Below are positions 1-64,000 of a stretch of DNA of 64,000 bases, piece by piece; positions within the stretch are counted from its first letter, which is position 1; every line of letters starts with the position of its first letter. Under the pieces are notes generated by a model, which saw only the letters and a list, made by a program, of their open reading frames with translations, was not told the DNA's origin and searched no databases. Where the stretch lies: positions 1 to 64,000 of the forward strand of contig JAIBBM010000023.1 of NCBI GenBank assembly GCA_019694685.1, read 5' to 3'. Origin of the DNA: Leptospirales bacterium (GTDB lineage Bacteria; Spirochaetota; Leptospiria; Leptospirales; Leptonemataceae). The translations under genes were made by a program, and so were the position numbers.

Positions 1-122
1 TGAAATCGGAAGGGCCGGCGAATGGGGCGCCTCCAGAGAAAAATCCTGAGAAAAAAGGACCTGTCTCTCTGCGCGGATACGGTGATTTTTCTTTCGCACC
101 AAATTTTGAATTTGTCAGCTGA
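1..122 (+). CDS. 3' end of a protein upstream of flgE, possibly FlgD-like (partial)
   Basis: An open frame enters from the left edge and stops at a TGA at 120-122, giving about 40 residues. The tail is rich in Pro, Gly, Lys and Glu and ends in an aromatic stretch (RGYGDFSFAPNFEFVS). No domain can be recognised in so short a piece. In many flagellar operons, including those of spirochaetes, the gene before flgE is flgD, the hook-capping protein, so FlgD is a position-based guess only. The frame runs in the same direction as flgE and ends 73 bp before it, consistent with one transcript. Confidence 0.45.
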   Translation, partial: KSEGPANGAPPEKNPEKKGPVSLRGYGDFSFAPNFEFVS

Positions 123-195
123 ATTGATTAAACTATTTCCCTGGAACGTCGAGCAGAAGAAAGCAACTAGAAACGGATAAGGAAAAACAAAGACT

Positions 196-1587
196 ATGAT
201 GCGATCCCTTTACTCCGGTGTAGCCGGAATGAAAAACCACCAGACACGAATGGACGTAATCGGTAACAACGTTTCGAACGTGAACACGCATGGTTTCAAG
301 ACAGAGCGCGTAACGTTCATGGACATGATCTCTCAGGAGATCTCGGGTGCCGCAGAGCCGCGCGAAAACGTGGGCGGTATCAACCCGCAGCAAGTTGGTC
401 TTGGAATGATGATCGCATCTATTGACAAGATCATGACCCAGGGTTCTCTTCAGACAACAGGAAAGAACACTGACGTGGCGATTTCCGGGGACGGGTTCTT
501 CGTAGTTCGCGACGGCGGAAAGCAGTACTATACTCGCGCAGGTATATTCAGCATGGATCGCGACGGCTTCTATGTTCATCCTGGAACTGGACTTCGTGTT
601 CAGGGCTGGAACGCGCGTCAGGATCGCGATGGAAACAGCTATATCAATTCCGCAGCTGGCGTAGAGGACATTCGCATTCCGCTCTATCAGAAGAAGCCAG
701 CCAAAGCAACCAGTGAAGTAGTTTTCGAATCTAACCTCAATCAGGCAGTACAGTCAGTGCCTGCGGACGCAACAGAAGAACAGATCCAGCAATTCCTGAG
801 TGGACCTCAAGAGACTCGTCGTGGACACGTGGCCACTGCAAACGTATATGACGAAGAAGGAAACAAGCGCGAACTTCGTCTTGAATTCTACAAGACAGGC
901 GACAACCGCTGGCAAGTGCGTGCGAACATGGAAAACTCTTCCAACCTCAGTGTAAACGTAGTTGGTCCGGGTGGCCAGGACACTGCAGTTGGTGGAACGA
1001 ATGCATTTGAACTCGGCTTTGCCTCCGATGGGCGCGTGCAGTCCGTCTCAGACGGAGTGGACACACAGAATTCAGGCAAGCTCACAGTGAACGTAAGCTT
1101 TCGCATTCCAGGAAACCCGGCTGTTCAGACCATCAAACTGAATATGGGCGAAGCGGGCGCGGTGAAAGGCGTCACTCAATTTGCGAGTTCTTTTACAACG
1201 CATGCAAAAGAGCAGGATGGGTATCCAATGGGATATCTTGAATCCTTCAGCATCGACAACACAGGAAGCATTGTTGGAACGTACACAAACGGCGTAAAAG
1301 AGCCTCTCGCCAAAGTAGCTCTCGCAACATTTACTAACCCGGCCGGTCTCACGAAAGAAGGCGAAACCAAGTTCAGCGAATCGATGAACAGTGGTAATGC
1401 GAACGTGGGTGAAGCAGGAATCGGTGGACGCGGCAAGATGTTTGCGGGTGTTCTTGAAATGTCAAACGTGGACCTGTCTGATCAATTCACAGACATGATT
1501 GTCACGCAGAGAGGTTTCCAGGCCAACTCTCGAACCATCACAACGAGTGATCAGATGATCCAGGAAATCCTGGGACTCAAGCGCTAG
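196..1587 (+). CDS. flgE: Flagellar hook protein FlgE
   Basis: FlgE polymerises into the flagellar hook, the universal joint between basal body and filament; in a spirochaete this would lie in the periplasm. The N-terminus ([20 protein letters not shown]) and the following [13 protein letters not shown] stretch form the D0 rod/hook signature. The C-terminus ([20 protein letters not shown]) is the matching D0 helix. At 463 aa it is a normal length for spirochaete FlgE. An AAGGA lies 12 nt before the ATG; the second Met (199) is an equally good start. The protein contains no cysteine at all. By eye, Ser179 sits where spirochaete FlgE carries the Cys used for lysinoalanine cross-linking, and Lys166 is present 13 residues before it. 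A terminator follows directly. Confidence 0.96.
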
Positions 1588-1604
1588 GCCTGAGTGACTA
1601 AAAA

Positions 1605-1627
1605 CCCGCCATTCAGGCGGGTTTTTT
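1605..1627 (+). terminator. Rho-independent terminator of flgE
   Basis: A 6-bp GC stem (CCCGCC/GGCGGG) with a 5-nt loop (ATTCA) is followed by six T residues, 18 nt after the flgE stop codon. A run of four A precedes the stem. This marks the end of the flagellar transcript. Confidence 0.9.
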
Positions 1628-1637
1628 ATGCGATCAT

Positions 1638-1684
1638 GGCCGGATTATGTCACATGGCCGGGCGGCCGGATTATGTCACATAAT
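1638..1684 (+). promoter_or_regulatory. Direct repeat with a perfect 15-bp palindrome, candidate operator
   Basis: The 18-nt sequence GGCCGGATTATGTCACAT occurs at 1638-1655 and again at 1664-1681, 26 bp apart. The second copy extends into a perfect odd palindrome, ATTATGT-C-ACATAAT (1670-1684). The first copy keeps the left arm but its right arm breaks off after ACAT. It lies between the flgE terminator and the start of the fused dehydrogenase at 1764, the usual place for an operator. The bound protein is unknown. Confidence 0.45.
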
Positions 1685-1763
1685 CTCCAGGCGCCCAGAC
1701 AAAAGATCTTGCCTGCTCCAGGAAATCATGCGAACCTTTGCATGTAATCTCTGGAGGCGGCGT

Positions 1764-4700
1764 ATGAACCCCGACCTGAAGATTCGGTTTCTGCGTGCAA
1801 TGCTCCACGCTCGCATCAGCGATGAGGCAGAGCAGGCGTTGAAGAGAAAAGGCCTGGTTCCTTTTGAGCTATCAAGCGAAGGCCACGAGGCTCTAGCGGC
1901 CATTGCTTTTGCCATGGGACCCGACGACTGGCTTCATCCTCATTATAGGGATCGCGCGATTGTGCTGGCTCGAGGTGTGTCTGATCGCGAGATCTTTCTG
2001 GATTTCTTTTCCAGATCGGGCGCTCCGAGTGCCGGCCGCCAGATGCCTGTGCATTACAATTCTCGCGCTCTTCGCATCGTCACATTGTCCACGCCGGTGG
2101 CGACCAATGCACTGCAGGCTGCTGGCATGGCTCTGTCTCTCAAAGAACGAGGAATACCGGAAGTGGTGATCGCATCCATTGGAGATGCGTCCAGTCGCGA
2201 AGGAGAGTTTTATGAGGCACTCGCCATGGCCGCCGCAGATCAGTTGCCCGTGGTGTTTGTAATCGAAGACAATGGGTATGGTATTTCCACTCCGACAGCC
2301 GGTAGAACTTTCTGGAAAATGAAACATGGAGTCACAGAGAATTCGGATGGATCCTGGTTTCATGGTTGTGCCGTTTTGCGTGTGGATGGACTCGATCCAG
2401 AAGCCGTCTACGAAGCAACGTTAAGCGCCATAGATCAGGCGAGATCCGGGGCCGGTCCTACCATCTTGATTGCGAATGTAGAGAGGCTCAAAAGTCATTC
2501 CAGTTCAGACGATCAGAGAATCTATAGAAGCGCGGATGAACTGGAACATCTCAAGGACCCGGTGAAACTCTACATGCAGCGTTGTCTGGACAGCGGCATT
2601 GTGGACCAGCGTGCGATCGCCGTGATGCGCCAGGAGTTGCATGATCAGGTAAACGAAGCGGCCAGACAGGCGATCGGGGAAGGAGAGCCCGATCCTGGCC
2701 AGGAAATCGATTCTGTATTTGCGCCACTTCCCCTTTCTCTCTGCAATGCTGTAGAAAAGCTCCCGCGCCCTCTTTCCAAAGACGAAGGGGGCAGGACCAT
2801 GGCGCAGTGCATTGAGCTTGTGCTCGAACAGGAGATGAAAGGAAATGATCGCATCTATCTGTATGGTGAAGACATTGAGGACCCAAAGGGAGATGTGTTT
2901 GGAATTACGCGCGGACTTTCCGGAAAATTTCCAGGCCACGTGCGAAATTCTCCTCTCGCGGAAGCGACGATCGTAGGAAGTTCCGTTGGCAGGGCACTCG
3001 CAGGCGACCTTCCTGTGGCCGCCATTCAGTTCATTGACTTTGTCGGGCCTGCGCTCAATCAATTGTTCAACGAAGTCATCACTATTTACTGGAGATCGGC
3101 GGGGCAATGGAATTGTCCGATCTTGATTCTTTCTCCGTACGGGGCGTATGCTCCGGGCATTGGACCATGGCACAGCCAGACAAACGAAGCGCTCTTCGCG
3201 CATATGCCTGGACTTCATGTGGTTATTCCTTCGAGCCCGGCGGATGCGGCCGGTTTGTTGCGATTCTCTCTTCGTTGCCAGCGTCCTGTTCTTTTTCTCT
3301 ATCCTAAGAGGCTCCTTCATACTGCGGAAAACACTGTGGAAATTCCTCCGGAAGATTGCATGGTTCCATTTGGTCGTGCCAGTGTGCTTCGCCGCGGAAA
3401 AGATGTAACACTGGTTACGTGGGGAAACTGCGTTTCTATTTGTCTATCTGCTGCCTCTGTGGCCCATGCGGAAGGAATCGAATGCGAAATCATTGATCTG
3501 CGGACCATCATCCCGTGGGACAGAGACGCGGTTTTGAAAAGCGTTAGAAACACCGGTCGCCTGATCGTTGTGCACGAAGACGCGCGCACGTGTGGTTTTG
3601 GATCTGAGATTGTAGCAGAGGTAGTTGCTGAGTGTTTTGATTCTTTGATCAGCCCACCGACGCGTGTGACCAAGGGAGATGTGCACAATCCATACAACAT
3701 GCGCCTGCAGCTCGCAGCACTTCCATCGGTTGAGCAGACAGCGGCCGCCGTTAGATCTATCTGCCAGTCGCGGAGTGACCGCGCTATTCGAAAAGAGCGG
3801 ATGCCCGAATCTCACGTAACGATGTCTGCCGCAGAAAACGTCGTGAATATCCTGGTTCCGCAGCAATCTCCCACGGACGAAGATGCTCATCTCATCTGCT
3901 TTCGCGTGCAACTGGGAGATGATGTGACGGAAGGCGCTGTGGTTGCGGAAATGGAAGCAAACAAAGGAGCTTTTGAAATCGAATCCACGCACAGTGGGAG
4001 AGTGATTGCACTTCATGGTAGTCCAGGAAGCAGAATGTTGATTGGAGAAAAGCTTCTGACTCTAGAAGTCTCATCACACAATACGAAATCGCAGACGCCG
4101 GGAGCCAGGGGGCGGGAACACCAGGAACATGCGGGCAAGGAACAGGCAGACGGGCCAAACAGTGCCATCGTGAAGTTGTCTCCCGCGCAGATTCGAGTCT
4201 CGCGGATCGCGCGCATGAGCCTGAGAGAGATTCCTCAGTCCTCCGTAGAGTGCGACGCGGACGTGACAAACTTAGTGGGTCATCGCGACAACAGTCTTCG
4301 CACGAGCGAAAGCGGGCAGGAAACGAATCATCCCGGAATCACTCATTCCATCCTCTGGGCCATGGTGCGTGCGATGAAAGAGGAGAGACATCGCTTATTT
4401 AGAGGGAGGCTCAGCGAAGACGAACAATCTGTTCTCATCGGAGAGGGGATTCATGTTGGTTTGGCTGTTCTGGGGCCTGGAGACGATTTGATCGTACCTG
4501 TCATTCGCAACGCACAGAATCTCGATCTCAGTGAGCTCACAGCTTCCGCGCGCGCACTACAGAAAAAAGTCCAGGCAGGGAGCATTGCCGCGTCGGATCT
4601 GGAAGGGGCGACTGTGACTCTCTCTAACATCGGCACAACGGGAGTACTCATAGGCACTCCGTTTGTGATTCCAGGGCAGATGGCGATTCTTGCCGCAGGA

Positions 4701-4838
4701 ACCGTACAGGAGAATTTCTCACATGGGGCAGCCAGGCGATTGATTCGGCTGAGGCTTGCGTTTGATCACAGGCCAATCAACGGATCTCACGCAGCTCTAT
4801 TCTTGCGTTCTATTTGTGATGAACTGGAGAGAATGTAG
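1764..4838 (+). CDS. Single-chain 2-oxoacid dehydrogenase: E1-alpha/E1-beta/lipoyl/E2 fusion
   Basis: This 1024-aa protein joins parts normally made as three polypeptides of a pyruvate or branched-chain 2-oxoacid dehydrogenase complex. Residues 1-340 are E1-alpha, with thiamine-diphosphate motif GDASSREGEFYEAL at 140. From 346 to about 690 is E1-beta (YGEDIEDPKGDVFG). From 695 to 764 is a lipoyl domain, with the lipoyl lysine probably Lys734 in EANKGAFEIES. From about 805 to 1024 is an E2 acyltransferase domain. The E2 active-site motif HxxxDG reads HRPING (His1002, Asn1006), so the Asp is replaced by Asn. No E1/E3-binding domain is evident and no E3 gene is adjacent. The ATG at 1764 is chosen for its GGAGG 7 nt upstream; the frame stays open 39 codons further. 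Substrate unknown. Confidence 0.85.
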   Translation: MNPDLKIRFLRAMLHARISDEAEQALKRKGLVPFELSSEGHEALAAIAFAMGPDDWLHPHYRDRAIVLARGVSDREIFLDFFSRSGAPSAGRQMPVHYNSRALRIVTLSTPVATNALQAAGMALSLKERGIPEVVIASIGDASSREGEFYEALAMAAADQLPVVFVIEDNGYGISTPTAGRTFWKMKHGVTENSDGSWFHGCAVLRVDGLDPEAVYEATLSAIDQARSGAGPTILIANVERLKSHSSSDDQRIYRSADELEHLKDPVKLYMQRCLDSGIVDQRAIAVMRQELHDQVNEAARQAIGEGEPDPGQEIDSVFAPLPLSLCNAVEKLPRPLSKDEGGRTMAQCIELVLEQEMKGNDRIYLYGEDIEDPKGDVFGITRGLSGKFPGHVRNSPLAEATIVGSSVGRALAGDLPVAAIQFIDFVGPALNQLFNEVITIYWRSAGQWNCPILILSPYGAYAPGIGPWHSQTNEALFAHMPGLHVVIPSSPADAAGLLRFSLRCQRPVLFLYPKRLLHTAENTVEIPPEDCMVPFGRASVLRRGKDVTLVTWGNCVSICLSAASVAHAEGIECEIIDLRTIIPWDRDAVLKSVRNTGRLIVVHEDARTCGFGSEIVAEVVAECFDSLISPPTRVTKGDVHNPYNMRLQLAALPSVEQTAAAVRSICQSRSDRAIRKERMPESHVTMSAAENVVNILVPQQSPTDEDAHLICFRVQLGDDVTEGAVVAEMEANKGAFEIESTHSGRVIALHGSPGSRMLIGEKLLTLEVSSHNTKSQTPGARGREHQEHAGKEQADGPNSAIVKLSPAQIRVSRIARMSLREIPQSSVECDADVTNLVGHRDNSLRTSESGQETNHPGITHSILWAMVRAMKEERHRLFRGRLSEDEQSVLIGEGIHVGLAVLGPGDDLIVPVIRNAQNLDLSELTASARALQKKVQAGSIAASDLEGATVTLSNIGTTGVLIGTPFVIPGQMAILAAGTVQENFSHGAARRLIRLRLAFDHRPINGSHAALFLRSICDELERM

Positions 4839-4842
4839 CATC

Positions 4843-4861
4843 CAGGCAATGTCGCCTGACG
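4843..4861. terminator. Small hairpin between convergent genes
   Basis: CAGGC (4843-4847) pairs with GCCTG (4854-4858) around a 6-nt loop, between the convergent dehydrogenase and the small exported-protein gene. It shares AATGYCGCCTGACG (4848-4861) with the hairpin after recJ. There is no T-tract, so termination is only suggested by position. Confidence 0.3.
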
Positions 4862-4903
4862 GGAATTTATATGAAGGGATCTCTTCGGATTGAGAGGATG
4901 AAT

Positions 4904-5386
4904 TTACATGTTTACAAGTTTGTTCAGTTCTGATTCATACTTTTCTACGAGTCTCTTCCAGTCGTCCTGAAAGGTAGAAGTGAAGCGGCTGAACATATCT
5001 TTGTTGTATGCGCCTGGATAGAATCCTTCCATGATCAAATCGCCTGCTTCGTCGCGATAGAAGCGAGAAGCCATAGCGTCTGAATTGAGTTTGTTGATCA
5101 GAGAGAGCATGCCACGCTCATCTTTCTTACCTTCTGCAGTTGCAATGCGATAGAATGTAACCAGGAACCCATGACCCTTTGCCTGGATGTGCATGTCAGG
5201 CACTGCCTCTTTCGTTTTGCAGGATAGCCTGGGTCCTGATTCTCCAGGTTTGTCTTTGCAGTCATAGCCCAGAAATTCCAGATGAGTCTTGAACTGGCCG
5301 AGGCCATTGTCCGGTTCTTCTGCAGCCAGGTGTTGGGTTAGAATCAAAGAGAAAAGAGAGAGGATCAGGAAAGAACATGATCGCAT
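4904..5386 (-). CDS. Exported protein of unknown function
   Basis: The 160-aa product begins with a clear Sec signal peptide (MRSCSFLILSLFSLILTQHL, then AAEEP) and continues as a soluble domain of about 135 residues rich in charged and aromatic residues. Two cysteines (YDCKDK and LSCKTK) could form a disulphide in the periplasm. I do not recognise the family. The Met at 5386 is preferred because the signal peptide starts there, although the frame is open 15 codons further. It lies 8 nt after a Cys-rich lipoprotein gene on the same strand and probably shares its transcript. Confidence 0.75.
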   Translation of the reverse strand: MRSCSFLILSLFSLILTQHLAAEEPDNGLGQFKTHLEFLGYDCKDKPGESGPRLSCKTKEAVPDMHIQAKGHGFLVTFYRIATAEGKKDERGMLSLINKLNSDAMASRFYRDEAGDLIMEGFYPGAYNKDMFSRFTSTFQDDWKRLVEKYESELNKLVNM

Positions 5387-5394
5387 AACGGGTC

Positions 5395-5634
5395 TCACAG
5401 TGGCGATTTCTCCACGCAGGTTGTTCTGCACTCTTTCTTAATGGAAGTGCAAGCAAGGAATGCATAGACCCCGGTCTGGTCTGCACAGCTAGAGGAACAT
5501 GTGTTTCTTGCGAGTGCCTGCTGGAGGATGACGCATTGTTGGAAGTTATCTTCGCAGTTTCCTACGCACTCAGAATGGGACATGCAACCGGAGACGAGCA
5601 GGAATCCAGCCAGGATCACAATCGCAGATTTCAT
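5395..5634 (-). CDS. Small cysteine-rich lipoprotein
   Basis: This 79-aa protein starts MKSAIVILAGFLLVSGC, a short lipoprotein signal peptide with the lipidated Cys at residue 17. The mature part holds eight more cysteines, six of them in three CxxxC pairs (CVGNC, CSSSC, CRTTC). The regular spacing suggests a helical hairpin held by disulphides. Its ATG overlaps the TGA of mtnB (ATGA), so translation is probably coupled to it. No function is known to me. The start was set by the lipobox and the overlap; a longer in-frame reading would add 27 residues without signal character. Confidence 0.75.
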   Translation of the reverse strand: MKSAIVILAGFLLVSGCMSHSECVGNCEDNFQQCVILQQALARNTCSSSCADQTGVYAFLACTSIKKECRTTCVEKSPL

Positions 5635-6341
5635 CAGACACCCATGGGATGCTGGTCTCGTGTGATGCCGCTTTGACGCATGCGAACCAGGATCTCGCAC
5701 AAATAATCGATGCACTCTGCCTGAGTTTTGGCTTTCACTTCGTCTTTGCCCCAGACATAGATCCCGTGATTTCGCACAGCCACAGCACAGGTCTTTGGAT
5801 ACTTTGCGATTGCTTCTCTCAGAGAATCCGTGAGGTCACATTCCTTTGCAGTGTTGTCTACGACCGGGAGAGTAAATACATCGTGGTAACCGTGACCTTC
5901 CAGGCCTTTGATCATCTCCAGTTCCGTGAACTCGAGAACTGAAATTCGTCCTTCCACTCTTTTTGCATACAGTGTGGACAGCACTACGTTTGGCGAATGC
6001 GAATGAAGCACCGCGCCTGCGTTTCGCATTTCAAAAGCAGAAAGGAATAGAGGCGCGCATTCAGTGAGTTTGAGTTTTTCGTTTTTTGCGTGGCGCGTTA
6101 CATTTCCAGCCAGATCCAGTTCAAAGATATCTTCCGGTTTGATTTTCTCTTTTTCAACGCCACTGGGCGCCATGTAGATTGTATCATTGCGTCGAATGGA
6201 AACCCCACCGCCCGTTCCACTGACCCAGCCAAGAGTGTAAAAATTGCGGCAGATCTCGCAGATCAAATCTCTCGGGGAAGTATCTCTAGTCTGGATGGGG
6301 TTGATTTCGCTGACGCGATCTGTCTGAAATCCAATGGCCAT
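5634..6341 (-). CDS. mtnB: Methylthioribulose-1-phosphate dehydratase
   Basis: MtnB is a zinc-dependent class II aldolase-family enzyme of the methionine salvage pathway. It dehydrates 5-methylthioribulose 1-phosphate in the cytoplasm. The 235-aa sequence shows the family start (RNFYTLGWVSGTGGGVSIRR), the substrate loop MAPSGVEKEKI, the zinc-binding pair GAVLHSHSPNVV and the later zinc His in RNHGIYVWG. Length is normal. The Met at 6341 gives the expected N-terminus, although no strong ribosome-binding site is visible. Other mtn genes are not in the window. It leads a small operon with two exported proteins. A related class II aldolase activity cannot be excluded. Confidence 0.85.
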   Translation of the reverse strand: MAIGFQTDRVSEINPIQTRDTSPRDLICEICRNFYTLGWVSGTGGGVSIRRNDTIYMAPSGVEKEKIKPEDIFELDLAGNVTRHAKNEKLKLTECAPLFLSAFEMRNAGAVLHSHSPNVVLSTLYAKRVEGRISVLEFTELEMIKGLEGHGYHDVFTLPVVDNTAKECDLTDSLREAIAKYPKTCAVAVRNHGIYVWGKDEVKAKTQAECIDYLCEILVRMRQSGITRDQHPMGV

Positions 6342-6440
6342 GGCGACCAGATAAAGGGAAGTGAGGCTGTTCGGCCAGATGAAAAAATCTCCCTGGATCG
6401 ATATTGCGCGAAAACGCAGCGCGCACCCTGATGGCATTCT

Positions 6441-7067
6441 ATGCACAACACGGAAGCAACCGCGCAGGCGTTGAATATTCTTCGGCGCGGTGATCAGTTT
6501 CAATGGAGCGTCATCCCGTTTCTGGCATTTGTATGCTATGTTTATTTCACTGAGATCAAGAATCGAAACTGGGCTTCCGTCTCGGCTGGTCTTGCCCTGT
6601 ACGGAGTGCACTGGTTTTACGAAATCCTAAATGCTCTCATCCAGCATGCAACTGGACATGCTCTCTGGACTGTGCCGACAGGTACTTCGTTTTTGATTTT
6701 CATTGGAGTCGGGATTGAAATCTCTTTGATGTTCGCTGTTTCCGGGATCATCATTTCCAGGCTCCTTCCAGAAAACCCGTCTGAGAAAATAGCCGGCCTT
6801 CCACTCAAATGGTTGCACGTGATTTCTTTTGCCGTACTCTATTCAGTCATTGAAATCTTCCTGGTCAAGGCCACCCCCGTATTTGTCTGGGTGTATGATT
6901 GGTGGGGCGCGATCCCGGTTGGGCTTACTGTATATGTGCCATTTTTTGCAGCGGCAGTATTCGCGTACTACTGGCAGCCCCGCACAAGACTGATCTTCAT
7001 CAGCGCAGTGTGGATTCTGGATTTGTTCCTGGTTCTTGTTTTCGCAGTAGTCCTTCGCTGGATCTAG
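6441..7067 (+). CDS. Polytopic membrane protein of unknown function
   Basis: The 208-aa protein has six or seven hydrophobic segments (for example near residues 22-37, 46-65, 80-107, 124-141, 155-175 and 183-206) separated by short loops. It looks like an integral inner-membrane protein. I recognise no catalytic motif or transporter signature. It is transcribed away from mtnB, with 99 bp between the two starts. It ends 26 bp before the convergent TPR gene. Confidence 0.7.
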   Translation: MHNTEATAQALNILRRGDQFQWSVIPFLAFVCYVYFTEIKNRNWASVSAGLALYGVHWFYEILNALIQHATGHALWTVPTGTSFLIFIGVGIEISLMFAVSGIIISRLLPENPSEKIAGLPLKWLHVISFAVLYSVIEIFLVKATPVFVWVYDWWGAIPVGLTVYVPFFAAAVFAYYWQPRTRLIFISAVWILDLFLVLVFAVVLRWI

Positions 7068-7093
7068 TGGTGCGCACTCAATGACGATTTAAA

Positions 7094-7966
7094 TCAGAAA
7101 CTGGTTTCGAACCGAATGTCTGAGGTTTGTTCCACGAAATCGATATTGAAGAACCTGTCACGAATCGTTTGTTGAAATTTGCGTTCCTGAAAAGTGTTGA
7201 ATCTACCTGCGGAAGCAGCAGCGCCTGTGATGTTGGTTAGATAGAAACCCAGACCAAGAATTCCCATGATGATGGAACCGCCATGTCCCGAACGAGCGCG
7301 CGTTTCCAGATGATTCATGTATGCCGCCGATCCGCAAAGTACGCTCGTGAATGCGAAAGCGGTGAGACCATCTGCAACGTTGCGCGAGTAAACCTGACCC
7401 GATCCCGGAAGCAAGGCGGAAAGCCCGGCTGCAAGCCATACGCTTTTGCGCGGGATTTCATTGTAGGTGGTCATGGCTGTGAGCGTTTCGCTTGCGGCGA
7501 TTCTCACTCTTTCATTTTCCGTTTCGCGCTGGAGTTTTTCGAAATGAATTCGGGCACGATCAAAGTCACCGTCTTCCAGGTATAGAGTTCCCGCCAGGAG
7601 TCTCCCCAGATCTTTCTTTGACTCAGGGAGCTTGCTTTCTTCTAGTTCTCCCTGGTCCATGAGAAAGCGATTTCGAAAGTTCGCTCTTAAATCGCCATAC
7701 ATGCGAAAGTACATTATATCAAATGATTTTCCCTGAAGAGATTCAATTGCCTGGCGAAACCTTCTTTCGCGAATTAGAGTCAGGCCAATTTTTGCGCGGA
7801 CTGACTCATTGCTTGAATCGAGTATCGCGCGGTCGTATTCGATTCTGGCCAGTCCGAAGTCTTTCTTTTTGTAGTACGCATCTCCCATTTGTTCGTGACT
7901 TTTCTCAGCGAAGCTTGCAAAGGGTAGAAGAATGAGGCACGCAGTCTGGATCATTCTGCTTTTCAT
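7094..7966 (-). CDS. Exported TPR protein with C-terminal membrane segments
   Basis: The 290-aa product begins MKSRMIQTACLILLPFASFA, a signal peptide. Residues 20-175 contain tetratricopeptide-like repeats (HEQMGDAYYKKKDFGLARIE; LAGTLYLEDGDFDRARIHFE). From about 185 the segment LAAGLSALLPGSGQVYSRN resembles the proline-glycine PGxGQ motif of small membrane proteins often annotated DUF5683, followed by two hydrophobic helices. A scaffold role in the envelope is likely; the partner is unknown. The start at 7966 overlaps the 5' end of the divergent YidD-like gene by 35 bp. A second Met at 7954 is possible. Confidence 0.7.
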   Translation of the reverse strand: MKSRMIQTACLILLPFASFAEKSHEQMGDAYYKKKDFGLARIEYDRAILDSSNESVRAKIGLTLIRERRFRQAIESLQGKSFDIMYFRMYGDLRANFRNRFLMDQGELEESKLPESKKDLGRLLAGTLYLEDGDFDRARIHFEKLQRETENERVRIAASETLTAMTTYNEIPRKSVWLAAGLSALLPGSGQVYSRNVADGLTAFAFTSVLCGSAAYMNHLETRARSGHGGSIIMGILGLGFYLTNITGAAASAGRFNTFQERKFQQTIRDRFFNIDFVEQTSDIRFETSF

Positions 7967-8327
7967 GACAGTTTGCAAATCGGCACAGAGTCCCGCGGCC
8001 GGCGAGGAAAATCCGATCGTGTTTCGTCCTATGCTGTATTTGATTGATCGCCACCGCGAAGAATTCACTCACTATGACGGTCCACGTTGTCCCATGTATC
8101 CTTCGTGTGCGGCCTATGCGGATCGGGCCATTCGCCAGTATGGCTTTCTGGGCGCCCTGATGTTTGCAAACAGGCTTTTCTTCGCGGAGACTGGAGATCT
8201 GGCATCCAAATACGTGCTTGTGCCTCATAGAATGTCTGAAATGCCTCGATACTACGATCCAGTGTCCGATGACATCCTTCCAGGAGAGCACAGGCCGTCT
8301 CTTCTTATGGAAGACTTCTCAGAATAG
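7932..8327 (+). CDS. Secreted YidD-like protein
   Basis: YidD proteins carry a CxxYPxCS-like motif and help membrane protein insertion near YidC. Here CPMYPSCAAYADRAIRQYG (about residues 53-71) fits that motif. The 131-aa protein is longer than classical YidD (about 70-85 aa), and its start MRHAVWIILLFMTVCKSAQS looks like a signal peptide, so it may act outside the cytoplasm. An AGGG about 7 nt before the ATG supports the start. Its first codons overlap the 5' end of the divergent TPR gene. The family call is good; cellular role is inferred. Confidence 0.75.
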   Translation: MRHAVWIILLFMTVCKSAQSPAAGEENPIVFRPMLYLIDRHREEFTHYDGPRCPMYPSCAAYADRAIRQYGFLGALMFANRLFFAETGDLASKYVLVPHRMSEMPRYYDPVSDDILPGEHRPSLLMEDFSE

Positions 8328-8367
8328 TTGACCGGATTCTGTCTCATAGACATAATACCCTTCAGTC

Positions 8368-10284
8368 ATGGGAATACTCAAAACACTGGCTCCGCTTCTG
8401 GACCACCCTGACTACTCGGGCGCCCGCGATCCTTTTTACTTTTCTCGCGCCATTCGTTCTCTGCGTTCCCCTCTGGATTTGCCGGATATGGAGAAGGGAA
8501 TCGCTATGCTTCGATCCGTCATCGAAGCTCAGGGGCATGTTCTTGTTGTGGGAGACAGAGACGTGGACGGCGTGAGTTCTGCCGCACTTCTTGCGAATTT
8601 CCTGCGAGACCAGCATGCGAAAAGAGGAGGCGGACTTGAGATTCGTGTCTCTGATCTGGGAGACGACTACGGATTGTCGGGAGAGCTTTTTGAGAATGTG
8701 CGCGATGGAAAAGCGGACCTCGTGATTTTGCTCGATATGGGTTCTTCACACGGGCCAGAGATTCATGAGCTCATTGCTGCCGGAAAGAAAGTAATTGTTC
8801 TCGATCACCATCAGGTTTCCGATCGCAGGCCTTCGCATGATCTTTGCGCGTTCATCAATCCACAATTGAATGCAGAAGTTCACGAAAATGAAGGCAAGAT
8901 TCCAACCGTCGGCCTTGCTTTTAAGTTTCTATTCGGCTACGCACTTTCTCACATCGCAGAGTGGAACAATCATTCTCTTGTAGATTTGTCGTTTTTGTTT
9001 TCAGAAAATGCGAATGCAGGCGCCAGGTTTGCAGTCTATAGATGCGGATGCCTTGTGGAAAGCGGGGAGAATATTTCTGGAGCACACCTTCGTCCACTCG
9101 ACGCGGATGGAATGGCGTTTCTCAAACACGAACGCGAAAGGATCCTTCAATCTGAAAAACCAGTCGTTACTATTGGTTCTTTGCTTTTGTCGCGCATTGT
9201 GGAAACCCGTCCGCGCCTTCTTGATTTTTTGATGTCTCTATCTGATCTTGTTTCTGTTGGAATGATCACGGATATGGTTCCTCTGGCCGGGGAAAACAGA
9301 TCTCTTGTGCGAATCGGTCTTGGAATGGCAGGAAAAAGAGTGAGGCGCGGAGTTCCTGGTTACAGAGCGCTCATTGGTGCTCTTGATTTGCCAGAGTTTG
9401 ATCTGACAGGTCGGGACCTGGCCTGGTCCATTGGTCCTGCCATCAATGCTGCGGGCAGGATGGGAAACACGGCACTTGCACTGGATTTACTCACCAGCGA
9501 CTCTCCGGTCGAAGCGGAGCGCCTCGCACGTGAGCTCAAAGCACTCAACAAAAAAAGACAGGAGCGCACCAGGTCCAACGAGCGCATCGTGACGGAACAT
9601 TTCGAAGCGTATCCAGAGAAGACAGATCGTCCCATTATATTCTGCTATCATGAAAGCCTGGAGCCGGGTGTTTCTGGAATTATGGCCACAAGGCTTCTTG
9701 AAAAGTACGGCAAGCCTGTAGTCTACATCAACCCGGACGGAAAATGGGCCAAAGGGTCTGCCAGAGGGGAAGGGCATAATGTGCTCCAGATGCTGGATTG
9801 CGCGGCGCATTTGTTCATACAGTTTGGCGGTCATCCGGAAGCGGCCGGTTTTTCTCTTCCCTATGAAAGAATTGAAGAACTGGAAAGAGTTCTACTGGAG
9901 AACGCACCTTTCATGGATCTCGAACCGGTCAGCCTTGAAATCAGGCCGCATCTGGATCTCTTGCCCGAACAAATCAACCGTCGTCTTTATGATGAGCTCA
10001 GACAGATGGAGCCATTCGGCCCCGGCAACCCGGAACCACTCATTCGCATAACGGGTGCGCAGGTGACAGACGTAACTTACATGAAAGACAAACTGCATGC
10101 GCGCTTTCGGATCCGGGGAAGTCGGGACATCGAATTTGTAGCGTGGCGTCGCGGGACGGAGTTCGGCAAGGATATGGAAAGGGTGGATCTTATTGGTTCA
10201 CTGGAGCGGAGCATTTTTGCAGGCAGAACGCGGATTCAGTTCAGAGTGGAACACGTGAAAGCGGCCGCAGTTCTGGTGGCGTGA
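8368..10284 (+). CDS. recJ: Single-stranded-DNA-specific 5'-3' exonuclease RecJ
   Basis: RecJ degrades single-stranded DNA from the 5' end in recombinational and mismatch repair, using Mn2+ or Mg2+. The 638-aa protein has the DHH-family motifs in order: GDRDVDGVSS (about residues 63-72; the usual DYDVDG opens here with Arg), LLDMGSS, and LDHHQ (Asp146-His147-His148). Further on are the DHHA1-type segment SGIMATRLLEKYGKP and the glycine-rich FGGHPEAAGFS. The C-terminal OB-fold region follows (FGPGNPEP onward). Length is slightly above that of E. coli RecJ. It stands alone on the plus strand, convergent with the respiratory operon. Confidence 0.93.
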   Translation: MGILKTLAPLLDHPDYSGARDPFYFSRAIRSLRSPLDLPDMEKGIAMLRSVIEAQGHVLVVGDRDVDGVSSAALLANFLRDQHAKRGGGLEIRVSDLGDDYGLSGELFENVRDGKADLVILLDMGSSHGPEIHELIAAGKKVIVLDHHQVSDRRPSHDLCAFINPQLNAEVHENEGKIPTVGLAFKFLFGYALSHIAEWNNHSLVDLSFLFSENANAGARFAVYRCGCLVESGENISGAHLRPLDADGMAFLKHERERILQSEKPVVTIGSLLLSRIVETRPRLLDFLMSLSDLVSVGMITDMVPLAGENRSLVRIGLGMAGKRVRRGVPGYRALIGALDLPEFDLTGRDLAWSIGPAINAAGRMGNTALALDLLTSDSPVEAERLARELKALNKKRQERTRSNERIVTEHFEAYPEKTDRPIIFCYHESLEPGVSGIMATRLLEKYGKPVVYINPDGKWAKGSARGEGHNVLQMLDCAAHLFIQFGGHPEAAGFSLPYERIEELERVLLENAPFMDLEPVSLEIRPHLDLLPEQINRRLYDELRQMEPFGPGNPEPLIRITGAQVTDVTYMKDKLHARFRIRGSRDIEFVAWRRGTEFGKDMERVDLIGSLERSIFAGRTRIQFRVEHVKAAAVLVA

Positions 10285-10310
10285 TCAGGCGGCGCCAATG
10301 CCGCCTGACG
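10285..10310. terminator. Strong hairpin between convergent recJ and the respiratory operon
   Basis: A perfect 9-bp stem TCAGGCGGC/GCCGCCTGA (10285-10293 with 10300-10308) with a 6-nt loop begins right after the recJ stop and lies 10 nt beyond the last gene of the minus-strand operon. No T-run follows on either strand, so it may act as an RNA-stabilising end or a weak bidirectional terminator. It shares AATGYCGCCTGACG with the hairpin near 4850. Confidence 0.45.
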
Positions 10311-10317
10311 TTGAAAT

Positions 10318-10839
10318 TTACTTCTTGGTAGGAACTGAGTCTTTGATGATGTTCGGGTTCTTGGTCTGCAGGTAGTAGATGACTTCCCACACCTTGGTCA
10401 TGTTGTCCAGAGTCCCCATAGGAGGCATCGCGCCACCCTTCGGGCCTTTGGTTGCTCCTGCAGGAACGCCGCCTTTGATCAGTTTGGCCAGGTTGGTTTC
10501 CTTTGGCTCTTTGAAGTGAAGCCATTCGTTGTCGGCCAGGTTTGGACAGGCAAGACCTTCGAGGTTTGCACCGTGGCAGGCGGCGCACGTTTTATAAGAC
10601 GCCGCTCCATTCGCGATCGCCTGAGGAGTGCGCTCAGGAATGAAATCTTCTGTCACGGCAACAACGGACATTCCCACAGACTCGCGGTATGTGGTTGCGT
10701 TCGTCGCGCCAAGGAAGCCGTGATAGAAGATCGCGTATGCTGTCCCTGCAACAAAAGTAAATGCAATCGCAAAGTAAATCCAGGATAGACCGTGTTTGCT
10801 CGGTCCCTTTTGCTGCGAGGTTGATGAATGTTCGCTCAT
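10318..10839 (-). CDS. CcoP-like membrane-anchored monohaem cytochrome c
   Basis: The 173-aa protein has one N-terminal membrane helix (about residues 18-40; GLSWIYFAIAFTFVAGTAYA) ending in IFYHGFLG, like the anchor of CcoP from cbb3 oxidases. A single c-type haem domain follows, with CAACHG near residue 88 and a probable axial Met in GAMPPMGTL. Normal CcoP has two haems and is about 300 aa, so this is a half-length form. It is the last gene of the operon, 15 nt after the CcoO-like gene. It probably passes electrons at the periplasmic face; its acceptor is unknown. Confidence 0.75.
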   Translation of the reverse strand: MSEHSSTSQQKGPSKHGLSWIYFAIAFTFVAGTAYAIFYHGFLGATNATTYRESVGMSVVAVTEDFIPERTPQAIANGAASYKTCAACHGANLEGLACPNLADNEWLHFKEPKETNLAKLIKGGVPAGATKGPKGGAMPPMGTLDNMTKVWEVIYYLQTKNPNIIKDSVPTKK

Positions 10840-10854
10840 AATTATACCTTAGCC

Positions 10855-11511
10855 TCAGCGATAAAATGCGCCGTTGTATTGCATGCTCTTCTGTCCAAGA
10901 CTCAGAAGATAGGCCACAAGCGCGTCTCCGCGTGTTTGTCCTTCCAGGCGATCGAAAGCACTCTTGTGATATGGATCTGAAAGCGGAACTCCCGCTTCGA
11001 GCATCATGCGAATCTTCCACGAAAGAAACAGCGGCTGGAGATCATCGTCGTTGAACAGATAGCCGTAAGCATGATAGCGATTGCGCAGGTTGTCCTCTTT
11101 CCCACCGCGTAGCAGGGAAGTCAGGCCAGCCGCATCCTGTTTGCCAGCAACACGCGAAAGATCTGGACCAATTCTGAAACTTCCTCGCATAGCAGGTGTT
11201 TCATGCGAATATTCCATTGCAGTTGGAACCGGATAGTAGCCGTACTTTTCAACGTTCACATAGCGTGACACTTCCCAGCCAAATGGTCTGAGATTCTGAG
11301 AATGGCAATACTGGCAGCCTTCCTGGTAGTACACTTCATGGCCTTTGAGAACCAGAGTGTCTTCTGTGCTCAATTGCGAGAGAGAGCCATGAGAAATGTT
11401 TTCGCTGAAAGGCAGGCACACTGCGATCCCATACCCAACGATCACAATGGCGATCGAAGATAGTACAGTGCTCAGTGGACTGGAGAAAAGCTTTTCGTAA
11501 ATGCGGGACAT
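10855..11511 (-). CDS. CcoO-like membrane-anchored monohaem cytochrome c
   Basis: The 218-aa protein resembles CcoO of cbb3 oxidases. It has an N-terminal membrane anchor (residues 12-33), then EVYYQEGCQYCHSQNLRPFG with the haem motif CQYCH, and then the CcoO hallmark block around MRGSFRIGPDLSRVAGK, which supplies the likely axial Met. The remaining third diverges from CcoO. Its start overlaps the CcoN-like stop by one base (11511), the order N-O-P found in cbb3 operons. As the CcoN partner lacks cofactor ligands, electrons are unlikely to end there. Confidence 0.8.
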   Translation of the reverse strand: MSRIYEKLFSSPLSTVLSSIAIVIVGYGIAVCLPFSENISHGSLSQLSTEDTLVLKGHEVYYQEGCQYCHSQNLRPFGWEVSRYVNVEKYGYYPVPTAMEYSHETPAMRGSFRIGPDLSRVAGKQDAAGLTSLLRGGKEDNLRNRYHAYGYLFNDDDLQPLFLSWKIRMMLEAGVPLSDPYHKSAFDRLEGQTRGDALVAYLLSLGQKSMQYNGAFYR

Positions 11512-12968
11512 CAGCGTGCCTCCTCTGGATTTTCTTCATCCGGAAGGTGAAGATCTGCTTCCTGGAATGGGTTTCCCTGGCCTCTCCAGATCGACAGCAT
11601 GCTGAGCGCCCAGGTGGCGAGGCTCACTGTGACGGATGCGTAACCCAGGAAGTAGATTCCACGGAGTCCAAGAATGAATTTCAAAGTGGGGGATGCAGTG
11701 TCTCCTGCAACATTGCCTGCAAACAGGAGTGCAGAAAAGGAAGTCACTGCCGGGCCGGCTTCTGTCATCGCGCGGGCAGACATGCCGCCCAGGATTCCCT
11801 GCACTGTGCCTGCCACGATCATCAGGCAGCTTCCTACTACTGCAAGAAGTAGTGCGGCACTGGCCAGTGTGTTTGCCGCGGCCTTCTGATTGAATCTCTG
11901 TGAATAGCCATACGCCAGGCCAGCGAATACTACAGATGCAGCAACGAGTGCATCCTGTGAAATATCGCGGGAGTTCCACCAGGTGTATCCTACATCCGCT
12001 TGCATGAAGCGCGGAAGAGAAATGGCTCGAAGAATGGCCAGAATCAAAATGAATCGCACACCCCATACAAGATAGGATCCGTCCAGATTGGACCAGACTC
12101 TGCTTGGTCCGCGCGAAACTGTATAGAGCAGGTTGGCGGCTCCCATGATCACTGCAAAGTTCAGTGCAATTCCGCATACAATTCCAAACGTCGCTGACAT
12201 TTGCGGGCCCGCGCCATAAGCCAGGTAGGCTGCGCCAGAGAGTGGAATGAGTGCGAGCATCGCCAGCGCCTGGAAACGCACCGCGCCTTCATTGTAGATA
12301 GGAAGCTTGTAGTGAGTAGGAATGAAATGATACAGGAGACCAAACGCCGGGAAAAGAACGAAGTATCCGAGCACGCTGATTCTGTAGAATTCCTGCACTG
12401 CCTGATCTTTCATTCCAGCTGTAAGCGGCACCTCACCCATTGGACTGTAGGGCAGGGCCAGATTTCCAAGCATGAAGCTGATCGCTCCGCCCGCCGCTCC
12501 GGCGAGGATGAAGAGAACAGGGGCATTCAATTCTTTTTTCAAAGATCGCAACGCCACTGCAATGAAGAAGACGAGAGATAGAAAGAACAGATGATCAGAA
12601 ACCCAGTTCATCTCTCCGTATTCTCTACCTTTGTTTGCTCCCAGGAGAATGCCAATTACTCCAAGAAGCAGACCCAGTTGCTGCAGTCCAAAGCCTGCGA
12701 GCGCCAGTGGTTGCCAGGCAAGATCGCCTGACTTCTGCATTACATAGTAAGAACCGGCCAGAGAGAGATTCACAATTCCGCCAAAGATCAGAGAAGTTGT
12801 GAAAAGTGGGCGGATCACTCCGTATCCCAGAACGTCTGGCTGCGGCCAGCCAAGCATGAGCTGGAGCTGGTTGAGCAGACCAAATACAATTGCAATCAAA
12901 GTCCAGATCACACCTGCGCCGAGGTGAAACGAAAGGACTTTTCTAAAATCAGATGTAAGCTTAATCAT
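11511..12968 (-). CDS. CcoN-like haem-copper oxidase subunit I homologue lacking all cofactor ligands
   Basis: The 485-aa polytopic protein aligns by eye with cbb3 subunit I: GYGVIRPLFTTS against the low-spin haem region RPLHT; YRISVLGYF against the YGHNAVGFF region; PIYNEGAVRFQALAML then SGAAYLAY against PVYSYRLSIVHFWAL and AGPHHLHY; and WWNSRDISQDAL against the GHVH helix. At the six histidine positions that bind haem b, haem b3 and CuB it has Phe56, Ile197, Ala247, Tyr248, Asp335 and Ser337. Only six histidines remain in the whole protein, none at those places. It therefore should not reduce oxygen. Start 12968 overlaps the previous stop (ATGA). About 12 membrane helices are expected. Role is inferred as structural, supporting the CcoO/CcoP-like cytochromes. 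Confidence 0.8.
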   Translation of the reverse strand: MIKLTSDFRKVLSFHLGAGVIWTLIAIVFGLLNQLQLMLGWPQPDVLGYGVIRPLFTTSLIFGGIVNLSLAGSYYVMQKSGDLAWQPLALAGFGLQQLGLLLGVIGILLGANKGREYGEMNWVSDHLFFLSLVFFIAVALRSLKKELNAPVLFILAGAAGGAISFMLGNLALPYSPMGEVPLTAGMKDQAVQEFYRISVLGYFVLFPAFGLLYHFIPTHYKLPIYNEGAVRFQALAMLALIPLSGAAYLAYGAGPQMSATFGIVCGIALNFAVIMGAANLLYTVSRGPSRVWSNLDGSYLVWGVRFILILAILRAISLPRFMQADVGYTWWNSRDISQDALVAASVVFAGLAYGYSQRFNQKAAANTLASAALLLAVVGSCLMIVAGTVQGILGGMSARAMTEAGPAVTSFSALLFAGNVAGDTASPTLKFILGLRGIYFLGYASVTVSLATWALSMLSIWRGQGNPFQEADLHLPDEENPEEAR

Positions 12969-13840
12969 TGCGCCATACCTCGAATGAAGTCGCTGAGTGC
13001 GCTCCACTGAGCATCTGTGAAGCTGTCGAAATTGTTCAGAAGAAGACTGCCGCTACCGTGAGCCGACTTGAGGCCGCCAGCGCTTGTTGAGCCGGAGCTT
13101 GCCAGATCGCGAGTGCTGATCGTCGCGCGAGTCTTCTTGAAGCCGTAGAAATCATTCTTGGAAGCAATCAGTCCCATTCCAAATGTAAGATTGCGTCCTT
13201 CGCCATAGATGCCGTGGCAGCTTTCGCAGTTGTTCTTGTAGAGGCTTGCACCTTCACCGTTATGCGGTCTTGCTTTGCGCTCATCGCTCACAGCCCCTGG
13301 TCCACCCTCAGGCTTGAGATCTGCGATTTTGACGAGCTCTGCCAGGTCCGGAGCTTTTTCGCGCTGGTCCAGAGGCTGGAAGCCCATGTTCCATCTGCGA
13401 GTCTTCGCGTACGCGTCGCGCGCTTCTGTCATGCCAGCTTCTATGTTCTTGCGCTGCACGTCTGCTTTTTCGCCAGCGAGCGGCTTCTTCAGAGAATAGA
13501 GGAAATGTGCGAGTGCCCAGCGACCTTTGTCTGTCAGAGACTGGTAGGCGTGGTTTTTGACTTTGTCTGTGCCGACTGTGATTGCTTTGAAATAAGAAGT
13601 TGGAGTCTTTTCAGGTCCGACCGCAGAAGTGAAATTTGGAACTGGTACTCCAAGTGACTCTGCATCCGGGCCCTTACCATCCCAGGCATTTCCATGACAA
13701 TTCTTACAGTTTTCCTGCGAATACATCACGGAACCCAGGAAGATCTGGTCTTGCGAAGATTCGTAGACCGGCGGTGTTTTCTGGCCGCAGCCAATCAGAA
13801 AAAGTGCGATGGCTGCGGGAGTAATGATCAACGATTTCAA
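12965..13840 (-). CDS. Dihaem cytochrome c lipoprotein
   Basis: This 291-aa protein starts at a TTG preceded by GAGGG at 7 nt, giving a lipoprotein signal peptide LKSLIITPAAIALFLIGC with the lipidated Cys at 18. An upstream ATG at 13873 would add 11 residues and overlap actF by 22 bp. Two c-type haem motifs are present, CKNCHG and CESCHG, each heading a cytochrome c domain of about 100 residues. It likely carries electrons in the periplasm from ActE/ActA toward the CcoO/CcoP-like cytochromes. Its stop overlaps the next start as ATGA, so expression is coupled to the CcoN-like subunit. Confidence 0.82.
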   Translation of the reverse strand: MKSLIITPAAIALFLIGCGQKTPPVYESSQDQIFLGSVMYSQENCKNCHGNAWDGKGPDAESLGVPVPNFTSAVGPEKTPTSYFKAITVGTDKVKNHAYQSLTDKGRWALAHFLYSLKKPLAGEKADVQRKNIEAGMTEARDAYAKTRRWNMGFQPLDQREKAPDLAELVKIADLKPEGGPGAVSDERKARPHNGEGASLYKNNCESCHGIYGEGRNLTFGMGLIASKNDFYGFKKTRATISTRDLASSGSTSAGGLKSAHGSGSLLLNNFDSFTDAQWSALSDFIRGMAQ

Positions 13841-13851
13841 TGTGATACCCT

Positions 13852-15135
13852 CTATTGATGCCAGTGCAGGCATTCTTCCAGTCTTGGATCGCCTTTGGGC
13901 ACAAGAGACTTACGGCTGAGTGACCAGGCCGTAACTAGAATGAAGCTTCCCGCAACGAGTGATATGGTTCCGAGTTCGCGAAGATCGAACATGACGAAGT
14001 CTCCGTTCGCAAGGGTTGGGTAAGTGACCCAGTACATATCAATCACCTGGCCCAGAAGCACAATGCATGCGCCAATGCCCAGATGTTTGATGTTGCGTTT
14101 TGCTTTGCGCTGGATGATGAAGAAGAAAGGAATCACGAAGCGCACCAGAATCAACAGCAGGCTGACAATGGCCCATGGTTGGAATCCGATCTCTGGAGTG
14201 TAGATTCTCTTTCTGTAGAAGATGGTTTCTTCTGGAATGTGTGCATACCAGATGAGTAGGTACTGACAGATCATCACGTATGCCCAGAAGATCGAATGTC
14301 CCCACATGTATTTGCCCATGTCATGGTAGTGGTTTTCATTCAATGCATCTCCGAAATAGCCGGAGCTCTTGAGATACCAGATCCACAGAATGAGAGATGA
14401 GAAAGCAGTGAGTGCAAGTCCTGCGAAGCAGTAAGGGCCCCACATTGTGGAAAACCAGTGTGGTTCGAGACTCATGGTCAGATCCCACGCGCTTGCAGAG
14501 TAAGTGAGTGCAAAAAGAATTACAAATACCGCTGACCATTTCGCAAGAGATCTGGTGTGTTCAACCTGTCCGTCTGTGTCCTGGTCAGTTGATTTCTTCC
14601 AGAGCACAAATCCAAATCCAAGCCACAACAACACGAATGCGAAGTTACGCGTTACAAAGAATCCAGGGTTGAGCCAGGGTCTTTTGACCTGGAGTAAGTG
14701 GTCCGCAATGTCTGCATGACCGCCCTCTGTTGTTAGCATCCAGTGGCTGTATACATTCTTCATTCCAAAGAAGACTGCAGCCATCAGAGCGAGAACCACG
14801 AGAAGGTATGGAAAGTAGCTTTCCGCGATGCGGCGAATGGTAACGCACCACGCAGCACCCGCTAGATGATTGAAAGCGACAAAATAGAGTCCGCCCAGAC
14901 CGAGCGGCAATGCGACCAGAAGCGCAAGCAGCAGAGACATGAACAATCTGGGATTTCCAGCTGCGTGTTCCCCTGCGGCGGCGTGTCCTTCCGCCACTTC
15001 TGCTACGGGCGGATGCCATGGGAAAGCAATCTGGTATGCGAGAGTCGCAAGACCAAACGCGATCAACGCCATACAGACGATCTTGAGTTTTGGTGAGAGC
15101 TGAAAATTCAGCGCTTTTTCTTCAGGAAGTTTCAT
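13852..15135 (-). CDS. actF: Alternative complex III subunit ActF (NrfD-like quinol subunit 2)
   Basis: ActF is a membrane subunit related to NrfD/PsrC in alternative complex III, which oxidises quinol and reduces a c-type cytochrome or oxidase. The 427-aa protein shows about ten membrane helices. Recognisable family stretches are GLGGLYFVAFNHLAGAAW, GAAWCVTIRRIAESYFPY and WGHSIFWAYVMICQYLLIWY. It starts 1 nt after the actE stop. Length is typical. It is one of two NrfD-like subunits (with ActC) flanking the complex. Confidence 0.88.
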   Translation of the reverse strand: MKLPEEKALNFQLSPKLKIVCMALIAFGLATLAYQIAFPWHPPVAEVAEGHAAAGEHAAGNPRLFMSLLLALLVALPLGLGGLYFVAFNHLAGAAWCVTIRRIAESYFPYLLVVLALMAAVFFGMKNVYSHWMLTTEGGHADIADHLLQVKRPWLNPGFFVTRNFAFVLLWLGFGFVLWKKSTDQDTDGQVEHTRSLAKWSAVFVILFALTYSASAWDLTMSLEPHWFSTMWGPYCFAGLALTAFSSLILWIWYLKSSGYFGDALNENHYHDMGKYMWGHSIFWAYVMICQYLLIWYAHIPEETIFYRKRIYTPEIGFQPWAIVSLLLILVRFVIPFFFIIQRKAKRNIKHLGIGACIVLLGQVIDMYWVTYPTLANGDFVMFDLRELGTISLVAGSFILVTAWSLSRKSLVPKGDPRLEECLHWHQ

Positions 15136-15136
15136 A

Positions 15137-15784
15137 TTACTTTGCCCCCTTCTTCTGGAGGAGCCTTACGTAGTGTACAATTGCCCAGCGGTCTGCCGGA
15201 CGAATGGGAGCAGCATATGGAAGCATGTTACCGCGTCCCATTGTGATCATGTGGAAGATTTTTCCGTCCTGCCAGCCTGCTGACTGACCTGTGATCAGGT
15301 TGGGAGGCTGGATCATGCGAGGGATTACAGTTCCATCGCCCTGACCGCCCATTCCATGGCAGACAGCGCAATAGGTTTCAAAACGATCTTTTCCTCTTTC
15401 GAGTACAGTCTGCGTGAGAGGAAGAGGATTCTTCAGATTTGCGCCTGCCAGATCGATCTCGGCCTGTTCGTATGGATATGGTTCATATCCGCGGGGCACG
15501 GTTCCTTCCGGGGGCACACGCATCGAACTTCCAGGTCCGCCCCAGACTTCATTCTGGTCTGCGCCCTTGAAGAGTGCCTGCTTTACATTTTCCAGAGTCG
15601 TTGTGTCTTCTCTCTGCGCTCGCACCATCGAGGTGTCGTGCATGTCCAGGAAATAATGAAGACCAGAAACGTTGCTATGATAACGTCCGCCGGTGACAAT
15701 GATGATCACGGTCCAGAACACCGCCATGAACGCTGCGGCAACGATCCAGCGGGTAATGAGTGCCTTTTTTTCTTCCTGCGTCAT
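15137..15784 (-). CDS. actE: Alternative complex III subunit ActE (monohaem cytochrome c)
   Basis: ActE is the monohaem cytochrome of alternative complex III. The 215-aa protein has one N-terminal membrane segment (about residues 13-31, AAFMAVFWTVIIIVTGGRYH) and a cytochrome c domain with CAVCHGMGGQGDG. A likely axial Met lies in GRGNMLPYAAPIRPADRW. The middle region with MRVPPEGTVPRGYEPYPY is typical for the subunit. It sits 8 nt after actD and 1 nt before actF in the usual act order. Confidence 0.9.
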   Translation of the reverse strand: MTQEEKKALITRWIVAAAFMAVFWTVIIIVTGGRYHSNVSGLHYFLDMHDTSMVRAQREDTTTLENVKQALFKGADQNEVWGGPGSSMRVPPEGTVPRGYEPYPYEQAEIDLAGANLKNPLPLTQTVLERGKDRFETYCAVCHGMGGQGDGTVIPRMIQPPNLITGQSAGWQDGKIFHMITMGRGNMLPYAAPIRPADRWAIVHYVRLLQKKGAK

Positions 15785-15792
15785 ACGATTCC

Positions 15793-16464
15793 TCAGAATG
15801 GTTTCTTCTCATCCACCGCAGTTACAGATGCTGCTCCGATGGAAGAAAGGAATGACTTAACGTCTTCCTCCGCATAACCGGCAGAATGCGCGGGAATCCA
15901 GAGTGCGAACTTGTCATTAGTGATTTCTTTGTGCAGAGGCTTACGAAATGGCCGGGGCAGTTTGCTCAGAAGGAGCAGGGTGGCCGCGGTGCATTGTCCG
16001 CCAAACAGAACTGTCAGTTCGAAGCAAATCGGAACCATGGCCGGCCAGCTGAACGTTGGTTTGCCGCCGATGTTGAGAGGATAGGAGTTCATGTAAGGAA
16101 TCGTTGAAATCTGCTCATGAACGCCGAACTGCAGGAAAAAAGCAGTCAATGTTCCGCACATTCCCATGAAGAATGTAACATACGGAATCTTGGAACGCTT
16201 CAGTCCCATATCGAATTCAAGTCCGTGTACTGGAAACGGAGTGAAGCAGTCAAAGCCAGTGTAACCTTTTTCGTGCGCAGCTTTGGCCGCTTTCTTGATC
16301 TTCTCCGGTGTATCAAATAATCCAAAAACACCTTTGCGTGTTTCGTTGTACTGATACTCGAACAGTCGATCCAGAGTATTGTGCAGTTTTGGAAGAATGG
16401 CCCCGAACACACGGTCCAGGATTCCTTCCAGTGGTTGAAAGAGACGATCGATGGTTGCCAGCAT
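15793..16464 (-). CDS. actD: Alternative complex III subunit ActD (DUF3341)
   Basis: ActD is a small membrane subunit with two helices, of the DUF3341 family. The 223-aa sequence contains GVFGLFDTPEKIKKAAKAAH, then the family stretch DCFTPFPVHGLEF, a helix after YVTFFMGMCG, and a second helix over PICFELTVLFGGQCTAATLL. About 40 extra residues precede the usual start (MLATIDRLFQPLEGIL); they look amphipathic. The gene starts 2 nt after actC stops. Its job in the complex is structural in known ACIII. Confidence 0.88.
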   Translation of the reverse strand: MLATIDRLFQPLEGILDRVFGAILPKLHNTLDRLFEYQYNETRKGVFGLFDTPEKIKKAAKAAHEKGYTGFDCFTPFPVHGLEFDMGLKRSKIPYVTFFMGMCGTLTAFFLQFGVHEQISTIPYMNSYPLNIGGKPTFSWPAMVPICFELTVLFGGQCTAATLLLLSKLPRPFRKPLHKEITNDKFALWIPAHSAGYAEEDVKSFLSSIGAASVTAVDEKKPF

Positions 16465-16466
16465 AA

Positions 16467-17864
16467 TCAGTGTCCAAATCCTTTCGCGTCAGGCGATTTG
16501 ATAGTCGCTTTGATTTCAGCGATTGCAATTGCCGGGAAGAAGCGAGTGAACAGTAAGAAGAATGTGAAGAACATTCCAAATGATCCAATCAGGATCAAGT
16601 AGTCGTGGATGGTCGGGATGAACATGTCCCAGCTAGAAGGAAGGTAATCTCTGTGCAGAGAAGTCACGATGATCACCCAGCGTTCGAACCACATACCAAT
16701 GTTTACGAAGATAGAAATGATCCACAGAGCCACCGGATTTGTGCGAATCGCACGGAACCAGAACAGCTGTGGTGAAATCACGTTGCAGGAAATCATGATC
16801 CAGTAGGACCACCAGTACGGACCAAATGCGCGGTTGATGAAAGTGAATCCTTCAAATTGAGATCCACCATACCATGCGATGAAGAATTCAGTTCCGTAGG
16901 CAAGACCCACGAGAGAGCCCGTGAGCGTTACGATCTTCGCCATGTTTTCGAGGTGTTTGATTGTGATGTATTCAGTGAGGCGGAACACTTCGCGCATGAT
17001 GATGAGCAGAGTGAGAACCATGCCGAATCCAGAGAATACTGCACCCAGAACGAAGTAAGGAGGGAAGATCGTCGCATGCCATCCAGGGATGACTGAGGTT
17101 GCAAAGTCGAAGGAAACGATGGAGTGTACGGAGAATACGAGAGGCATGGACAATCCTGCAAGGATCATCGAAGTTGCTTCGTAGTGGCTCCACGCTCTTG
17201 CAGATCCAACCCATCCAAATGAAAGGATAGAGTAGACCACCTTGCGCACTTTCTGACCTGTTGTGCTTGCGTCGATTCTGTCGCGAATGGACGCGAAGTC
17301 AGGAACCAGACCAATGTACCAGAACACGAGAGATGTAATGAAGTAAGTAGAAATCGCAAATTCGTCCCAGGCGAGAGGGGAGCGGAAGTTTGGCCAGAGA
17401 ACGCCGCGTTCGTTTGGAATTGGAAGGCCCCAGAAGATGACCCAGGTACGTCCTACGTGCAGCAGAATGAAAGAAGCGGCCGTCATCACAGAGAAGATCG
17501 TCATTGCTTCTGCGGAGCGGTTGATCCCTGTTCTCCACTGCTGGCGGAATACAAACAGAATCGCAGAAATCAGAGTTCCTGCGTGTCCAATCCCAATCCA
17601 GAAAACGAAGTTGATGATGAACGTTCCCCATCCAACCGGGACGTTGACGCCCACAAGACCCATGCCCTGTGCAATCGTGTTTCCTGCTTCAAACAAATAC
17701 ATGAGGAACACGCAGAGCGAAACGCCAAAGGCAATGTTCCAGAGTTTTGTTGGAAACGATTCAACTGGACGAGTGATGTCCGTGTTCGCGTTGGAATATG
17801 TTTTGCCACCCTGAACTAATTCGGGGTGCAGGTAGTGTAAGTCTTCTTTGGTTAGCGTCGCCAT
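16467..17864 (-). CDS. actC: Alternative complex III subunit ActC (NrfD-like quinol-binding subunit)
   Basis: ActC is the larger NrfD-family membrane subunit and carries the quinol site facing the ActB iron-sulphur domain. The 465-aa protein has about ten membrane helices. Landmarks are FWIGIGHAGTLISAILFVFR, QQWRTGINRSAEAMTIFSVM and ISTYFITSLVFWYIGLVPDF. I place the start at 17864 (MATLTKEDLHYLHPELVQGG), 1 nt after the actB stop; a longer reading would overlap actB by 47 bp. Length is normal. Confidence 0.92.
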   Translation of the reverse strand: MATLTKEDLHYLHPELVQGGKTYSNANTDITRPVESFPTKLWNIAFGVSLCVFLMYLFEAGNTIAQGMGLVGVNVPVGWGTFIINFVFWIGIGHAGTLISAILFVFRQQWRTGINRSAEAMTIFSVMTAASFILLHVGRTWVIFWGLPIPNERGVLWPNFRSPLAWDEFAISTYFITSLVFWYIGLVPDFASIRDRIDASTTGQKVRKVVYSILSFGWVGSARAWSHYEATSMILAGLSMPLVFSVHSIVSFDFATSVIPGWHATIFPPYFVLGAVFSGFGMVLTLLIIMREVFRLTEYITIKHLENMAKIVTLTGSLVGLAYGTEFFIAWYGGSQFEGFTFINRAFGPYWWSYWIMISCNVISPQLFWFRAIRTNPVALWIISIFVNIGMWFERWVIIVTSLHRDYLPSSWDMFIPTIHDYLILIGSFGMFFTFFLLFTRFFPAIAIAEIKATIKSPDAKGFGH

Positions 17865-17865
17865 A

Positions 17866-20800
17866 TCAAGCCTTGTTCCTGATTTTTGCCAGATAAGTAA
17901 TCGAAGGGCCAACTCCGATGAAATCGAGCACCTTGTATCCGCGCTTGTCGGCCAGATGCTTTGAAACTTCGCTGTTTGGATCGTTCTTGTCGCCGAATGA
18001 AATTGCCTTTGTAGGGCAAACTTCCTGGCAGGCAGTGATGACTGTTCCGTCTGCGATTCTTTTGTCCCCGCGTGCGCGAGATTCCTGGCGAGCAGTGCTG
18101 ATTCTCTGAATGCAGAATGTGCACTTCTCCATTACACCGCGAGAGCGAACTGTTACGTCCGGGTTCATCGCAAGTTGCTGCGGGTCTCTCAGGTGACGGC
18201 GAACGCCTTCCATCCAGATCCAGTTTTCGAACCAGTTGAATCTACGAACTTTGTAAGGGCAGTTGTTGGAGCAGTAGCGAGTTCCAATGCAACGGTTGTA
18301 GGTCATCGTGTTGAGACCTTCTTCCGTGTGAGTGGTTGCGGCTACCGGACATACGTTTTCGCATGGTGCGCTGTCGCAATGCTGGCACATCATGGGCTGG
18401 TGGGCCACTTCTGGAGAGTTTTCGTCTCCTGAATAATAGCGGTCAATTCGCAGCCAGTGCATTTCGCGGCCGCGTGCCACTTCTTCTGGACCAACCATGG
18501 GAATGTTGTTTTCGCTGTTGCAGCTTGTAACGCAGGCGCCGCAGCCAGTGCAGGCTGTAAGGTCGATCGCCATGTTCCACTTGGTTCCGTTGTAAGCCCA
18601 TTCCTTCATGAGGCGAGCAGCCTCTTCTTTTTTGGAAGGATCTTTGCCAGGGTAATCCACACCTTCTGGTTTGAATTCGCCTGGTTTTTCGATGTATTCT
18701 TTGAGAGTAGCTTCGCGAATGATCGGACGTCCATTCTGGCTTGCGCCTGCCATAGGGGCTCCAGGGAGACCTTCCGGTGCGAAGAATGCTTTGTCTTCTG
18801 TGTTGAACCCGTTGCGATATACAGACTGAGTGTTAGGCAGCTTGTAACGATCTCCAGTTGGTTCAATGTCTACTTTGATTCCGCTGTATGCAATGGAATC
18901 AGATCCAGGAGATACCAGAGCGATTGCGTTTTTGCCCTGACCATTTCCAGTCAGGCCCGCGTCTGTTCTTCCGTAACCCAGTGCAATGAACACTGCTTCT
19001 GGATGAAGTCCAGGCTGAAGATGAACTGGAAGTTCAAAACTTCCCTTCGCAGTTTTTACAGTTACTACTGAACCTTGTTTGAGTTTCAGTTTGCGTCCTG
19101 TATCGGGGAGAATCGCAACGTAGTTTTCCCAGACCACTTTTGTAACTGGATCTGGAAGTTCCTGGCGATAGGAGTTGTTTGCACCTGATCCGTCTAGAAC
19201 CTGAACGTTGTAGTAAAGACCCAGTTTGAATCCAGAAGTTTTCTCAGGCTGAGTGATTTGGGAGAGGGAACCAGCATTGAAATTGCGTGCGCCGCGATCT
19301 CGTCCCAGATCCGCAGCACCTGGAGCAAAGTAACCAGTTTGAAGAGAAGATTGCCAGAACTTGCGGAAGTCTCCGCGTGCACGGCCTTCCCACTGAGATT
19401 TCATGTATTGATGAAACGTTGAGGCGCCTTTGATGGATCCACCAGCGATGGCGATGAGGTAGTCTTCTGCGGACTTTGTTGCCCAGAGAGGACGAATCAC
19501 AGGCTGCTGGATGGAATAAACACCGGGAAGAAGTTCTGCATCTCCCCAGCTTTCCAGGTAATGATTCACAGGCAGAACTGCCTGCGTGCATTTTGCAGTT
19601 TCATCAATTCTGTCTTGAATCGCAGCAGAATATGGAACTTTCTTCAATGCTTCCGCAAACTTGTAAGACTCTGGCAGATGATAGACAGGATTTGCGCCAA
19701 TCACGATGACGGACTGCACTTTGCCTGAATTCATCTGCTGAATGAGGTCCTGGATTTCTCTATCCGTTGCACCCGGATCGAGCTGCAATGCTGCAACGTG
19801 ATCCACAGTCTTTCCGTCATTTCCAAGCATGGAGTTGAGGAGGTTCACTGCGATGGCAAGAGAAGCATTGCTTCCAGTGGCCGCAAGAGGGGAGCCGCCG
19901 ATTACGAGGCTACTTCCGCGAACTTCTGAGAGTTCTTTTGCAATTCTTTCGAGAGACTCTTGCATCTTGCTCGCCTGTTCTGGAGATGCAGCAAGAGAGC
20001 TTGCGACTTTCGCAGGCAGATATTTTTCAAGTGCGCCTGATCCGCCTGGAGCGTTGACTCCCAGTTTGATGGCGAGTTGCGCTGCAATAGAAAGTGCAAC
20101 GACTACCTGGTCGCCCGGACGAATCGCAATGCGTTCGTCTGCGTTGGATCCAGTGGTGCTGAACATACTTTCGATCGCAACGAGTCTGCTCATTGTTTTT
20201 TGTCCGCGGCGAAGCTCGCGCCCTTTCGCAAACAGAGAAGTGAAGTGAGCAGGTTGAATCATTGTGCCCAGGAAATCGCCGTCGATGGATAGAATGTAAT
20301 CTGCCTTGTCGAAGCGATAGTCAGGGATGACTTGTTTTCCGTAGGAAGCCTGGGAACCTTCTGCGATCTGGCGAAGAGTTGGATCCGGACGGAAAGTGAG
20401 TTGTCTTCCACCGGGGAACTGCGCCATGAAATCGCGAACAATGGATCTGGTAGCAGGACTGATGGTCGGGGCAGTCAGAAGAACATAGTCTCCTTTGCCC
20501 AGGTTTGTTTTGATTTCAGTGATCAGTAGTTCTGCTGCAACGTTGCGTTTCTTTCCGTCTTTGATGCGCACTGCTTTGCGAAGACGATCTGGATCATACA
20601 GATCCATAATGGATGCAACATCCGATGCAGTCAGACCGCCCTGATTGACAGGGTGATCCGCGTTGCCTGCGAGTTTGATAGGGCGACCTTCGCGTGTGCG
20701 AACGATCATTCCGCTTCCGCTTGGAGCAACTGTGGAATAGAAGACTGGAATGCCAGGAACAATCTCAGGCGGCTGGATTACAGCAGGAACAATTTGCTCC

Positions 20801-21018
20801 GTTGGACGGCGGCATGCCGCCTGCGCCATCACAGCACCTGCGCCCATCACCTTGAGAAAAGTCTTGCGGCTTACTTTGAGAGTTTCCGCTTCCTCGAGCA
20901 TGTCCTTTCTATCCTGAGTGAATTCAGGCTTTTCATAGATTGCAAACGACTGGGGTTGCGTACGCTCTTCCAGTGTTTGCCAGTAGTGCTTTTGTTTATT
21001 TTCCGTCGTCTGACTCAT
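17866..21018 (-). CDS. actB: Alternative complex III subunit ActB (molybdopterin-like domain fused to ferredoxin domain)
   Basis: ActB is the large periplasmic iron-sulphur subunit. The 1050-aa chain begins with a Tat-like signal (SRKTFLKVMGAGAVMAQAAC), followed by a molybdopterin-oxidoreductase-like domain of about 700 residues that in known ACIII binds no molybdenum. From about 815 comes an FeS-cluster domain: CTGCGACVTSC, CQHCDSAPCENVCP, CIGTRYCSNNCPYKVRRFNW and CTFCIQRI ... CQEVCP. These fit four clusters; the third motif's CIGTRYC spacing fits the known [3Fe-4S] site. It follows actA by 15 nt. Length and fusion are typical. Confidence 0.92.
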   Translation of the reverse strand: MSQTTENKQKHYWQTLEERTQPQSFAIYEKPEFTQDRKDMLEEAETLKVSRKTFLKVMGAGAVMAQAACRRPTEQIVPAVIQPPEIVPGIPVFYSTVAPSGSGMIVRTREGRPIKLAGNADHPVNQGGLTASDVASIMDLYDPDRLRKAVRIKDGKKRNVAAELLITEIKTNLGKGDYVLLTAPTISPATRSIVRDFMAQFPGGRQLTFRPDPTLRQIAEGSQASYGKQVIPDYRFDKADYILSIDGDFLGTMIQPAHFTSLFAKGRELRRGQKTMSRLVAIESMFSTTGSNADERIAIRPGDQVVVALSIAAQLAIKLGVNAPGGSGALEKYLPAKVASSLAASPEQASKMQESLERIAKELSEVRGSSLVIGGSPLAATGSNASLAIAVNLLNSMLGNDGKTVDHVAALQLDPGATDREIQDLIQQMNSGKVQSVIVIGANPVYHLPESYKFAEALKKVPYSAAIQDRIDETAKCTQAVLPVNHYLESWGDAELLPGVYSIQQPVIRPLWATKSAEDYLIAIAGGSIKGASTFHQYMKSQWEGRARGDFRKFWQSSLQTGYFAPGAADLGRDRGARNFNAGSLSQITQPEKTSGFKLGLYYNVQVLDGSGANNSYRQELPDPVTKVVWENYVAILPDTGRKLKLKQGSVVTVKTAKGSFELPVHLQPGLHPEAVFIALGYGRTDAGLTGNGQGKNAIALVSPGSDSIAYSGIKVDIEPTGDRYKLPNTQSVYRNGFNTEDKAFFAPEGLPGAPMAGASQNGRPIIREATLKEYIEKPGEFKPEGVDYPGKDPSKKEEAARLMKEWAYNGTKWNMAIDLTACTGCGACVTSCNSENNIPMVGPEEVARGREMHWLRIDRYYSGDENSPEVAHQPMMCQHCDSAPCENVCPVAATTHTEEGLNTMTYNRCIGTRYCSNNCPYKVRRFNWFENWIWMEGVRRHLRDPQQLAMNPDVTVRSRGVMEKCTFCIQRISTARQESRARGDKRIADGTVITACQEVCPTKAISFGDKNDPNSEVSKHLADKRGYKVLDFIGVGPSITYLAKIRNKA

Positions 21019-21033
21019 TTGTTGTTCCGGCTC

Positions 21034-21612
21034 TTAGTAGTGGCAGGTACTGCACTCTGTGATTTTCACATCGTGATTGTTCCCTGGTGGGTGTTCCTGG
21101 ACTGCATTGTCACGGTGGCACTTGATGCACCAGCCCATGTTGAACTTGGTTGTGACCTGAATCTTATCCATCTCTTCGACTTTCAGCCCTCTTGTATCAT
21201 CTCCGTGGCACTGGTTGCAGTCGAAACCGCGCGCAATGTGAGGCCTGTGGCTGAAACGGACGTGGTCAGGGAGGTCGTGTACTTTCACCCAGCGAATGGG
21301 TACGCCCTGCTTGTAAGTCTGGCGTAGATACTGAATGTTCGGGCTGTCCGACGCGACCACGGAATGACACTTCATGCAAGTTCCCTGATCCGGGACAGTG
21401 GCGTGAGCTGAAACCTCAACACCGGAATGGCAGTACTGGCAGCTGATCTTCAGCTCCCCTGCGTGAATCTTGTGGCTAAACGGAATGGGCTGGTCGGGAG
21501 CATACCCCTGATACTTCGCATCTGCGGCAAAGAGATAAGCGATGCCGCTGATGAGGGAGATGATTACGAACAGCTTAACGCCGTGTTTTTGGAAAATTCG
21601 AATGAGAGACAT
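21034..21612 (-). CDS. actA: Alternative complex III subunit ActA (pentahaem cytochrome c)
   Basis: ActA is the multihaem cytochrome that heads act operons. The 192-aa protein has an N-terminal membrane anchor (residues 10-28) and five CxxCH motifs: CQYCH, CMKCH, CNQCH, CIKCH and CSTCH at the extreme C-terminus. Extra histidines (PFSHKIHAG, RFSHRPHIARG) are the probable second axial ligands. It is first in a ten-gene minus-strand operon reaching 10318. A TTGACA hexamer upstream (21691-21686) is a possible promoter element. Confidence 0.9.
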   Translation of the reverse strand: MSLIRIFQKHGVKLFVIISLISGIAYLFAADAKYQGYAPDQPIPFSHKIHAGELKISCQYCHSGVEVSAHATVPDQGTCMKCHSVVASDSPNIQYLRQTYKQGVPIRWVKVHDLPDHVRFSHRPHIARGFDCNQCHGDDTRGLKVEEMDKIQVTTKFNMGWCIKCHRDNAVQEHPPGNNHDVKITECSTCHY

Positions 21613-21912
21613 AGAAGAACCAGACGCAAAACCTTTCTATTTGATTTTTGCTGACCTCCGACCGGGTTAAGCAGGGCGACTAAATTGTCAAAGAAATGTC
21701 AGGCGATCACTTCAAAAAATTGCGCCGGTTCATTTTTTTCCTCGCCGCACATCAAAAAATTCTGCCCGCTTGAGCCCGATCAACTCCCATGACAAAAAGT
21801 CTGAGGTCATGACGAATTTGCTTCTCCTCGGCTTTGCATTTTTAAGAGAACTTCTATTTGTACCCTTTCCGGGCCGGCACCAATCGTGCACGACAGGGTT
21901 CGGGAGCAGTGC
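21613..21912. other. Divergent promoter region between actA and clpB
   Basis: This 300-bp stretch holds no gene that I can support. Toward actA the minus strand has TTGACA (21691-21686) followed after 15 nt by TTAACC, a weak -10. Toward clpB there is an inverted repeat CATGAC-N12-GTCATG (21788-21811). No CIRCE element (TTAGCACTC-N9-GAGTGCTAA) is present, which is worth stating because clpB is a heat-shock gene. The region is AT-richer than its surroundings around 21715-21770. Confidence 0.4.
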
Positions 21913-24480
21913 ATGAAACTCGACAAACTTACTACAAAAGCGACCGAAGCGATTTCGCAGGCCCAGGAAGAGGCGCGCAAACGCACAAATCCGGAAGCGA
22001 TGCCAGAGCATTTGATCTATGAGATCTTTCGTCAGGAAAATGGCATGGGTCCTGTCATACTCCAGAGGCTGGGAATGCAGGAGGCGAGTGTTCATCGCAT
22101 TCTGACGGATTACATAGACAAACTCCCGAAGACCCAGGGGGACATTGACGTTCGACCTTCGCGTGCATTCATCAAGTTGCTTGAAGCAGGGGAGGCGCTG
22201 GCCCAGAAGAGAGGAGATCAGTTTCTTTCTACGGAACACATACTGCTCGCCTACATCCAGGACTCTTCGCAGAAGCTTACTCGCGAAATGGGAGCACTGG
22301 GGCTCACTGCAGACGCGGTATCCCAGGTCCTGGATAAATTGCGCGCGGGAAAACCTGTCACGAGCGAGAATCCAGAAGACAGTACGGAGGCACTCTCTAA
22401 ATACGCGCGAAATCTCAACGACTCTGCGCGAAAAGGAAAACTGGATCCTGTCATCGGAAGGGACGAAGAGATTCGTCGCATCATGCAGGTACTTTCGCGA
22501 AGGACAAAGAACAATCCTATCTTGATTGGTGAACCTGGAGTCGGCAAAACTGCGATTGTAGAAGGCCTCGCAGGAAAGATCGTTCAGGGAGAAGTGCCGG
22601 ACGGACTCAAAGACAAAGAGATCTATGCCCTTGATCTGGGAAGTATGATTGCAGGCGCGAAGTATCGCGGAGAATTTGAAGATCGCTTTAAGGCTCTCAT
22701 CACGGAAGTGCAGGCTTCGGAAGGAAGAGTGATTCTGTTCATTGACGAGCTGCATACACTGGTTGGCGCGGGCGCGGCAGAAGGATCTCTAGACGCATCC
22801 AACATGATCAAGCCCGCTCTCGCGCGCGGAGAGCTTCGTTGCATTGGTGCTACTACTCTCAAGGAATATCAGAAGTACATTGAAAAAGACCAGGCTCTAG
22901 AACGTAGATTCCAGCCTGTGTACGTCAACGAGCCATCCGTGGATGATACAATCATGATCTTGCGCGGTCTGAAGGATCGCTACGAATTGCATCATGGCAT
23001 TCGCATCACAGACGGAGCGATTCTGGGCGCGGCCAGACTTTCGGATCGCTACATCACGGATCGGTTTCTTCCGGACAAAGCAGTGGACCTGATCGACGAA
23101 GCCATGAGTAAGATGAGAATCGAACTGGATTCCATGCCGGAAGAACTGGATAAGATCGCAAAACGAGTTCAGAATCTGAAGATCGAACGCGAAGCGATCA
23201 AGATGGAAAAAGATACTGCTTCCAAAGAACGCCTTCGCCTTTTAGAAAAAGAACTGGCGGATGTTGAATCTGAATTTCGCACGAAGAAAGGAATCTGGGA
23301 TTCAGAACGCATTGATGTAGAAAAAGCAAAAAAGATCCGCGAACAGATTGATGCGCTTCGCATCCAGGAGAAAGAAGCGGAACGAAAAGGCGATCTCAAC
23401 CAGGTGGCGGAGATTCGTTATGGCAAATTGACTGCTCTGGAAGCTGAGCTCAAGAAAGCAGAAGCAAACATTGAGAAGGCGCAAAAGCAGTATCTGAGAG
23501 AAGAAATTACATTCGAAGACATTGCAGGCATTGTGGCGCGATGGACGGGAATTCCAGTCTCAAGAATGATGCAAGGCGAAAAAGAGCGTCTGCTTGGAAT
23601 GCTCGAAAAACTCAAAGATCGAGTCATTGGTCAGGATCATGCTCTCGTAGCAGTTTCTGAAGCGATTCAAAGATCCAGATCTGGCCTTTCGGATCCGAAT
23701 CGCCCCATCGGAGTTTTTATGTTCCTCGGGCCAACAGGTGTTGGTAAAACTGAAACAGCCAGAGCGCTGTCTCAGTTTCTATTCGATGATGAAAACGCAA
23801 TGGTTCGAATCGATATGTCTGAATACATGGAGAAGCACAGCGTGGCTCGTCTCATTGGAGCTCCTCCAGGGTATGTGGGTCATGACGAAGGCGGTCAGTT
23901 AACGGAAGCTGTGCGAAGACGTCCATATCAAGTGATTCTTTTTGATGAAGTGGAAAAAGCGCATCCAGAAGTATTCAATGTATTTCTGCAGATCTTTGAT
24001 GATGGTCGTCTTACTGACTCGAAAGGAAGAACTGTAGATTTCAAAAATACAATTATTGTTCTGACTTCCAACATTGGTTCGCATATTTTGATGGAACCCG
24101 GCTCGCAAGAAGAGAAAGAATCTCGCATCAAAAAAGAGCTTCACAATTTCTTTCGCCCGGAGTTTCTCAATCGACTGGACGATGTGATTTTCTTTCAGCC
24201 AGTCGGACTGGATTCTCTTCTTTCTATTGTGCGAATTCAAGTGGACAAGCTCGTAAGCCGCGCGAAGGAACAGGCTTTGAAAATCAAAGTGGATCCGGCT
24301 GTGCTCGAGTGGCTTGCGAAGAGAGGATACGATCCGCAGTTTGGTGCCCGTCCAATGAAAAGATTGATTCAAAGAGACGTGGGCAACTTATTGTCGCGAG
24401 TGATTCTCAAAGGTGAATTTAATACAGAGAAAGAGTATACACTGAGCTTGAAGGACGATCATCCTGTCCTCAAGGGCTGA
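21913..24480 (+). CDS. clpB: ATP-dependent protein disaggregase ClpB
   Basis: ClpB is a hexameric AAA+ chaperone that, with DnaK, pulls proteins out of aggregates. The 855-aa protein has the N-domain repeats (1-150) and NBD1 with Walker A GEPGVGKT at 206. The coiled-coil M-domain (about 410-530), which separates ClpB from ClpA/ClpC, comes next. NBD2 has Walker A GPTGVGKT at 606 and Walker [15 protein letters not shown]. The ATG at 21913 ([14 protein letters not shown]) matches the usual N-terminus and follows GGGAG; an upstream ATG at 21886 adds nine unlikely residues. A universal stress protein follows at once. Confidence 0.95.
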
Positions 24481-24497
24481 TGCCTGGGAGTGCATAT

Positions 24498-24929
24498 ATG
24501 CAGAAGTTTATTAAAAAGATTCTTGTTCCAGTAGATGGATCGGACAGTTCAAAGAAAGCTCTGGAGCAGGCGATCGCTGTGGCAGAGGCTGCGAATGCAA
24601 CGATCACCGTTCTAGAAGTAGTAGAAGACTTCGGACCGCTGCCCGGTTACTACGAAGCCGCGCCTAAAGGCGAAGACAGGGTGAAATGGATTTCAGAACA
24701 GCGCTTTGAGAAAGTGCATCCTCCTCTGGACAATACGAAAGTGAAGTGGGACCGTAAGATCGTGGAAGGTTATCCTGCGTATGAAATCTGCAAGGTGGCG
24801 CAGGAAGGGTCTTACGATTTGATCATCATAGGCAGTCGTGGTCTCAATGCAGTCACTCGCTTCTTGATTGGATCCGTTTCTGATCGCGTCGTTCATCATG
24901 CTCCCTGCACTGTTGCAGTAGTTCGCTGA
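24498..24929 (+). CDS. Universal stress protein (UspA family)
   Basis: This 143-aa single-domain protein has the UspA fold: [15 protein letters not shown] at the start and the ATP-binding signature G-x2-G-x9-G-S in [19 protein letters not shown]. It is therefore of the ATP-binding type. The ATG at 24498 is preceded by GGGAG at 8 nt; a further ATG at 24480 overlaps the clpB stop. Placement behind clpB suggests co-expression under stress. Specific role unknown. Confidence 0.9.
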
Positions 24930-24931
24930 CC

Positions 24932-25582
24932 ATGCAGGACCAGCGGAGCTTCGATGAGTTCGTCGAGGCTCTGCTTGGATGTCGCAAATGCAGCACTGTT
25001 GTGGGTCCACCTGTCTGCGGATCCGTTCGGAGTTCTAAAATCATAGCCATTGGTCAGGCACCTGGACCGCACGAAGCAAGATTCGGGAGGCCTTTCGCGT
25101 ACACTGCAGGCCGCACTCTATTTAAGTGGATGGCCTCCATCGGAATCAGTGAAGATGTTTATCGCGCGAATGTGAATATGAGTGCGGTTCTTCGCTGCTT
25201 TCCAGGAAAAGCAAAATCTAGTTCCGCCAAAAGCGCGGGAGATCGCGTTCCTTCTCCTGCTGAAATAGAAAACTGTAAGGAACATCTGGAATTTGAATTT
25301 ACTTTCCTAAAACCGCGACTCGTCATTCCCATTGGCAAGCTTGCCATTGGTGTGACCATGCCTGAGGCGGCTAGATCTCCGCTTGCAGATGTGATTGGTC
25401 GGGCGTTTCAAGTGTCTGCATTCGGCGCGCGATTTGACTGCATTCCACTGCCGCATCCCTCCGGGCTCAATGTCTGGAACAATGTGGAGCCCGGAAAGTC
25501 TCTCCTGGTGAAAGCTCTTTCTCTAATAAAAGAACATCCGGCTGCGAAAGAATTGATCAAAAAAAGCTCTGCGGCTTCATGA
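24932..25582 (+). CDS. Uracil-DNA glycosylase superfamily protein (family 4-like)
   Basis: The enzyme would remove uracil from DNA, starting base-excision repair. The 216-aa sequence shows motif A as IGQAPGPHEARFGRPFAYTAG, where family 4 enzymes have GEAPG, and motif B as LPHPSGLN. A CRKC pair near residue 17 and later cysteines (RCFPG, ENCKEH) could hold the iron-sulphur cluster typical of family 4. The extra loop after RCFPGKAKSSS is longer than usual. It starts 2 nt after the usp stop. Exact subfamily is uncertain. Confidence 0.75.
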   Translation: MQDQRSFDEFVEALLGCRKCSTVVGPPVCGSVRSSKIIAIGQAPGPHEARFGRPFAYTAGRTLFKWMASIGISEDVYRANVNMSAVLRCFPGKAKSSSAKSAGDRVPSPAEIENCKEHLEFEFTFLKPRLVIPIGKLAIGVTMPEAARSPLADVIGRAFQVSAFGARFDCIPLPHPSGLNVWNNVEPGKSLLVKALSLIKEHPAAKELIKKSSAAS

Positions 25583-25622
25583 ATCAGTTGCCCCCATCCT
25601 GGATGAGTGCGAATCATGATCC

Positions 25623-26045
25623 ATGAAAAAATTGATCATCTGTGCAGTGCTTGCAACGGCATTCGCATGCAGCAAGGCACCCGAACCGGAAGCGCCAAAA
25701 GTAGAAGCGCCTTCCAAACGCGTATTCTTTATTGAGCCAGCAAACGGCGCGTCTGTTTCTTCTCCAGTCAAAGTAAAGATGGGAGTAGAAGGAATGACCG
25801 TAGAGCCCGCAGGCAAGATCGTAGAAGGCACAGGGCACTTTCACATCATCATTGATGCACCAGCTTCAGAAGAAGGGAAGGTAGTGCCGGCGGATGATTC
25901 GCACAAACACTATGGCAAAGGCCAGAAGGAAGCGGATCTGACTCTCAAGCCGGGCAAACACAAACTGGTTCTTCAGTTTGCAGACGGTGAGCACAAATCC
26001 TATGGCGAAAAATTGACGGACACCATCGAGATCACAGTGAAGTAG
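25623..26045 (+). CDS. DUF4399 lipoprotein
   Basis: A short signal peptide (MKKLIICAVLATAFAC) lipidates the Cys at residue 16, followed by a Pro/Glu linker and a DUF4399 domain: VFFIEPANGASVSSPVKVKM, then GTGHFHIIIDAP with its conserved HFH, and ADDSHKHYGKGQ. The domain is a small beta-sandwich of unknown role, likely at the periplasmic side of a membrane. At 140 aa the length is normal. A strong terminator follows. Confidence 0.85.
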   Translation: MKKLIICAVLATAFACSKAPEPEAPKVEAPSKRVFFIEPANGASVSSPVKVKMGVEGMTVEPAGKIVEGTGHFHIIIDAPASEEGKVVPADDSHKHYGKGQKEADLTLKPGKHKLVLQFADGEHKSYGEKLTDTIEITVK

Positions 26046-26066
26046 TTCACATTCTTCTCAGATGGG

Positions 26067-26096
26067 AAGGCGGCTTTTGGCCGCCTTTTTGTTTTT
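26067..26096 (+). terminator. Rho-independent terminator after the DUF4399 gene
   Basis: A perfect 8-bp stem AAGGCGGC/GCCGCCTT (26067-26074 and 26080-26087) with a 5-nt loop is followed by TTTTTGTTTTT. The A-rich side is short, but the hairpin may serve the convergent CBS gene as well. Confidence 0.92.
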
Positions 26097-26694
26097 AAGG
26101 ATGCACTTTTTGCATAAAGTGAGCGAGTTCGGCCAGGTTGTGCGCCACATCGTAGGTCTGGATTTGAACGCCCAGCTGTCGCGCAATCTGAGTCAGTGAG
26201 AAGATACCGCGCAGAGTAATTTCATTGCGTGGGCCCTGGTTATCCACCACGATTCCATGCTGTCTGTGGTGATGCTTGAGTGTTTCGATGATGTCTCCGA
26301 CTCTCGCATTGCTCACATCTTTGATGCTCAGAGCGTCTATGTCTGACTGGCCCGTCATGATATCGGATACTTTGAGATCTCTTGCCTGTCCGCCGTTCTT
26401 TTGAACAAACTGGATTGGCTTTTCGCCCAGAGTATCCGAAGCGGTGATGATTCCCACGAGCTCATCGTTGTAGTCAACAACCAGAAGCATGCGAACACCG
26501 CGATGAATCATCTTCTGGTGAGCTGCATCCAGCGATTCCTGTGGATGAATGGTGATGGCTGTTGTCTTTTTTAAGTCAGTCATCACCTCCAGCGCCGGAG
26601 AACTTACAGTTACAGGCGCGTGCCTGTGATGATCGGGCGTGTGAAATGTAGTTCCTTTAGAAACAGTGGAAGAAGTCAGTACGCGAAAGCTCAT
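26095..26694 (-). CDS. Tandem CBS-domain protein
   Basis: The 199-aa protein holds two CBS repeats, which usually bind adenosine ligands and regulate a partner. The first spans about 38-90 (ITIHPQESLDAAHQKMIHRG ... GIITASDTL). The second spans about 105-175 (DIMTGQSDIDALS ... GIFSLTQIARQLG). The N-terminal 35 residues lack a clear domain. Its ATG overlaps the serA stop (ATGA), so it is co-translated with SerA and may tune serine synthesis; that link is inference. Confidence 0.85.
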   Translation of the reverse strand: MSFRVLTSSTVSKGTTFHTPDHHRHAPVTVSSPALEVMTDLKKTTAITIHPQESLDAAHQKMIHRGVRMLLVVDYNDELVGIITASDTLGEKPIQFVQKNGGQARDLKVSDIMTGQSDIDALSIKDVSNARVGDIIETLKHHHRQHGIVVDNQGPRNEITLRGIFSLTQIARQLGVQIQTYDVAHNLAELAHFMQKVHP

Positions 26695-28280
26695 CGTAGG
26701 TCCACCTGAACGACGCTCAAAATATTCTCAAGTCTTTTCATCTTCTCGAGGGCATCTGCGGACAGCAATTCGTCTGTTGTAATCACGCATCTCGCGGTGC
26801 CCCCTCTTGAATCGCGGCCAAGTTCGAGGTGAGCAATATTTACGTTTTGATCTCCCAGATACATGCCCAGAGTGCCCACTACGCGCGGTACATCTCTGTT
26901 TTGCACGATCAAAAGGATGCCTTCCGGTTCAAATTCGATGGGCAGGTTTTGAAAACCTACTACCATTGGCTTACTCTGCAGTGCCGTGAATTTCAGACCG
27001 GCCGTTGTCTTGCTGGATGAAAATTTCACGGTGATCGCGCTGGAATAACCTTCGCATGTCTTTTCGCTGGTTTCAGTGACTCGAATGCCGCGGTCTTTTG
27101 CCAGGAAAGGTGCGTTTACAAAATTCACTTCATCTCCGAGCGCAGGCGTGAGTGCTCCGCGAAGAATGGCAGCCTTCACAGGATCGGTCATGAATTTTTC
27201 AATTTCGCCTGCGTATTCGATCTCGATGGAATTTACATCCCCCTCAAGGAATTGAGTGAGAAGGCGACCAATTTTTTCTCCGCCTTTGAAATATGGTGCC
27301 AGAAAATCCAGCGTCTCTGGTTCCATGGTGGGGAAGTTCAAAGCGTATCGTGCAATTCCTTTTGTGAAGAAATCAATCACCTGTTCTACTGTGTCCATGG
27401 CGACTGCAAACTCGGCATCTCCTGTGGACGCTCCGAGGTGAGGTGTTACTATGCAGTTCTCAAGCTTCAAGAGAGGATGGTCTGCAGCAACAGGCTCCTG
27501 TACAAACACATCGAGTGCGGCGGCCGCAATCGTTCCATCTGAAAGGCCCTGAGCGAGCGCATCTTCGTTGTAAATCCCGCCGCGCGCACAATTGATGAGA
27601 CGGATTCCTTTCTTGATCTGAGAAAGGTTATCTTTACTTACGAAATCCTTTGTTGTTTCCGTGAGAGGTGTGTGTACTGTTACAAAGTCTGATTGTTTGA
27701 GTATCTCTTCGCGAGATACAATGTCAATTTCCAGGTTGGCCAGATTTGCAGGTGGAATGAAAGGATCATAGCCAATGACTCTCATGCGAAGTCCCTTCGC
27801 GCGCTTTACAACTTCTTTGCCAATTCTGCCAAGCCCTACAACTCCGAGAGTTTTTCCAGTCAGCTCTACTCCGAGGAATTTGCTTTTTTCCCATTTGCCG
27901 CCGCGAGTGGATGCATTTGCCTGTGGGACGTTTCTCGCCATGCTCATCATCAAACTGATGGCATGTTCCGCTGTGGAAACTGAGTTACCTCCGGGAGAAT
28001 TCATCACAACCACACCGTGACGCGAAGCTTCTGGAATATCAATGTTGTCTACGCCTACACCGGCGCGAACTACAAGCTTCAAATTCTTTGCCGCGGCCAG
28101 CACTTCTGCGTCTACAGTGGTGGCAGATCGAATGATGAGGCCGTGCACATTTCCTATGATCTTGAGTAGTTCGTCGCGTTTTGTTCCGCCGGAGTAAATT
28201 ACTTCTAAATCCGCATGGGCTTTCAGTTTGGAGACGCCTTCTGCGTCGAATTTGTCAGCAATGAGTATGGTATGCTTCAT
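26691..28280 (-). CDS. serA: D-3-phosphoglycerate dehydrogenase
   Basis: SerA oxidises 3-phosphoglycerate with NAD+, the first step of serine synthesis. The 529-aa protein is the long type. It has a substrate domain, then the NAD-binding motif VVGLGRIGKEVVKRAKGL. The catalytic Arg lies in INCARGGIYNEDAL, the Glu in LDVFVQEP and the His in TPHLGAST. From about 320 to 450 is the extra ASB-type domain, and from about 455 a C-terminal ACT domain (EGILLIVQNRDVPRVVGTLG) that usually senses serine. I start at MKHTILIADKF; an ATG 9 nt upstream is also possible and neither has a clear ribosome-binding site. Confidence 0.95.
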   Translation of the reverse strand: MKHTILIADKFDAEGVSKLKAHADLEVIYSGGTKRDELLKIIGNVHGLIIRSATTVDAEVLAAAKNLKLVVRAGVGVDNIDIPEASRHGVVVMNSPGGNSVSTAEHAISLMMSMARNVPQANASTRGGKWEKSKFLGVELTGKTLGVVGLGRIGKEVVKRAKGLRMRVIGYDPFIPPANLANLEIDIVSREEILKQSDFVTVHTPLTETTKDFVSKDNLSQIKKGIRLINCARGGIYNEDALAQGLSDGTIAAAALDVFVQEPVAADHPLLKLENCIVTPHLGASTGDAEFAVAMDTVEQVIDFFTKGIARYALNFPTMEPETLDFLAPYFKGGEKIGRLLTQFLEGDVNSIEIEYAGEIEKFMTDPVKAAILRGALTPALGDEVNFVNAPFLAKDRGIRVTETSEKTCEGYSSAITVKFSSSKTTAGLKFTALQSKPMVVGFQNLPIEFEPEGILLIVQNRDVPRVVGTLGMYLGDQNVNIAHLELGRDSRGGTARCVITTDELLSADALEKMKRLENILSVVQVDLR

Positions 28281-28308
28281 ATGAGCCATGTTTTAGGAGG
28301 GCACCCTT

Positions 28309-28349
28309 CGCTAAAAGTGATTTAGCGGAGCGAAAGCCGCAGTTTTCGC
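28309..28349. promoter_or_regulatory. Two small hairpins upstream of serA
   Basis: CGCTAAA/TTTAGCG (28309-28315 and 28321-28327) forms a 7-bp stem with a 5-nt loop, and GCGAAA/TTTCGC (28330-28335 and 28344-28349) forms a second. They fill the 84-bp gap between the esterase stop and serA on the minus strand. No T-run follows, so an operator or leader structure is as likely as a terminator. Confidence 0.3.
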
Positions 28350-28364
28350 ACGGCCCAGAGACGG

Positions 28365-29357
28365 TCAATTTTCGACGGACTGCTCTGTTCTCCTGAAAAG
28401 GCGAGCAAAGAAGCCCCGCCGGGGCGTCTCCGGGACAAAGTCTTTGAGAGTGTCGTCGACGAATTCCTGGATGAAACGCAGTACTCTCTTCTGCGCTTTT
28501 TTGTGGGTCAAAAGAGTATGCATGTTTGTCATATCAGGAGGCAGAATGAACTGGAGAGCCCGTTTTTCTCTGCTTCCAATGTTGTTGTAGATGTAGATTT
28601 GATTTTCCGCAGACACGGTTCGATCGTTTGCAGCCATGATGGAGCAATAAGGAACGCTGATGCGAGGCAGAACTCTTCTCACTCCGGAGAGAGATCTCTT
28701 GAAACTATGGAGAGTATCGAGCGCGTAGGTGGCGTCATATCCAAGCCAGGGGTTCAGTCTCTGCATGCTATTGGTTTTCTTTTTCCCTTCTATGCGAAGA
28801 ATAGAAGTAAAGATGCGCATGATTCCAGTAAACATGGTCATGGGCTGGTGGATGATGAGTTTTCCGTTGAAAAACCCATTGAAGAAAACGGGAGATGAAA
28901 TGGTCAGCACTCCAGCGGGGCGATACGTATCTGCGAATCTGCCCGCAAGATCGAGCATCAGTGTGCCACCCATAGAAAAACCAACCAGGAATACTTTTCT
29001 GTATTTGCTTCTCTCTTCTCTGAATAGAGTCTCCAGATAGTCTTGCCAGTGATAGAATCTTACGCGCGTTAGATCTTCTATTTTTGTCCCGTGGCCTGGA
29101 AGAAGAATGCCGATCGAAGTATGTCCGAGTCCATGCAGGAATTCTCCCAGCGGTCGAGTGGTCAGAGGTGAATCTTCAAATCCGTGGCAGATGAGAAAAG
29201 CCACTCCGCTTGTGCCTTCGAATCTGTACGGTTCCGCTCCTGGCATGATCTGCCTCGGGTCGATTGGCTCAGGCATGGGCCGGGCCGGTTCAGGCAATCC
29301 AAAGTGGCCAAGAATGAATATAGAAGCGACGAGAAGAACGAGGATCGACAGGACCAC
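28365..29357 (-). CDS. Alpha/beta hydrolase (carboxylesterase/lipase type), membrane-anchored
   Basis: The 330-aa protein starts with a hydrophobic anchor (residues 1-20, from a GTG codon) and then an alpha/beta hydrolase domain. The oxyanion region is FLICHGFEDSP, the nucleophile Ser lies in GFSMGGTL, the Asp in AANDRTVS and the His in TNMHTLLTH, a full triad in the usual order. It resembles carboxylesterase and monoacylglycerol lipase families; the substrate is probably a short ester or lipid at the membrane. The basic C-terminus (RRGFFARLFRR) is unusual. Confidence 0.8.
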   Translation of the reverse strand: MVLSILVLLVASIFILGHFGLPEPARPMPEPIDPRQIMPGAEPYRFEGTSGVAFLICHGFEDSPLTTRPLGEFLHGLGHTSIGILLPGHGTKIEDLTRVRFYHWQDYLETLFREERSKYRKVFLVGFSMGGTLMLDLAGRFADTYRPAGVLTISSPVFFNGFFNGKLIIHQPMTMFTGIMRIFTSILRIEGKKKTNSMQRLNPWLGYDATYALDTLHSFKRSLSGVRRVLPRISVPYCSIMAANDRTVSAENQIYIYNNIGSREKRALQFILPPDMTNMHTLLTHKKAQKRVLRFIQEFVDDTLKDFVPETPRRGFFARLFRRTEQSVEN

Positions 29358-29443
29358 GTCGCGATGTTCGCCGAGTCGCTAATTCCGGCAAATGAAATTC
29401 CCGGCACGAGTTGACGCAGAGCACGGGGATGCAGTCATGAGTC

Positions 29444-29662
29444 ATGGCGGAACTCACGCGCAGACTGCAAATCCTGCTCGATCCGGATCAAATGGAGTCA
29501 TTGCAGGCAATCGCGCAAAAGCGGCGTAAGTCTGTGGCGGAACTCATCCGCGAAGCGGTCGACATTCAGTACAGACCTCGCACTGAAGTAAGACGCATTC
29601 AGGCCATAGAAAGTCTTAGATCGTTCTCTTCGATCCACATTTCCACGGACGATTTGAAGTAA
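29444..29662 (+). CDS. Ribbon-helix-helix antitoxin-like protein
   Basis: This 72-aa protein has the RHH/CopG fold: a beta strand (RRLQILLDPDQ), helix A (MESLQAIAQKRRK) and helix B (VAELIREAVDIQYR). Such proteins bind DNA as dimers and often act as VapB antitoxins. The C-terminal 25 residues would bind the toxin. The partner downstream is a PIN-like protein with a degraded active site. The gene ends inside the first copy of a 19-bp tandem repeat. Confidence 0.8.
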   Translation: MAELTRRLQILLDPDQMESLQAIAQKRRKSVAELIREAVDIQYRPRTEVRRIQAIESLRSFSSIHISTDDLK

Positions 29663-29690
29663 TCTGAAAATTTTGAAGTAGTCTGAAAAT
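29653..29690 (+). repeat. 19-bp tandem repeat at the antitoxin/toxin-like junction
   Basis: TTTGAAGTAATCTGAAAAT (29653-29671) is followed directly by TTTGAAGTAGTCTGAAAAT (29672-29690), one mismatch. The first copy contains the last codons and TAA stop of the RHH gene. The second copy contains the same codons with TAG and runs into the ATG of the PIN-like gene. It looks like a recent slip duplication that moved the two genes apart. Confidence 0.9.
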
Positions 29691-30087
29691 GGAAAAGTGG
29701 TTCCTCAGTTTTGATGCCATCCTGGTTCTCGCCTCCGATCTACCCGCGAAGTCCGCGCTTCTCGATCAACTGAGCGAATTTCTAAAATCAGGCATTCTGG
29801 TTACATCCTCGCACTCAGTGCAAAGATGCGCCGAGTTTTTCGAACACAGAGGAGAGAAATCGTTTCGATCCTTCTATTCCCGTCTGAGGCCCGCTCTGGA
29901 TCATGTTCTGGAAGTGACGGAAAGAGATCAGTCTTACGCTCTGGATCTGGCCGAATCTTCTAACTTGTCTCTGGCGCTGGCTCTTGAAGCGGCTGTGGCG
30001 ATTCATTCAGGCGCCAGTGGCTTCGTATCATCGAATTCAAAAATTGACTCGCTTTCGGAACTTCCGCGCATCGCTGTTGCCATATGA
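29689..30087 (+). CDS. PIN-like (VapC-type) protein with degraded active site
   Basis: The 132-aa protein follows the RHH gene as VapC follows VapB. The pattern fits a PIN domain: FLSFDAILVLASD at the start (one acidic residue kept), SVQRCAEFFEHRG in the middle, and LALALEAAVAIHSGASGFVS near the end. There VapC proteins normally have DALHAATA-like sequence with an Asp and a VTND motif. Here the Asp is gone and TND reads SSN. RNase activity is therefore doubtful. Its TGA overlaps the ATG of the next gene (ATGA). The PIN assignment is by context and weak similarity. Confidence 0.5.
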   Translation: MEKWFLSFDAILVLASDLPAKSALLDQLSEFLKSGILVTSSHSVQRCAEFFEHRGEKSFRSFYSRLRPALDHVLEVTERDQSYALDLAESSNLSLALALEAAVAIHSGASGFVSSNSKIDSLSELPRIAVAI

Positions 30088-31250
30088 GCCAGGAACAGGT
30101 AATAGAACTAACAGAAGAAGAGTCTTCCACGCAGGAGCTCGCGCGTCGCATTTCAAATCAGGACCTGGCTCCCATGGCAGATGAGCTCGATCGCCATGAG
30201 CAGTTCGCGCACCCGGTGTTTCAGAAACTCGGAGAAGCTGGACTACTCGGAATTGTCATTCCGGAGGAGTTTGGAGGGGCAGATGGATCGTTTTTGTCTG
30301 CAGTTCTTATTATGGAAGAACTTGCGCGAAATTGCGGCGGGACTGCTCTGAGTTTTGGAGCGCACGCATTCATTGGCGCTTACAACCTTTTCAAATTCGC
30401 AAGTGATTCGCAGCGAAAGAAATATCTGCCTGATTTGTGTTCTGGTAAGAAGTACGCCGCCTTTGCTCTCACTGAGCCGGAGAACGGATCGGATGCGATG
30501 GGTCTTCGCACCAGGGCAGAGAAGCGTGGAGCATCTTACATTCTCAATGGCGCCAAAACTTTCATCACAAACGGAAGCGTCGCAGACACATTTGTAGTCT
30601 TCGCGCGGACGGGAGATGCAGGGGCCAAAGGAATTTCCGCATTCATTGTGGAGAGATCTTTTCCGGGATTTGCATCGGGTAAACCCATGGAAAAGATGGG
30701 AATGAGAGCGAGTCCAACTACGGAATTGTATTTCGAAAACTGCGAAGTGCCCGCGGAGAATTTGCTCGGTGCCGAGGGGCAGGGCGGTTACTTTGCCCTG
30801 GAAGGTCTGGACATGGAGCGCACTCTTTTTTCAGGCCTGCCGATTGGACTGATCCAGGGAGCATTTGATGTTGCGCTCAAGTACAGCACGGAAAGATCTC
30901 AGTTCGGTTCAAAGATCGCTGGCCTTCAGCTGATTCAGGCCATGGTGGCAGACATTGGAATGAATTTGTTCGTGTCCAGGCTTCTTGCCTACACAGCAGC
31001 CAGAAAGCTCCAGGAAAAAAAGAGAGTCACTCTCAACGCAAGTTTCTCCAAACTCTTCGCATCGGAAGCAAGTGTGAAAAGCACTCTCGACTGCATCCAG
31101 ATGCTGGGCGGTTACGGCTACATTCGTGAATTCAAAGTAGAAAGGCTGATGAGAGATGCAAAGCTTGTGGAGATAGGCGGAGGCACTTCTCAGATCCAGC
31201 GTCTTATCATCGCTCGCGAAATCTACAAATCGCACGATTTGAGCCCTTAG
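30084..31250 (+). CDS. Acyl-CoA dehydrogenase, isovaleryl-CoA dehydrogenase-like
   Basis: This FAD enzyme would introduce a 2,3 double bond into an acyl-CoA, passing electrons to ETF. The 388-aa protein has the family signatures FALTEPENGSDAMGL, TFITNGSVAD, FGSKIAGLQLIQ and IQMLGGYGYIREFKVERLMR. The usual catalytic Glu before GTSQ is Gly here (IGGGTSQIQ). A Glu stands in GLDMERTLFSG (residue 245), the place used by isovaleryl-CoA dehydrogenase, which suggests branched acyl-CoA substrates such as those of leucine breakdown. It is coupled by ATGA to the PIN-like gene. Confidence 0.88.
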   Translation: MSQEQVIELTEEESSTQELARRISNQDLAPMADELDRHEQFAHPVFQKLGEAGLLGIVIPEEFGGADGSFLSAVLIMEELARNCGGTALSFGAHAFIGAYNLFKFASDSQRKKYLPDLCSGKKYAAFALTEPENGSDAMGLRTRAEKRGASYILNGAKTFITNGSVADTFVVFARTGDAGAKGISAFIVERSFPGFASGKPMEKMGMRASPTTELYFENCEVPAENLLGAEGQGGYFALEGLDMERTLFSGLPIGLIQGAFDVALKYSTERSQFGSKIAGLQLIQAMVADIGMNLFVSRLLAYTAARKLQEKKRVTLNASFSKLFASEASVKSTLDCIQMLGGYGYIREFKVERLMRDAKLVEIGGGTSQIQRLIIAREIYKSHDLSP

Positions 31251-31268
31251 AACATTTTTTGTTTTTAC

Positions 31269-31298
31269 TTGATCTCTGGCGCAGTCGGGTCGTCTAAT
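31269..31298 (+). promoter_or_regulatory. Candidate sigma-70-type promoter, possibly leaderless
   Basis: TTGATC (31269-31274) and TCTAAT (31293-31298) are separated by 18 nt. The -10-like box ends 5 nt before the ATG at 31304, so transcription would begin at or near the start codon. No ribosome-binding site is seen there. Confidence 0.3.
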
Positions 31299-31303
31299 CG
31301 ATT

Positions 31304-31645
31304 ATGCCAGATCTTAACACCGACCAATCCCGCGGACAGGTGCAGAACCTTCCATCCGCATCGAGCGGGCCACGCGCCATTGAACCGGTTGTTGTTCCAG
31401 AAACAGAACTTCCGCCTGCCACAGGCGCACAAAGAATCTTCTGGATCATCATTGCGATTTTGTGCGCAGGGTGGATCTTCATTCCAAATTTCTTCATCAT
31501 TCCGATTCCTTTTTTCATAGATGAAGGAATCGCGGCGATCATTCTGATGACCGCACTCTCGAAGCTTGGAATCCGCATCCCCATTCTCCACTGGTTCTTC
31601 GAGAAGAGAATGGGAAAGAGCATTGCTCTGAAGACTAAGCGCTGA
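31304..31645 (+). CDS. Small membrane protein of unknown function
   Basis: The 113-aa protein has a Pro/Ser-rich cytoplasmic-like start of about 40 residues, then two hydrophobic segments (IFWIIIAILCAGWIFIPNFF and GIAAIILMTALSKL) and a basic tail. No family is recognised. Its stop codon directly abuts the stop of the convergent citrate synthase-like gene at 31646. Confidence 0.65.
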   Translation: MPDLNTDQSRGQVQNLPSASSGPRAIEPVVVPETELPPATGAQRIFWIIIAILCAGWIFIPNFFIIPIPFFIDEGIAAIILMTALSKLGIRIPILHWFFEKRMGKSIALKTKR

Positions 31646-32953
31646 TCAGGTTTCCCGACCCCAGTGTGTCCCCTGGCGATCTGTTGGAAATGGTCTTTCC
31701 GCAACGCCAGTGTACACCTGTCCGGGTCTGTATGCTCCACGCACTCCTTCGTCGTGCTGTTCCATCCAGTGCGCCAGCCAGCCTGAAAGTTTTCCAATCG
31801 TGCGAATCACGTTGTTCATAGTCATGGGCAGGCCGATCATTCGAAAGATGAGCGCGGAGTAGTAATCCAGGTTCGGATACAGACCCTTCTCTTTGAAATA
31901 GGGATGGCCCAGGGTGAATTCTTCTACTTCCAGAGCTTTTTCGAAGAGAGGATCTACGGCCGCAATTTCGTTTGTCTTCCTGAATTCGTGAAAGAGTTTC
32001 CTGGCAATGATCGCACGAGGATCCTGAGTCCTGTAACTCGAATGACCGAGGCCGTTGGAACGGATGATTTCCTGCCCTTTTATAAACTTTTCAAAGTATT
32101 CTTCCGGGCTCTGGCGACGTTTTGTCATCTGGTCGAGCATGGGGATAGGCGGAATGTTTGCTCCGAATTCCCTGGATCCCCACATCGCACACATCGCGGC
32201 GTTGATGCAGGCAAACAGATTTGCCTGTGAGCTTGCCACGAGGCGCATCGTGGTTGTAGCAGTGTTCTGTTCATGATCGCTATAGAGAATGAGCAACTGA
32301 TTGAGCACTCGATCGTGTGATTTAGGAACTTGATATGTTTCTGCCGGAACAGCAAAGAGCATGTTCAAGAAGTTTGTGCAATACGGCATTTCGTCGCGCG
32401 GGTATACTACTGGCTCTCCTACAGATTTCTTGTAAGACCAGGCAGCCAGTGTTCGCACTTTGGCAAGAAGCCTCGCGCGAATATCTACTCCCTTTTTCAA
32501 ATTCTCTTCATACGTAGACGGATAGTATGCGGACAGAGCAGTTACCATGGTGGCCAGGATGGCGATTGGATGGGCGTCTCCTGGAAAAGCATCGAAGAAG
32601 TAGCGCATGGATTCGTGAATCATGGAATGCTTGCACAACTCGTTTGAATAGTTTGCGTACTGTTCTTGATTTGGGAGTTCTCCTTCATTGAGCAGAAAGG
32701 AAACTTCTACGAAGCTGGAGTGCTCTACCAGGTCCTCAATGCGATAGCCACGATAGAGTAGCCTTCCGCTCACTGGATCAATGTATGTGATGGCGCTCTT
32801 CGTGATGTTGACGTTGTTCAAGCGCGGATCAAAAATGCGAAGCCCCGTCTTTTCAAAGAGGCTGTCTGCGTGAATTGAACGCGAGCCATCTGTACCCTGC
32901 ACGACGGGCAGGTGGTATTCTTGATTGTCTAGAATGAGTTTTGCGTCTTCCAT
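31646..32953 (-). CDS. Citrate synthase homologue lacking a catalytic histidine
   Basis: The 435-aa protein follows the type II (E. coli-like) citrate synthase fold from end to end, from the N-terminal beta domain through LLYRGYRIEDLV to GWLAHWMEQHDEG. Of the catalytic triad, His227 in YSDHEQNTATTT and the Asp in LYPNLDYYS are kept. The second catalytic His, in GPAHGGAN of normal enzymes, is replaced: the stretch reads GSREFGAN with Glu262 at that place. The oxaloacetate-binding GHRVY reads GHSSY. Citrate synthesis is therefore doubtful; another condensation or a regulatory role is possible. Start 32953 (MEDAKLILDNQEY) matches the family N-terminus. Confidence 0.82.
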   Translation of the reverse strand: MEDAKLILDNQEYHLPVVQGTDGSRSIHADSLFEKTGLRIFDPRLNNVNITKSAITYIDPVSGRLLYRGYRIEDLVEHSSFVEVSFLLNEGELPNQEQYANYSNELCKHSMIHESMRYFFDAFPGDAHPIAILATMVTALSAYYPSTYEENLKKGVDIRARLLAKVRTLAAWSYKKSVGEPVVYPRDEMPYCTNFLNMLFAVPAETYQVPKSHDRVLNQLLILYSDHEQNTATTTMRLVASSQANLFACINAAMCAMWGSREFGANIPPIPMLDQMTKRRQSPEEYFEKFIKGQEIIRSNGLGHSSYRTQDPRAIIARKLFHEFRKTNEIAAVDPLFEKALEVEEFTLGHPYFKEKGLYPNLDYYSALIFRMIGLPMTMNNVIRTIGKLSGWLAHWMEQHDEGVRGAYRPGQVYTGVAERPFPTDRQGTHWGRET

Positions 32954-33007
32954 AGCCTGGCATGATTCGGCGCCAGGCGGGCATGGTTGCAAGCACTATC
33001 TCTCGGG

Positions 33008-34981
33008 TTATTTCCGCTTCAGTTTGTGCTTGATGTAGGCTGCAAATTCACCCAGAGACATGTTCCCGGATAGCTTTGGCGCGGGCATAGAATCTGGCAC
33101 CGGGACTGCCTCTGCAGTCTGCATGGCCGGCTCAGCTGCAATGGCAGATGCAATCGGCACAATTCGAATTTCACCCGTAACATTCTTCTGCACTTCCACT
33201 CTCTCCGATTTCAGTTTGATATCAATGCGCAAGAACTTGCGATTGATGATCGAGATGGCCATGGAGCCATCCAGAATTCGAATGATTTCGCGAACGATCG
33301 CCCATTTGGCCCAGAGAGTGCCTCGTTCCGGATTCAAACTCGTGATGAGTTCGTGAAGCTTGCGCGTCTGGCGAAAGTCGTTATGGAAAAGAAGAAAGCG
33401 AAAGTGAATGTTTTCTGAAAGGTCAGATGTGATGATCAGGTCAATGTGCTTGAACTCGCGAAACCCCGGGAAGTCGATCAGGCGAATGACCATCGAGTTG
33501 ACCAGTTCCAGGGATGTTTTGATTTCAATGTCAGGATCCACGTTGATGTAGGAAGTGATCGCTCCCTGCGGAATCACCGCTGTGATAAAGTCCTTGAAAT
33601 TTACATTTTCAAAAGATTCCGGCTCCTGGATCACTTCGAGTCTCGATAGTTCCAGGATGTCGTCCATCTCCGCCTGCAGCACGCCCAGGTCTGTGTCGAT
33701 TTTATCCAGCAGTTCCTTTTTTTCTTTCTCTCTGAGGTCCGCGTTTCGCGCGGCAAGAGTCAGGTTGACGATTGCCTGAGCGGGCCCGCGAAGAATCCCG
33801 TCAATGTATCTGAACACGCGGTCTCGCAGCGCGTTTACAGAATCCAGACGAGTACGCCGTCTCTCCACGTCCAGGTGAAGCCGAATCAAACGGAAAATCA
33901 GGATGAAAGAAAGCGCGAAAATGAAAATGAATACGCTCGAATCAAAGACTCCTCCGCCCCACTTGATGAATCCACGTTCGCTGAGGAAGAATAGAAGTGT
34001 GGCCACGAGCATGATGATCATGCCACCGGCGAGAATCATTGCATCTGAGTCCCGGCGAAGTGCTCGCTGGCATGCATGATACGCATACCATGCAAAAAAG
34101 GGAAGGTTCAGCGGGAACCAGATGGTCATCACTGCGTCGATTCTTACAGGCGAGCCAAGGAATGGCAGGATCAGAGCCACAACTCCGTTGAAAGCCGGAT
34201 AGAGGTAAACCAGGCGATTGAGCTTGAGTTTAAAAAAGCTAACAAAGAAAAAGAAGAAGGAAGTCGCGCATGCAATGTAGAGCATTTGCTCTGCTGCCTT
34301 GAATGCATAAAACCAGTCTGCGATCTGGAAACGCAGTTCGTTTCTCATCAGTTGCTGGAGAGCAAAGGAAATAGTAAATAAACTATAGTAAAAATAGTCT
34401 CGCATCCCGCCCACGCGGAGGAATAGCACTATGAAGAAGATACCTGTGGCAATGTAGATTCCGGAAAGAACCAGGCTTTTGAGGGCAGTTTTCCAGACAG
34501 TTGCTTCCGCTCGATCAATCGTGTCGATTCGCACTGGCCCGGAAGTGATTCCCATGAAGTCTTTGAAAGAACCTTCCAGGCGAATTGCAATTGTGTTTTC
34601 GCCCTGACGAAGAATAGAAGCGGGGAGTGGGTACACTCGCGGTCTGCCATACCCGTATTTCTCGGATGATTTTTCTCCAATGAGTTCCCCATTCAAATAC
34701 ACGCGATCGCGATCATAGACTGCTCCAAGGAGGAGCGCGAGATTTGATTCGCTTCGCACAAGGTTGAATCGTTTTCTGAGCCAGACCGCTCCACTTCCTT
34801 TTGCTTTGTCCGCGATGTTTGCGGGGAGGCGCACAGACTCATAGGAAGTGTCATCGAAGAGTGGGTCTGCATTTACTACATCGTCCCTTGTGATTACATG
34901 CCAGTCTCCAGAAAGCACGTCGTCATGCGTCTGTGCATAGAGAGGCAGTGCGAAAAGAAGAACCAGTAGAGCGCGAATCAT
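33008..34981 (-). CDS. 7TM sensor protein with degenerate histidine-kinase domain
   Basis: The 657-aa protein has a signal peptide, then a periplasmic jelly-roll sugar-binding-like domain (about 25-150; VYLNGELIGE, YPLPASILRQGENTIAIRLE). A seven-helix membrane region follows (about 160-375), as in 7TMR-DISM sensors. A dimerisation helix pair comes next (RDRVFRYIDGILRGPAQAI ... DDILELSRLE), where the phospho-accepting His position is Gly. The ATPase region lacks the N-box and glycine boxes. The tail is Pro/Ala-rich. It is a pseudokinase, coupled by ATGA to the related gene upstream, with which it probably forms a heteromer. Confidence 0.75.
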   Translation of the reverse strand: MIRALLVLLFALPLYAQTHDDVLSGDWHVITRDDVVNADPLFDDTSYESVRLPANIADKAKGSGAVWLRKRFNLVRSESNLALLLGAVYDRDRVYLNGELIGEKSSEKYGYGRPRVYPLPASILRQGENTIAIRLEGSFKDFMGITSGPVRIDTIDRAEATVWKTALKSLVLSGIYIATGIFFIVLFLRVGGMRDYFYYSLFTISFALQQLMRNELRFQIADWFYAFKAAEQMLYIACATSFFFFFVSFFKLKLNRLVYLYPAFNGVVALILPFLGSPVRIDAVMTIWFPLNLPFFAWYAYHACQRALRRDSDAMILAGGMIIMLVATLLFFLSERGFIKWGGGVFDSSVFIFIFALSFILIFRLIRLHLDVERRRTRLDSVNALRDRVFRYIDGILRGPAQAIVNLTLAARNADLREKEKKELLDKIDTDLGVLQAEMDDILELSRLEVIQEPESFENVNFKDFITAVIPQGAITSYINVDPDIEIKTSLELVNSMVIRLIDFPGFREFKHIDLIITSDLSENIHFRFLLFHNDFRQTRKLHELITSLNPERGTLWAKWAIVREIIRILDGSMAISIINRKFLRIDIKLKSERVEVQKNVTGEIRIVPIASAIAAEPAMQTAEAVPVPDSMPAPKLSGNMSLGEFAAYIKHKLKRK

Positions 34982-36831
34982 GCTCCGCCCTCCCAGCTCA
35001 GCGGGAACTGAAAGCGATACGTAGAAAAAAATCCGCCGCCTTCCAGGGAAACTTTGCCACCCAGTCTCTCTGCAATGAGACTTACGATCGCCAGACCAAT
35101 TCCGGAGCCTGGAATGTCGCTGTTCTCATCTACTGCGCGTTCAAACTTTAGAAAGACCTGCTTTTGCATTTCTGGATTGAGTCCTGGCCCTTCATCGCGC
35201 ACTGCAAAATGCACCATTCCACCCTGCATTTCGCCGACTGCTTCGACTCGCCCTTTTGTATACAGAAGACCGTTTTCTATGAGGTGATAGAGTGCAGTGC
35301 TGAGTAGATCTGGATCTGCGAGTATTTCAGCATCTGGAAATTCCATCTGCAGTCTCTTTTTGGACTGACCGGTCACAGACAACGCTTCCTGGACAGTGTC
35401 TTCGCAGAGCTTGCGAAGATTGAAACGAATTCTGCGGATGGAGTATTCCCCCTCTTCGAGCATATGGAGCAATCGCGAGTCATGAACGAATTTTTCCAGA
35501 TGAAGAGATGCGCCCGTTAGCTGGCTGGACTCTGGATCTTTTCCTGCGCGAAGTTCCTTAACGCCCGCTTCGAATTGCTCAGAAATCGCCTTGAATTCGG
35601 AAGAAACATTGAGAATAGAAGTTGTCTTCTTTTTCTCCAGAAGTTTCAAATCGTTTTCCTGATGCTTCATGTTGCGATAAAGGTCCAGGATGGAATCAGA
35701 AAGCTGCAGCGAAATGAATCCAAGGAACAATAGAAATGCGTAGACCGTGGCGCGCGGGGCCTCATATACCTTGAGAGTGACCAGCATATCGTGCAGAACC
35801 GCGGGTGTCAGAACCAGAAATCCATACACAATGTAACGCAGCTCTTCTCTTCTCTCTTTGTAATTTTTCCCAACGATCCAGAGGATTACAATCATGGAGG
35901 CAGCAAGGCCGGCGAGGTTTGCAAGAATCAGAATTTGCCACGCCTGTTTGATAGGCCACTTGCCTGCACCGGACAAGAGCGCTCCAATCACGAGGATCAG
36001 ACTGAACCCCATGAGAGCCCATACGATCGGTGGACGCTTGAGCTTCAGCAAATAGATGAGATAGTTGATGAACAGTCCTGGAAGGCAGAAGAGAAGGGCC
36101 AGTTCTACTTGATAGGAGAACTCAAACGATGTGAAAATGTCGAGCCTCAGGTTGGTTCTGATCAGATGATAGAATCCTAGAAAGGCAGAGAACAGTGCGA
36201 AGAACATATGTTCGTATCTGTGCCGGAAGAAAACGTAGAAGAGCAGGAAGAAGCCAGAAGTAAGAATGTAAAGCACAGAGCAAACGATCGCCGGAACATT
36301 TTTCAGGAAGTTTCTTCGCGCAGCCAACTGCTCGTTTTCAATTCGCACCTGGTCATGGATGCCGGATTCAGTAGAGCTTCCGCGAATGCGAACTGCAATT
36401 ACATTGTCTCCCTCACGCCAGAGCGCTGCTGGAAGTGCATAGAGTCTTTCTGTTTCGATGTCTACCGTGTTTCGCGCGAATGAGCCAGTCCTTCCTACCA
36501 GGTTTCCATTGAAGTAGGCTTCGTCCATGTCCTCTACCAGACCCAGGTTGAGTGCTACGTTTTCTGGTTTTTCGCCGTTGAGTGTGACGTGGCAGCGCAT
36601 CCACAATTCGCCGCGGTAGTTCGCCAGTGCGGGATTCTTTCCCCACAGTCCAGGGACACTCGTGCGCTTCCAGCCTGAGTCGTCTAGTTCAGGCGAAGAC
36701 GCTTCTCCCGCCTGGGCATACTTCCAGCTGCCGCTCAGGTCCAGTGAATTGCCGGGCACCCATTCCCGATCGCACTCTGCGTAGACTGCGTGGGAAAGAC
36801 AAAAGAATGCCAGGGCTAGCCAGCTCCGCAT
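34978..36831 (-). CDS. 7TM sensor histidine-kinase-like protein without phospho-accepting His
   Basis: The 617-aa paralogue has the same order: signal peptide, jelly-roll domain (AYFNGNLVGRTG; YALPAALWREGDNVIAVRIR), seven-helix membrane region (about 175-385), helix pair and ATPase domain. Here the ATPase is intact, with N-box ALYHLIENGLLY, VRDEGPGLN and SGIGLAIVSLIAERLGG. In the helix pair the segment ILNVSSEFKAISEQ has Ser where kinases have the His of SHELR. It may bind or hydrolyse ATP or phosphorylate a partner without self-phosphorylation. It follows rsgA by 7 nt. Confidence 0.78.
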   Translation of the reverse strand: MRSWLALAFFCLSHAVYAECDREWVPGNSLDLSGSWKYAQAGEASSPELDDSGWKRTSVPGLWGKNPALANYRGELWMRCHVTLNGEKPENVALNLGLVEDMDEAYFNGNLVGRTGSFARNTVDIETERLYALPAALWREGDNVIAVRIRGSSTESGIHDQVRIENEQLAARRNFLKNVPAIVCSVLYILTSGFFLLFYVFFRHRYEHMFFALFSAFLGFYHLIRTNLRLDIFTSFEFSYQVELALLFCLPGLFINYLIYLLKLKRPPIVWALMGFSLILVIGALLSGAGKWPIKQAWQILILANLAGLAASMIVILWIVGKNYKERREELRYIVYGFLVLTPAVLHDMLVTLKVYEAPRATVYAFLLFLGFISLQLSDSILDLYRNMKHQENDLKLLEKKKTTSILNVSSEFKAISEQFEAGVKELRAGKDPESSQLTGASLHLEKFVHDSRLLHMLEEGEYSIRRIRFNLRKLCEDTVQEALSVTGQSKKRLQMEFPDAEILADPDLLSTALYHLIENGLLYTKGRVEAVGEMQGGMVHFAVRDEGPGLNPEMQKQVFLKFERAVDENSDIPGSGIGLAIVSLIAERLGGKVSLEGGGFFSTYRFQFPLSWEGGA

Positions 36832-36838
36832 AGATTCA

Positions 36839-37894
36839 TCATCGGTGCTCAGGGGGGCGATTCTTCAAGGCATACTTGCTTCCCTGTCGCATTCTTCCCG
36901 TTGCTTTTATGTAGTCTCCCTTACGGATTCTTTCCCCGGTTTCCAGGGAATCGAGCATGGATTTCAGGCTCAGGATTCTGCCAGGGTGAAATTCACCGGG
37001 TTTTTCGAGCTTTTCTGCCACGGCACAACCTTCTGCGCCAGTTTCGTGGAGGCAGTCTCTGAATTTACATAGAGTGGCGGCCGCGCGAATTTCAGGAAAA
37101 CTTTCGAAGATGTCCTTTCTGTCCAGGTTCATTACGCCCCATTCCTTCACACCCGGAGTGTCAATGTAGAGAGCGCCCGTTTTTGGATCTCGCACCATGG
37201 TGGAGTTGGTAGTTGTGTGCCTGCCTTTCTTTGTGGATTCTGATACCGCGCCCGTGGCCATGTTTTCGTTTCCAAGAAGGCGATTGAGAAGAGTCGACTT
37301 GCCCGTGCCTGATCTACCGGAGAAAAGTGAAATTCCATTGGAAAGGAGAGAGCAAATAGACTCCCAGTCTTCTCCCTTTGGATCGAGCAAGTTCACTGCG
37401 AAGGCGGAGTAGCCAAGACCGCGGTAGAGCTCCAGGCATCCTTCGCGAAGTTCATCGTCTGTAAGATCTGATTTTGTAAAGAGTATGACAGGTTCTACTC
37501 CACCGGCATGGCAGCTGGCGAGGAATCGATCAATGAACCCCTGGGACACATCCGGGTAGGCGAAGCTCATCACTACAACTGCGCGGTCAATGTTTGCGCC
37601 CAGGCCCTGTTGCTCGAATCTAGACGATCGAAACAGTACGTTTTTTCTTTCGCGTCTGCTTTCTATGAGGCTTTCGTCATTTTCCTGCACGCAGTGAACA
37701 CGATCGCCCACGAGGATCAGGTGGCGTTCTGGAATGTGATCCCAGGACTCTTCGTTTTTGCGCCCTGCCAGGCGAAGCCGTCCGCGAAGTCTGCCCCTCC
37801 TGGTTTCGAGGCAATCAGGGAGTACGAGCATGTCATAGTAAGCCCCGAATACACTGGAAACAACTGCCTCAAAGCTTCCGGATTCGGCGCTCAC
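36839..37894 (-). CDS. rsgA: Ribosome small subunit-dependent GTPase RsgA
   Basis: RsgA is a late maturation factor of the 30S ribosomal subunit with a circularly permuted GTPase. The 351-aa protein has an N-terminal OB-fold, G4 TKSDL, then G1 GRSGTGKST (residue 193), switch region KKGRHTTTNS and G3 DTPG, in the permuted order. It ends with the zinc domain CKFRDCLHETGAEGC. Length is normal. It heads a probable operon that continues into the two sensor pseudokinases and possibly the citrate synthase-like gene. A divergent histidine kinase starts 28 bp away. Confidence 0.95.
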   Translation of the reverse strand: MSAESGSFEAVVSSVFGAYYDMLVLPDCLETRRGRLRGRLRLAGRKNEESWDHIPERHLILVGDRVHCVQENDESLIESRRERKNVLFRSSRFEQQGLGANIDRAVVVMSFAYPDVSQGFIDRFLASCHAGGVEPVILFTKSDLTDDELREGCLELYRGLGYSAFAVNLLDPKGEDWESICSLLSNGISLFSGRSGTGKSTLLNRLLGNENMATGAVSESTKKGRHTTTNSTMVRDPKTGALYIDTPGVKEWGVMNLDRKDIFESFPEIRAAATLCKFRDCLHETGAEGCAVAEKLEKPGEFHPGRILSLKSMLDSLETGERIRKGDYIKATGRMRQGSKYALKNRPPEHR

Positions 37895-37921
37895 AGGTCC
37901 GATATACTAAGAGCACGCGGC

Positions 37922-39580
37922 ATGAGCAAAGTAAAAAACACATTCAGGCAGGAAAGGCGCAGGCTTGAGGATTTTAAACGATCCATGATCGAGCTTCGTG
38001 CGACCCGTGATGTATGCCGGGCCGTGCTCGAATTTCTAACCGAGGCGCTCGATTCCGAGAAAGCGGGCATCTACATCTGGAAAGAGGAAGAGGGAACATT
38101 TTCTGTGTGGCCAGATCAGCCAGGTGTGGAGCCCAGATTTTCTTTGATGGATCCTGCGATCGCTTATTTCGGAGAACATCCCCAGGTTCGCCACGTAGAG
38201 ACCATTTCCTCCGATGAGGATCTTACAGACGATGCTCGTGAATTGTTGCATCGCTTTTTTACACTTACGAATTCAAGAGTGCTCATCCCCCTTGCTCTCA
38301 ATGAATCTCTGGTTGGAGTCATTTTTCTTGCACCACCTCCATCCGTGAAGCTTGGCCGCCGGGAGACAGCTCTCATAGAAGAAGTCAGAAGCCTCGGAGT
38401 GATGTCTCTTTCCAATTCGATTCTGTATGCCAGGCTCGAAGGGATTCTGGGTCATCTAGAAGAGAAAGTACGCGAAAGAACCCAGGAGTTGGAGAGCACG
38501 CAATCACAGCTGGTCCAATCTGAGAAGATGGCATCTCTCGGGGTGATGGTGGCGGGCATTGCACATGAGATCAACACGCCTGCATCTGTCATCCAGGCAG
38601 CGGCTGAAAACGTAGAGAAGAATATTTCGTATTTACTTACGAATCTGGAGATGCTCAGGCGAGTGGAAGCAAAGACGGAAGAAAGTGCCGGGTCGGGTGC
38701 GGCAGACAGAATTCTTCACGCCATCGAATCCCTTCTCAAAAGGCCGGACGCAGGCCCAATCAAAGATCTGTTTTTGCGAAAGCGCGACATGACCAGAAGA
38801 ATGGAGGAACGAGCCATTGACCACGCACGTGAGCTCAGCGCTTTATTTGCTGAGAACGGACTGGACGTGGACGACTCTCTTTTGGGTGATCTGGCTGCCA
38901 TCTTTCAGGCAGGAAAAGATTCTGGAGCGTTCCTGACGTTTCTTTCTGAAGCGGCCAACGCTGCGCGCAACTTGAAGAATCTGAAAACTTCCATACGTGC
39001 GATTGCGCGCATTGTAAAAGCACTCAAGTCTTATTCTCATCTTGATTCTGGAGCATTCCAGCTCGCAGACGTTCATGAAAGTCTGGATAATACCATTGTG
39101 CTTCTGGGAAGTGTGCTCAAGACTTCTTTGCATATTGAGAAACGTTATGCGGAATTGCCGGACATTTTGTGCAACAGTGACGAGCTAGCACAGGTGTGGA
39201 CCAACCTCATTCAGAATTCAGCGCAGGCAATGAAAGGAAATGCGGACTCTCGCGTGGTTGTGACTACATCTGTGGCGGATCTTTGGGGTAGGCCCGCAGT
39301 TCAAATTCAGATTGCAGACAATGGACCTGGAATTCCAGAGGAAGTACTTCCTCGTATCTGGGATCCTTTTTTCACCACGAAAGATCAGGGAGAAGGTACA
39401 GGCCTCGGGCTATCGATTGTGCGAAACATCGTGCATAAGCACCAGGGAATCATCCGGGTAGAATCTTCTTCGGGCGGAGCTGTTTTCCAGATCATATTGC
39501 CTGTAGAACCGCCTGCCGGTTTTGACACCGGAAGCACGATCTACAAGTTTGCACACAAGCCTACTCAGACCAGTTCTTAA
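37922..39580 (+). CDS. GAF-domain sensor histidine kinase, soluble
   Basis: The 552-aa protein lacks membrane segments. Residues 15-175 look like a GAF domain (SRVLIPLALNESLVGVIFLA), followed by a coiled coil (EEKVRERTQELESTQSQLVQ). The phospho-accepting His215 lies in AGIAHEINTPASV. About 150 residues of extra helical sequence separate this from the rest of the dimerisation domain (RAIARIVKALKSYSHLDSG). The ATPase has NLIQNSAQAM, DNGPGIPEEV, FFTTKDQGEGTGLGLS. The start at 37922 is chosen because the open frame further upstream only mirrors rsgA. No response regulator is adjacent. Confidence 0.85.
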   Translation: MSKVKNTFRQERRRLEDFKRSMIELRATRDVCRAVLEFLTEALDSEKAGIYIWKEEEGTFSVWPDQPGVEPRFSLMDPAIAYFGEHPQVRHVETISSDEDLTDDARELLHRFFTLTNSRVLIPLALNESLVGVIFLAPPPSVKLGRRETALIEEVRSLGVMSLSNSILYARLEGILGHLEEKVRERTQELESTQSQLVQSEKMASLGVMVAGIAHEINTPASVIQAAAENVEKNISYLLTNLEMLRRVEAKTEESAGSGAADRILHAIESLLKRPDAGPIKDLFLRKRDMTRRMEERAIDHARELSALFAENGLDVDDSLLGDLAAIFQAGKDSGAFLTFLSEAANAARNLKNLKTSIRAIARIVKALKSYSHLDSGAFQLADVHESLDNTIVLLGSVLKTSLHIEKRYAELPDILCNSDELAQVWTNLIQNSAQAMKGNADSRVVVTTSVADLWGRPAVQIQIADNGPGIPEEVLPRIWDPFFTTKDQGEGTGLGLSIVRNIVHKHQGIIRVESSSGGAVFQIILPVEPPAGFDTGSTIYKFAHKPTQTSS

Positions 39581-41054
39581 CTCTTTCCACGCCTTTATTC
39601 CAGTAGCGAAGCTCTCTTTCGCGTCTCTCCGCATGCATGGCCGGTCTGAAGATAGTTCTATCTTCCTGCAGTTTCAGCAGATCGTCTACGTTCTTCCAGA
39701 TGCCTGCTTCCATTCCCGCAAGGTAGGCTACACCCAGAGCGGTTGTATCTGCGTTTTGTGGACGCTCTACAGGGCAATTGAGTATGTCAGATTGGAACTG
39801 CATGAGGTAGTGGTTCGCAGTGGCGCCTCCGTCTACGCGAAGGGAAGGGAGTTTTTCTCCTGTGTCTTTTTCCATGGCTCGCACCAGATCGTGCGATTGC
39901 AGCGCAATGGACTTGAGTGCAGCGCGAGTCATGCGCGCCGGATCCGTGTCGCGGGTTAGACCAAATACAGCACCGCGAGCCTGCATGTCCCAGTGCGGAG
40001 CTCCGAGCCCTGCGAATGCCGGAACAAAAACAACATCGTCTTCATCGTCTTTGATGTTCTTGATGATGTCTTCTGTTTCGCGTGCGCTGGCGAAGAACTT
40101 CATGAAATCGCGCAGCCATTGGATTACAGCGCCACCAATGAACACAGATCCTTCGAGTGCATACGAAACTCCGCCTTTTTCATCTACTGCAAGTGTAGTC
40201 AACAGCCCTGATTTGCTGATGATGAATTTCTGTCCTGTCTGGAATAGGAGGAAGCAGCCTGTGCCGTATGTATTCTTTGCCTGTCCTGGCTTCACGCAGA
40301 GCTGTCCAAAGAGAGCGGCCTGCTGGTCTCCTGCAATCGACAGTACTGGAAGGCCGTCTGGAAGTCCTGGAACTTTCTTTGTGGTTCCGAATCTGCTGCG
40401 GCTTGCCTGCACTTCAGGCAAGAGACCGATTGGCACGTTTAGTGTTTTGCAGAGATCTTCGTCCCATTTCTTCTTATCTATATTGTACAGAAGAGTGCGC
40501 GAAGCATTTGTATAATCTGTTTTCCATTCTCCAGTGAGGCGATAGAGCAACCACGTGTCTATGGTGCCTGCCATCAGTTCGCCTTTCTCAGCGCGAGCGC
40601 GCACTCCTGCTACGTTTTCCAGGAACCAGCGAATCTTTGTGCCGGAAAAATATGCATCGATGACCAGTCCTGTTTTCTTACGAACCTCATCCGCGAGTCC
40701 GCGCTTTTTGAGTTCTTCGCAGAAGTCAGCCGTGCGTCTGCATTGCCACACAATGGCACGATGAACTGGCTCTCCAGTTTTGCGGTCCCACACCACGCAG
40801 GTCTCCCTCTGGTTTGTAATGCCAATGCCTGCTGCATTCTTTGCGTCCAGTCCGCCTTTGCTCAGAGCTTCTGCCAGAAGAGAGCACACTCCCGTCCAGA
40901 TTTCCATGGCATCATGTTCGACCCACCCTGGTTTCGGGAAGTGCTGGGTGAATTCACGGTAAGCAGTAGAGAGAACTTTGCCCGCTGTATCAAAGCAGAA
41001 TACTCTGGAGCCTGTAGTTCCCTGGTCGATGGCAATGAGAAATGGTTTGGACAT
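39561..41054 (-). CDS. glpK: Glycerol kinase
   Basis: GlpK phosphorylates glycerol to sn-glycerol 3-phosphate with ATP. The 497-aa protein shows the FGGY-family signatures: AIDQGTTGSRVFCFD at the start, the Mg/ATP region YGTGCFLLFQTGQK, FVPAFAGLGAPHWD and the second signature RVDGGATANHYLMQFQSDIL. Length is typical. The Met at 41054 (MSKPFLIAIDQGTTG) is the normal N-terminus; the longer open frame upstream lacks similarity. Its 3' end overlaps the end of the convergent histidine kinase by 20 bp. No glycerol transporter or dehydrogenase is adjacent. Confidence 0.96.
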   Translation of the reverse strand: MSKPFLIAIDQGTTGSRVFCFDTAGKVLSTAYREFTQHFPKPGWVEHDAMEIWTGVCSLLAEALSKGGLDAKNAAGIGITNQRETCVVWDRKTGEPVHRAIVWQCRRTADFCEELKKRGLADEVRKKTGLVIDAYFSGTKIRWFLENVAGVRARAEKGELMAGTIDTWLLYRLTGEWKTDYTNASRTLLYNIDKKKWDEDLCKTLNVPIGLLPEVQASRSRFGTTKKVPGLPDGLPVLSIAGDQQAALFGQLCVKPGQAKNTYGTGCFLLFQTGQKFIISKSGLLTTLAVDEKGGVSYALEGSVFIGGAVIQWLRDFMKFFASARETEDIIKNIKDDEDDVVFVPAFAGLGAPHWDMQARGAVFGLTRDTDPARMTRAALKSIALQSHDLVRAMEKDTGEKLPSLRVDGGATANHYLMQFQSDILNCPVERPQNADTTALGVAYLAGMEAGIWKNVDDLLKLQEDRTIFRPAMHAERRERELRYWNKGVERVKNWSE

Positions 41055-41312
41055 GTGCGATTCGCCCTGGTGATAGGAAGATGTGCAAGCCGAAAATGCC
41101 GGGATGTGCTTTTCGGCAACAGCCTGTGCTTTCTTTTCAGGCAGGCTCCGGCGTCCGGGACAGCTCGAGCTCCAGACAGGCAAAAGATCCAAAGGAAACG
41201 TGGCCAAATCGTGAGTGATCCAAAATTTTCGTTTGACCTTCTTCGCGGTGATTCTCAGGTTACTGGCAGATTCGCGTGCGAAAGCCGTGAAAAAACATAG
41301 GAGTGTTCAAAA

Positions 41313-41684
41313 ATGGAAGAACAACAAATGCAGCAAGCTGCCGCCGGGGGAATGGCTGGTAACTTGATTGGACTTGTTATCGCGGTAATCTATATTGTTG
41401 GCCTGTACAAGACCTTCGAAAAAGCAGGTCAGCCAGGCTGGGCAGCGATTATCCCTCTCTACAACATGATCGTGCTTCTGAAAGTAGCTGGAAAGCCAAT
41501 GTGGTGGATCCTGCTTCTCCTCTGCACGGGCCCAATTGGAATGATTCTGGTTGGTATGGCTGTAGCAGAACGCTTCGGCAAATCTTCAGTCTTCGGCATT
41601 GTTGCCCTGGGTCTGTTCGGTTTTGTCGGTTATCCAATGCTTGGATTCAGCGACGCAACTTACACTGCTCCACCAGCAGCGTAA
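41313..41684 (+). CDS. DUF5684 small membrane protein
   Basis: The 123-aa protein has three or four membrane helices and the DUF5684 pattern: GLYKTFEKAGQPGWAAIIPL, YNMIVLLKVAGKPMWWILLL and GYPMLGFSDATY. Function of the family is unknown; it often appears near signal peptidases, though none is here. AGGAG lies 9 nt before the ATG. A 258-bp gap upstream, shared with divergent glpK, holds no other gene; I could not pick out a convincing promoter in it. Confidence 0.85.
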   Translation: MEEQQMQQAAAGGMAGNLIGLVIAVIYIVGLYKTFEKAGQPGWAAIIPLYNMIVLLKVAGKPMWWILLLLCTGPIGMILVGMAVAERFGKSSVFGIVALGLFGFVGYPMLGFSDATYTAPPAA

Positions 41685-41693
41685 CTCTCAAGC

Positions 41694-41716
41694 ATCCCGC
41701 GCCCACGGCGCGGGAT
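41694..41716 (+). terminator. Hairpin terminator after the DUF5684 gene
   Basis: A perfect 10-bp GC-rich stem ATCCCGCGCC/GGCGCGGGAT with a 3-nt loop starts 10 nt after the stop codon. Only a weak T-run (ATTTTCT) follows. Confidence 0.75.
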
Positions 41717-41768
41717 CGCATTTTCTATTCTCTTGATTTCTCCTTAACAAAGACCGCCGCCAGGCTGA

Positions 41769-41982
41769 TCATCTGCGCCGCCCTCCACTTTGGCGGTTGG
41801 ATTGCCGCGCAGGCTGCGCGAAATTCTACGCGGCCGGCGAGCCAGGCAGACACAGCAATCAGACTTGCTCGATACTTTGGAACGTCGGAGTCTTGTGGAT
41901 TGGACTCCAGAATGATTACGATATTGAAGAAGCCCAGCGCAGCAAGGCGAAAGACTATGCGCGTATTACTATGAGAGCCTAA
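41769..41982 (+). pseudogene. Frameshifted, 5'-truncated higA antitoxin relic
   Basis: Three pieces in three reading frames join into one HigA-like (XRE antitoxin) sequence: LPRRLREILRGRRA (from about 41802), then SQADTAIRLARYFGTSE (to about 41893), then SLWIGLQNDYDIEEAQRSK and on to a TAA at 41980. HigA proteins read similarly, with PRRINEI, ADTALRLARYFGTS and WLNLQNDYDL motifs. At least two frameshifts and loss of the N-terminus make it non-functional. No higB toxin is adjacent. The whole 406-bp gap between the DUF5684 and DsbA-like genes holds only the terminator, this relic and about 108 bp in which I see no gene. Confidence 0.75.
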
Positions 41983-42090
41983 ACCAGATTCCGAAACCAT
42001 TCCTTCCGTGCGGGAAAGATCGATTCCGTAACGTTATGCGACGAAGTACCTGCTGCTTTTTTCCGTCGCTTTTCGTTGTCCCGGCAGTTC

Positions 42091-43068
42091 TTAAAGTTCC
42101 TGCTGGATCACTTCTTCAAATGCAGCCATAGGCTGGGCTCCGGAAAGCATTCTACCATTGATGAAGAACGCTGGCGTTCCAGATACTCCCACTGCTTCTC
42201 CTTGCTTGATGCTGTCTTTGATTTCAGCGGCCACTGCAGGATCTTCTGTGCAGGCTTTGTATTTGTTCATGTCTGTTCCAAGAGAAGCCGCGAGCTTTGC
42301 TGTTCCTTCTTTTGTGAGAATGTCCGCAGAGCGGTCCTGAGCGAACATCTTGTCAAAGAATTCCCAGTAATGGTCTTTGTTCACGCGATACACGCATTTG
42401 GAACCAATGTGCATGTCCATCGCATGAGGATGGAAGTTCAGAGGGAAATCTTTAAACACCCAGCGGATTTTGCCATTGTATTTTTCGCGCAGTTTCTGGA
42501 GGGTAGGCTGAACGCGAATGCAATAAGGACATTCGAAATCAGAGAACTCAACCACAGTGACTTTCGCAGAAGCATTGCCGCGTTCAGGATTTCCGGCGGT
42601 TTCCACTTTGGTGCGTGAGAAATCGTATGTATAGTTATACTTCTTTTTTAGCTCAGAGATTTCGTTCTGCATTGCTTCGCGCCCACCTTCTTGCTTGAGG
42701 TGCATTGCGATTCTGCTGTGAAGCTGCGCCAGGCTCTGGCCGTCAGTTTGTCCTGTTTTCTTGATTTGTTCGTAGAAATCAGCGATTTGTTTTTCTGTTG
42801 GCTCTGGAGCTTTTTCTGAAATCTGGCGAGCGTAGGTTTCTTCATCTACTCCCTTTTCTTTTGCAGCCTTCTGCATCATCTTTTTGACTGCAACCTGCTC
42901 CAGCAGATCACGCATCTGAGAGTTGTATTCTTCTTTCAGTCTCTTGTATTGATCAGGCATTTCTTTTTCAACGTCTGATTCAGTGAGTCTGCTTCCATCT
43001 ACGGAAACCCAGGCACCCTGTTTACACGCGGACAACAGTACGATCGCGAGCACAATTGCTTTTTTCAT
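42091..43068 (-). CDS. DsbA-family thiol oxidoreductase lipoprotein with SurA-like N-terminus
   Basis: The 325-aa protein starts MKKAIVLAIVLLSAC, a lipoprotein signal with Cys15. Residues 25-150 are helical and resemble the N-terminal region of SurA-type chaperones (LTESDVEKEM). From about 170 a DsbA/thioredoxin domain begins, with the active site FECPYC and the cis-Pro loop GVSGTPAFFING. It would form or shuffle disulphides in the periplasm, possibly with chaperone activity. AGAGGA lies 9 nt before the ATG. It follows the bactofilin gene by 24 bp. Confidence 0.85.
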   Translation of the reverse strand: MKKAIVLAIVLLSACKQGAWVSVDGSRLTESDVEKEMPDQYKRLKEEYNSQMRDLLEQVAVKKMMQKAAKEKGVDEETYARQISEKAPEPTEKQIADFYEQIKKTGQTDGQSLAQLHSRIAMHLKQEGGREAMQNEISELKKKYNYTYDFSRTKVETAGNPERGNASAKVTVVEFSDFECPYCIRVQPTLQKLREKYNGKIRWVFKDFPLNFHPHAMDMHIGSKCVYRVNKDHYWEFFDKMFAQDRSADILTKEGTAKLAASLGTDMNKYKACTEDPAVAAEIKDSIKQGEAVGVSGTPAFFINGRMLSGAQPMAAFEEVIQQEL

Positions 43069-43092
43069 CTTTATTGGTCCTCTAAGGGTTGA

Positions 43093-43410
43093 TCAATCCA
43101 TGATGCAGCTTCCGGTGAACCGGGAGCCGGATTCTACATGCAGGTCTGGAGTGCGAATGTCACCGGATACTTGCGCGTTTCTTTTGATCTCAAGGCTTTT
43201 AGAAGCCTGGAGATTGCCGCGAAGCTCTCCTTCTACTGTGATGTGACTTGCTTCTACGTCTGCTTCTACCTTCGCGCCAGATCCCACGATGAGCTGGCCT
43301 CCGGTTTGAATTTTGCCGCGAAACGCGCCGTTGATCTTCAGGTTGCGTTTGAATTGCAGCCGTCCTCGGAACTGGATATCATCTCCGAGAACTGTGTCGA
43401 TATCCTGCAT
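43093..43410 (-). CDS. Bactofilin
   Basis: Bactofilins polymerise into cytoskeletal filaments that help set cell shape. The 105-aa protein has the family's right-handed beta-helix repeats (LKINGAFRGKIQTGGQLIVG, AKVEADVEASHITVEGELRG) and short unstructured ends. In helical bacteria such proteins affect curvature, a role that would fit a spirochaete but is inferred. It probably shares a transcript with the DsbA-like gene downstream. Confidence 0.88.
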   Translation of the reverse strand: MQDIDTVLGDDIQFRGRLQFKRNLKINGAFRGKIQTGGQLIVGSGAKVEADVEASHITVEGELRGNLQASKSLEIKRNAQVSGDIRTPDLHVESGSRFTGSCIMD

Positions 43411-43491
43411 ACTCTCTGGAATGGGCGAGGGCCTCCAGGGTCAAGAAAAATGCACGAGTACTCAGGCTGAATTGCCGTAAATTCGAATGTG

Positions 43492-44214
43492 ATGGAACTT
43501 CGCGAACAGTCCCTGGCGCCCCTGTGGAAAGTGAAACCTTCTCGCAGAGAAGGATATCACAGGACTTACTACACAGAGACCGCAGAAGGCGATTCCATTC
43601 TCATTGACTTTAATAATGTCCGCCAGATGGTCCGCATCCAGGTAACCATCGAATCAGAAGGCGGTCGCCAGTACGCCTGCGTCATTAAATCCGGCACCAT
43701 TCTCCAGGAGCGCGATTTGACTGTGGGTCGTCCCATGGACATCACCAGCAGAATTGCGCCGTTGCGCTTCTTCATTGGATCGATTCCAGACGACATGCTT
43801 CGCTCCGCCATTCGTGGCAGCTATGGCATCCCACTGAATGGCCCGAGTCCCGGGATGCGTCGCGCTCGTATAGTGCACACGCGAAAGGTTCCGAGAATGC
43901 AGCTTCTTCTCAGGCGGAAGCGCGCCCGCGAGCGCAGGCCTGGCACCATGTGGCAGAAGGTCTTTCGTCGCATCCCGGCAGAGGGCTTTCAGATTGCATG
44001 TGTGGGAACTTTCGCACTCGGGTATTTGCACAATCTCCTGGGCATGGCTCAGTTCGCATGTCTGGTTGGTTTCTTCGGGCTGTGGTCTGGCGCATACGAC
44101 TGGCTCGTGCGGGACAAGAGTCCCTTTCTTCCCAGGATTTGCTGCATGCTTGGAATCTCCGGCTATGCGATCTGGCTGGAAACACAGTACAAAATCTGGG
44201 GTATTTTTCTGTAG
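43492..44214 (+). CDS. Membrane protein of unknown function
   Basis: The 240-aa protein has a soluble N-terminal half rich in Arg and charged residues, then a strongly basic stretch (LLLRRKRARERRPG), and two or three hydrophobic segments at the C-terminus (GFQIACVGTFALGYLHNLLG, FACLVGFFGLWSGAY). I do not recognise it. A GTG 3 nt upstream could also start it. It lies between divergent bactofilin and cheW, 30 bp before the latter. Confidence 0.65.
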   Translation: MELREQSLAPLWKVKPSRREGYHRTYYTETAEGDSILIDFNNVRQMVRIQVTIESEGGRQYACVIKSGTILQERDLTVGRPMDITSRIAPLRFFIGSIPDDMLRSAIRGSYGIPLNGPSPGMRRARIVHTRKVPRMQLLLRRKRARERRPGTMWQKVFRRIPAEGFQIACVGTFALGYLHNLLGMAQFACLVGFFGLWSGAYDWLVRDKSPFLPRICCMLGISGYAIWLETQYKIWGIFL

Positions 44215-44244
44215 CAAGGCGAGCCCCGCCGGAAACAATGTGCC

Positions 44245-44709
44245 ATGCCAAAGCCGGGCATAAGCAAGATCGAGCAGTACATCACATTCTCCGTTGGCGG
44301 AGAAGATTACGGCGTGCCCGTACTCGAAGTGCTCGAGATTGTTCGCATTGAAAATCTAATCAAAGTTCCACACGGGAGAGATTACCTCCTGGGAATGATG
44401 GACATTCGCGGACAAGTTCTTCCCGTCATTGATCTTAAAACAAAATTACAAATGGAAGCAATGGATTCGCATCCAGAGCGAGCCATCATCATGCAGATCG
44501 GTGCAAGAAAGATTGGCCTCGGGGTTGATTCTGTTTCGCACGTGAGAAGTTTTTCTTCAGACAACATAGATGAAGGTCCTCCAGTACTTCGCAGCGGCAG
44601 CTCCAGGCACATCATCGGTGTGGGAAAAAGCGGAGATCAGTTCATCGTTCTTATGAGTCTGAACAAGATATTCTCACCAGAAGAAGTGGAGCAGTTTTTT
44701 GCGCGTTAA
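44245..44709 (+). CDS. cheW: Chemotaxis coupling protein CheW
   Basis: CheW links chemoreceptors to the CheA kinase. The 154-aa single-domain protein begins QYITFSVGGEDYGVPVLEVL and has the conserved core VPHGRDYLLGMMDIRGQVLP, VIDLKTKL and GLGVDSVSHV. Length is usual. No cheA or receptor gene is nearby, so it is probably one of several CheW copies. Its last 11 bp overlap the TTG start of the HEAT-repeat gene. Confidence 0.93.
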   Translation: MPKPGISKIEQYITFSVGGEDYGVPVLEVLEIVRIENLIKVPHGRDYLLGMMDIRGQVLPVIDLKTKLQMEAMDSHPERAIIMQIGARKIGLGVDSVSHVRSFSSDNIDEGPPVLRSGSSRHIIGVGKSGDQFIVLMSLNKIFSPEEVEQFFAR

Positions 44710-45994
44710 AGTCCTTTTCTGTTTTGTTCTTCTTCCACTCGCGTTACTTGCCTCCGATAGAACTGCAGACCTCCTGGACAGCCGGGGAGACAGCCGCAGG
44801 ATTGGAATGTGGTATGTGGTTCAAGAAAAGAGAAGCGATTTACTCAAGCCAGTCGCAGAAATCCTACTTACCAGCGAAGATGTCCGTGATCAGAAACAAG
44901 TTCTCAATGTGTTTGCCGCGTACGGAGATGATCTGGAAACAGCTCTTCCTGAATGGTATGTATATGTAGATCATTTTCTGAAATCCGGAAGAGATGAAGA
45001 TCTTTTGATTCAGGCTATGGACCTGGGTGTAAAATGGAAAGAATATCGACTGATGAATGCGTTTGCAAGAATGGCTGTGCATCCAATGCACCGGGTTCGG
45101 CTTCACGCGTTTCGCTCCATGGCAGCATTGCGAAATGATCAGATCATGCCCATTCTGCTCGGGCTTTCCAATTCAGGTCGCGCCATTGAAAGAATGTACG
45201 CTCTCGAGGGAATGCAGGAATATTCAGATAGCAGGGTAGCTCCTTTCGCGGAGAAGTTGCTTCAGGATCCAAATCGCAGTGTGCGCATCTTTGCCATTCC
45301 AGGTTATGCAGCGCAGCCAGGTTCGGACGGCAATTCGTACGCGATCGCCAGGCTCTTCACCCAGGAAGGGGACGAAGAAGTCAGAGAGAGAGTGATCGAT
45401 CTGATCGCCACCAGGAAATGGGGCCAGCATACAACTCTGGTAGCTCAGGCTTGTTCGGATCCATCTTCTCTGGTTCGAGCGGCCGCTTTCCGCGGTGCGC
45501 GAGTTTTCAATCTGGCCGGATCCGTTTCCAGACAGCTGGAGCAAGAACCAGAAGCGCGCCTGAGGTCCGCTGGCCTGGATGCTCTTGCCGCGATTGGAAA
45601 TTCAGGCGGCGGAACTGGCCTGGCACACATTCTTTCCTCCGATGAGAATCCGGCACTCAGGCTCAAGGCGGCCGCACTGCTTGGCATGTACCGCGAAAGG
45701 ATGGGTCTTTCTTCTTTGCATTATAACCTTCGAAACGATTCCTCCGCAGACGTACGCGCGGAAGCGGCGGATGCTCTGGGGGACATTGGAGATCCTTCTT
45801 CTGCGCAGGTTCTGAGAACCGTGATGGAAGACGATCAGGAACAAATCGCTGTAAAAAGCGCCGCCATGCTGTCGTTTTTGAAGCTTCCACTGGCCGATAA
45901 AAAGAGCGTGCTGCTTTCGATCGTAGATACGATCAAGGACCGGGCTTTTGCGCGGCAATTGCAGAGAGCGGCTCTTTCTTTCAATGGTAGATGA
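44699..45994 (+). CDS. Exported HEAT-repeat protein
   Basis: The 431-aa protein starts at a TTG (44699) with GGAG 8 nt before it, inside the end of cheW. A signal peptide (LRVKVLFCFVLLPLALLAS) leads to a chain of HEAT repeats, for example VRLHAFRSMAALRNDQIMPI, PALRLKAAALLGMYRE and SADVRAEAADALGDIGDPSS. Such helical solenoids bind other proteins; the partner is unknown. Being exported, it probably works in the periplasm. The stop overlaps the next gene by 11 bp. Confidence 0.85.
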   Translation: MRVKVLFCFVLLPLALLASDRTADLLDSRGDSRRIGMWYVVQEKRSDLLKPVAEILLTSEDVRDQKQVLNVFAAYGDDLETALPEWYVYVDHFLKSGRDEDLLIQAMDLGVKWKEYRLMNAFARMAVHPMHRVRLHAFRSMAALRNDQIMPILLGLSNSGRAIERMYALEGMQEYSDSRVAPFAEKLLQDPNRSVRIFAIPGYAAQPGSDGNSYAIARLFTQEGDEEVRERVIDLIATRKWGQHTTLVAQACSDPSSLVRAAAFRGARVFNLAGSVSRQLEQEPEARLRSAGLDALAAIGNSGGGTGLAHILSSDENPALRLKAAALLGMYRERMGLSSLHYNLRNDSSADVRAEAADALGDIGDPSSAQVLRTVMEDDQEQIAVKSAAMLSFLKLPLADKKSVLLSIVDTIKDRAFARQLQRAALSFNGR

Positions 45995-46853
45995 AACACT
46001 ACAGACACCGGAAACGCCAGATCCTCAGAGAAAAAAGAGAGATCCATTCCAGAATGTAGGGCCCATCGTATCCTCTGAGACGGTCACTGGAAGGCGAGAG
46101 CTGGCCACTCGCTCCGATATCAAGACCATAAAGAAAGCAGGGATCCGTGTCCACGGAAGAAAAGTCGTCACGGACGATGTAAAGAAACTCAAATCACTCT
46201 CTGCCGCTCCCATCATTCGTCCGGATGAAAAGATCAGCTTCTACGTGGAGCCTGTCCGCATTGAATACTACATACCCAAAGAGTCGCGCTTCGCCGTCGA
46301 AATGCGAGACCTCTATATTCCGCTCATTGATCCTGTGGTTTTGCCGGAGCATGAAGTGCTCCATGCCGCCATGGAGAAGAATCGTTTTGTAGATCTCATT
46401 GAAGTGATGAATGAATATCCGCAGACGATTTCCGGTTTGCTTGAATCCTACCACGAAGTATTAAATCTATACGAACATGTTTCCAGAGCAGTCAAGCAGG
46501 CGGAAGCAACAGAGCCAGAGCAATTTCGCACGGCTTTTTACCTCATGGAAGTCCTCCTGGAAAATGAGCCAACGGTTGCGTCCCTTGAGTTTATGGGGGA
46601 CTTTGTTACTTACAATCTCAACTGGCTTGTGCGAACCATGAATGCTCTGGGTGTTGAGTTTCGCGCTACGGATAGAATCGTTTCCTATTTCATCAAGCTT
46701 CGCAACAATTACTGGGAAGAGCACAATCTAGAATACGATGAACGATTTGAAATTCTGGCCTCTCTCTTCTTTGACCAGGCTTATCCTCATCGCGGAACCA
46801 GTATGGCAGAAGACGATTTCCTTTTTGAAATGTTCGATCGCCAGAGAAAGTAA
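45984..46853 (+). CDS. Conserved-looking cytoplasmic protein of unknown function
   Basis: The 289-aa protein is acidic and mostly helical, without signal peptide or membrane segments. The first 60 residues are polar and probably disordered (PETPDPQRKKRDPFQ). A strand-like region follows (KISFYVEPVRIEYYI), then a helical domain to the end. No motif is recognised. I use the Met at 45984; a frame open 12 codons further overlaps the HEAT gene more. It sits tightly between the HEAT protein and the glycosyltransferase. Confidence 0.7.
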   Translation: MVDETLQTPETPDPQRKKRDPFQNVGPIVSSETVTGRRELATRSDIKTIKKAGIRVHGRKVVTDDVKKLKSLSAAPIIRPDEKISFYVEPVRIEYYIPKESRFAVEMRDLYIPLIDPVVLPEHEVLHAAMEKNRFVDLIEVMNEYPQTISGLLESYHEVLNLYEHVSRAVKQAEATEPEQFRTAFYLMEVLLENEPTVASLEFMGDFVTYNLNWLVRTMNALGVEFRATDRIVSYFIKLRNNYWEEHNLEYDERFEILASLFFDQAYPHRGTSMAEDDFLFEMFDRQRK

Positions 46854-48230
46854 TTGCATCTGATTGTGTTTGCGCGCGCTCCGGAACTCGGGCGCGTAAA
46901 ATCTAGACTGGCCGCCGCGATCGGAAGAGATTCTGCTTTGAGAATCTACGAAACTCTTCTAGATCACACAATAGGGATTGCCACACATTTTGATTTCTCC
47001 ATCCATCTGGAGGGAGAGTCTTCTCTCATTCTGCCAGTTCTCGACAGGGCGGGCATTCGCGAGCCCTATTTAAAAGAGCAAACGGGTGAGAATCTGGGAG
47101 ATAGAATGATTGCGGCCATTCTATCTGAACTCGACCTGCACGATCGTGTGATTCTGGTTGGCTCTGACATTCCTGATCTTTCTACCGATGTGATTTCTCA
47201 GTGCGATCGTTTGCTCCTTGAAAATGATCTGATATTCGGGCCTGCTCATGACGGCGGATTCTATTTGCTCGGAGTGCACAAAGGAGCGGATACAGAAGAG
47301 ATTCTGCGCAGCCTGTTTTCCGGGATGGAGTGGTCGCATAACAGTGTACTAGCTGAACTTTTGGCGCGGGCCAGGGATCTGGAAAAAAACGTAACACTGG
47401 GTCCAGTGTTGCAAGATCTGGACAATGCGAGTGATCTGGCAAACTGGCTTTCAGAGAATCAGGGATCTCTGAAAAGCCGGATACAGAAAACCGTTCCGGA
47501 CGTTCGCGTCATCATCCCGGTTCTCAATGAAGCAGAGAATCTTCCCGTAGTCATTCGGGGTCTCACTGCTGTGTTTCCGTTTAGACAAATCATCTGTGTG
47601 GACAACGGTAGTACGGATGGATCTGCGGAAATTGCGAGGAGTCTGGGCGCTCATGTGCTCGAAAGTGCCAGGGGGTATGGGAATGCCTGCCTCGCTGGCA
47701 TGGACTGGGTGAAAAACCAGGGTGGTGCAGACGTGATTCTATTCGCGGATGCGGACTGTGCGGACAAACCACAGGATGCAGTCAGTGTAGTGGGCGCGGT
47801 TCTTAGAGGCGCCGATTTTGCCCTTGTGGAAAGAATTCCAGAGGAAGAGGGCGCCCTTCTACCTCACGCACGATTTGGAAACTGGCTCTCTACTTCTTTG
47901 ATCGCACTGTTTTTTGGGCATTCGTACAGGGATCTGGGCCCACTTCGTGCGATTCGTTTTGCTTCATTGCTGAGCCTGGAAATGGAGGATCGTAACTTTG
48001 GCTGGACTGTGGAAATGCAGATTCGCGCTGTCAGACGCGGACTGAAAATCGTTGAAATTCCCGGAGGCTATCGCAAAAGGCTGTACGGGGCAAGCAAAGT
48101 GTCCGCCACAATCATGGGTTCGATCCGGGCAGGCCTGATCATCCTGCGAACCGTTGGGCGGGAAGTATGGCGCGACCGGGGGGCATCATGGGCGAAGAGA
48201 AGAAAGAGAAACCACCATCCATCGAAATAG
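46854..48230 (+). CDS. Fused glycosyltransferase: DUF2064 domain plus GT2 domain
   Basis: The 458-aa protein joins two glycosyltransferase-like domains. Residues 1-205 are DUF2064 (IVFARAPELGRVKSRLAAAI, HDGGFYLLGV). From about 215 to 440 is a family 2 glycosyltransferase (VIIPVLNEAENLPVVIRGL, DNGSTDGSAEI, the DAD metal site in ADADC, and LYGASKVSAT). These two families are often neighbours as separate genes; here they share one chain. The TTG start abuts the previous stop codon with no gap. Donor and acceptor sugars are unknown; a glycolipid or polyprenyl sugar is plausible. Confidence 0.8.
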   Translation: MHLIVFARAPELGRVKSRLAAAIGRDSALRIYETLLDHTIGIATHFDFSIHLEGESSLILPVLDRAGIREPYLKEQTGENLGDRMIAAILSELDLHDRVILVGSDIPDLSTDVISQCDRLLLENDLIFGPAHDGGFYLLGVHKGADTEEILRSLFSGMEWSHNSVLAELLARARDLEKNVTLGPVLQDLDNASDLANWLSENQGSLKSRIQKTVPDVRVIIPVLNEAENLPVVIRGLTAVFPFRQIICVDNGSTDGSAEIARSLGAHVLESARGYGNACLAGMDWVKNQGGADVILFADADCADKPQDAVSVVGAVLRGADFALVERIPEEEGALLPHARFGNWLSTSLIALFFGHSYRDLGPLRAIRFASLLSLEMEDRNFGWTVEMQIRAVRRGLKIVEIPGGYRKRLYGASKVSATIMGSIRAGLIILRTVGREVWRDRGASWAKRRKRNHHPSK

Positions 48231-48301
48231 ACATTCATGATGAGATGAAGCTCCTCGAAGAAAAGAAGCGCAAGGCTAAGGAGAAAAACAAAGACAAGTG
48301 A
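48188..48301 (+). CDS. Very small charged protein (37 aa)
   Basis: An ATG at 48188, inside the end of the glycosyltransferase gene, opens 37 codons ending in the TGA at 48299-48301. The product is highly charged and Lys/Glu-rich (MGEEKKEKPPSIEIDIHDEM), probably a coil. Its stop overlaps the GTG start of the next gene (GTGA). The overlaps on both sides and the non-shadow frame argue that it is real, though composition alone is weak evidence. Function unknown. Confidence 0.5.
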   Translation: MGEEKKEKPPSIEIDIHDEMKLLEEKKRKAKEKNKDK

Positions 48302-48501
48302 ATCCGGAAGACCTGCGCGAATTTTACATCACCTCCGAATTCCTGACTCGCCTTTCCAGGCGAGCCAGGTACTGGTCGCGTGATTTTATTCTAGAACAAA
48401 TGGATCACTTTCGTTCTCGCCATCCTGATTACCCTGAGCTGATAGATGTACTCCAGCTCGAAATAGACATTCGGGACAAAAAGGAATTGCAAGTTGACTG
48501 A
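48298..48501 (+). CDS. Small protein of unknown function (67 aa)
   Basis: It starts at a GTG overlapping the preceding stop and encodes 67 residues, mostly helical, with many Arg and aromatic residues (FLTRLSRRARYWSRDFILEQ). AAGGAG stands 14 nt upstream. The end overlaps the TTG start of the deaminase-like gene by 8 nt. No family is recognised. Tight coupling suggests a link with the neighbouring enzymes. Confidence 0.6.
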   Translation: MNPEDLREFYITSEFLTRLSRRARYWSRDFILEQMDHFRSRHPDYPELIDVLQLEIDIRDKKELQVD

Positions 48502-49777
48502 CTATGCGGAGCTACACTCTCATCTCTATGGTTGTTTAACGTTAGACGATCTCAGATACCTGGCCGGCCGCAACAAACCGCGCTGGGAAATATTTCTCAA
48601 ATCTTATGAGTCTGCTTACGGAAGAAGCGCAGATATCCAGGACTTGATGGCCCCGGAGTCTGATTCTCGTCTGCGCAGTTACTATCACTTCAAAGGACCA
48701 CCGGATTTTCCAAAGTTTCAATCTGCATTTGACCTGATCATTGCTCTTTCTTCTACGGAGCCGGGTGAACTTTTTGAAGTCGCATCCAGAGTCTGTGCAA
48801 GAGAACCTGCGGTTCACGCAGAATACAGACAACTGTTTTCCCCCATGATCTCTGTTTCAGAATTCGAGGAAAAGACAGGTGCACTTGCAGAAGCCATGGA
48901 GGCCGCCTGCAAGAATCATCCTGGAAAGACGTTCAGGCTTGTGATGTCGTTGCCCAGAAATCCAGTTACAGGTCCCGTTTTGTTTGAATCAGTCAGAACG
49001 CTCAAGCGCGCTGGAAAGAATATTGTGGGGATTGATTTTTGCGCTCAGGAAGAAGGGTACCCTCCTTCTCTTCTTTCCGATCTGCTGTCCGCGATCAAAT
49101 CAGCAGAGGAACGTTATTCGATCTTGTACCACGTGGGAGAAAGTTTCAGAGACAAATCGGTGGAGTCTGCGGTGCGATGGGTAGTGGAGGCCGCTCTGGC
49201 CGGCGCTCACAGACTGGGACATGCTGCTGCCCTGGGTATGGATCCTGATGTATTTCGCGGAAGCACTCGAGAAGAACTTGCTTCTGAGCGTTTGGATCAA
49301 ATTGATTTTGAGATTAAGAACTATGATTCGATCCGCGAGTTCATTCTTGCTCGTCCCGCACCAGGCTCCGCGGCGGCCATGGTTCCAAACAAAGACCAGC
49401 TATCGCAGGAAGCTCGAGACATTCGGGCATCTGGAAAGAAAGTTGTGTCTGTGTTTTACTCACCTGAGAGAACTGAATTTCTGCGTGCTTTTCAAGATTG
49501 GGCTATGAGTCAGGTGGCGGCCACGGGTGCTGTCGTGGAATGCTGTCCTGCATCCAACCAGGCAATCATTGGAATTACCAGGAACCATCCGCTTCTGCGA
49601 TTTTTGAAATCCAACGTTCGCTGTGTGATCGGTGCAGATGATCCAGGAATCTTTGATACGGATTTAGAAAAAGAGTTTGAAACTGTCAGGAAATGGGGAG
49701 TGAGCGAGTCTGAGATTGCGCAGTTGAAGAAGAATTCTTTGGAGTTCACTTCCGAGAAGTTGACTTCCGTAGACTAG
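48494..49777 (+). CDS. Adenosine deaminase-family protein
   Basis: Adenosine deaminases hydrolyse the amino group of adenosine or related purines with a zinc ion. The 427-aa protein keeps the metal and catalytic motifs: [10 protein letters not shown] (HxH), YHVGE (His and catalytic Glu), HRLGHAAAL and GADDPGIF (the two Asp). It is about 80 residues longer than usual, mainly through a larger helical part after the first motif and an insert around residues 255-320. The TTG start overlaps the previous gene. Substrate is uncertain. Its TAG shares the CTAG with the convergent gene's stop. Confidence 0.8.
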
Positions 49778-50175
49778 TCTTCTCTTTCGATGTACTTTCC
49801 TTTGCCGCGCGCTACAATCTTGCCGATTTCATTTTCGATTTCAGCGCGGTTTTCAACCACTCTGCGATTCTTTTTTACAAACCAGCCGCGCAGGTATAGA
49901 TTCTCATCCACGGTGGCCGACTGAAGGTAGCGGATGGTGAGCTCTCCCGTGACTGTATCGAAGTTCATGGCTTCGTTGATTCTGGCCATGATTTCGTCCA
50001 GGATGACTGCGAGCACTCCGGGATGTACGGATTCTTTTTCCCCGCGGAACTTTGCAGGGCAACGATATTCGCCGTATGCAGTCTTTGTGTCTTCGTCAAA
50101 GGTGAGCTTGAGCTGTAGTCCGTCTTCGTTGTCGACGCCGGAGCCAAAACCGCCGCTTGGATCGCGTCCAGGCAT
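49774..50175 (-). CDS. Hot-dog fold thioesterase (PaaI-like)
   Basis: The 133-aa protein fits the PaaI/YbgC thioesterase pattern: a glycine-containing lead ([12 protein letters not shown]), then [18 protein letters not shown] where catalytic residues lie, and [20 protein letters not shown]. It would cleave acyl-CoA thioesters. The Met at 50175 is used; a TTG at 50208 is possible but its AAGGA lies only 1 nt away. It is a single gene, convergent with the deaminase-like gene and divergent from the acyltransferase. Confidence 0.75.
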
Positions 50176-50225
50176 GAATCTAAAAATAAGTGGTTGGCTG
50201 CAAGTCAATCCTTATTTTGTGACCC

Positions 50226-51188
50226 GTGAAACTCCGCTGGAGGCTGGAAGTAGGCCTTGCGTCCGCAGTATTTCGATTTTTCGGTCTGTGGTCCGGGGCA
50301 GGGCGCATCATGTGTGGCAGACTGTTTGGCTTTCTGGGCAGAATCCTGGTCGCCAAAGTAAGGAAGCGCACACGGGCCAACCTTCGCATCGCTTTTCCAG
50401 AAGCATCCGAGGCTCGCATCGACCAGTTGATGAGGGACGCCTATTGTTCCATCGCAAAAGGATCTTACGACTTCTACTGGTCCGGCCGCTGGACAAAAGA
50501 GGAAGTGGAATCTAGAATTCAATGGGAACCAGAAAGTCTGAAATCCTTTGAGTCTGCCTATCGAGCTGGCAAAGGAATCGTTCTGGTTGTGGGTCACCTC
50601 GGAAACTGGGAGTTCGTATCTCATGCAATCATGCTTCGCGGAATGCAGCTCAACGCATACGCCGCCATTCAAGTCAACACTCTGGCAAATGAAATGGTGG
50701 AGAAGATTCGCAAGCGATTCGGTGCGAAGTTCTTCGCGCCTCGGATGATGAATAGTCCGGATATGCTTCGGTGCTTGAAGAAAGGAGAAATCGCAGGATT
50801 CGTTGCAGACCAGAACGCAGGCTCAAGAGGATTTTTTGTTCCGTTCATGGGCCAGCTTGCATCCACTCACAAAGGACCTGCGAGCTACGCCGCACTCTCT
50901 GGCTCGGAAGCTTTCTTCGGAGTGGGCCTTGATCAGGGCCAGGGAGTGTACAGGATTGAAATGATTCCACTGGGAAGATGCGGTCGTTCCGAGTCTGAGA
51001 TTCTGGCCTTCACCGCGCGATGGGTGGACATACTGGAAAAATACATTCGCATGTATCCGGAACAATACTTCTGGATGCACAATCGCTGGAAATCTCGTCC
51101 TGGCCCGGACTCCATCATCGTGGAGAGGGCGAAATCTGACCTTCAACCAAGAGAAAAAAACGCTGTCGGAGTAGAGCGAAAGCCATAA
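50226..51188 (+). CDS. LpxL/HtrB-type lipid A acyltransferase
   Basis: Enzymes of this family add secondary acyl chains to lipid A at the inner membrane. The 320-aa protein starts from a GTG and has the conserved motif GHLGNWEF (His and Glu of HX4E), ADQNAGSRGFFVPFMG and the C-terminal YFWMHNRWKSRP. Length fits LpxL. It supports an LPS-bearing outer membrane. A rhomboid protease gene follows 12 bp later. Confidence 0.88.
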   Translation: MKLRWRLEVGLASAVFRFFGLWSGAGRIMCGRLFGFLGRILVAKVRKRTRANLRIAFPEASEARIDQLMRDAYCSIAKGSYDFYWSGRWTKEEVESRIQWEPESLKSFESAYRAGKGIVLVVGHLGNWEFVSHAIMLRGMQLNAYAAIQVNTLANEMVEKIRKRFGAKFFAPRMMNSPDMLRCLKKGEIAGFVADQNAGSRGFFVPFMGQLASTHKGPASYAALSGSEAFFGVGLDQGQGVYRIEMIPLGRCGRSESEILAFTARWVDILEKYIRMYPEQYFWMHNRWKSRPGPDSIIVERAKSDLQPREKNAVGVERKP

Positions 51189-51200
51189 ACTGGAATTCAG

Positions 51201-52037
51201 ATGAAGCAGCCAGTTACGAAGATATTCGTCGCGATCAATGTCCTGGTTCACCTCTACGTGTGGTGGTATGTCCAGGGCACGCAAGGACCTCAGGCAGCGG
51301 ATGCATTGATAGATCGATTTGGGCTGACTCCAGCTGAATTCAGGAACGGCGCATTCTGGCAGCCTCTGACTGCTTTGTTTTTGCATGATGGTAGAGTCTT
51401 TCCCATCATACACATTGGCTTTAACATGCTTGCGATCTGGAGTTTCGGGCTGGCTCTTGAAAACACTCTGGGTTCAATTCGTTTTGCGTGGTTGATGTTT
51501 GTTTCCGGCTGCGCTTCGAGTTTGTTTGTCATTCTATTTCAGGCAGATCTTCCCAACCCAACCATTGGAGCATCCGGGATTGTTCTGGGTTTGCTCGGTG
51601 CACTGGCGGTGTTCTATCCTAATTCACAAATGCTCATCTTCTTTATTCCCATGCGTGCGAGAAACGCTGCCATCTTGATTGGCGTTCTTTCGATTGTGCT
51701 CCCCATGTTTGGTGTGTTGACTTTCATTTCTCACATGGGTCATCTTGGCGGACTGGTCGGGGGAGTGCTCTATTCCTGGTTTGCTCTGGGACTTCGATTT
51801 GGACAGAATGATCTGCGCGAAAGAGAAAGTTACATCAGGCGAAAGGTGCAGGAACAGGAATATTTGCGCGAGATGCTCCAGAGACTGCAAAAAGCATCCC
51901 CTCGATTCCAGGGAACTTCCAGAGAACGCTGGAAGGAACCAGACGAGAAGGTCATCAATCCCCGTCCCGAAGACGTGCAGGGGCCAGAGAAGAGACTCTA
52001 CTATGACCCCACTACTGGAAAGTTCTACACCAGATAG
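51201..52037 (+). CDS. Rhomboid intramembrane serine protease
   Basis: Rhomboids cleave membrane helices. The 278-aa protein has about six membrane helices. It carries HIGFNMLA before the active site, the catalytic Ser in TIGASGIVLG and the catalytic His in SHMGHLGGLVGG. The C-terminal 80 residues are a charged cytoplasmic tail that ends in YYDPTTGKFYTR. The Ser/His dyad is intact, so activity is expected. Substrates cannot be deduced. Confidence 0.92.
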   Translation: MKQPVTKIFVAINVLVHLYVWWYVQGTQGPQAADALIDRFGLTPAEFRNGAFWQPLTALFLHDGRVFPIIHIGFNMLAIWSFGLALENTLGSIRFAWLMFVSGCASSLFVILFQADLPNPTIGASGIVLGLLGALAVFYPNSQMLIFFIPMRARNAAILIGVLSIVLPMFGVLTFISHMGHLGGLVGGVLYSWFALGLRFGQNDLRERESYIRRKVQEQEYLREMLQRLQKASPRFQGTSRERWKEPDEKVINPRPEDVQGPEKRLYYDPTTGKFYTR

Positions 52038-52056
52038 AATTTTGAAAGAAGCAAAC

Positions 52057-52398
52057 TTAGAAATCGAAACTTTCGAGCGCTTCCTCTACGGTCTTGAAGA
52101 TCTCAAACACTGAACTGAGTTTCGTAATCTCCATCAGGTTTTCGACATCTGAATTCAAGCCCGCAAACACCATTCTACCTTTCAGATAATCTACGTGCTT
52201 GAATATATTCAGGAACAAGCCGAGCGCCGCAGAATTAATGAAGGGCACTTTTTTCATGTCCACAATGAATTTTGGAGCGCTGTCTGGCTTGATGTACTTT
52301 TCCATTTTTTCCGCCAGCTCGTACTCATCGCCCGATTTAATCGCGCCCTCAATCTTTACGATTGTTACTTCGCCTTTTGTTGTGATTTTCGTTTTCAT
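52057..52398 (-). CDS. STAS-domain protein, anti-sigma factor antagonist-like
   Basis: The 113-aa protein is a single STAS domain: VTIVKIEGAIKSG, then FIVDMKKVPFINSAALGLFL, where the Ser after Asn is the usual phosphorylation site of SpoIIAA-type antagonists, and GRMVFAGLNSDVENLMEITK. These proteins bind anti-sigma kinases until phosphorylated. Here it ends a three-gene operon headed by a sigma-like factor; no anti-sigma kinase is adjacent. Its start lies 50 bp inside the previous gene. The ATG at 52398 is preferred over a TTG at 52401. Confidence 0.85.
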   Translation of the reverse strand: MKTKITTKGEVTIVKIEGAIKSGDEYELAEKMEKYIKPDSAPKFIVDMKKVPFINSAALGLFLNIFKHVDYLKGRMVFAGLNSDVENLMEITKLSSVFEIFKTVEEALESFDF

Positions 52399-52915
52399 CA
52401 AATAAACTAAAATTCAGTACTGGCCTATTCTCGCAGATCAGGGAGTATTCTCCCGGTGCAAGCTCACCCAGGTCTTTCCGAACCCTGCTTTTTATGTGCA
52501 AGAATTCTACCGCTGCGGCGCCTCTGTAAAGTGAAATTGATATAGTGCTCTCGTTTTTTGCGCCTTTCTCCATCACGATGTGCAAACCAGTCTCATCTGC
52601 GCTCAGTTCAACGATCAAATAGTCCTTGTCCAGGGCTATGATGTCGCTGTGAACGATGCGTGACTTCGAACGGAAGGCCAGGGACGGGCGAAGCCCGAAG
52701 GAGGATACCAGACCATTCTTGTTCGCTTTGAAAAAGTGGGGCCGGGCTGGCACTCTGGCAAGATCACAGGCTGCCATATCTGCGAGGATTTCCTGCATTT
52801 CTTGCGTGTTCTGATCCGAGCGAAGCATGCTCGCGGGCATTCTGCCCGCCGGAAGCAGGGCCTCGAGGATGTCCATGGGGTTTGACAGAGAGCTTGCATT
52901 CTTTTGAAGATTCAT
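52349..52915 (-). CDS. Protein of unknown function in the sigma-like/STAS operon
   Basis: The 188-aa protein has a helical start (SNPMDILEALLPAGRMPASM) and a probable beta-rich half (HSDIIALDKDYLIVELSADE). Its end is strongly polar (NENHNKRRSNNRKD). No family is recognised. Its ATG overlaps the stop of the sigma-like gene (ATGA), and its last 50 bp overlap the STAS gene in another frame. It could be an anti-sigma partner, by position only. Confidence 0.6.
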   Translation of the reverse strand: MNLQKNASSLSNPMDILEALLPAGRMPASMLRSDQNTQEMQEILADMAACDLARVPARPHFFKANKNGLVSSFGLRPSLAFRSKSRIVHSDIIALDKDYLIVELSADETGLHIVMEKGAKNESTISISLYRGAAAVEFLHIKSRVRKDLGELAPGEYSLICENRPVLNFSLFDENENHNKRRSNNRKD

Positions 52916-53670
52916 AGTGCCTCCTGGATCACCCGGACTCCTGTTCGGGCCTGGTCGATTCTTCTGGATATAGTAGTTTTACTGGTACCGAGCCTTTCTG
53001 CGAGCTCTGAGTAAGAAAAAATAGGACGCGGTCGATCGAGCATTGCCACGATTCGATTCTTCCACTTCTTCAAGCGGGACGCCGGTGCTTTCGACGTATG
53101 TATCAAGTAATTTAGCCGGGCTGCTCGGTCCTCCAGCTTCTGAGTGCGGCGATCGCGAGACATTCTTCTTTGCATGGCCTCTTTGAGAAGGGACGCTGTT
53201 GCACCCGGACCCAGTTCTACCGCCAGGCTTCTGATTTCTTCTGAGTTCAGATGAAGTCCGGAATGAAGTTTCAGCGGGATTCTACAGTTCAGCGGAAGGT
53301 CCGCGGGAACATCCGATTCAGGCGACGGCGGTCTTTCATCCGCCGCAGGAAAGTAAGACATGTCATCCGCTTTGACTTCGCTCCCTTCTCTTGTTTTGGC
53401 GGTTCTCAGAAAATTCATGAATTCGTGGCGCAGGTAGGTAGCAAGAAACCCGGTAAACGGCAGATGCTGCCTGGACCTGTAAGCTTCGAGGCAGCGGGCC
53501 GCCCTTTCGTAAAAATGAAGATAGAAATCTCCTGCACGGTCCGGATCGCGAGTGAGGCGAATCTGGATGTAGCGCATCATCCAGGAAGCGCTGGCGTTCA
53601 TGAATTCCCTGAGATCTTCTGTGCGATAGTAGTCCCCGGGCAGGTTCTGTAGCGGATCATTTTCTAGCAT
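52912..53670 (-). CDS. Sigma-70-family-like transcription factor (atypical)
   Basis: The 252-aa protein resembles a small sigma factor. Residues 25-95 look like region 2 (DRAGDFYLHFYERAARCLEA, then TGFLATYLRHEFMNFLRT). The end carries a region 4-type helix-turn-helix (FSYSELAERLGTSKTTISRR). The 90 residues between are unusual and contain a Pro-rich loop (ERPPSPESDVPAD). It is longer than most ECF factors. It leads an operon with an unknown protein and a STAS protein, so partner-switching control is plausible. Confidence 0.6.
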   Translation of the reverse strand: MLENDPLQNLPGDYYRTEDLREFMNASASWMMRYIQIRLTRDPDRAGDFYLHFYERAARCLEAYRSRQHLPFTGFLATYLRHEFMNFLRTAKTREGSEVKADDMSYFPAADERPPSPESDVPADLPLNCRIPLKLHSGLHLNSEEIRSLAVELGPGATASLLKEAMQRRMSRDRRTQKLEDRAARLNYLIHTSKAPASRLKKWKNRIVAMLDRPRPIFSYSELAERLGTSKTTISRRIDQARTGVRVIQEAL

Positions 53671-53783
53671 GGTCGTTCAAAAAAAGAAGGGTGGAGCAAT
53701 GGAAAATCGTTCCGCGCTTTTTCGATCAAAAAACAAATCCGGGAAAAAAAAGTGCCCGCCCAGGCCCTGGCGCTTTTTGTGTA

Positions 53784-54641
53784 ATGGTGCACCTTCCTTT
53801 CTTTAAAATGGAGGGCGCCGGGAATGATTATGTCTACCTGGACGCCCTCGAAGACCCGGCTCTGGTTTTGAAACTCACTCCGGAGATGATTGCGCGCATG
53901 AGCGATCGACATTTTGGAATCGGCGGAGACGGTGTAGTGATGATTCTTCCTTCCGGTGACTCGGAAGCACTCATGCGCATGTGGAATGCAGATGGATCAG
54001 AATCTTCCATGTGTGGAAATGCTCTCAGATGCGTTGCTTTCTATGTTCACAAAAAAAATGGGAAGCGGAACTTTACAATAGAAACGAAAAGTGGACGTCA
54101 TGCGGCATTGATCGTCGAGAGCTCCGCAAAGCATGGAACAGTCCAGGTGCAGATCGGTCAGCCTCGCACCGGGCCAGACGAAATCCCGGTAAATCCGGAT
54201 GTGCTCGGACTTACCGGGAAAGGACCTTTCCTGGACGTGCCTGTTTCTGTGTCTGGATTTGAAGGGAAGGGAACTTTAGTTTCTATGGGCAATCCTCATT
54301 GTGTTTTCTTTGTGGAGGATCCGGACAGTCTCGACCTCGAAAAGATTGGACCACTTCTAGAACACCATCCTGCTTTTCCGGCGCGAACCAACGTTGAATT
54401 TGTCTGCGTGCAATCAGACGGCACGATTCGCCAGAGAACGTGGGAAAGAGGAAGCGGGGAAACCCTGGCGTGTGGCAGTGGCGTCTGCGCTGTGCTCGTC
54501 GCCAGCGTTCTATCTCGCAACATGCCTCGGAAAAATACAATTCATGTTCGAGGCGGGGATCTAGAAGCAAGCTGGACGGAAGATGGTGTGATGCTCTCCG
54601 GTCCGGCCCGCATTGTGTTTGAGGGAACTTTCTCAGTATGA
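53784..54641 (+). CDS. dapF: Diaminopimelate epimerase
   Basis: DapF converts LL- to meso-diaminopimelate for lysine and peptidoglycan. The 285-aa protein has both catalytic cysteines, MCGNALRC and ACGSGVCA, and the usual opening FFKMEGAGNDYVYLDAL. GIGGDGVVMI and SMGNPHCVFFV also match. I use the ATG at 53784; the open frame upstream lacks similarity. It overlaps the next gene by ATGA. The 113 bp upstream separates it from the divergent sigma-like gene. Confidence 0.95.
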   Translation: MVHLPFFKMEGAGNDYVYLDALEDPALVLKLTPEMIARMSDRHFGIGGDGVVMILPSGDSEALMRMWNADGSESSMCGNALRCVAFYVHKKNGKRNFTIETKSGRHAALIVESSAKHGTVQVQIGQPRTGPDEIPVNPDVLGLTGKGPFLDVPVSVSGFEGKGTLVSMGNPHCVFFVEDPDSLDLEKIGPLLEHHPAFPARTNVEFVCVQSDGTIRQRTWERGSGETLACGSGVCAVLVASVLSRNMPRKNTIHVRGGDLEASWTEDGVMLSGPARIVFEGTFSV

Positions 54642-54829
54642 GTGATACGAATGCTCGCCTGTCGGCGCAGGATGTGGAATCTCCGTGCAATGATATATGC
54701 ATCATGGATGAATATACTGGATACTGCAGAGGCTGCTTGCGCACCATAGACGAGATCGCACGCTGGGCTTCCTATTCGCCTGAACAGAAAAGAGAAGTTC
54801 TTCTGAAAATCAAAGAGAGGGCAGAGTGA
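54638..54829 (+). CDS. DUF1289 small cysteine protein
   Basis: The 63-aa protein matches DUF1289: SPCNDICIMDEYTGYCRGCL with four cysteines, then TIDEIARWASYSPEQKREVL. The cysteines probably bind a metal or iron-sulphur cluster. Function is unknown. It is coupled to dapF before it (ATGA) and to the phosphoesterase after it (GTGA). Confidence 0.85.
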   Translation: MSDTNARLSAQDVESPCNDICIMDEYTGYCRGCLRTIDEIARWASYSPEQKREVLLKIKERAE

Positions 54830-56052
54830 GACAGTACTGGAAAAGATTTCTCGTATTCTTTAGTTTTGTAACTACTGTTCTTGGAATTGCCTATTCTTTT
54901 GTGGCAGTGCGCCTGACAGTCGGGCTGGTTCATCCGGGGCTCATAGCGCTGGTCTGGATTCTAGCGGCAGTCTCTCTGCTTCTGGCTCCTCTTGCGTTTG
55001 CTCTTCGCATGTTCCAGGTCCCCGAGAGAATCGAGAAGATCATCGCGTGGACTAGTTACCTTTCCTTTGGTTTTTTTGCCATGCTCTTTGCTCTGATTGC
55101 TTCGAGAGATCTGGGTCTTGTGGCTGTAGACCAGGTGGGTGGAATTGTGGATCGATTTTTACCGTGGAGAGATCCCGCAAATCTGCTTCATCCAATGCAT
55201 CGTGAATTTCTCGTGGCCACAAGCAATGCGGCACTGTTGGGTCTGGCCGGTGGCATGTTCGTGTATGGTGTGATTCGGGCGCGGGCCATTGGAATTGAAA
55301 GAGTCCAGGTACCCATCGACGGCCTGCCAGAGTCTTTGCACGGTTTTACCATTGCGCAGATCACGGACATTCACATAGGCCCAACACTGAAGAGAAGCTT
55401 CGCACTCGAAATAGTAAAGAAAGTAAACAATCTGAAAGCGGATATGATTGCAGTAACCGGAGACGTGGTGGACGGAAGCGTTCAACAGTTGCGCGATCAC
55501 ACCGAACCTTTTGCGGATCTCGAAGCAAGGCACGGAGTGTTTTTTGTAACTGGCAATCACGAGTATTATTCTGGAGCGCTTTCCTGGATTTCAGAATTCA
55601 GAAACCTGGGTTTCCAGGTTTTGCTCAATGAACACTCTGTGTTGGAGCATGCGCCGGGCGGAAATGTAATGGTGGCCGGAGTCACGGATTACAGGGCCGC
55701 CGAGTTTTTCGATGATCACAGATCAGATCCTGCTCTTGCTCTTCGCCGCGCTGCCCGTGGAAGCCGATCTTCCAAAGAACCTCATGTGAAAATTCTACTC
55801 GCACATCAGCCTCGTAGCATTGCGGGGGCGGCAGACGCAGGATTTGATCTTCAGATATCCGGCCACACTCACGGCGGTCAGTTTTTTCCAGGGCCCTATC
55901 TGGTGCGATTGCAGCAACCATACACGAAAGGATTGCATCGTCATGGAGATAAGACCTGGATTTACATCAGCCGCGGAACTGGATACTGGGGCCCGCCGAT
56001 TCGAGTGGGTGCTTCTCCAGAGATCACTCTGATTGAGCTTGTTCGTCGATAG
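54826..56052 (+). CDS. Membrane-anchored metallophosphoesterase
   Basis: The 408-aa protein starts at a GTG and has four or so membrane helices in its first 160 residues. A calcineurin-type phosphoesterase domain follows, with ITDIHIGP, TGDVVDG, TGNHEYY, LAHQP and SGHTHGGQF. All metal ligands are present. Related membrane enzymes include YkuE-type and UDP-diacylglucosamine hydrolases of the LpxG type. As no LpxH/LpxI is seen here, a lipid A role is possible but unproven. Confidence 0.88.
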   Translation: MRQYWKRFLVFFSFVTTVLGIAYSFVAVRLTVGLVHPGLIALVWILAAVSLLLAPLAFALRMFQVPERIEKIIAWTSYLSFGFFAMLFALIASRDLGLVAVDQVGGIVDRFLPWRDPANLLHPMHREFLVATSNAALLGLAGGMFVYGVIRARAIGIERVQVPIDGLPESLHGFTIAQITDIHIGPTLKRSFALEIVKKVNNLKADMIAVTGDVVDGSVQQLRDHTEPFADLEARHGVFFVTGNHEYYSGALSWISEFRNLGFQVLLNEHSVLEHAPGGNVMVAGVTDYRAAEFFDDHRSDPALALRRAARGSRSSKEPHVKILLAHQPRSIAGAADAGFDLQISGHTHGGQFFPGPYLVRLQQPYTKGLHRHGDKTWIYISRGTGYWGPPIRVGASPEITLIELVRR

Positions 56053-56110
56053 TGCTCAGTCGGTGCGTCGTTCGTGCGTCGCTCGCGGATCGCCTGCGGC
56101 CGCAGAGCAA

Positions 56111-56998
56111 TCAAATTCCAATCCAGGCGGCTCCAAATACTCCGGCTGAATCACCAAGCTTGTTTTGCAGTACAGGCGTCTTTGGATTCTTATAGAAAGT
56201 ATACTTTTTGATTCTTTCCACACCTATGGTGTAGAGTTCTGGAATCTGAGATACACCGCCGCCCAGAACGATTGCATCTGGATCCAGTATGTTGATGATG
56301 ACAGCCATGCATCTTCCAAATTCTTCGAAGAAGAATTCCATATGTTCCTGGCAGACGGGATCTCCTTCTCGCATACCAATCACTATGTCTTTCAGTAGTT
56401 TCTTCTGCCCGGTGAGATCTGCAAATCTCTTCTCTACTCCAGAGCCGCTGATGCGCGATTCAATGCATCCTTTGATTCCACTGTAGCACATGGTTCCGTC
56501 CGGATCTACGGAAACATGTCCCCATTCTCCGGCAATTCCGTGAAGCCCGCGACGAACTTTGCCACCAATGGAAATTCCTCCACCGCATCCAGTGCCCAGA
56601 ATCACACCGAATACAAAATCATATCCCTGTCCCGCGCCCGATGTGCATTCTGCCATGGTAAAACAGTTTGCGTCATTCATCATGAGCACTGGATGATTCA
56701 GGTTTCGCGCGAGATCTGATTCAAATGCATGACCAATGAGGCATGTGGTATTCGCGTTTACGACGCGGCCATCCTGATCAATGATCCCGGGGATTCCAAT
56801 TCCAACCGTGCACTCGTTCAGATCCAGTTTTCCAGCAACAGCAGTTTCCTGCACGAGTGCTGTGAGATCGGAGAGGATGGCTTCGTATCCCTCTTCTCGT
56901 CTGGTTGGAATTCTCTTTCGAAAAAGTTCCTGGCCGGAGCCAGAGAGCAGGATGCTCTCCGCCTTGGTTCCGCCCAGGTCCACTCCGATTCTATGCAT
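56111..56998 (-). CDS. ROK-family sugar kinase
   Basis: ROK kinases phosphorylate glucose, fructose, N-acetylglucosamine or related sugars. The 295-aa protein has the ATP motif GVDLGGTKAES, GIGIPGIID, catalytic NDANCF and the family signature starting GVILGTGCGGGI. The zinc motif is changed: EWGH is present, but the cysteine cluster reads CYSGIKGC, with Ser where CxCGxxGC has its second Cys. Coupled to glgP (8-bp overlap), it may phosphorylate glucose released by alpha-glucan breakdown, that is, act as a glucokinase. That is inference. Confidence 0.85.
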   Translation of the reverse strand: MHRIGVDLGGTKAESILLSGSGQELFRKRIPTRREEGYEAILSDLTALVQETAVAGKLDLNECTVGIGIPGIIDQDGRVVNANTTCLIGHAFESDLARNLNHPVLMMNDANCFTMAECTSGAGQGYDFVFGVILGTGCGGGISIGGKVRRGLHGIAGEWGHVSVDPDGTMCYSGIKGCIESRISGSGVEKRFADLTGQKKLLKDIVIGMREGDPVCQEHMEFFFEEFGRCMAVIINILDPDAIVLGGGVSQIPELYTIGVERIKKYTFYKNPKTPVLQNKLGDSAGVFGAAWIGI

Positions 56999-59504
56999 GC
57001 TCGTCTAAAACAGCCTGCAGGCGAGGCGATCTCTGGCGGATTGGTTTTGCATGCCAGATTTCGTTTGCGTATTCTCCAATCGTGCGATCGGAAGAAAACT
57101 TTCCAGAGCGCGCTGCATTGAGGATGGACTTCTTGGTCCAGCCCGGTCTATCCACGAAATCGCGCGAAATGCGATTCTGCACATCTACATAAGATGGATA
57201 GTCCGCAAGCAGGAAGTATTTGTCTCCGCCGTAGGTCAGAGAATGGAACAATTCCTGAAAGAGGCCATGTGCTTCTGGATTGAAGAAATCGCCTTTCAGT
57301 GCATTGAGAATTCCGTGAATCTCGCTGTTCTCTTCGTAGATGCGAACCGGATTGTAAGAGCGCGAAAGTTTCTCTATCTCTTCCACAGTGTGGCCAAAGA
57401 TATAGATGTTTTCATCTCCCGCTTCTTCTTTCATCTCTACGTTTGCTCCGTCGAGCGTTCCAACCGTTAGAGCGCCGTTGAGCATGAACTTCATGTTTCC
57501 CGTTCCCGACGCTTCCGTTCCCGCAGTGGAAATCTGTTCTGACAGATCGCTGGCAGGATACATTCTTTCTGCGAGGCTGACACAGAAGTTTGGTAGAAAC
57601 GCAACCTTGAGTTTGTCTCCAATCTCTCTGTCCTTGTTGATGACGCCTGCCACAGAGTGGATGAGCTTGATGATCAACTTGGCGCGCTGGTAGCCGGGCG
57701 CTGCTTTTCCAGCGAAAAGAACCACGCGCGGAGTGTATTCCATCCGTGGGTTGGCTTTGAGTTTCTGATAGTCTCCGATCACGCGGATCAAGTTCAAGAG
57801 TTGCCTTTTGTATTCGTGCATCCTCTTGATGTGAGTGTCAAACATGCTGTCCGGGTTCACAGTGATTCCACACTCTTTCTTGATGATACCTGCCAGACGA
57901 ATCTTGTTGTTCTTTCGCACGCGATTCCAGTCGTTTTGAAATTCCGGGTTTCCTGCAAATTCTTCCAGAGCCTTCATCTTGGAAAGGTCGAGCATCCAGT
58001 CTTTGCCAATCTTCGCTGTGATCAAATCGGAGAGTTCCTGATTTGCACTGATGAGCCAGCGGCGATGGGTGATCCCGTTTGTCTTGTTCTGGAATTTCTG
58101 AGGCCAGAATGAATAGAACTCTTTGAAGAGATCTTTTTTCAGGAGATCCGTATGAAGTGCTGCCACTCCGTTGACCGCGCTCGATCCCACAATCGCCAAA
58201 TTGGCCATGCGCACTCGTTTCATTGGATGATCTTCGATGATGGAAACTTTGCCCAGCACATCATCCGGGATTCCGCGCTTCTTAAGATCTTCCAGGAATC
58301 TGTGATTGATTTCGTAAATGATTTCCAGGTGTCTTGGCAGTAGTCTGCCAAACATTTCCAGATCCCATTTTTCCAGAGCCTCTGGCATCACAGTGTGGTT
58401 GGTGTACGCGGTACACTTTTGAGTGATCGCCCATGCCTGTTCCCAGCTGATGGCATGTTCGTCCATGAGGAGGCGCATCAATTCTGGAACGGCGAGTGCG
58501 GGATGGGTGTCATTCATCTGGAAGAACGCGCGTTCTGGAATTCGGTTGAAATCTGTTTCTTCTTCGAGGAAGGTTTTGATCGCATCCTGGAGAGTCGCGC
58601 TTACTAGAACGTACTCTTGCTTCAGGCGAAGTTCTCTTCCCTGGATTACGTTTTCATTTGGATAGAGAACTTTTGAAACGTTTTCGGATCTTTGCTTGTC
58701 TTCCACTGCGCGCATGTAGTCGCCATGGTTGAAGTAATCAAAATGGAATTCAGAAGACGCACGCGTGCGCCACAGTCTCAGATTCGCGATCGTTCTTGTC
58801 TGAAATCCAGGAATCAGCATGTCGTATGCCTGGGCGAGAAGGCTTTCTCCGTGCACCCACTTCATCAGGCTCTTGCCTGTTGGAGTGACATACTCCTCTG
58901 TGTGGCCGTAGAACTTGATGAGGTAGGTTAGATCCTGTCTCTGAATTTCCCAGGGGTTTCCGTATTGCAGCCAGTTATCCGGAGCTTCTTTCTGATAACC
59001 GTTTTCGATTTCCTGGTGAAAGATTCCGTATTCGTATCGCAGTCCGCTTCCGAATGTTGGAAGATCCATCGTGGCCATACTGTCCAGGAAACAGGCTGCG
59101 AGTCTTCCGAGGCCGCCGTTCCCCAGTCCCGCATCATGTTCTTGCGGTGGCAGTTCTTCCGGATCATAGTCAATTTCCTTTAGCATTTCGCGAAACATTT
59201 CGCGTGCGCCCAGGTTGACCATGGATGTCTCGAGAAGTCGTCCGAGTAGAAATTCCATGGAGAGGTAATAGATTCTTTTTGCTTTTTCTTTGCGGAAGAT
59301 TTCTTCTGTTTCGTTCCAGCGGTCGATCAAAGTATCGCGGATTGTATAGGCGACTGACTGGTAAACGTCGCGCATGTTGATGTTGTCTTTGTATTTTCCA
59401 ATGCGGTATTCTACGTGGTGCGCGAAGGCGCGGAAAAGGGATTCCTTGTCGAATCGCTGCGTGCGCTCAAGAAGTTCGTATAGTTTCTGATGTTTCTGAT
59501 TCAT
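56991..59504 (-). CDS. glgP: Glycogen/maltodextrin phosphorylase
   Basis: GlgP releases glucose 1-phosphate from alpha-1,4-glucans with a PLP cofactor. The 837-aa protein carries the PLP signature region EASGTGNMKFMLNGALTVGT with its Lys, plus DAGLGNGGLGRLAACFLDSM and EFLLGRLLETSM. Length is normal for the family. GGGGAG precedes the ATG closely. It heads a transcript with the ROK kinase. The 158-bp gap upstream contains TTGACG on the minus strand, but no clear -10. Confidence 0.96.
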   Translation of the reverse strand: MNQKHQKLYELLERTQRFDKESLFRAFAHHVEYRIGKYKDNINMRDVYQSVAYTIRDTLIDRWNETEEIFRKEKAKRIYYLSMEFLLGRLLETSMVNLGAREMFREMLKEIDYDPEELPPQEHDAGLGNGGLGRLAACFLDSMATMDLPTFGSGLRYEYGIFHQEIENGYQKEAPDNWLQYGNPWEIQRQDLTYLIKFYGHTEEYVTPTGKSLMKWVHGESLLAQAYDMLIPGFQTRTIANLRLWRTRASSEFHFDYFNHGDYMRAVEDKQRSENVSKVLYPNENVIQGRELRLKQEYVLVSATLQDAIKTFLEEETDFNRIPERAFFQMNDTHPALAVPELMRLLMDEHAISWEQAWAITQKCTAYTNHTVMPEALEKWDLEMFGRLLPRHLEIIYEINHRFLEDLKKRGIPDDVLGKVSIIEDHPMKRVRMANLAIVGSSAVNGVAALHTDLLKKDLFKEFYSFWPQKFQNKTNGITHRRWLISANQELSDLITAKIGKDWMLDLSKMKALEEFAGNPEFQNDWNRVRKNNKIRLAGIIKKECGITVNPDSMFDTHIKRMHEYKRQLLNLIRVIGDYQKLKANPRMEYTPRVVLFAGKAAPGYQRAKLIIKLIHSVAGVINKDREIGDKLKVAFLPNFCVSLAERMYPASDLSEQISTAGTEASGTGNMKFMLNGALTVGTLDGANVEMKEEAGDENIYIFGHTVEEIEKLSRSYNPVRIYEENSEIHGILNALKGDFFNPEAHGLFQELFHSLTYGGDKYFLLADYPSYVDVQNRISRDFVDRPGWTKKSILNAARSGKFSSDRTIGEYANEIWHAKPIRQRSPRLQAVLDEHA

Positions 59505-59662
59505 TGCTCCCCCGACGGTTTGCCGGGAATCTGGATCGGTTCAATAGGTCGTCAAAGATTTTTAGCATCCTTTCTGGTTTTTTTCCACCTATCGTGCGCG
59601 TCATTTCGTTCAAAAAGGCCAGCCGCAATTGCAAGGGAGTTCCGGGAGGATTTACTCCGGGC

Positions 59663-60913
59663 CTAAATTCTGAACTCCGCCCCCGCTGTGATCTTGCGAA
59701 AACGTCCTGTGTAGGTGGGGCGGCCATAATAACGCAGGAGGAATTCACCAAATCCATCCTGGGAGTAATAATTGCTCAGGTTGAGATCTCGCAGGTAGTT
59801 TTGCGGCATGCGATTGCGAAAGATGATGCGGCTCTCTTCGTCGGATCCAATGACAAAGACGCGTAGCCTGGAGTTCACCGCAAAGTAACCTCCCAGAGAA
59901 TAGTCGTACTTTCTGACCCACAAAGACCCATGCTGCATGATGAGAGAGCCGCCGCTTACACCAGGGATTGTCGACGGGCCAATCACGAGAGTTCCGCGAT
60001 CCTTCGTTATGCCAGCGTAAGATGCCGCCGCAGCACTCGCGCGGAATTCGAGTCGAGTGAACGCCTGAAAGCGCAGCTCCAGACCACCACGGGGACCTGA
60101 GCCGGATAGTCTTGTCTTGAATCTCTGGACAAGTGCCGTGAAATAGAGAGATGGAAGGATCGTTGCCGAAGAGAACAGTGGACCGTCTGCGATGGTCATG
60201 GTATTGAAACCACTCTTGCCCGCAAATACGAAGGCGCGAAGTCTTTTGGAGAATCGATACGGCTCGATCCCGACGGAGCCAGATGCATTCTGGTGTCTGG
60301 CGAACACTCCGATCGTCCACCATTGATTGAATGTAATGCTTCCAGGGTTGAATGCCGCGGTTACGGGAGGAAGTCCAATCGCTGAGATGCTGCCTCTTGC
60401 CTCGTAAGAAAAACCGATTGCCTCCACATAAAAGCGATCCGCATCGAACCGAATGTGAGCGTCTCCTCCTTTCGCAGAATGACCATGGAGTGGAAAGTAA
60501 GCTGCCGCCTGGCCGCCCCGCGGAACCAGATTGAGAGTCGCTCTGTCCCCGACGAGTGCGGCTTCCTGGGGAGTGGCCAGGTATCCCTGTCCGTAGCCTG
60601 CACCGAGCCATAGCCCCGTTGGACTGAATGCGCGCACTTCGTCCAGGCGTGATTCTATTTCTTTGAGTTCTTTGGCGCGTGCTTCTTCTCTGGCGGCGAG
60701 CATATCCCTGTAGGATTTTGTGCCGTATTCATCTTCTCTGAAAAGAGCAATGTCTGCTTTGGCAACTGTGGTTTCCTTGCCCTCCGTGAAGAGCACAATC
60801 ACAGAAGGATCCTGAGACGTGACTTTTCCAGTCAGAAGGGTGCCGTCTTTGAGGCGGATTGTGTCTGCCGCAAGCGAACTGGAAAGCAGTAGAATGGCGA
60901 TGAGAAAGCGCAG
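59663..60913 (-). CDS. Outer-membrane-type protein, probable CTG start
   Basis: No ATG, GTG or TTG gives this gene a sensible beginning: the first GTG (60802) cuts off the secretion signal. Reading upstream, a CTG at 60911-60913 follows GGAGG at 5 nt and opens LRFLIAILLLSSSLAA, a perfect signal peptide, then DTIRLKDGTLLTGKVTSQD. The 416-aa product has a short leader domain, a coiled region (about residues 70-95; REEARAKELKEIESRLDEVR) and a long part with alternating aromatic strands ending in TAGAEFRI. That ending is typical of outer-membrane beta-barrels. The family is not recognised. Confidence 0.72.
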   Translation of the reverse strand: MRFLIAILLLSSSLAADTIRLKDGTLLTGKVTSQDPSVIVLFTEGKETTVAKADIALFREDEYGTKSYRDMLAAREEARAKELKEIESRLDEVRAFSPTGLWLGAGYGQGYLATPQEAALVGDRATLNLVPRGGQAAAYFPLHGHSAKGGDAHIRFDADRFYVEAIGFSYEARGSISAIGLPPVTAAFNPGSITFNQWWTIGVFARHQNASGSVGIEPYRFSKRLRAFVFAGKSGFNTMTIADGPLFSSATILPSLYFTALVQRFKTRLSGSGPRGGLELRFQAFTRLEFRASAAAASYAGITKDRGTLVIGPSTIPGVSGGSLIMQHGSLWVRKYDYSLGGYFAVNSRLRVFVIGSDEESRIIFRNRMPQNYLRDLNLSNYYSQDGFGEFLLRYYGRPTYTGRFRKITAGAEFRI

Positions 60914-60972
60914 ATCAACCTCCGGAAGAATTAGACGAACTCAATTACTTGTCGGCTCGGGGTATGCCCGGA

Positions 60973-62154
60973 CTACATGCCCAGTCTTTCTCTAAAATCG
61001 TGAAGAGCATTCATATAGTAAATATATGCATCGTGGGGAGTGCCATAGGGGCTGAAGTACTTGTGAACATCCCCATCGCTCCAGTATTTTGTGCTCATAT
61101 AATAGAAATGGTCCGAGGTCTGCAACTTCCGGAATATGTCGAGCAGGGCCGGGTCTCCCGTTGCATGGACCGCTTCCTCCAACTCGTAGATGCCACGAAT
61201 GGCTTCCTTTTGCATGCTGTTTCCCATCCACGCGGATAGATCGCGTTCTATGTCTGCCCACGAAATAGGTGAATGAGCGTCAATGGTTCCTACCGGCTGG
61301 TGTGCCCTTGAAACCTGGGTCACAGTGCGAAAGCAGAAGTCAGGATGTCTGAGAATTCTTCCTGGCAATTCTTTGAGAAAACTGAAGATCCCCGAATCCT
61401 CCCACTGATGTTCTCCGAAGGTTTCATAGTCCATGAAGAGATTGATCGTAGTCCCGTTGCCTGCCACCTGGTGAACCCAGCCTGCGAACTTCTCTGCGGT
61501 CAAAGGCCAGTCTTTCCAGTTTCTGTCTGAAAATCGAAACGCAACATCATCGCTGAGTCTATAATTCTTGAGAAGGCATTTGATTCCAGGACTGTGCTCA
61601 GGCGCGTACACATGATTTGGGCTTCTCCAGTCGAGCACTCGTTCGATTCCTTCGAGAAGGATGGTCTGAAATCCCATTTCGCGCGCAAGCCACGCAATGT
61701 GATTGGAGTAGATGAGTTCTGTGTTTCGAAATGCAACTGGATTGTATCCGAATTCTTCGCGCATGAGCTGGCCATGCTTTGCCACCTGAGCGCGAAATTC
61801 GTTTTCAGAATACAGAGATGCGAGAGTGTGATAGTAAGTTTCGTTTAGAAACTCAACCTGTCCAGTATCTGCGAGTTTGCGAAAGCTATCCAGGGTCTCG
61901 GGCGAATACATTCTGAACTGTTCGATCGCAGTTCCTGTGATGGAGAATGAAACACGGAAATCAGAACCGTAGAGCTTGATTAGATCCAGGAGTACTTTGT
62001 TTGCAGGAAGATAGCACTTGTTTGCCACTTTGCGGCATATATCGCGGTTTTTTTGTTCATCCAGATAGTGAGGATCCACGCCCACATCGAAGAAGTGGTA
62101 GGGGCGAAGTCTGAATGGCTGGTGTACTTCGAAATAGAAGCACACTGCGATCAT
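60973..62154 (-). CDS. Glycoside hydrolase family 57 alpha-glucan enzyme
   Basis: GH57 enzymes cleave or rearrange alpha-glucans. The 393-aa protein has the family motifs: FEVHQPFRL at the start, GQVEFLNETYYH, AFRNTELIYSN with the catalytic Glu, and NLFMDYETFGEHQW with the catalytic Asp. It is the short form without long C-terminal domains, closest to GH57 alpha-amylases. Its ATG overlaps the stop of the glycosyltransferase before it (ATGA), so both act together on glucan. Confidence 0.9.
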   Translation of the reverse strand: MIAVCFYFEVHQPFRLRPYHFFDVGVDPHYLDEQKNRDICRKVANKCYLPANKVLLDLIKLYGSDFRVSFSITGTAIEQFRMYSPETLDSFRKLADTGQVEFLNETYYHTLASLYSENEFRAQVAKHGQLMREEFGYNPVAFRNTELIYSNHIAWLAREMGFQTILLEGIERVLDWRSPNHVYAPEHSPGIKCLLKNYRLSDDVAFRFSDRNWKDWPLTAEKFAGWVHQVAGNGTTINLFMDYETFGEHQWEDSGIFSFLKELPGRILRHPDFCFRTVTQVSRAHQPVGTIDAHSPISWADIERDLSAWMGNSMQKEAIRGIYELEEAVHATGDPALLDIFRKLQTSDHFYYMSTKYWSDGDVHKYFSPYGTPHDAYIYYMNALHDFRERLGM

Positions 62155-63446
62155 TTCACAAGTCTCCCGTACACCTGCTCCATCTTTTCAGCGGGAGCGT
62201 CCCAGGAAATTGCCTGTACTTCTCTATGGCCTTCTTGCTGCATGTTTTGCTTGAGTTCCGTGTCGTGCAGGACTCGAAGGATTTGTTCTGCGAGTTCTTC
62301 TACGTTCCAGAAATCTACTTTGATGCAATTTTGAATGACTTCGCTTACACCTGACTGCCTGGATACGATGACTGGAACGCCGTGCATCATTGCTTCTAGA
62401 GGAGAGATTCCAAATGGTTCGGATACAGATGGCATCACGTAAAGATCGCTCATGGAGTAGAGTCTCTTTACCTGCGCGCGATTCATGAATCCAGTGTAGT
62501 GGAAGAACTTACCAATCCCCAGGTCTGCTGCATATTCGATCATGCGTGAATACATGTCTCCTGTGCCTGCCATTACAAATCGCACATTCTGGATTTGCTG
62601 AAGCACGAGTTGCGCTGCACGAACGAAGTAATCCGGTCCCTTCTGGAATGTGATTCTACCCAGAAACAAAACGATGTGATCCTTGAGTGCTTTCTTTCTT
62701 TCGAGGACCGCGCCCGGGAGTTCAAACTCAACTGCATTGTGAATGGGAAATATTTTTTCCGGCGAAACGCCGTATCTTTGCACCAGCACATTCTTTGTGT
62801 AATTGCTCACAGTCATGATGGCAGTTGCATGATGAAATGTATATCTTTCGAGGTCGTATACGTACTGGTTTACACTTTCTCCGCTTCTGTCAAACTCAGT
62901 GGCGTGCACGTGAACGACCAGAGGAGCTCCAGTAGCATTCATACACGCGAGACCCGCAGGAAAGGTCATCCAGTCATGAGCGTGAATGACATCCATTTCT
63001 GTTTTTTGTGCGATGAAGTACGCGGCGCGTGCGTATCGCTCGATTTCCTGGTACATCCAGTCCCCGTATCCTCCGCGAAGGAGGGGGATTTCGCGGGATT
63101 GTTTTTGCATGACCGCGAGCTTTTCTGTGATGTCCACCAGAGATTGGCCTGAATACTCCGAGGATGCGTAGGGGGAAAAGACCTGTCTGGTTGTGAAATC
63201 ATGCAGCGCCATGCTGCGAAGCACTTCCAGTTCGTCTGTAGTATAGAGTTCTGTTCTTGTACCCGCATCTACGAGTTCTACATTTTCATGAACTGGTTCG
63301 TCTCCATGCATTCTGGGTACGAGAAAGCGCACACTGTTCCCTCGTCTTCCCAGAGACGATGCGATTCCTTCGCATGCGACGGCCAGTCCTCCCGTGATTC
63401 GGGGGGGATACTCCCAGCCAATCATGAAGATCTTGTAGTTGCTCAT
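62151..63446 (-). CDS. Family 4 glycosyltransferase, glycogen synthase-like
   Basis: The 431-aa protein has the GT-B fold of glycogen/starch synthases and relatives: MIGWEYPPRITGGLAVACEG at the start, VIHAHDWMTFPAG, LFLGRITFQKGPDYFVRA and the EX7E motif in SVSEPFGISPLEAMMHGVPV. It lacks the KxGG motif of classic GlgA (ITGG instead), so the exact donor is open. Coupling to the GH57 gene resembles pairs that make or trim alpha-glucan. No glgC or glgB lies in the window. Confidence 0.87.
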   Translation of the reverse strand: MSNYKIFMIGWEYPPRITGGLAVACEGIASSLGRRGNSVRFLVPRMHGDEPVHENVELVDAGTRTELYTTDELEVLRSMALHDFTTRQVFSPYASSEYSGQSLVDITEKLAVMQKQSREIPLLRGGYGDWMYQEIERYARAAYFIAQKTEMDVIHAHDWMTFPAGLACMNATGAPLVVHVHATEFDRSGESVNQYVYDLERYTFHHATAIMTVSNYTKNVLVQRYGVSPEKIFPIHNAVEFELPGAVLERKKALKDHIVLFLGRITFQKGPDYFVRAAQLVLQQIQNVRFVMAGTGDMYSRMIEYAADLGIGKFFHYTGFMNRAQVKRLYSMSDLYVMPSVSEPFGISPLEAMMHGVPVIVSRQSGVSEVIQNCIKVDFWNVEELAEQILRVLHDTELKQNMQQEGHREVQAISWDAPAEKMEQVYGRLVK

Positions 63447-63499
63447 TAGCCGATTCCAGGCCCGGTGCGCAGCATATAGAACCCCTTTTCGTTTTCTAT

Positions 63500-63527
63500 T
63501 TGATGTTTACAACAATTATCATAGAAT
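63500..63527 (+). promoter_or_regulatory. Sigma-70-type promoter of glgX
   Basis: TTGATG (63500-63505) and TAGAAT (63522-63527) are separated by 16 nt in the 117-bp gap between the divergent glycosyltransferase and glgX. The boxes lie 37 nt upstream of the GTG start, which has its own AAAGGAG. Confidence 0.55.
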
Positions 63528-63563
63528 GGGGATGAATTCCATGCTTTTTCAAAGGAGTGTACG

Positions 63564-64000
63564 GTGATAAAAGTCATGGCCGGTGAGCCTTATCCACTCG
63601 GAGCAACCTGGGATGGATCTGGCGTAAATTTCTCTCTGTACTCCGAACATGGAACCGGCGTAGAGCTGTGTCTATTCGATTCCGCTGATGCGAAGAAAGA
63701 GAGTCGTAGAATTTCTATGACGCACCGCACAGATATGATCTTTCACTGCTACCTTCCAGACGTACGGCCGGGGCAGATCTACGCATACAGAGTGTACGGA
63801 CCGTGGGAACCTGCGAAGGGTCATCGGTTTAATCCTAACAAATTGCTGGCAGATCCTTATGCTTTTGCAATGGCCCGCAGTGTTTTGTGGGATGATTCTT
63901 TGTATGCGTTTGATCCAAACAATCCGTCCAGGATGGACGAGAGGGACAGCGCACCATTTGCAGCTCTCTGTGCGGTTGTGGAAAAAGCATTCACCTGGGG
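63564..64000 (+). CDS. glgX: Glycogen debranching enzyme GlgX, N-terminal part
   Basis: A frame open to the window edge (145 codons) begins at GTG 63564, with AAAGGAG ending 6 nt before it. The sequence PYPLGATWDGSGVNFSLYSE and VELCLFD is a CBM48 domain, and YAYRVYGPWEPAKGHRFNPN with KLLADPYA is typical of GlgX/isoamylase-type debranching enzymes. These cleave alpha-1,6 branches of glycogen after phosphorylase action. The catalytic GH13 domain lies beyond the window. It complements glgP, the GH57 enzyme and the GT4 enzyme. Confidence 0.93.
   Translation, partial: MIKVMAGEPYPLGATWDGSGVNFSLYSEHGTGVELCLFDSADAKKESRRISMTHRTDMIFHCYLPDVRPGQIYAYRVYGPWEPAKGHRFNPNKLLADPYAFAMARSVLWDDSLYAFDPNNPSRMDERDSAPFAALCAVVEKAFTW

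Follow-up and report, generated by a model that had tools for sequence, protein, structure and literature searches.

How does a 2-oxo acid dehydrogenase operate when its E1-alpha, E1-beta, lipoyl and E2 domains are all carried by one polypeptide? In the usual view of these complexes, coupling needs giant E2 cores and docking through a subunit-binding domain (PSBD). The question is raised by a gene in a 64,000-nucleotide stretch (the window, meaning the whole stretch analysed) of a 4.3-Mb spirochaete genome, where the following features were located:

1600 to 1629, + strand: terminator-like hairpin with a T-run between flgE and the fusion gene (CCCGC..GCGGG-TTTTTT, read in the sequence)
1753 to 1757, + strand: Shine-Dalgarno GGAGG, 6 nt upstream of the ATG at 1764
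1764 to 4838, + strand: fusion gene E1alpha-E1beta-lipoyl-E2, 1024 aa in one ORF with no stops
1794 to 2696, + strand: E1-alpha domain (PF00676), with the ThDP motif GDA (140-142)...DN (169-170) and loop His245
2796 to 3734, + strand: E1-beta domain (PF02779 + PF02780), with the GEDIEDPKGDVFG motif and active-site His470
3849 to 4061, + strand: lipoyl domain (PF00364), with the predicted lipoyl-lysine Lys734 (3963-3965) in EANKG
4062 to 4166, + strand: low-confidence (disordered) linker, residues 767-801, at the position of the PSBD in canonical E2; none found
4167 to 4829, + strand: E2 acyltransferase domain (PF00198), with Asp1001-His1002 kept (His codon 4767-4769)

A longer ORF starting at 1647 is possible, but lacks the Shine-Dalgarno support of the ATG at 1764. 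The GC content of the gene (53.6%, against 50.5% in the window) gives no sharp signal. Its neighbours are flgE upstream and an unrelated converging gene downstream, and neither pathway genes nor a biosynthetic cluster were seen beside it at the locus.

Pfam matches to the 1024-aa protein, all above curated cut-offs, comprise E1_dh (residues 11-311, E 5.5e-60), Transket_pyr (345-518, E 2e-25), Transketolase_C (537-657, E 4.3e-33), Biotin_lipoyl (696-766, E 6.4e-7) and 2-oxoacid_dh (802-1022, E 8e-40), which bears out the single-chain domain order proposed in the sequence-only reading. In sequence comparison with the PDB, the best match is a Thermus 2-oxo acid dehydrogenase E1-beta, and the C-terminus matches E2. 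The domains, the ThDP Asp and Asn, and the positions of His245 and His470 are those of an alpha2-beta2-type E1, and the position of Lys734 is invariant in the fused family. Across this family the ThDP motif reads GDA instead of GDG (exceptions are L109 with GDG and L126 with GEA); the later Asn is retained, and so is the Asp except in L126, which has Glu. The E1-alpha loop His is present in every aligned fused member and the E1-beta His in all aligned members except L098. In the E2 domain, the Asp of HxxxD is replaced by Asn1006 (codon 4779-4781) in the window protein, and all fused members having the motif carry DHRxxNG rather than DHRxxDG (DHKxxNG in L144). In E. coli E2o, the positions of Asp374 and His375 matter most, and the Asp379Ala variant, altered at the position equivalent to Asn1006, retains 9.5% activity (PMC5986005). 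Both the GDG to GDA and the HxxxD to HxxxN changes are probably tolerated. Since the Asp374/His375 equivalents are kept in the fused family and the Asp379Ala enzyme is still partly active, the fusion protein is likely to be catalytically active.

The fusion is neither a product of chance nor of sequencing error. A single scan of GTDB contigs recovered 394 relatives, and among the best 80 of these, which were analysed, 43 are near-full-length single-ORF E1ab-lipoyl-E2 proteins from Planctomycetota and Verrucomicrobiota; two additional copies (L083 and L127) are interrupted by contig ends. E1_dh, both transketolase domains, the lipoyl domain and 2-oxoacid_dh are matched by 27 of 27 proteins in alignment A2. 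Because the same single-ORF architecture occurs in independent assemblies of both phyla, an assembly error does not account for it, and these many independent copies rule out an erroneous or chance joining of adjacent genes. The window-type fusion was found in 6 of 294 sampled genomes from the Planctomycetota phylum of G393, the verrucomicrobial type in 22 of 289 from the phylum of G395, and the E2 form among 393 spirochaetes in the window genome only. In one Planctomycetota copy (L084:5677-9154), the reading frame changes between E1 and lipoyl-E2, reflecting a frameshift that is either real or from assembly. The recurrence contradicts the earlier suggestion of a possible one-off architecture; of the two grounds on which that suggestion might have fallen, sequencing error does not apply, whereas a common occurrence of the fusion in databases holds in part, though no paper describing it was found. 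Nothing relevant to E1-lipoyl-E2 or E1-lipoyl-KASIII fusions appeared among open-licence PMC papers. The protein thus belongs to a known enzyme class, the 2-oxoacid dehydrogenases, as a variant for which no published description was found, though not a unique one.

The sequence-only reading had also claimed that the protein lacks a subunit-binding domain and that fusion removes the need for one. Pfam E3_binding (PF02817) has no match in the window protein or in 27 of 27 proteins of alignment A2; Pfam alone is misleading here, as this model also misses the divergent PSBD of split E2s. A custom PSBD profile, which detects both canonical and split E2s, yielded no credible match in the lipoyl-E2 linker of 44 of 44 fused proteins, so both searches agree with the first part of the claim. 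When trained without Pirellulaceae, the profile still detects the PSBD-like segment of their E2s (E 3e-8 to 6e-5), whereas a profile built from canonical E2s only did not detect the PSBD of the split relatives, indicating that this segment is divergent. The split relatives (L101, L110, L135, L136, L140, L145, L149 and L155, from Pirellulaceae, Armatimonadota, Hydrogenedentota and others) share the E1ab family of the window protein and the DHRxxNG motif, which all 8 of their E2s carry, but encode lipoyl-E2 as a separate adjacent gene and retain the divergent PSBD. Presence of the domain in split forms and its absence from all fused ones support the second part of the claim, linking fusion to PSBD absence.

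The E1 and E2 trees agree on two main fused clades, one of Planctomycetota with the window copy and one of Verrucomicrobiota, and in both trees the PSBD-bearing split operons fall between them, on the verrucomicrobial side. This placement suggests at least two fusions, each accompanied by PSBD loss, and on the E2 tree the fused label requires 2 changes. One ancient fusion followed by later splits is compatible with parsimony alone, but would require the PSBD to be regained. A Verrucomicrobiales fusion (L109:111-3356) is a domain chimera, with its E1 in the clade of KASIII fusions and its E2 in the verrucomicrobial clade.

These observations lead us to propose, with a probability of roughly 0.7, that the window gene encodes a self-contained E1-lipoyl-E2 enzyme of the 2-oxo acid dehydrogenase type with a PSBD-free mechanism. 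In this mechanism, the E1alpha/E1beta halves of two chains would pair as an ordinary (alpha-beta)2 ThDP enzyme to decarboxylate the 2-oxo acid and acylate the presumed lipoyl group on Lys734 of the same chain. The tethered, trimeric E2 domain would then transfer the acyl group to CoA, and E3 (dihydrolipoyl dehydrogenase), encoded elsewhere in the genome, would reoxidise the lipoyl arm in trans. A PSBD would be unnecessary because E1 is covalently held, and the two-fold contacts of E1 together with the three-fold contacts of E2 could yield a closed oligomer of small size, such as a hexamer like that of actinobacterial OdhA.

The AlphaFold model of the window protein (mean pLDDT 78.3, pTM 0.63) has a low-confidence linker at residues 771-799. 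In Foldseek searches with this model, E1-beta structures matched best, with a Thermus branched-chain enzyme at the top, and the model aligns at modest TM with both OdhA and SucA, across some 770-800 columns. The E2-E1 fusion OdhA is an 800-kDa homohexamer with obligate E1 dimers and E2 trimers, in which the E2 terminal helices control the trimer-trimer contact (PMC10415282). In canonical cubic or dodecahedral E2 cores, trimers contact one another through a hydrophobic anchor at the C-terminus. The window E2 ends 22 residues past the catalytic His, compared with 27-29 residues in 7 of 8 canonical E2s and 24 in L034. This short C-terminus is consistent with the absence of a large core, but the E2 domains of the Planctomycetota relatives, which end 29-33 residues past the His, are not shortened. 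The protein therefore probably forms a small trimer/dimer-based oligomer rather than a cubic core, for which we infer a hexamer by analogy with OdhA; the earlier proposal that its assembly differs from the cubic or icosahedral core is accordingly plausible.

Branched-chain 2-oxo acids are, at about even odds, the substrate. The window genome harbors separate loci for an AceE-type PDH (with E2) and OGDH, which leaves a third 2-oxo acid for the fusion, with a branched-chain one as the best guess. The verrucomicrobial loci L088, L090, L091 and L098 carry genes for an enoyl-CoA hydratase and a carboxyltransferase of the biotin type close to the fusion; L088 and L091 also have an HMG-CoA-lyase-like gene, and L090 has AtuA. 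These genes are named after the best-matching family, with scores under the NCBIfam cut-offs, and the neighbourhood resembles a leucine/isoprenoid-degradation set. The leucine pathway was also sought in the window genome, where only partial matches were found, the best HMG-CoA-lyase match being only 31% identical. The same kind of fused enzyme might instead act on pyruvate or a short-chain 2-oxo acid as a second PDH, which we regard as unlikely but the strongest competitor. PDH-type E1 models give the best NCBIfam scores for the window protein, although none reaches its cut-off, and in the planctomycete G394 the fused E2 is the sole PF00198 match found, so a pyruvate substrate would also fit there. 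However, the AceE-type PDH already present in the window genome, the leucine-degradation-like cluster around the verrucomicrobial copies and the branched-chain E1 as top structural match all speak for the branched-chain substrate.

A sister family places the same E1ab-lipoyl module, about 40% identical to that of the window protein, before a 3-oxoacyl-ACP synthase III (KASIII) domain in place of E2. Of 393 spirochaetes, at least 12 carry it, as do Kiritimatiellota and Planctomycetales, and on the E1 tree it is sister to the clade with the window copy. Examples are L036:8896-12324 and alignment A3 (L063-L074, L122, L132, L138, L147 and L150-L153), in which 19 of 19 proteins match ACP_syn_III and ACP_syn_III_C; the fusions also conserve the KASIII motif regions for Cys, His and Asn. 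All 10 tested KASIII-fusion genomes encode at least one stand-alone KASIII, indicating that the fused domain is additional, and L122 has a gene for lipoate-protein ligase immediately upstream of the fusion. In the spirochaete locus L075:6823-10315 (G209), two ORFs seem to share E1-alpha, and lipoyl-KASIII is encoded by its own gene, which overlaps the E1 ORF by 4 bp; this arrangement represents either a KASIII form in separate genes or the result of frameshifts. The domain content suggests that in KASIII fusions the acyl-lipoyl group may directly prime fatty acid synthesis. More tentatively, E1ab-lipoyl could be a module that supplies acyl-lipoyl groups and on which evolution has swapped the acceptor enzyme at the C-terminus: a CoA acyltransferase in the window family, and in the sister family a KASIII that primes without free acyl-CoA. 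Both forms would then be compact PSBD-free oligomers instead of a classic core.

PDH-like loading enzymes act in some natural-product pathways, and the E2 domain of the window protein might likewise be a biosynthetic loading enzyme that hands its acyl group not to CoA but to a carrier protein or a small molecule, as the KASIII domain of the sister family presumably does. The replacement of E2 by KASIII in the sister family and the HxxxN motif throughout the E2 family would fit such a role. We consider it improbable, since the E2 strongly matches the CoA acyltransferase family, HxxxN is also common to the split, operon-type E2s and no biosynthetic cluster adjoins the window gene.

The window copy itself was probably acquired horizontally from a planctomycete-like donor. 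Its closest relatives are Planctomycetota MAGs with 51-62% identity (among the best 80 of 394 relatives and the G393-phylum sample), and the E1 tree groups it with Planctomycetota (SH-aLRT 99). The window flgE is 91% identical to that of the congener G001, and in both G001 and G002 flgE is directly followed by homologues of window 4904-5431 (- strand) and 5634-6611 (- strand), with no fusion gene between them, so the window copy is an insertion specific to its lineage, at a junction that is otherwise conserved. Nesting with Planctomycetota and insertion between genes adjacent in two congeners make horizontal acquisition the simplest reading, and the synteny rules out a contaminant contig. The gene at 5634-6611 (- strand), kept in the congeners, encodes a homologue of MtnB (methylthioribulose-1-phosphate dehydratase), for which the longest-ORF start seems to lie about 110 residues too far upstream. 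That the whole locus is an artefact or decaying transfer (a joining error, assembly contamination or an inactive enzyme) is very improbable: an estimated MAG contamination of 5.8%, the lack of the gene in both congeners and the two motif substitutions would be in keeping with it, but dozens of independent assemblies carry the same fusion, flgE and the downstream genes are syntenic with G001, both substitutions are conserved family-wide and the equivalent E2o variant keeps some activity. The window fusion is thus real and, judging from its conserved residues, probably functional.

The PDH loci also differ within the genus. The window genome encodes an AceE-type homodimeric PDH (L191, G000:C113) and G001 an alpha/beta-type PDH (L189, G001:C2); a gene of the same family neighbours both, and one PDH type has apparently been replaced by the other. 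The idea that the fusion substitutes for a canonical BCDH of the congener was rejected, as TIGR03182, scoring above its cut-off, identifies the alpha/beta E1 of G001 as a PDH, and its locus has the neighbour that also flanks the AceE-type PDH in the window genome.

An E1-lipoyl-E2 enzyme in one covalent chain, which apparently arose at least twice and on each occasion has no detectable PSBD, makes the usual core-and-docking view testable, and the fused and split relatives offer a natural comparison for testing whether an E2 core and PSBD are needed. The interest extends beyond the single window gene to this pairing of fusion with PSBD loss and to the KASIII sister family, which points to an apparently undescribed start of branched-chain fatty acids from 2-oxo acids.

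Among known systems, canonical BCDH and PDH (such as Thermus 1um9) share the E1-alpha, E1-beta, lipoyl and E2 domains and most catalytic residues with the window protein, but distribute them over separate chains, carry a PSBD on E2 and mostly have an E2 C-terminus about 5-7 residues longer. Actinobacterial OdhA/KGD (E2o-E1o) likewise combines E1 and E2 activities on one chain. However, its E2 precedes a SucA-type homodimeric E1 and it takes lipoyl groups in trans, whereas in the window protein an alpha/beta-type E1 comes first and the lipoyl domain lies on the same chain.

Follow-up and report, generated by a model that had tools for sequence, protein, structure and literature searches.

A putative pseudo-oxidase related to cbb3 oxidase subunit I in the ACIII operon of a Leptospirales family

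Organization of the locus

The DNA considered in this study, hereafter the window, is a stretch of 64,000 nucleotides from the genome of a Leptospirales bacterium (contig JAIBBM010000023.1). Its minus strand carries an operon in which ActA, ActB, ActC, ActD, ActE and ActF are followed by a cytochrome c and by CcoN*, CcoO* and CcoP* (Table 1), where the name CcoN* stands for a family of 20 orthologues, the window protein among them, collected in alignment A1. The PF11821 match to ActD and the ActABCDEF order together satisfy the requirements for membership of alternative complex III (ACIII). CcoN* shares 4 bases at its start with the end of the upstream cytochrome c gene, and 1 base at its stop with the start of CcoO*. 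The same neighbours, in the same order, surround CcoN* in 19 other loci as far as the contigs reach; the contig of locus L043 begins at CcoN*, and the Act genes are not linked there. Summing the haem motifs of the cytochrome c subunits (5+1+2+1+1), the operon of the window encodes ten c-haem motifs, while six haems are given for canonical ACIII in the literature (PMC5928083).

Beyond CcoP*, a gene for a RecJ-like DHH nuclease converges on the operon; in many of the loci read, it is found at the corresponding position. A short YidD-like protein is also encoded on the plus strand, by an ORF overlapping another one on the opposite strand (7094-8068).

Table 1. Features of the window discussed in the text
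Feature	Coordinates	Strand	Basis and remarks
ActA-like penta-haem cytochrome c	21034..21612	-	Five CXXCH in translation; synteny
ActB-like, molybdopterin-enzyme-like plus iron-sulphur subunit	17866..21018	-	Profile matches
ActC-like NrfD/PsrC-type membrane subunit	16467..17912	-	Pfam NrfD, 72.7 bits
ActD, ACIII marker subunit	15793..16464	-	Pfam PF11821, 178.3 bits
ActE-like mono-haem cytochrome c	15137..15784	-	Pfam Cytochrome_CBB3; operon position
ActF-like ACIII membrane subunit	13852..15135	-	No Pfam match; named by position and size
Di-haem cytochrome c	12965..13873	-	302 aa; two CXXCH; adjoins CcoN* upstream
CcoN*, predicted cofactor-free homologue of cbb3 oxidase subunit I	11511..12968	-	485 aa; ORF intact
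CcoO*, CcoO/FixO-like mono-haem cytochrome c	10855..11511	-	218 aa; Pfam FixO, 74.1 bits
CcoP*, CcoP-like mono-haem cytochrome c	10318..10839	-	173 aa; CXXCH and MPxxG Met kept
RecJ-like DHH nuclease	8368..10284	+	
Short YidD-like protein	7932..8327	+	Pfam YidD, 28.7 bits (cut-off, 27)

Homology and predicted fold of CcoN*

A preliminary description of this DNA, in which the ACIII operon is not mentioned, had recognized a CcoN homologue in the CcoN* ORF, and this homology is borne out by Pfam COX1, by TIGR00780, by the solved CcoN sequences and by the overlay of the folds. In particular, CcoN* scores 83.4 bits against Pfam COX1 (cut-off, 34.8), which assigns it by homology to the haem-copper oxidase superfamily, and 89.7 bits against TIGR00780 (ccoN), far below the 583-bit equivalog cut-off, so that the latter criterion is not met. 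The window sequence alone matches five distinct solved CcoN sequences with E values from 6.8e-22 to 1.2e-14 (9g6b_A, 6.8e-22; 3mk7_A, 6.7e-21), and the family profile matches the same five with E values from 9.9e-40 to 6.8e-32.

The AlphaFold2 model obtained from A1 (pLDDT, 82.6; pTM, 0.86) presents 12 long helices, which we took as transmembrane, and the best seven matches retrieved with it by Foldseek are all CcoN. Furthermore, VIA-align superimposed the model on 8smr_E over 440 residues, with a Z score of 44.5 and an rmsd of 2.4 A; in the resulting ranking, the top five places go to CcoN chains (Z, 42.2 to 44.5), followed by nitric oxide reductase (37.4).

Loss of the cofactor ligands

When the window protein is aligned by MAFFT with 15 ordinary CcoN, it has Phe56, Ile197, Ala247, Tyr248, Asp335 and Ser337 in the six columns of the haem and CuB ligands; these are the very residues that the by-eye alignment of the preliminary description had placed there. 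Each of these columns holds His in 15/15 ordinary CcoN and in none of the 20 CcoN* (at column 56, a letter is present in 19 of the 20 rows, the L043 sequence being partial). Since an initial inspection had preceded the selection of these 15 ordinary CcoN, 23 further rows, corresponding to weaker matches of the genome searches, were read as a check. Among them, 21 are full ordinary CcoN, all with the six His and the Glu discussed below, and the two partial CcoN pieces of genome G244 show His wherever they cover a ligand column and Gln at the Glu323 column; L025 and L035, which lie outside the 15 aligned sequences, were read in this check, and both have the six His. Overall, the six His occur in 36/36 full ordinary CcoN.

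The loss extends to two other positions, which are numbered as in Pseudomonas stutzeri CcoN by counting along the alignment to solved CcoN. The column of Tyr251, which we take to be the active-site tyrosine in helix VII, holds Tyr in 35 of the 36 ordinary CcoN (Phe in L149) and in no CcoN* (0/20), and the column of Glu323, presumably the proton-path glutamate, holds Glu in all 36 full ordinary CcoN and again in 0/20 CcoN*. The six histidines normally define the haem-copper oxidase fold, and the six-His criterion for a haem-copper oxidase as an enzyme is thus not met by CcoN*.

Histidines supplied from other positions would have refuted the proposal of a cofactor-free protein. When all the columns of the 20 CcoN* were searched, none was found with His, Cys, Met or Lys in at least 60% of the rows, and it follows that CcoN* has no conserved substitute ligand of these kinds, while its fold is that of CcoN. 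The retention of the fold, and hence perhaps of a cavity, still leaves room for a CcoN* that binds haem via unusual ligands and passes electrons, but no direct evidence speaks for it; besides the missing column just described, the Arg column at window position 51 (Arg in 15/15 CcoN) does not figure among the charged columns conserved in CcoN*, and we regard this explanation as very improbable. The claim that the protein kept its fold and lost haem and copper is therefore supported by the ligand columns, by the family-wide search for substitutes and by the fold comparison. The best explanation, on computational grounds, is that CcoN* is a pseudo-oxidase: neither of the haem sites is left, nor is the copper site, the active-site Tyr and the proton-path Glu are gone as well, but the 12-helix fold has been kept.

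Distribution and phylogeny

Within a single family of Leptospirales, probably the Leptonemataceae, CcoN* occurs in 20 of 22 genomes; membership of the family is taken from the grouping of the genome set. When 48 genomes of the class were searched with A1, the 20 of this family scored 414 to 631 bits and the rest at most 195 bits; the same 20 only were recovered among 392 Spirochaetota genomes, none of the others exceeding 195 bits, with at most four candidates scored per genome. In the two family genomes without CcoN* (G011 and G019), the contigs carrying ActD end inside ActF, and the absence is thus uninformative.

ActD is present in 48 of the 61 genomes searched. Outside the family and within the class, 11 ACIII loci were read (L109 to L116 and L119 to L121), two of which (L113 and L119) end in ActF; in the nine running past ActF, which belong to other families, CcoN*, CcoO* and CcoP* were not matched at an E value of 1e-4. 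In one of the 11 loci (L115), the added cytochrome c is matched with 27 bits upstream of ActA. Two ACIII loci outside the class were also read, with a CoxA match after ActF in one (L118) and none in the other (L117).

As for genome contigs beyond the phylum, a first pattern scan retrieved no stretch, and a degenerate-pattern scan retrieved 22, 10 of which are relatives; the titles are Spirochaetia, Spirochaetaceae, Leptospiraceae or Leptospirales, with a single exception that reads "bacterium". A scan of plasmids returned 348 records, all below 60% identity, whose annotation, where present in the 20 listed rows, is ccoN. Taken together, these scans cover DNA outside Spirochaetota only thinly.

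In the phylogenetic tree, CcoN* forms a single clade with support of 100/100, apart from the 15 ordinary CcoN (96/90). The tree comprises 19 CcoN* rows, the partial L043 having been dropped, and only two outgroup rows, and its branches are long, so that we do not claim an ancient split: a single origin of CcoN* is supported, and its age is not.

Conservation and selection

CcoN* evolves fast compared with the Act subunits, and in 16 of 19 loci no other protein of the operon has a lower identity to its window counterpart (the ranking omits an ActC value at L041 that is spurious). This rate is what a decaying relict without function could display. However, the orthologues are open and syntenic in 20 genomes of 12 genera (L043 starting at a contig end), the lone TAA flagged in two rows is the terminal stop, and the dN/dS values of 0.03 to 0.18, obtained from six pairs, indicate purifying selection, even though dS exceeds 1 in all six pairs and the ratios are consequently rough. 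A relict is hence hardly credible. Chance, a pseudogene and an error of sequencing or assembly were likewise rejected, in view of the open syntenic orthologues and of the low dN/dS.

The residues that stay invariant in CcoN*, such as R115, E119, N169, P173, G185, D188 and Y195, lie, in the model, mostly at the periplasmic side or near it, with R115, E119, N169, D188 and Y195 at that side. This periplasmic bias of conservation is reached by 10 of 464 circular shifts in CcoN* and by 1 of 464 in ordinary CcoN; since ordinary CcoN shows the same bias, it may only be inherited, and alone it is no proof of docking.

The preliminary description had also envisaged recruitment as a proton subunit. CcoN* could indeed be a proton- or ion-translocating or a quinone-binding subunit of ACIII, in which the oxidase fold would be reused for energy conversion: it is a 12-helix protein encoded in the operon of a complex for which proton pumping is proposed (PMC5928083), and the haem b3 ligand column holds Asp in 16 of the 20 CcoN*. 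Nevertheless, the middle third and the cytoplasmic third of the helices together count 34 conserved polar sites in CcoN versus 5 in CcoN*, and the Glu at the Glu323 column is gone, which disfavours this role and does not exclude it. In the same helix thirds, the conserved nonpolar sites also fall, from 69 in CcoN to 21 in CcoN*, so that much of the polar loss reflects general divergence; it is proportionally larger than the nonpolar loss, but not by much, and the CcoN* rows are more divergent overall. Moreover, no conserved mid-membrane charge is present in either CcoN* or CcoN. The loss of polar sites is thus weak evidence against a proton path, and this nonpolar control led us to lower slightly our confidence in a scaffold role and to raise slightly that in a proton-, ion- or quinone-related subunit, which remains less likely, although not excluded, and in our opinion improbable.

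CcoO*, CcoP* and the added cytochrome c

CcoO* meets the criterion of a FixO domain with a CXXCH motif, its FixO score exceeding the cut-off of 29.6 bits and the CXXCH being present in 20/20 rows. The criterion of a distal Met in an MPxY motif, which we assume to be the distal haem ligand of CcoO, is not met. In its place, His147 is invariant in the 20 CcoO*, one residue past the usual position of the distal Met, and on this basis a bis-His ligation of the CcoO* haem is predicted from the alignment alone. With His instead of Met as distal residue, a haem would have a lower potential, an effect that we infer for CcoO*. The structure model of CcoO* (pLDDT, 62.5) is too poor to judge whether His147 reaches the haem. 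Among 12 ordinary CcoO (L028, being a CcoO*, was excluded), 11 have the Met of MPxY, and the twelfth, which lies beside the second ordinary CcoN of genome G007, has His. In that genome (L125, 8061-8759 on the minus strand and 8851-10314 on the plus strand), the second ordinary CcoN, with its six His, is divergent from the CcoO gene, and the His replaces the distal Met at the same position.

As regards CcoP*, CXXCH is found in 18/18 rows, two CcoP* falling beyond the contig ends, and the xMPxxG motif, read off the alignment, retains its Met in the same 18 rows. At an E value of 0.01, no FixP_N domain was reported for CcoP*, and the ordinary CcoP of the same genome scores 37.9 bits. For the cytochrome c encoded just before CcoN*, 5 of 19 rows (L040, L044, L046, L047 and L048) show a single CXXCH, and there the second domain seems to have been lost; L045 is perhaps a sixth such row, as its first motif may precede its start.

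Respiratory context

Elsewhere in the genome of the window, we could identify a caa3 operon, whose CoxB bears haem c, and an ordinary cbb3 operon (ccoNOP) on another contig. The genome also has a third gene of the COX1 family, of unsettled oxidase type, which adjoins a cytochrome c gene with two CXXCH. No match to the cytochrome b family PF13631 was found in this genome, the assembly of which is 93% complete, and ACIII is therefore likely its sole quinol:cytochrome c reductase. Among the 22 genomes of the family, PF13631 matches occur in 5 and are missing in 17; strong matches lie on contigs C305, C602 and C494 of G009.

Enzyme homologues that have lost their activity can take on the role of assembly factors. 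CcoN* might accordingly be conceived as an assembly or maturation platform, to which CcoO* and CcoP* or subunits of ACIII would be bound during biogenesis only, or which would help in the assembly of the ordinary oxidases, cbb3 or caa3. However, CcoN* travels with ACIII and not with cbb3, the ordinary ccoNOP lying on a different contig, and one genome (G012, 91% complete) has CcoN* and no second CcoN match. We hold this possibility to be unlikely.

Proposed role of CcoN*

We are inclined, with somewhat better than even confidence, to interpret the locus as an ACIII-linked oxidase module that has lost catalysis, in which CcoN* is the cofactor-free membrane scaffold of an extended haem-c wire. 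A scaffold is the most likely job that can be inferred for CcoN*. The anchoring of CcoO- and CcoP-like cytochromes had already been suggested in the preliminary description; the strict operon and the intact CXXCH motifs are consistent with it, whereas the anchoring itself remains an inference. Indeed, the evidence for a complex of ACIII with CcoN*, CcoO* and CcoP* consists only of the operon and its synteny, without biochemical or structural support.

It is possible to hypothesize that CcoN* provides CcoO* and CcoP* with a docking site in the membrane beside ACIII and that electrons from menaquinol would run through ActB, ActA, ActE or the added cytochrome c, CcoO* and CcoP*, the haem of CcoO* being predicted as bis-His and that of CcoP* as His/Met. 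From CcoP*, they might reach a soluble carrier or the separately encoded caa3 and cbb3 oxidases, CcoN* being bypassed. Oxygen-reductase clusters frequently come directly after ACIII gene clusters (PMC5928083), and ACIII-oxidase supercomplexes exist (PMC5928083, PMC8552683). The occurrence of CcoN*, CcoO* and CcoP* where an oxidase is expected suggests an ACIII partner of this type, and the history that we infer would be that of an oxidase which worked in partnership with ACIII and then ceased to be catalytic itself. For the more specific proposal of an ACIII permanently joined to a dead cbb3 module, whose cofactor-free oxidase fold would be the membrane scaffold of an extended all-c-haem wire with a bis-His CcoO, in place of the usual ACIII-oxidase contact, we consider the case evenly balanced.

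Neither a ligand-less CcoN nor a CcoN*-bearing ACIII operon is described in the titles and abstract openings among the matches listed in the open literature, subscription journals being mostly uncovered. If our interpretation is correct, CcoN* would represent a clade-wide, fold-only scaffold derived from subunit I, that is, a pseudoenzyme of the haem-copper oxidase superfamily, and the hand-over of electrons from ACIII to its partners would become directly testable. With regard to annotation, a COX1 or CcoN match is not proof of an oxygen reductase, and counts based on such matches would overstate the terminal oxidases of these genomes.

Comparison with known systems

CcoN, the subunit I of cbb3 (C-type) oxidases, is like CcoN* in its fold and shares 22 to 25% identity with it in the solved representatives; E119, D188 and Y195 are examples of invariant residues common to both, and the N-O-P gene order is common to ordinary cbb3 and to CcoN*O*P*. 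CcoN* differs from CcoN in being devoid of the six haem and CuB histidines, of the active-site Tyr and of the Glu at the Glu323 column.

The ACIII-(c)aa3 supercomplexes of Rhodothermus and Flavobacterium, as presented in PMC5928083, share with the window the ActABCDEF order and an oxidase-type module located directly downstream. Different from these systems, the downstream module of the window has no catalytic centre, the real oxidases being encoded elsewhere, and CcoO- and CcoP-like cytochromes and another cytochrome c have been added. Finally, the same source describes ActF of ACIII as a PsrC homologue with no cofactor nearby and with the quinol-site residues missing (PMC5928083). To that extent, ActF provides a precedent, within ACIII itself, for a membrane subunit of a redox enzyme retained without its active site, as proposed here for CcoN*, although ActF belongs to the NrfD/PsrC family and not to the haem-copper oxidases.
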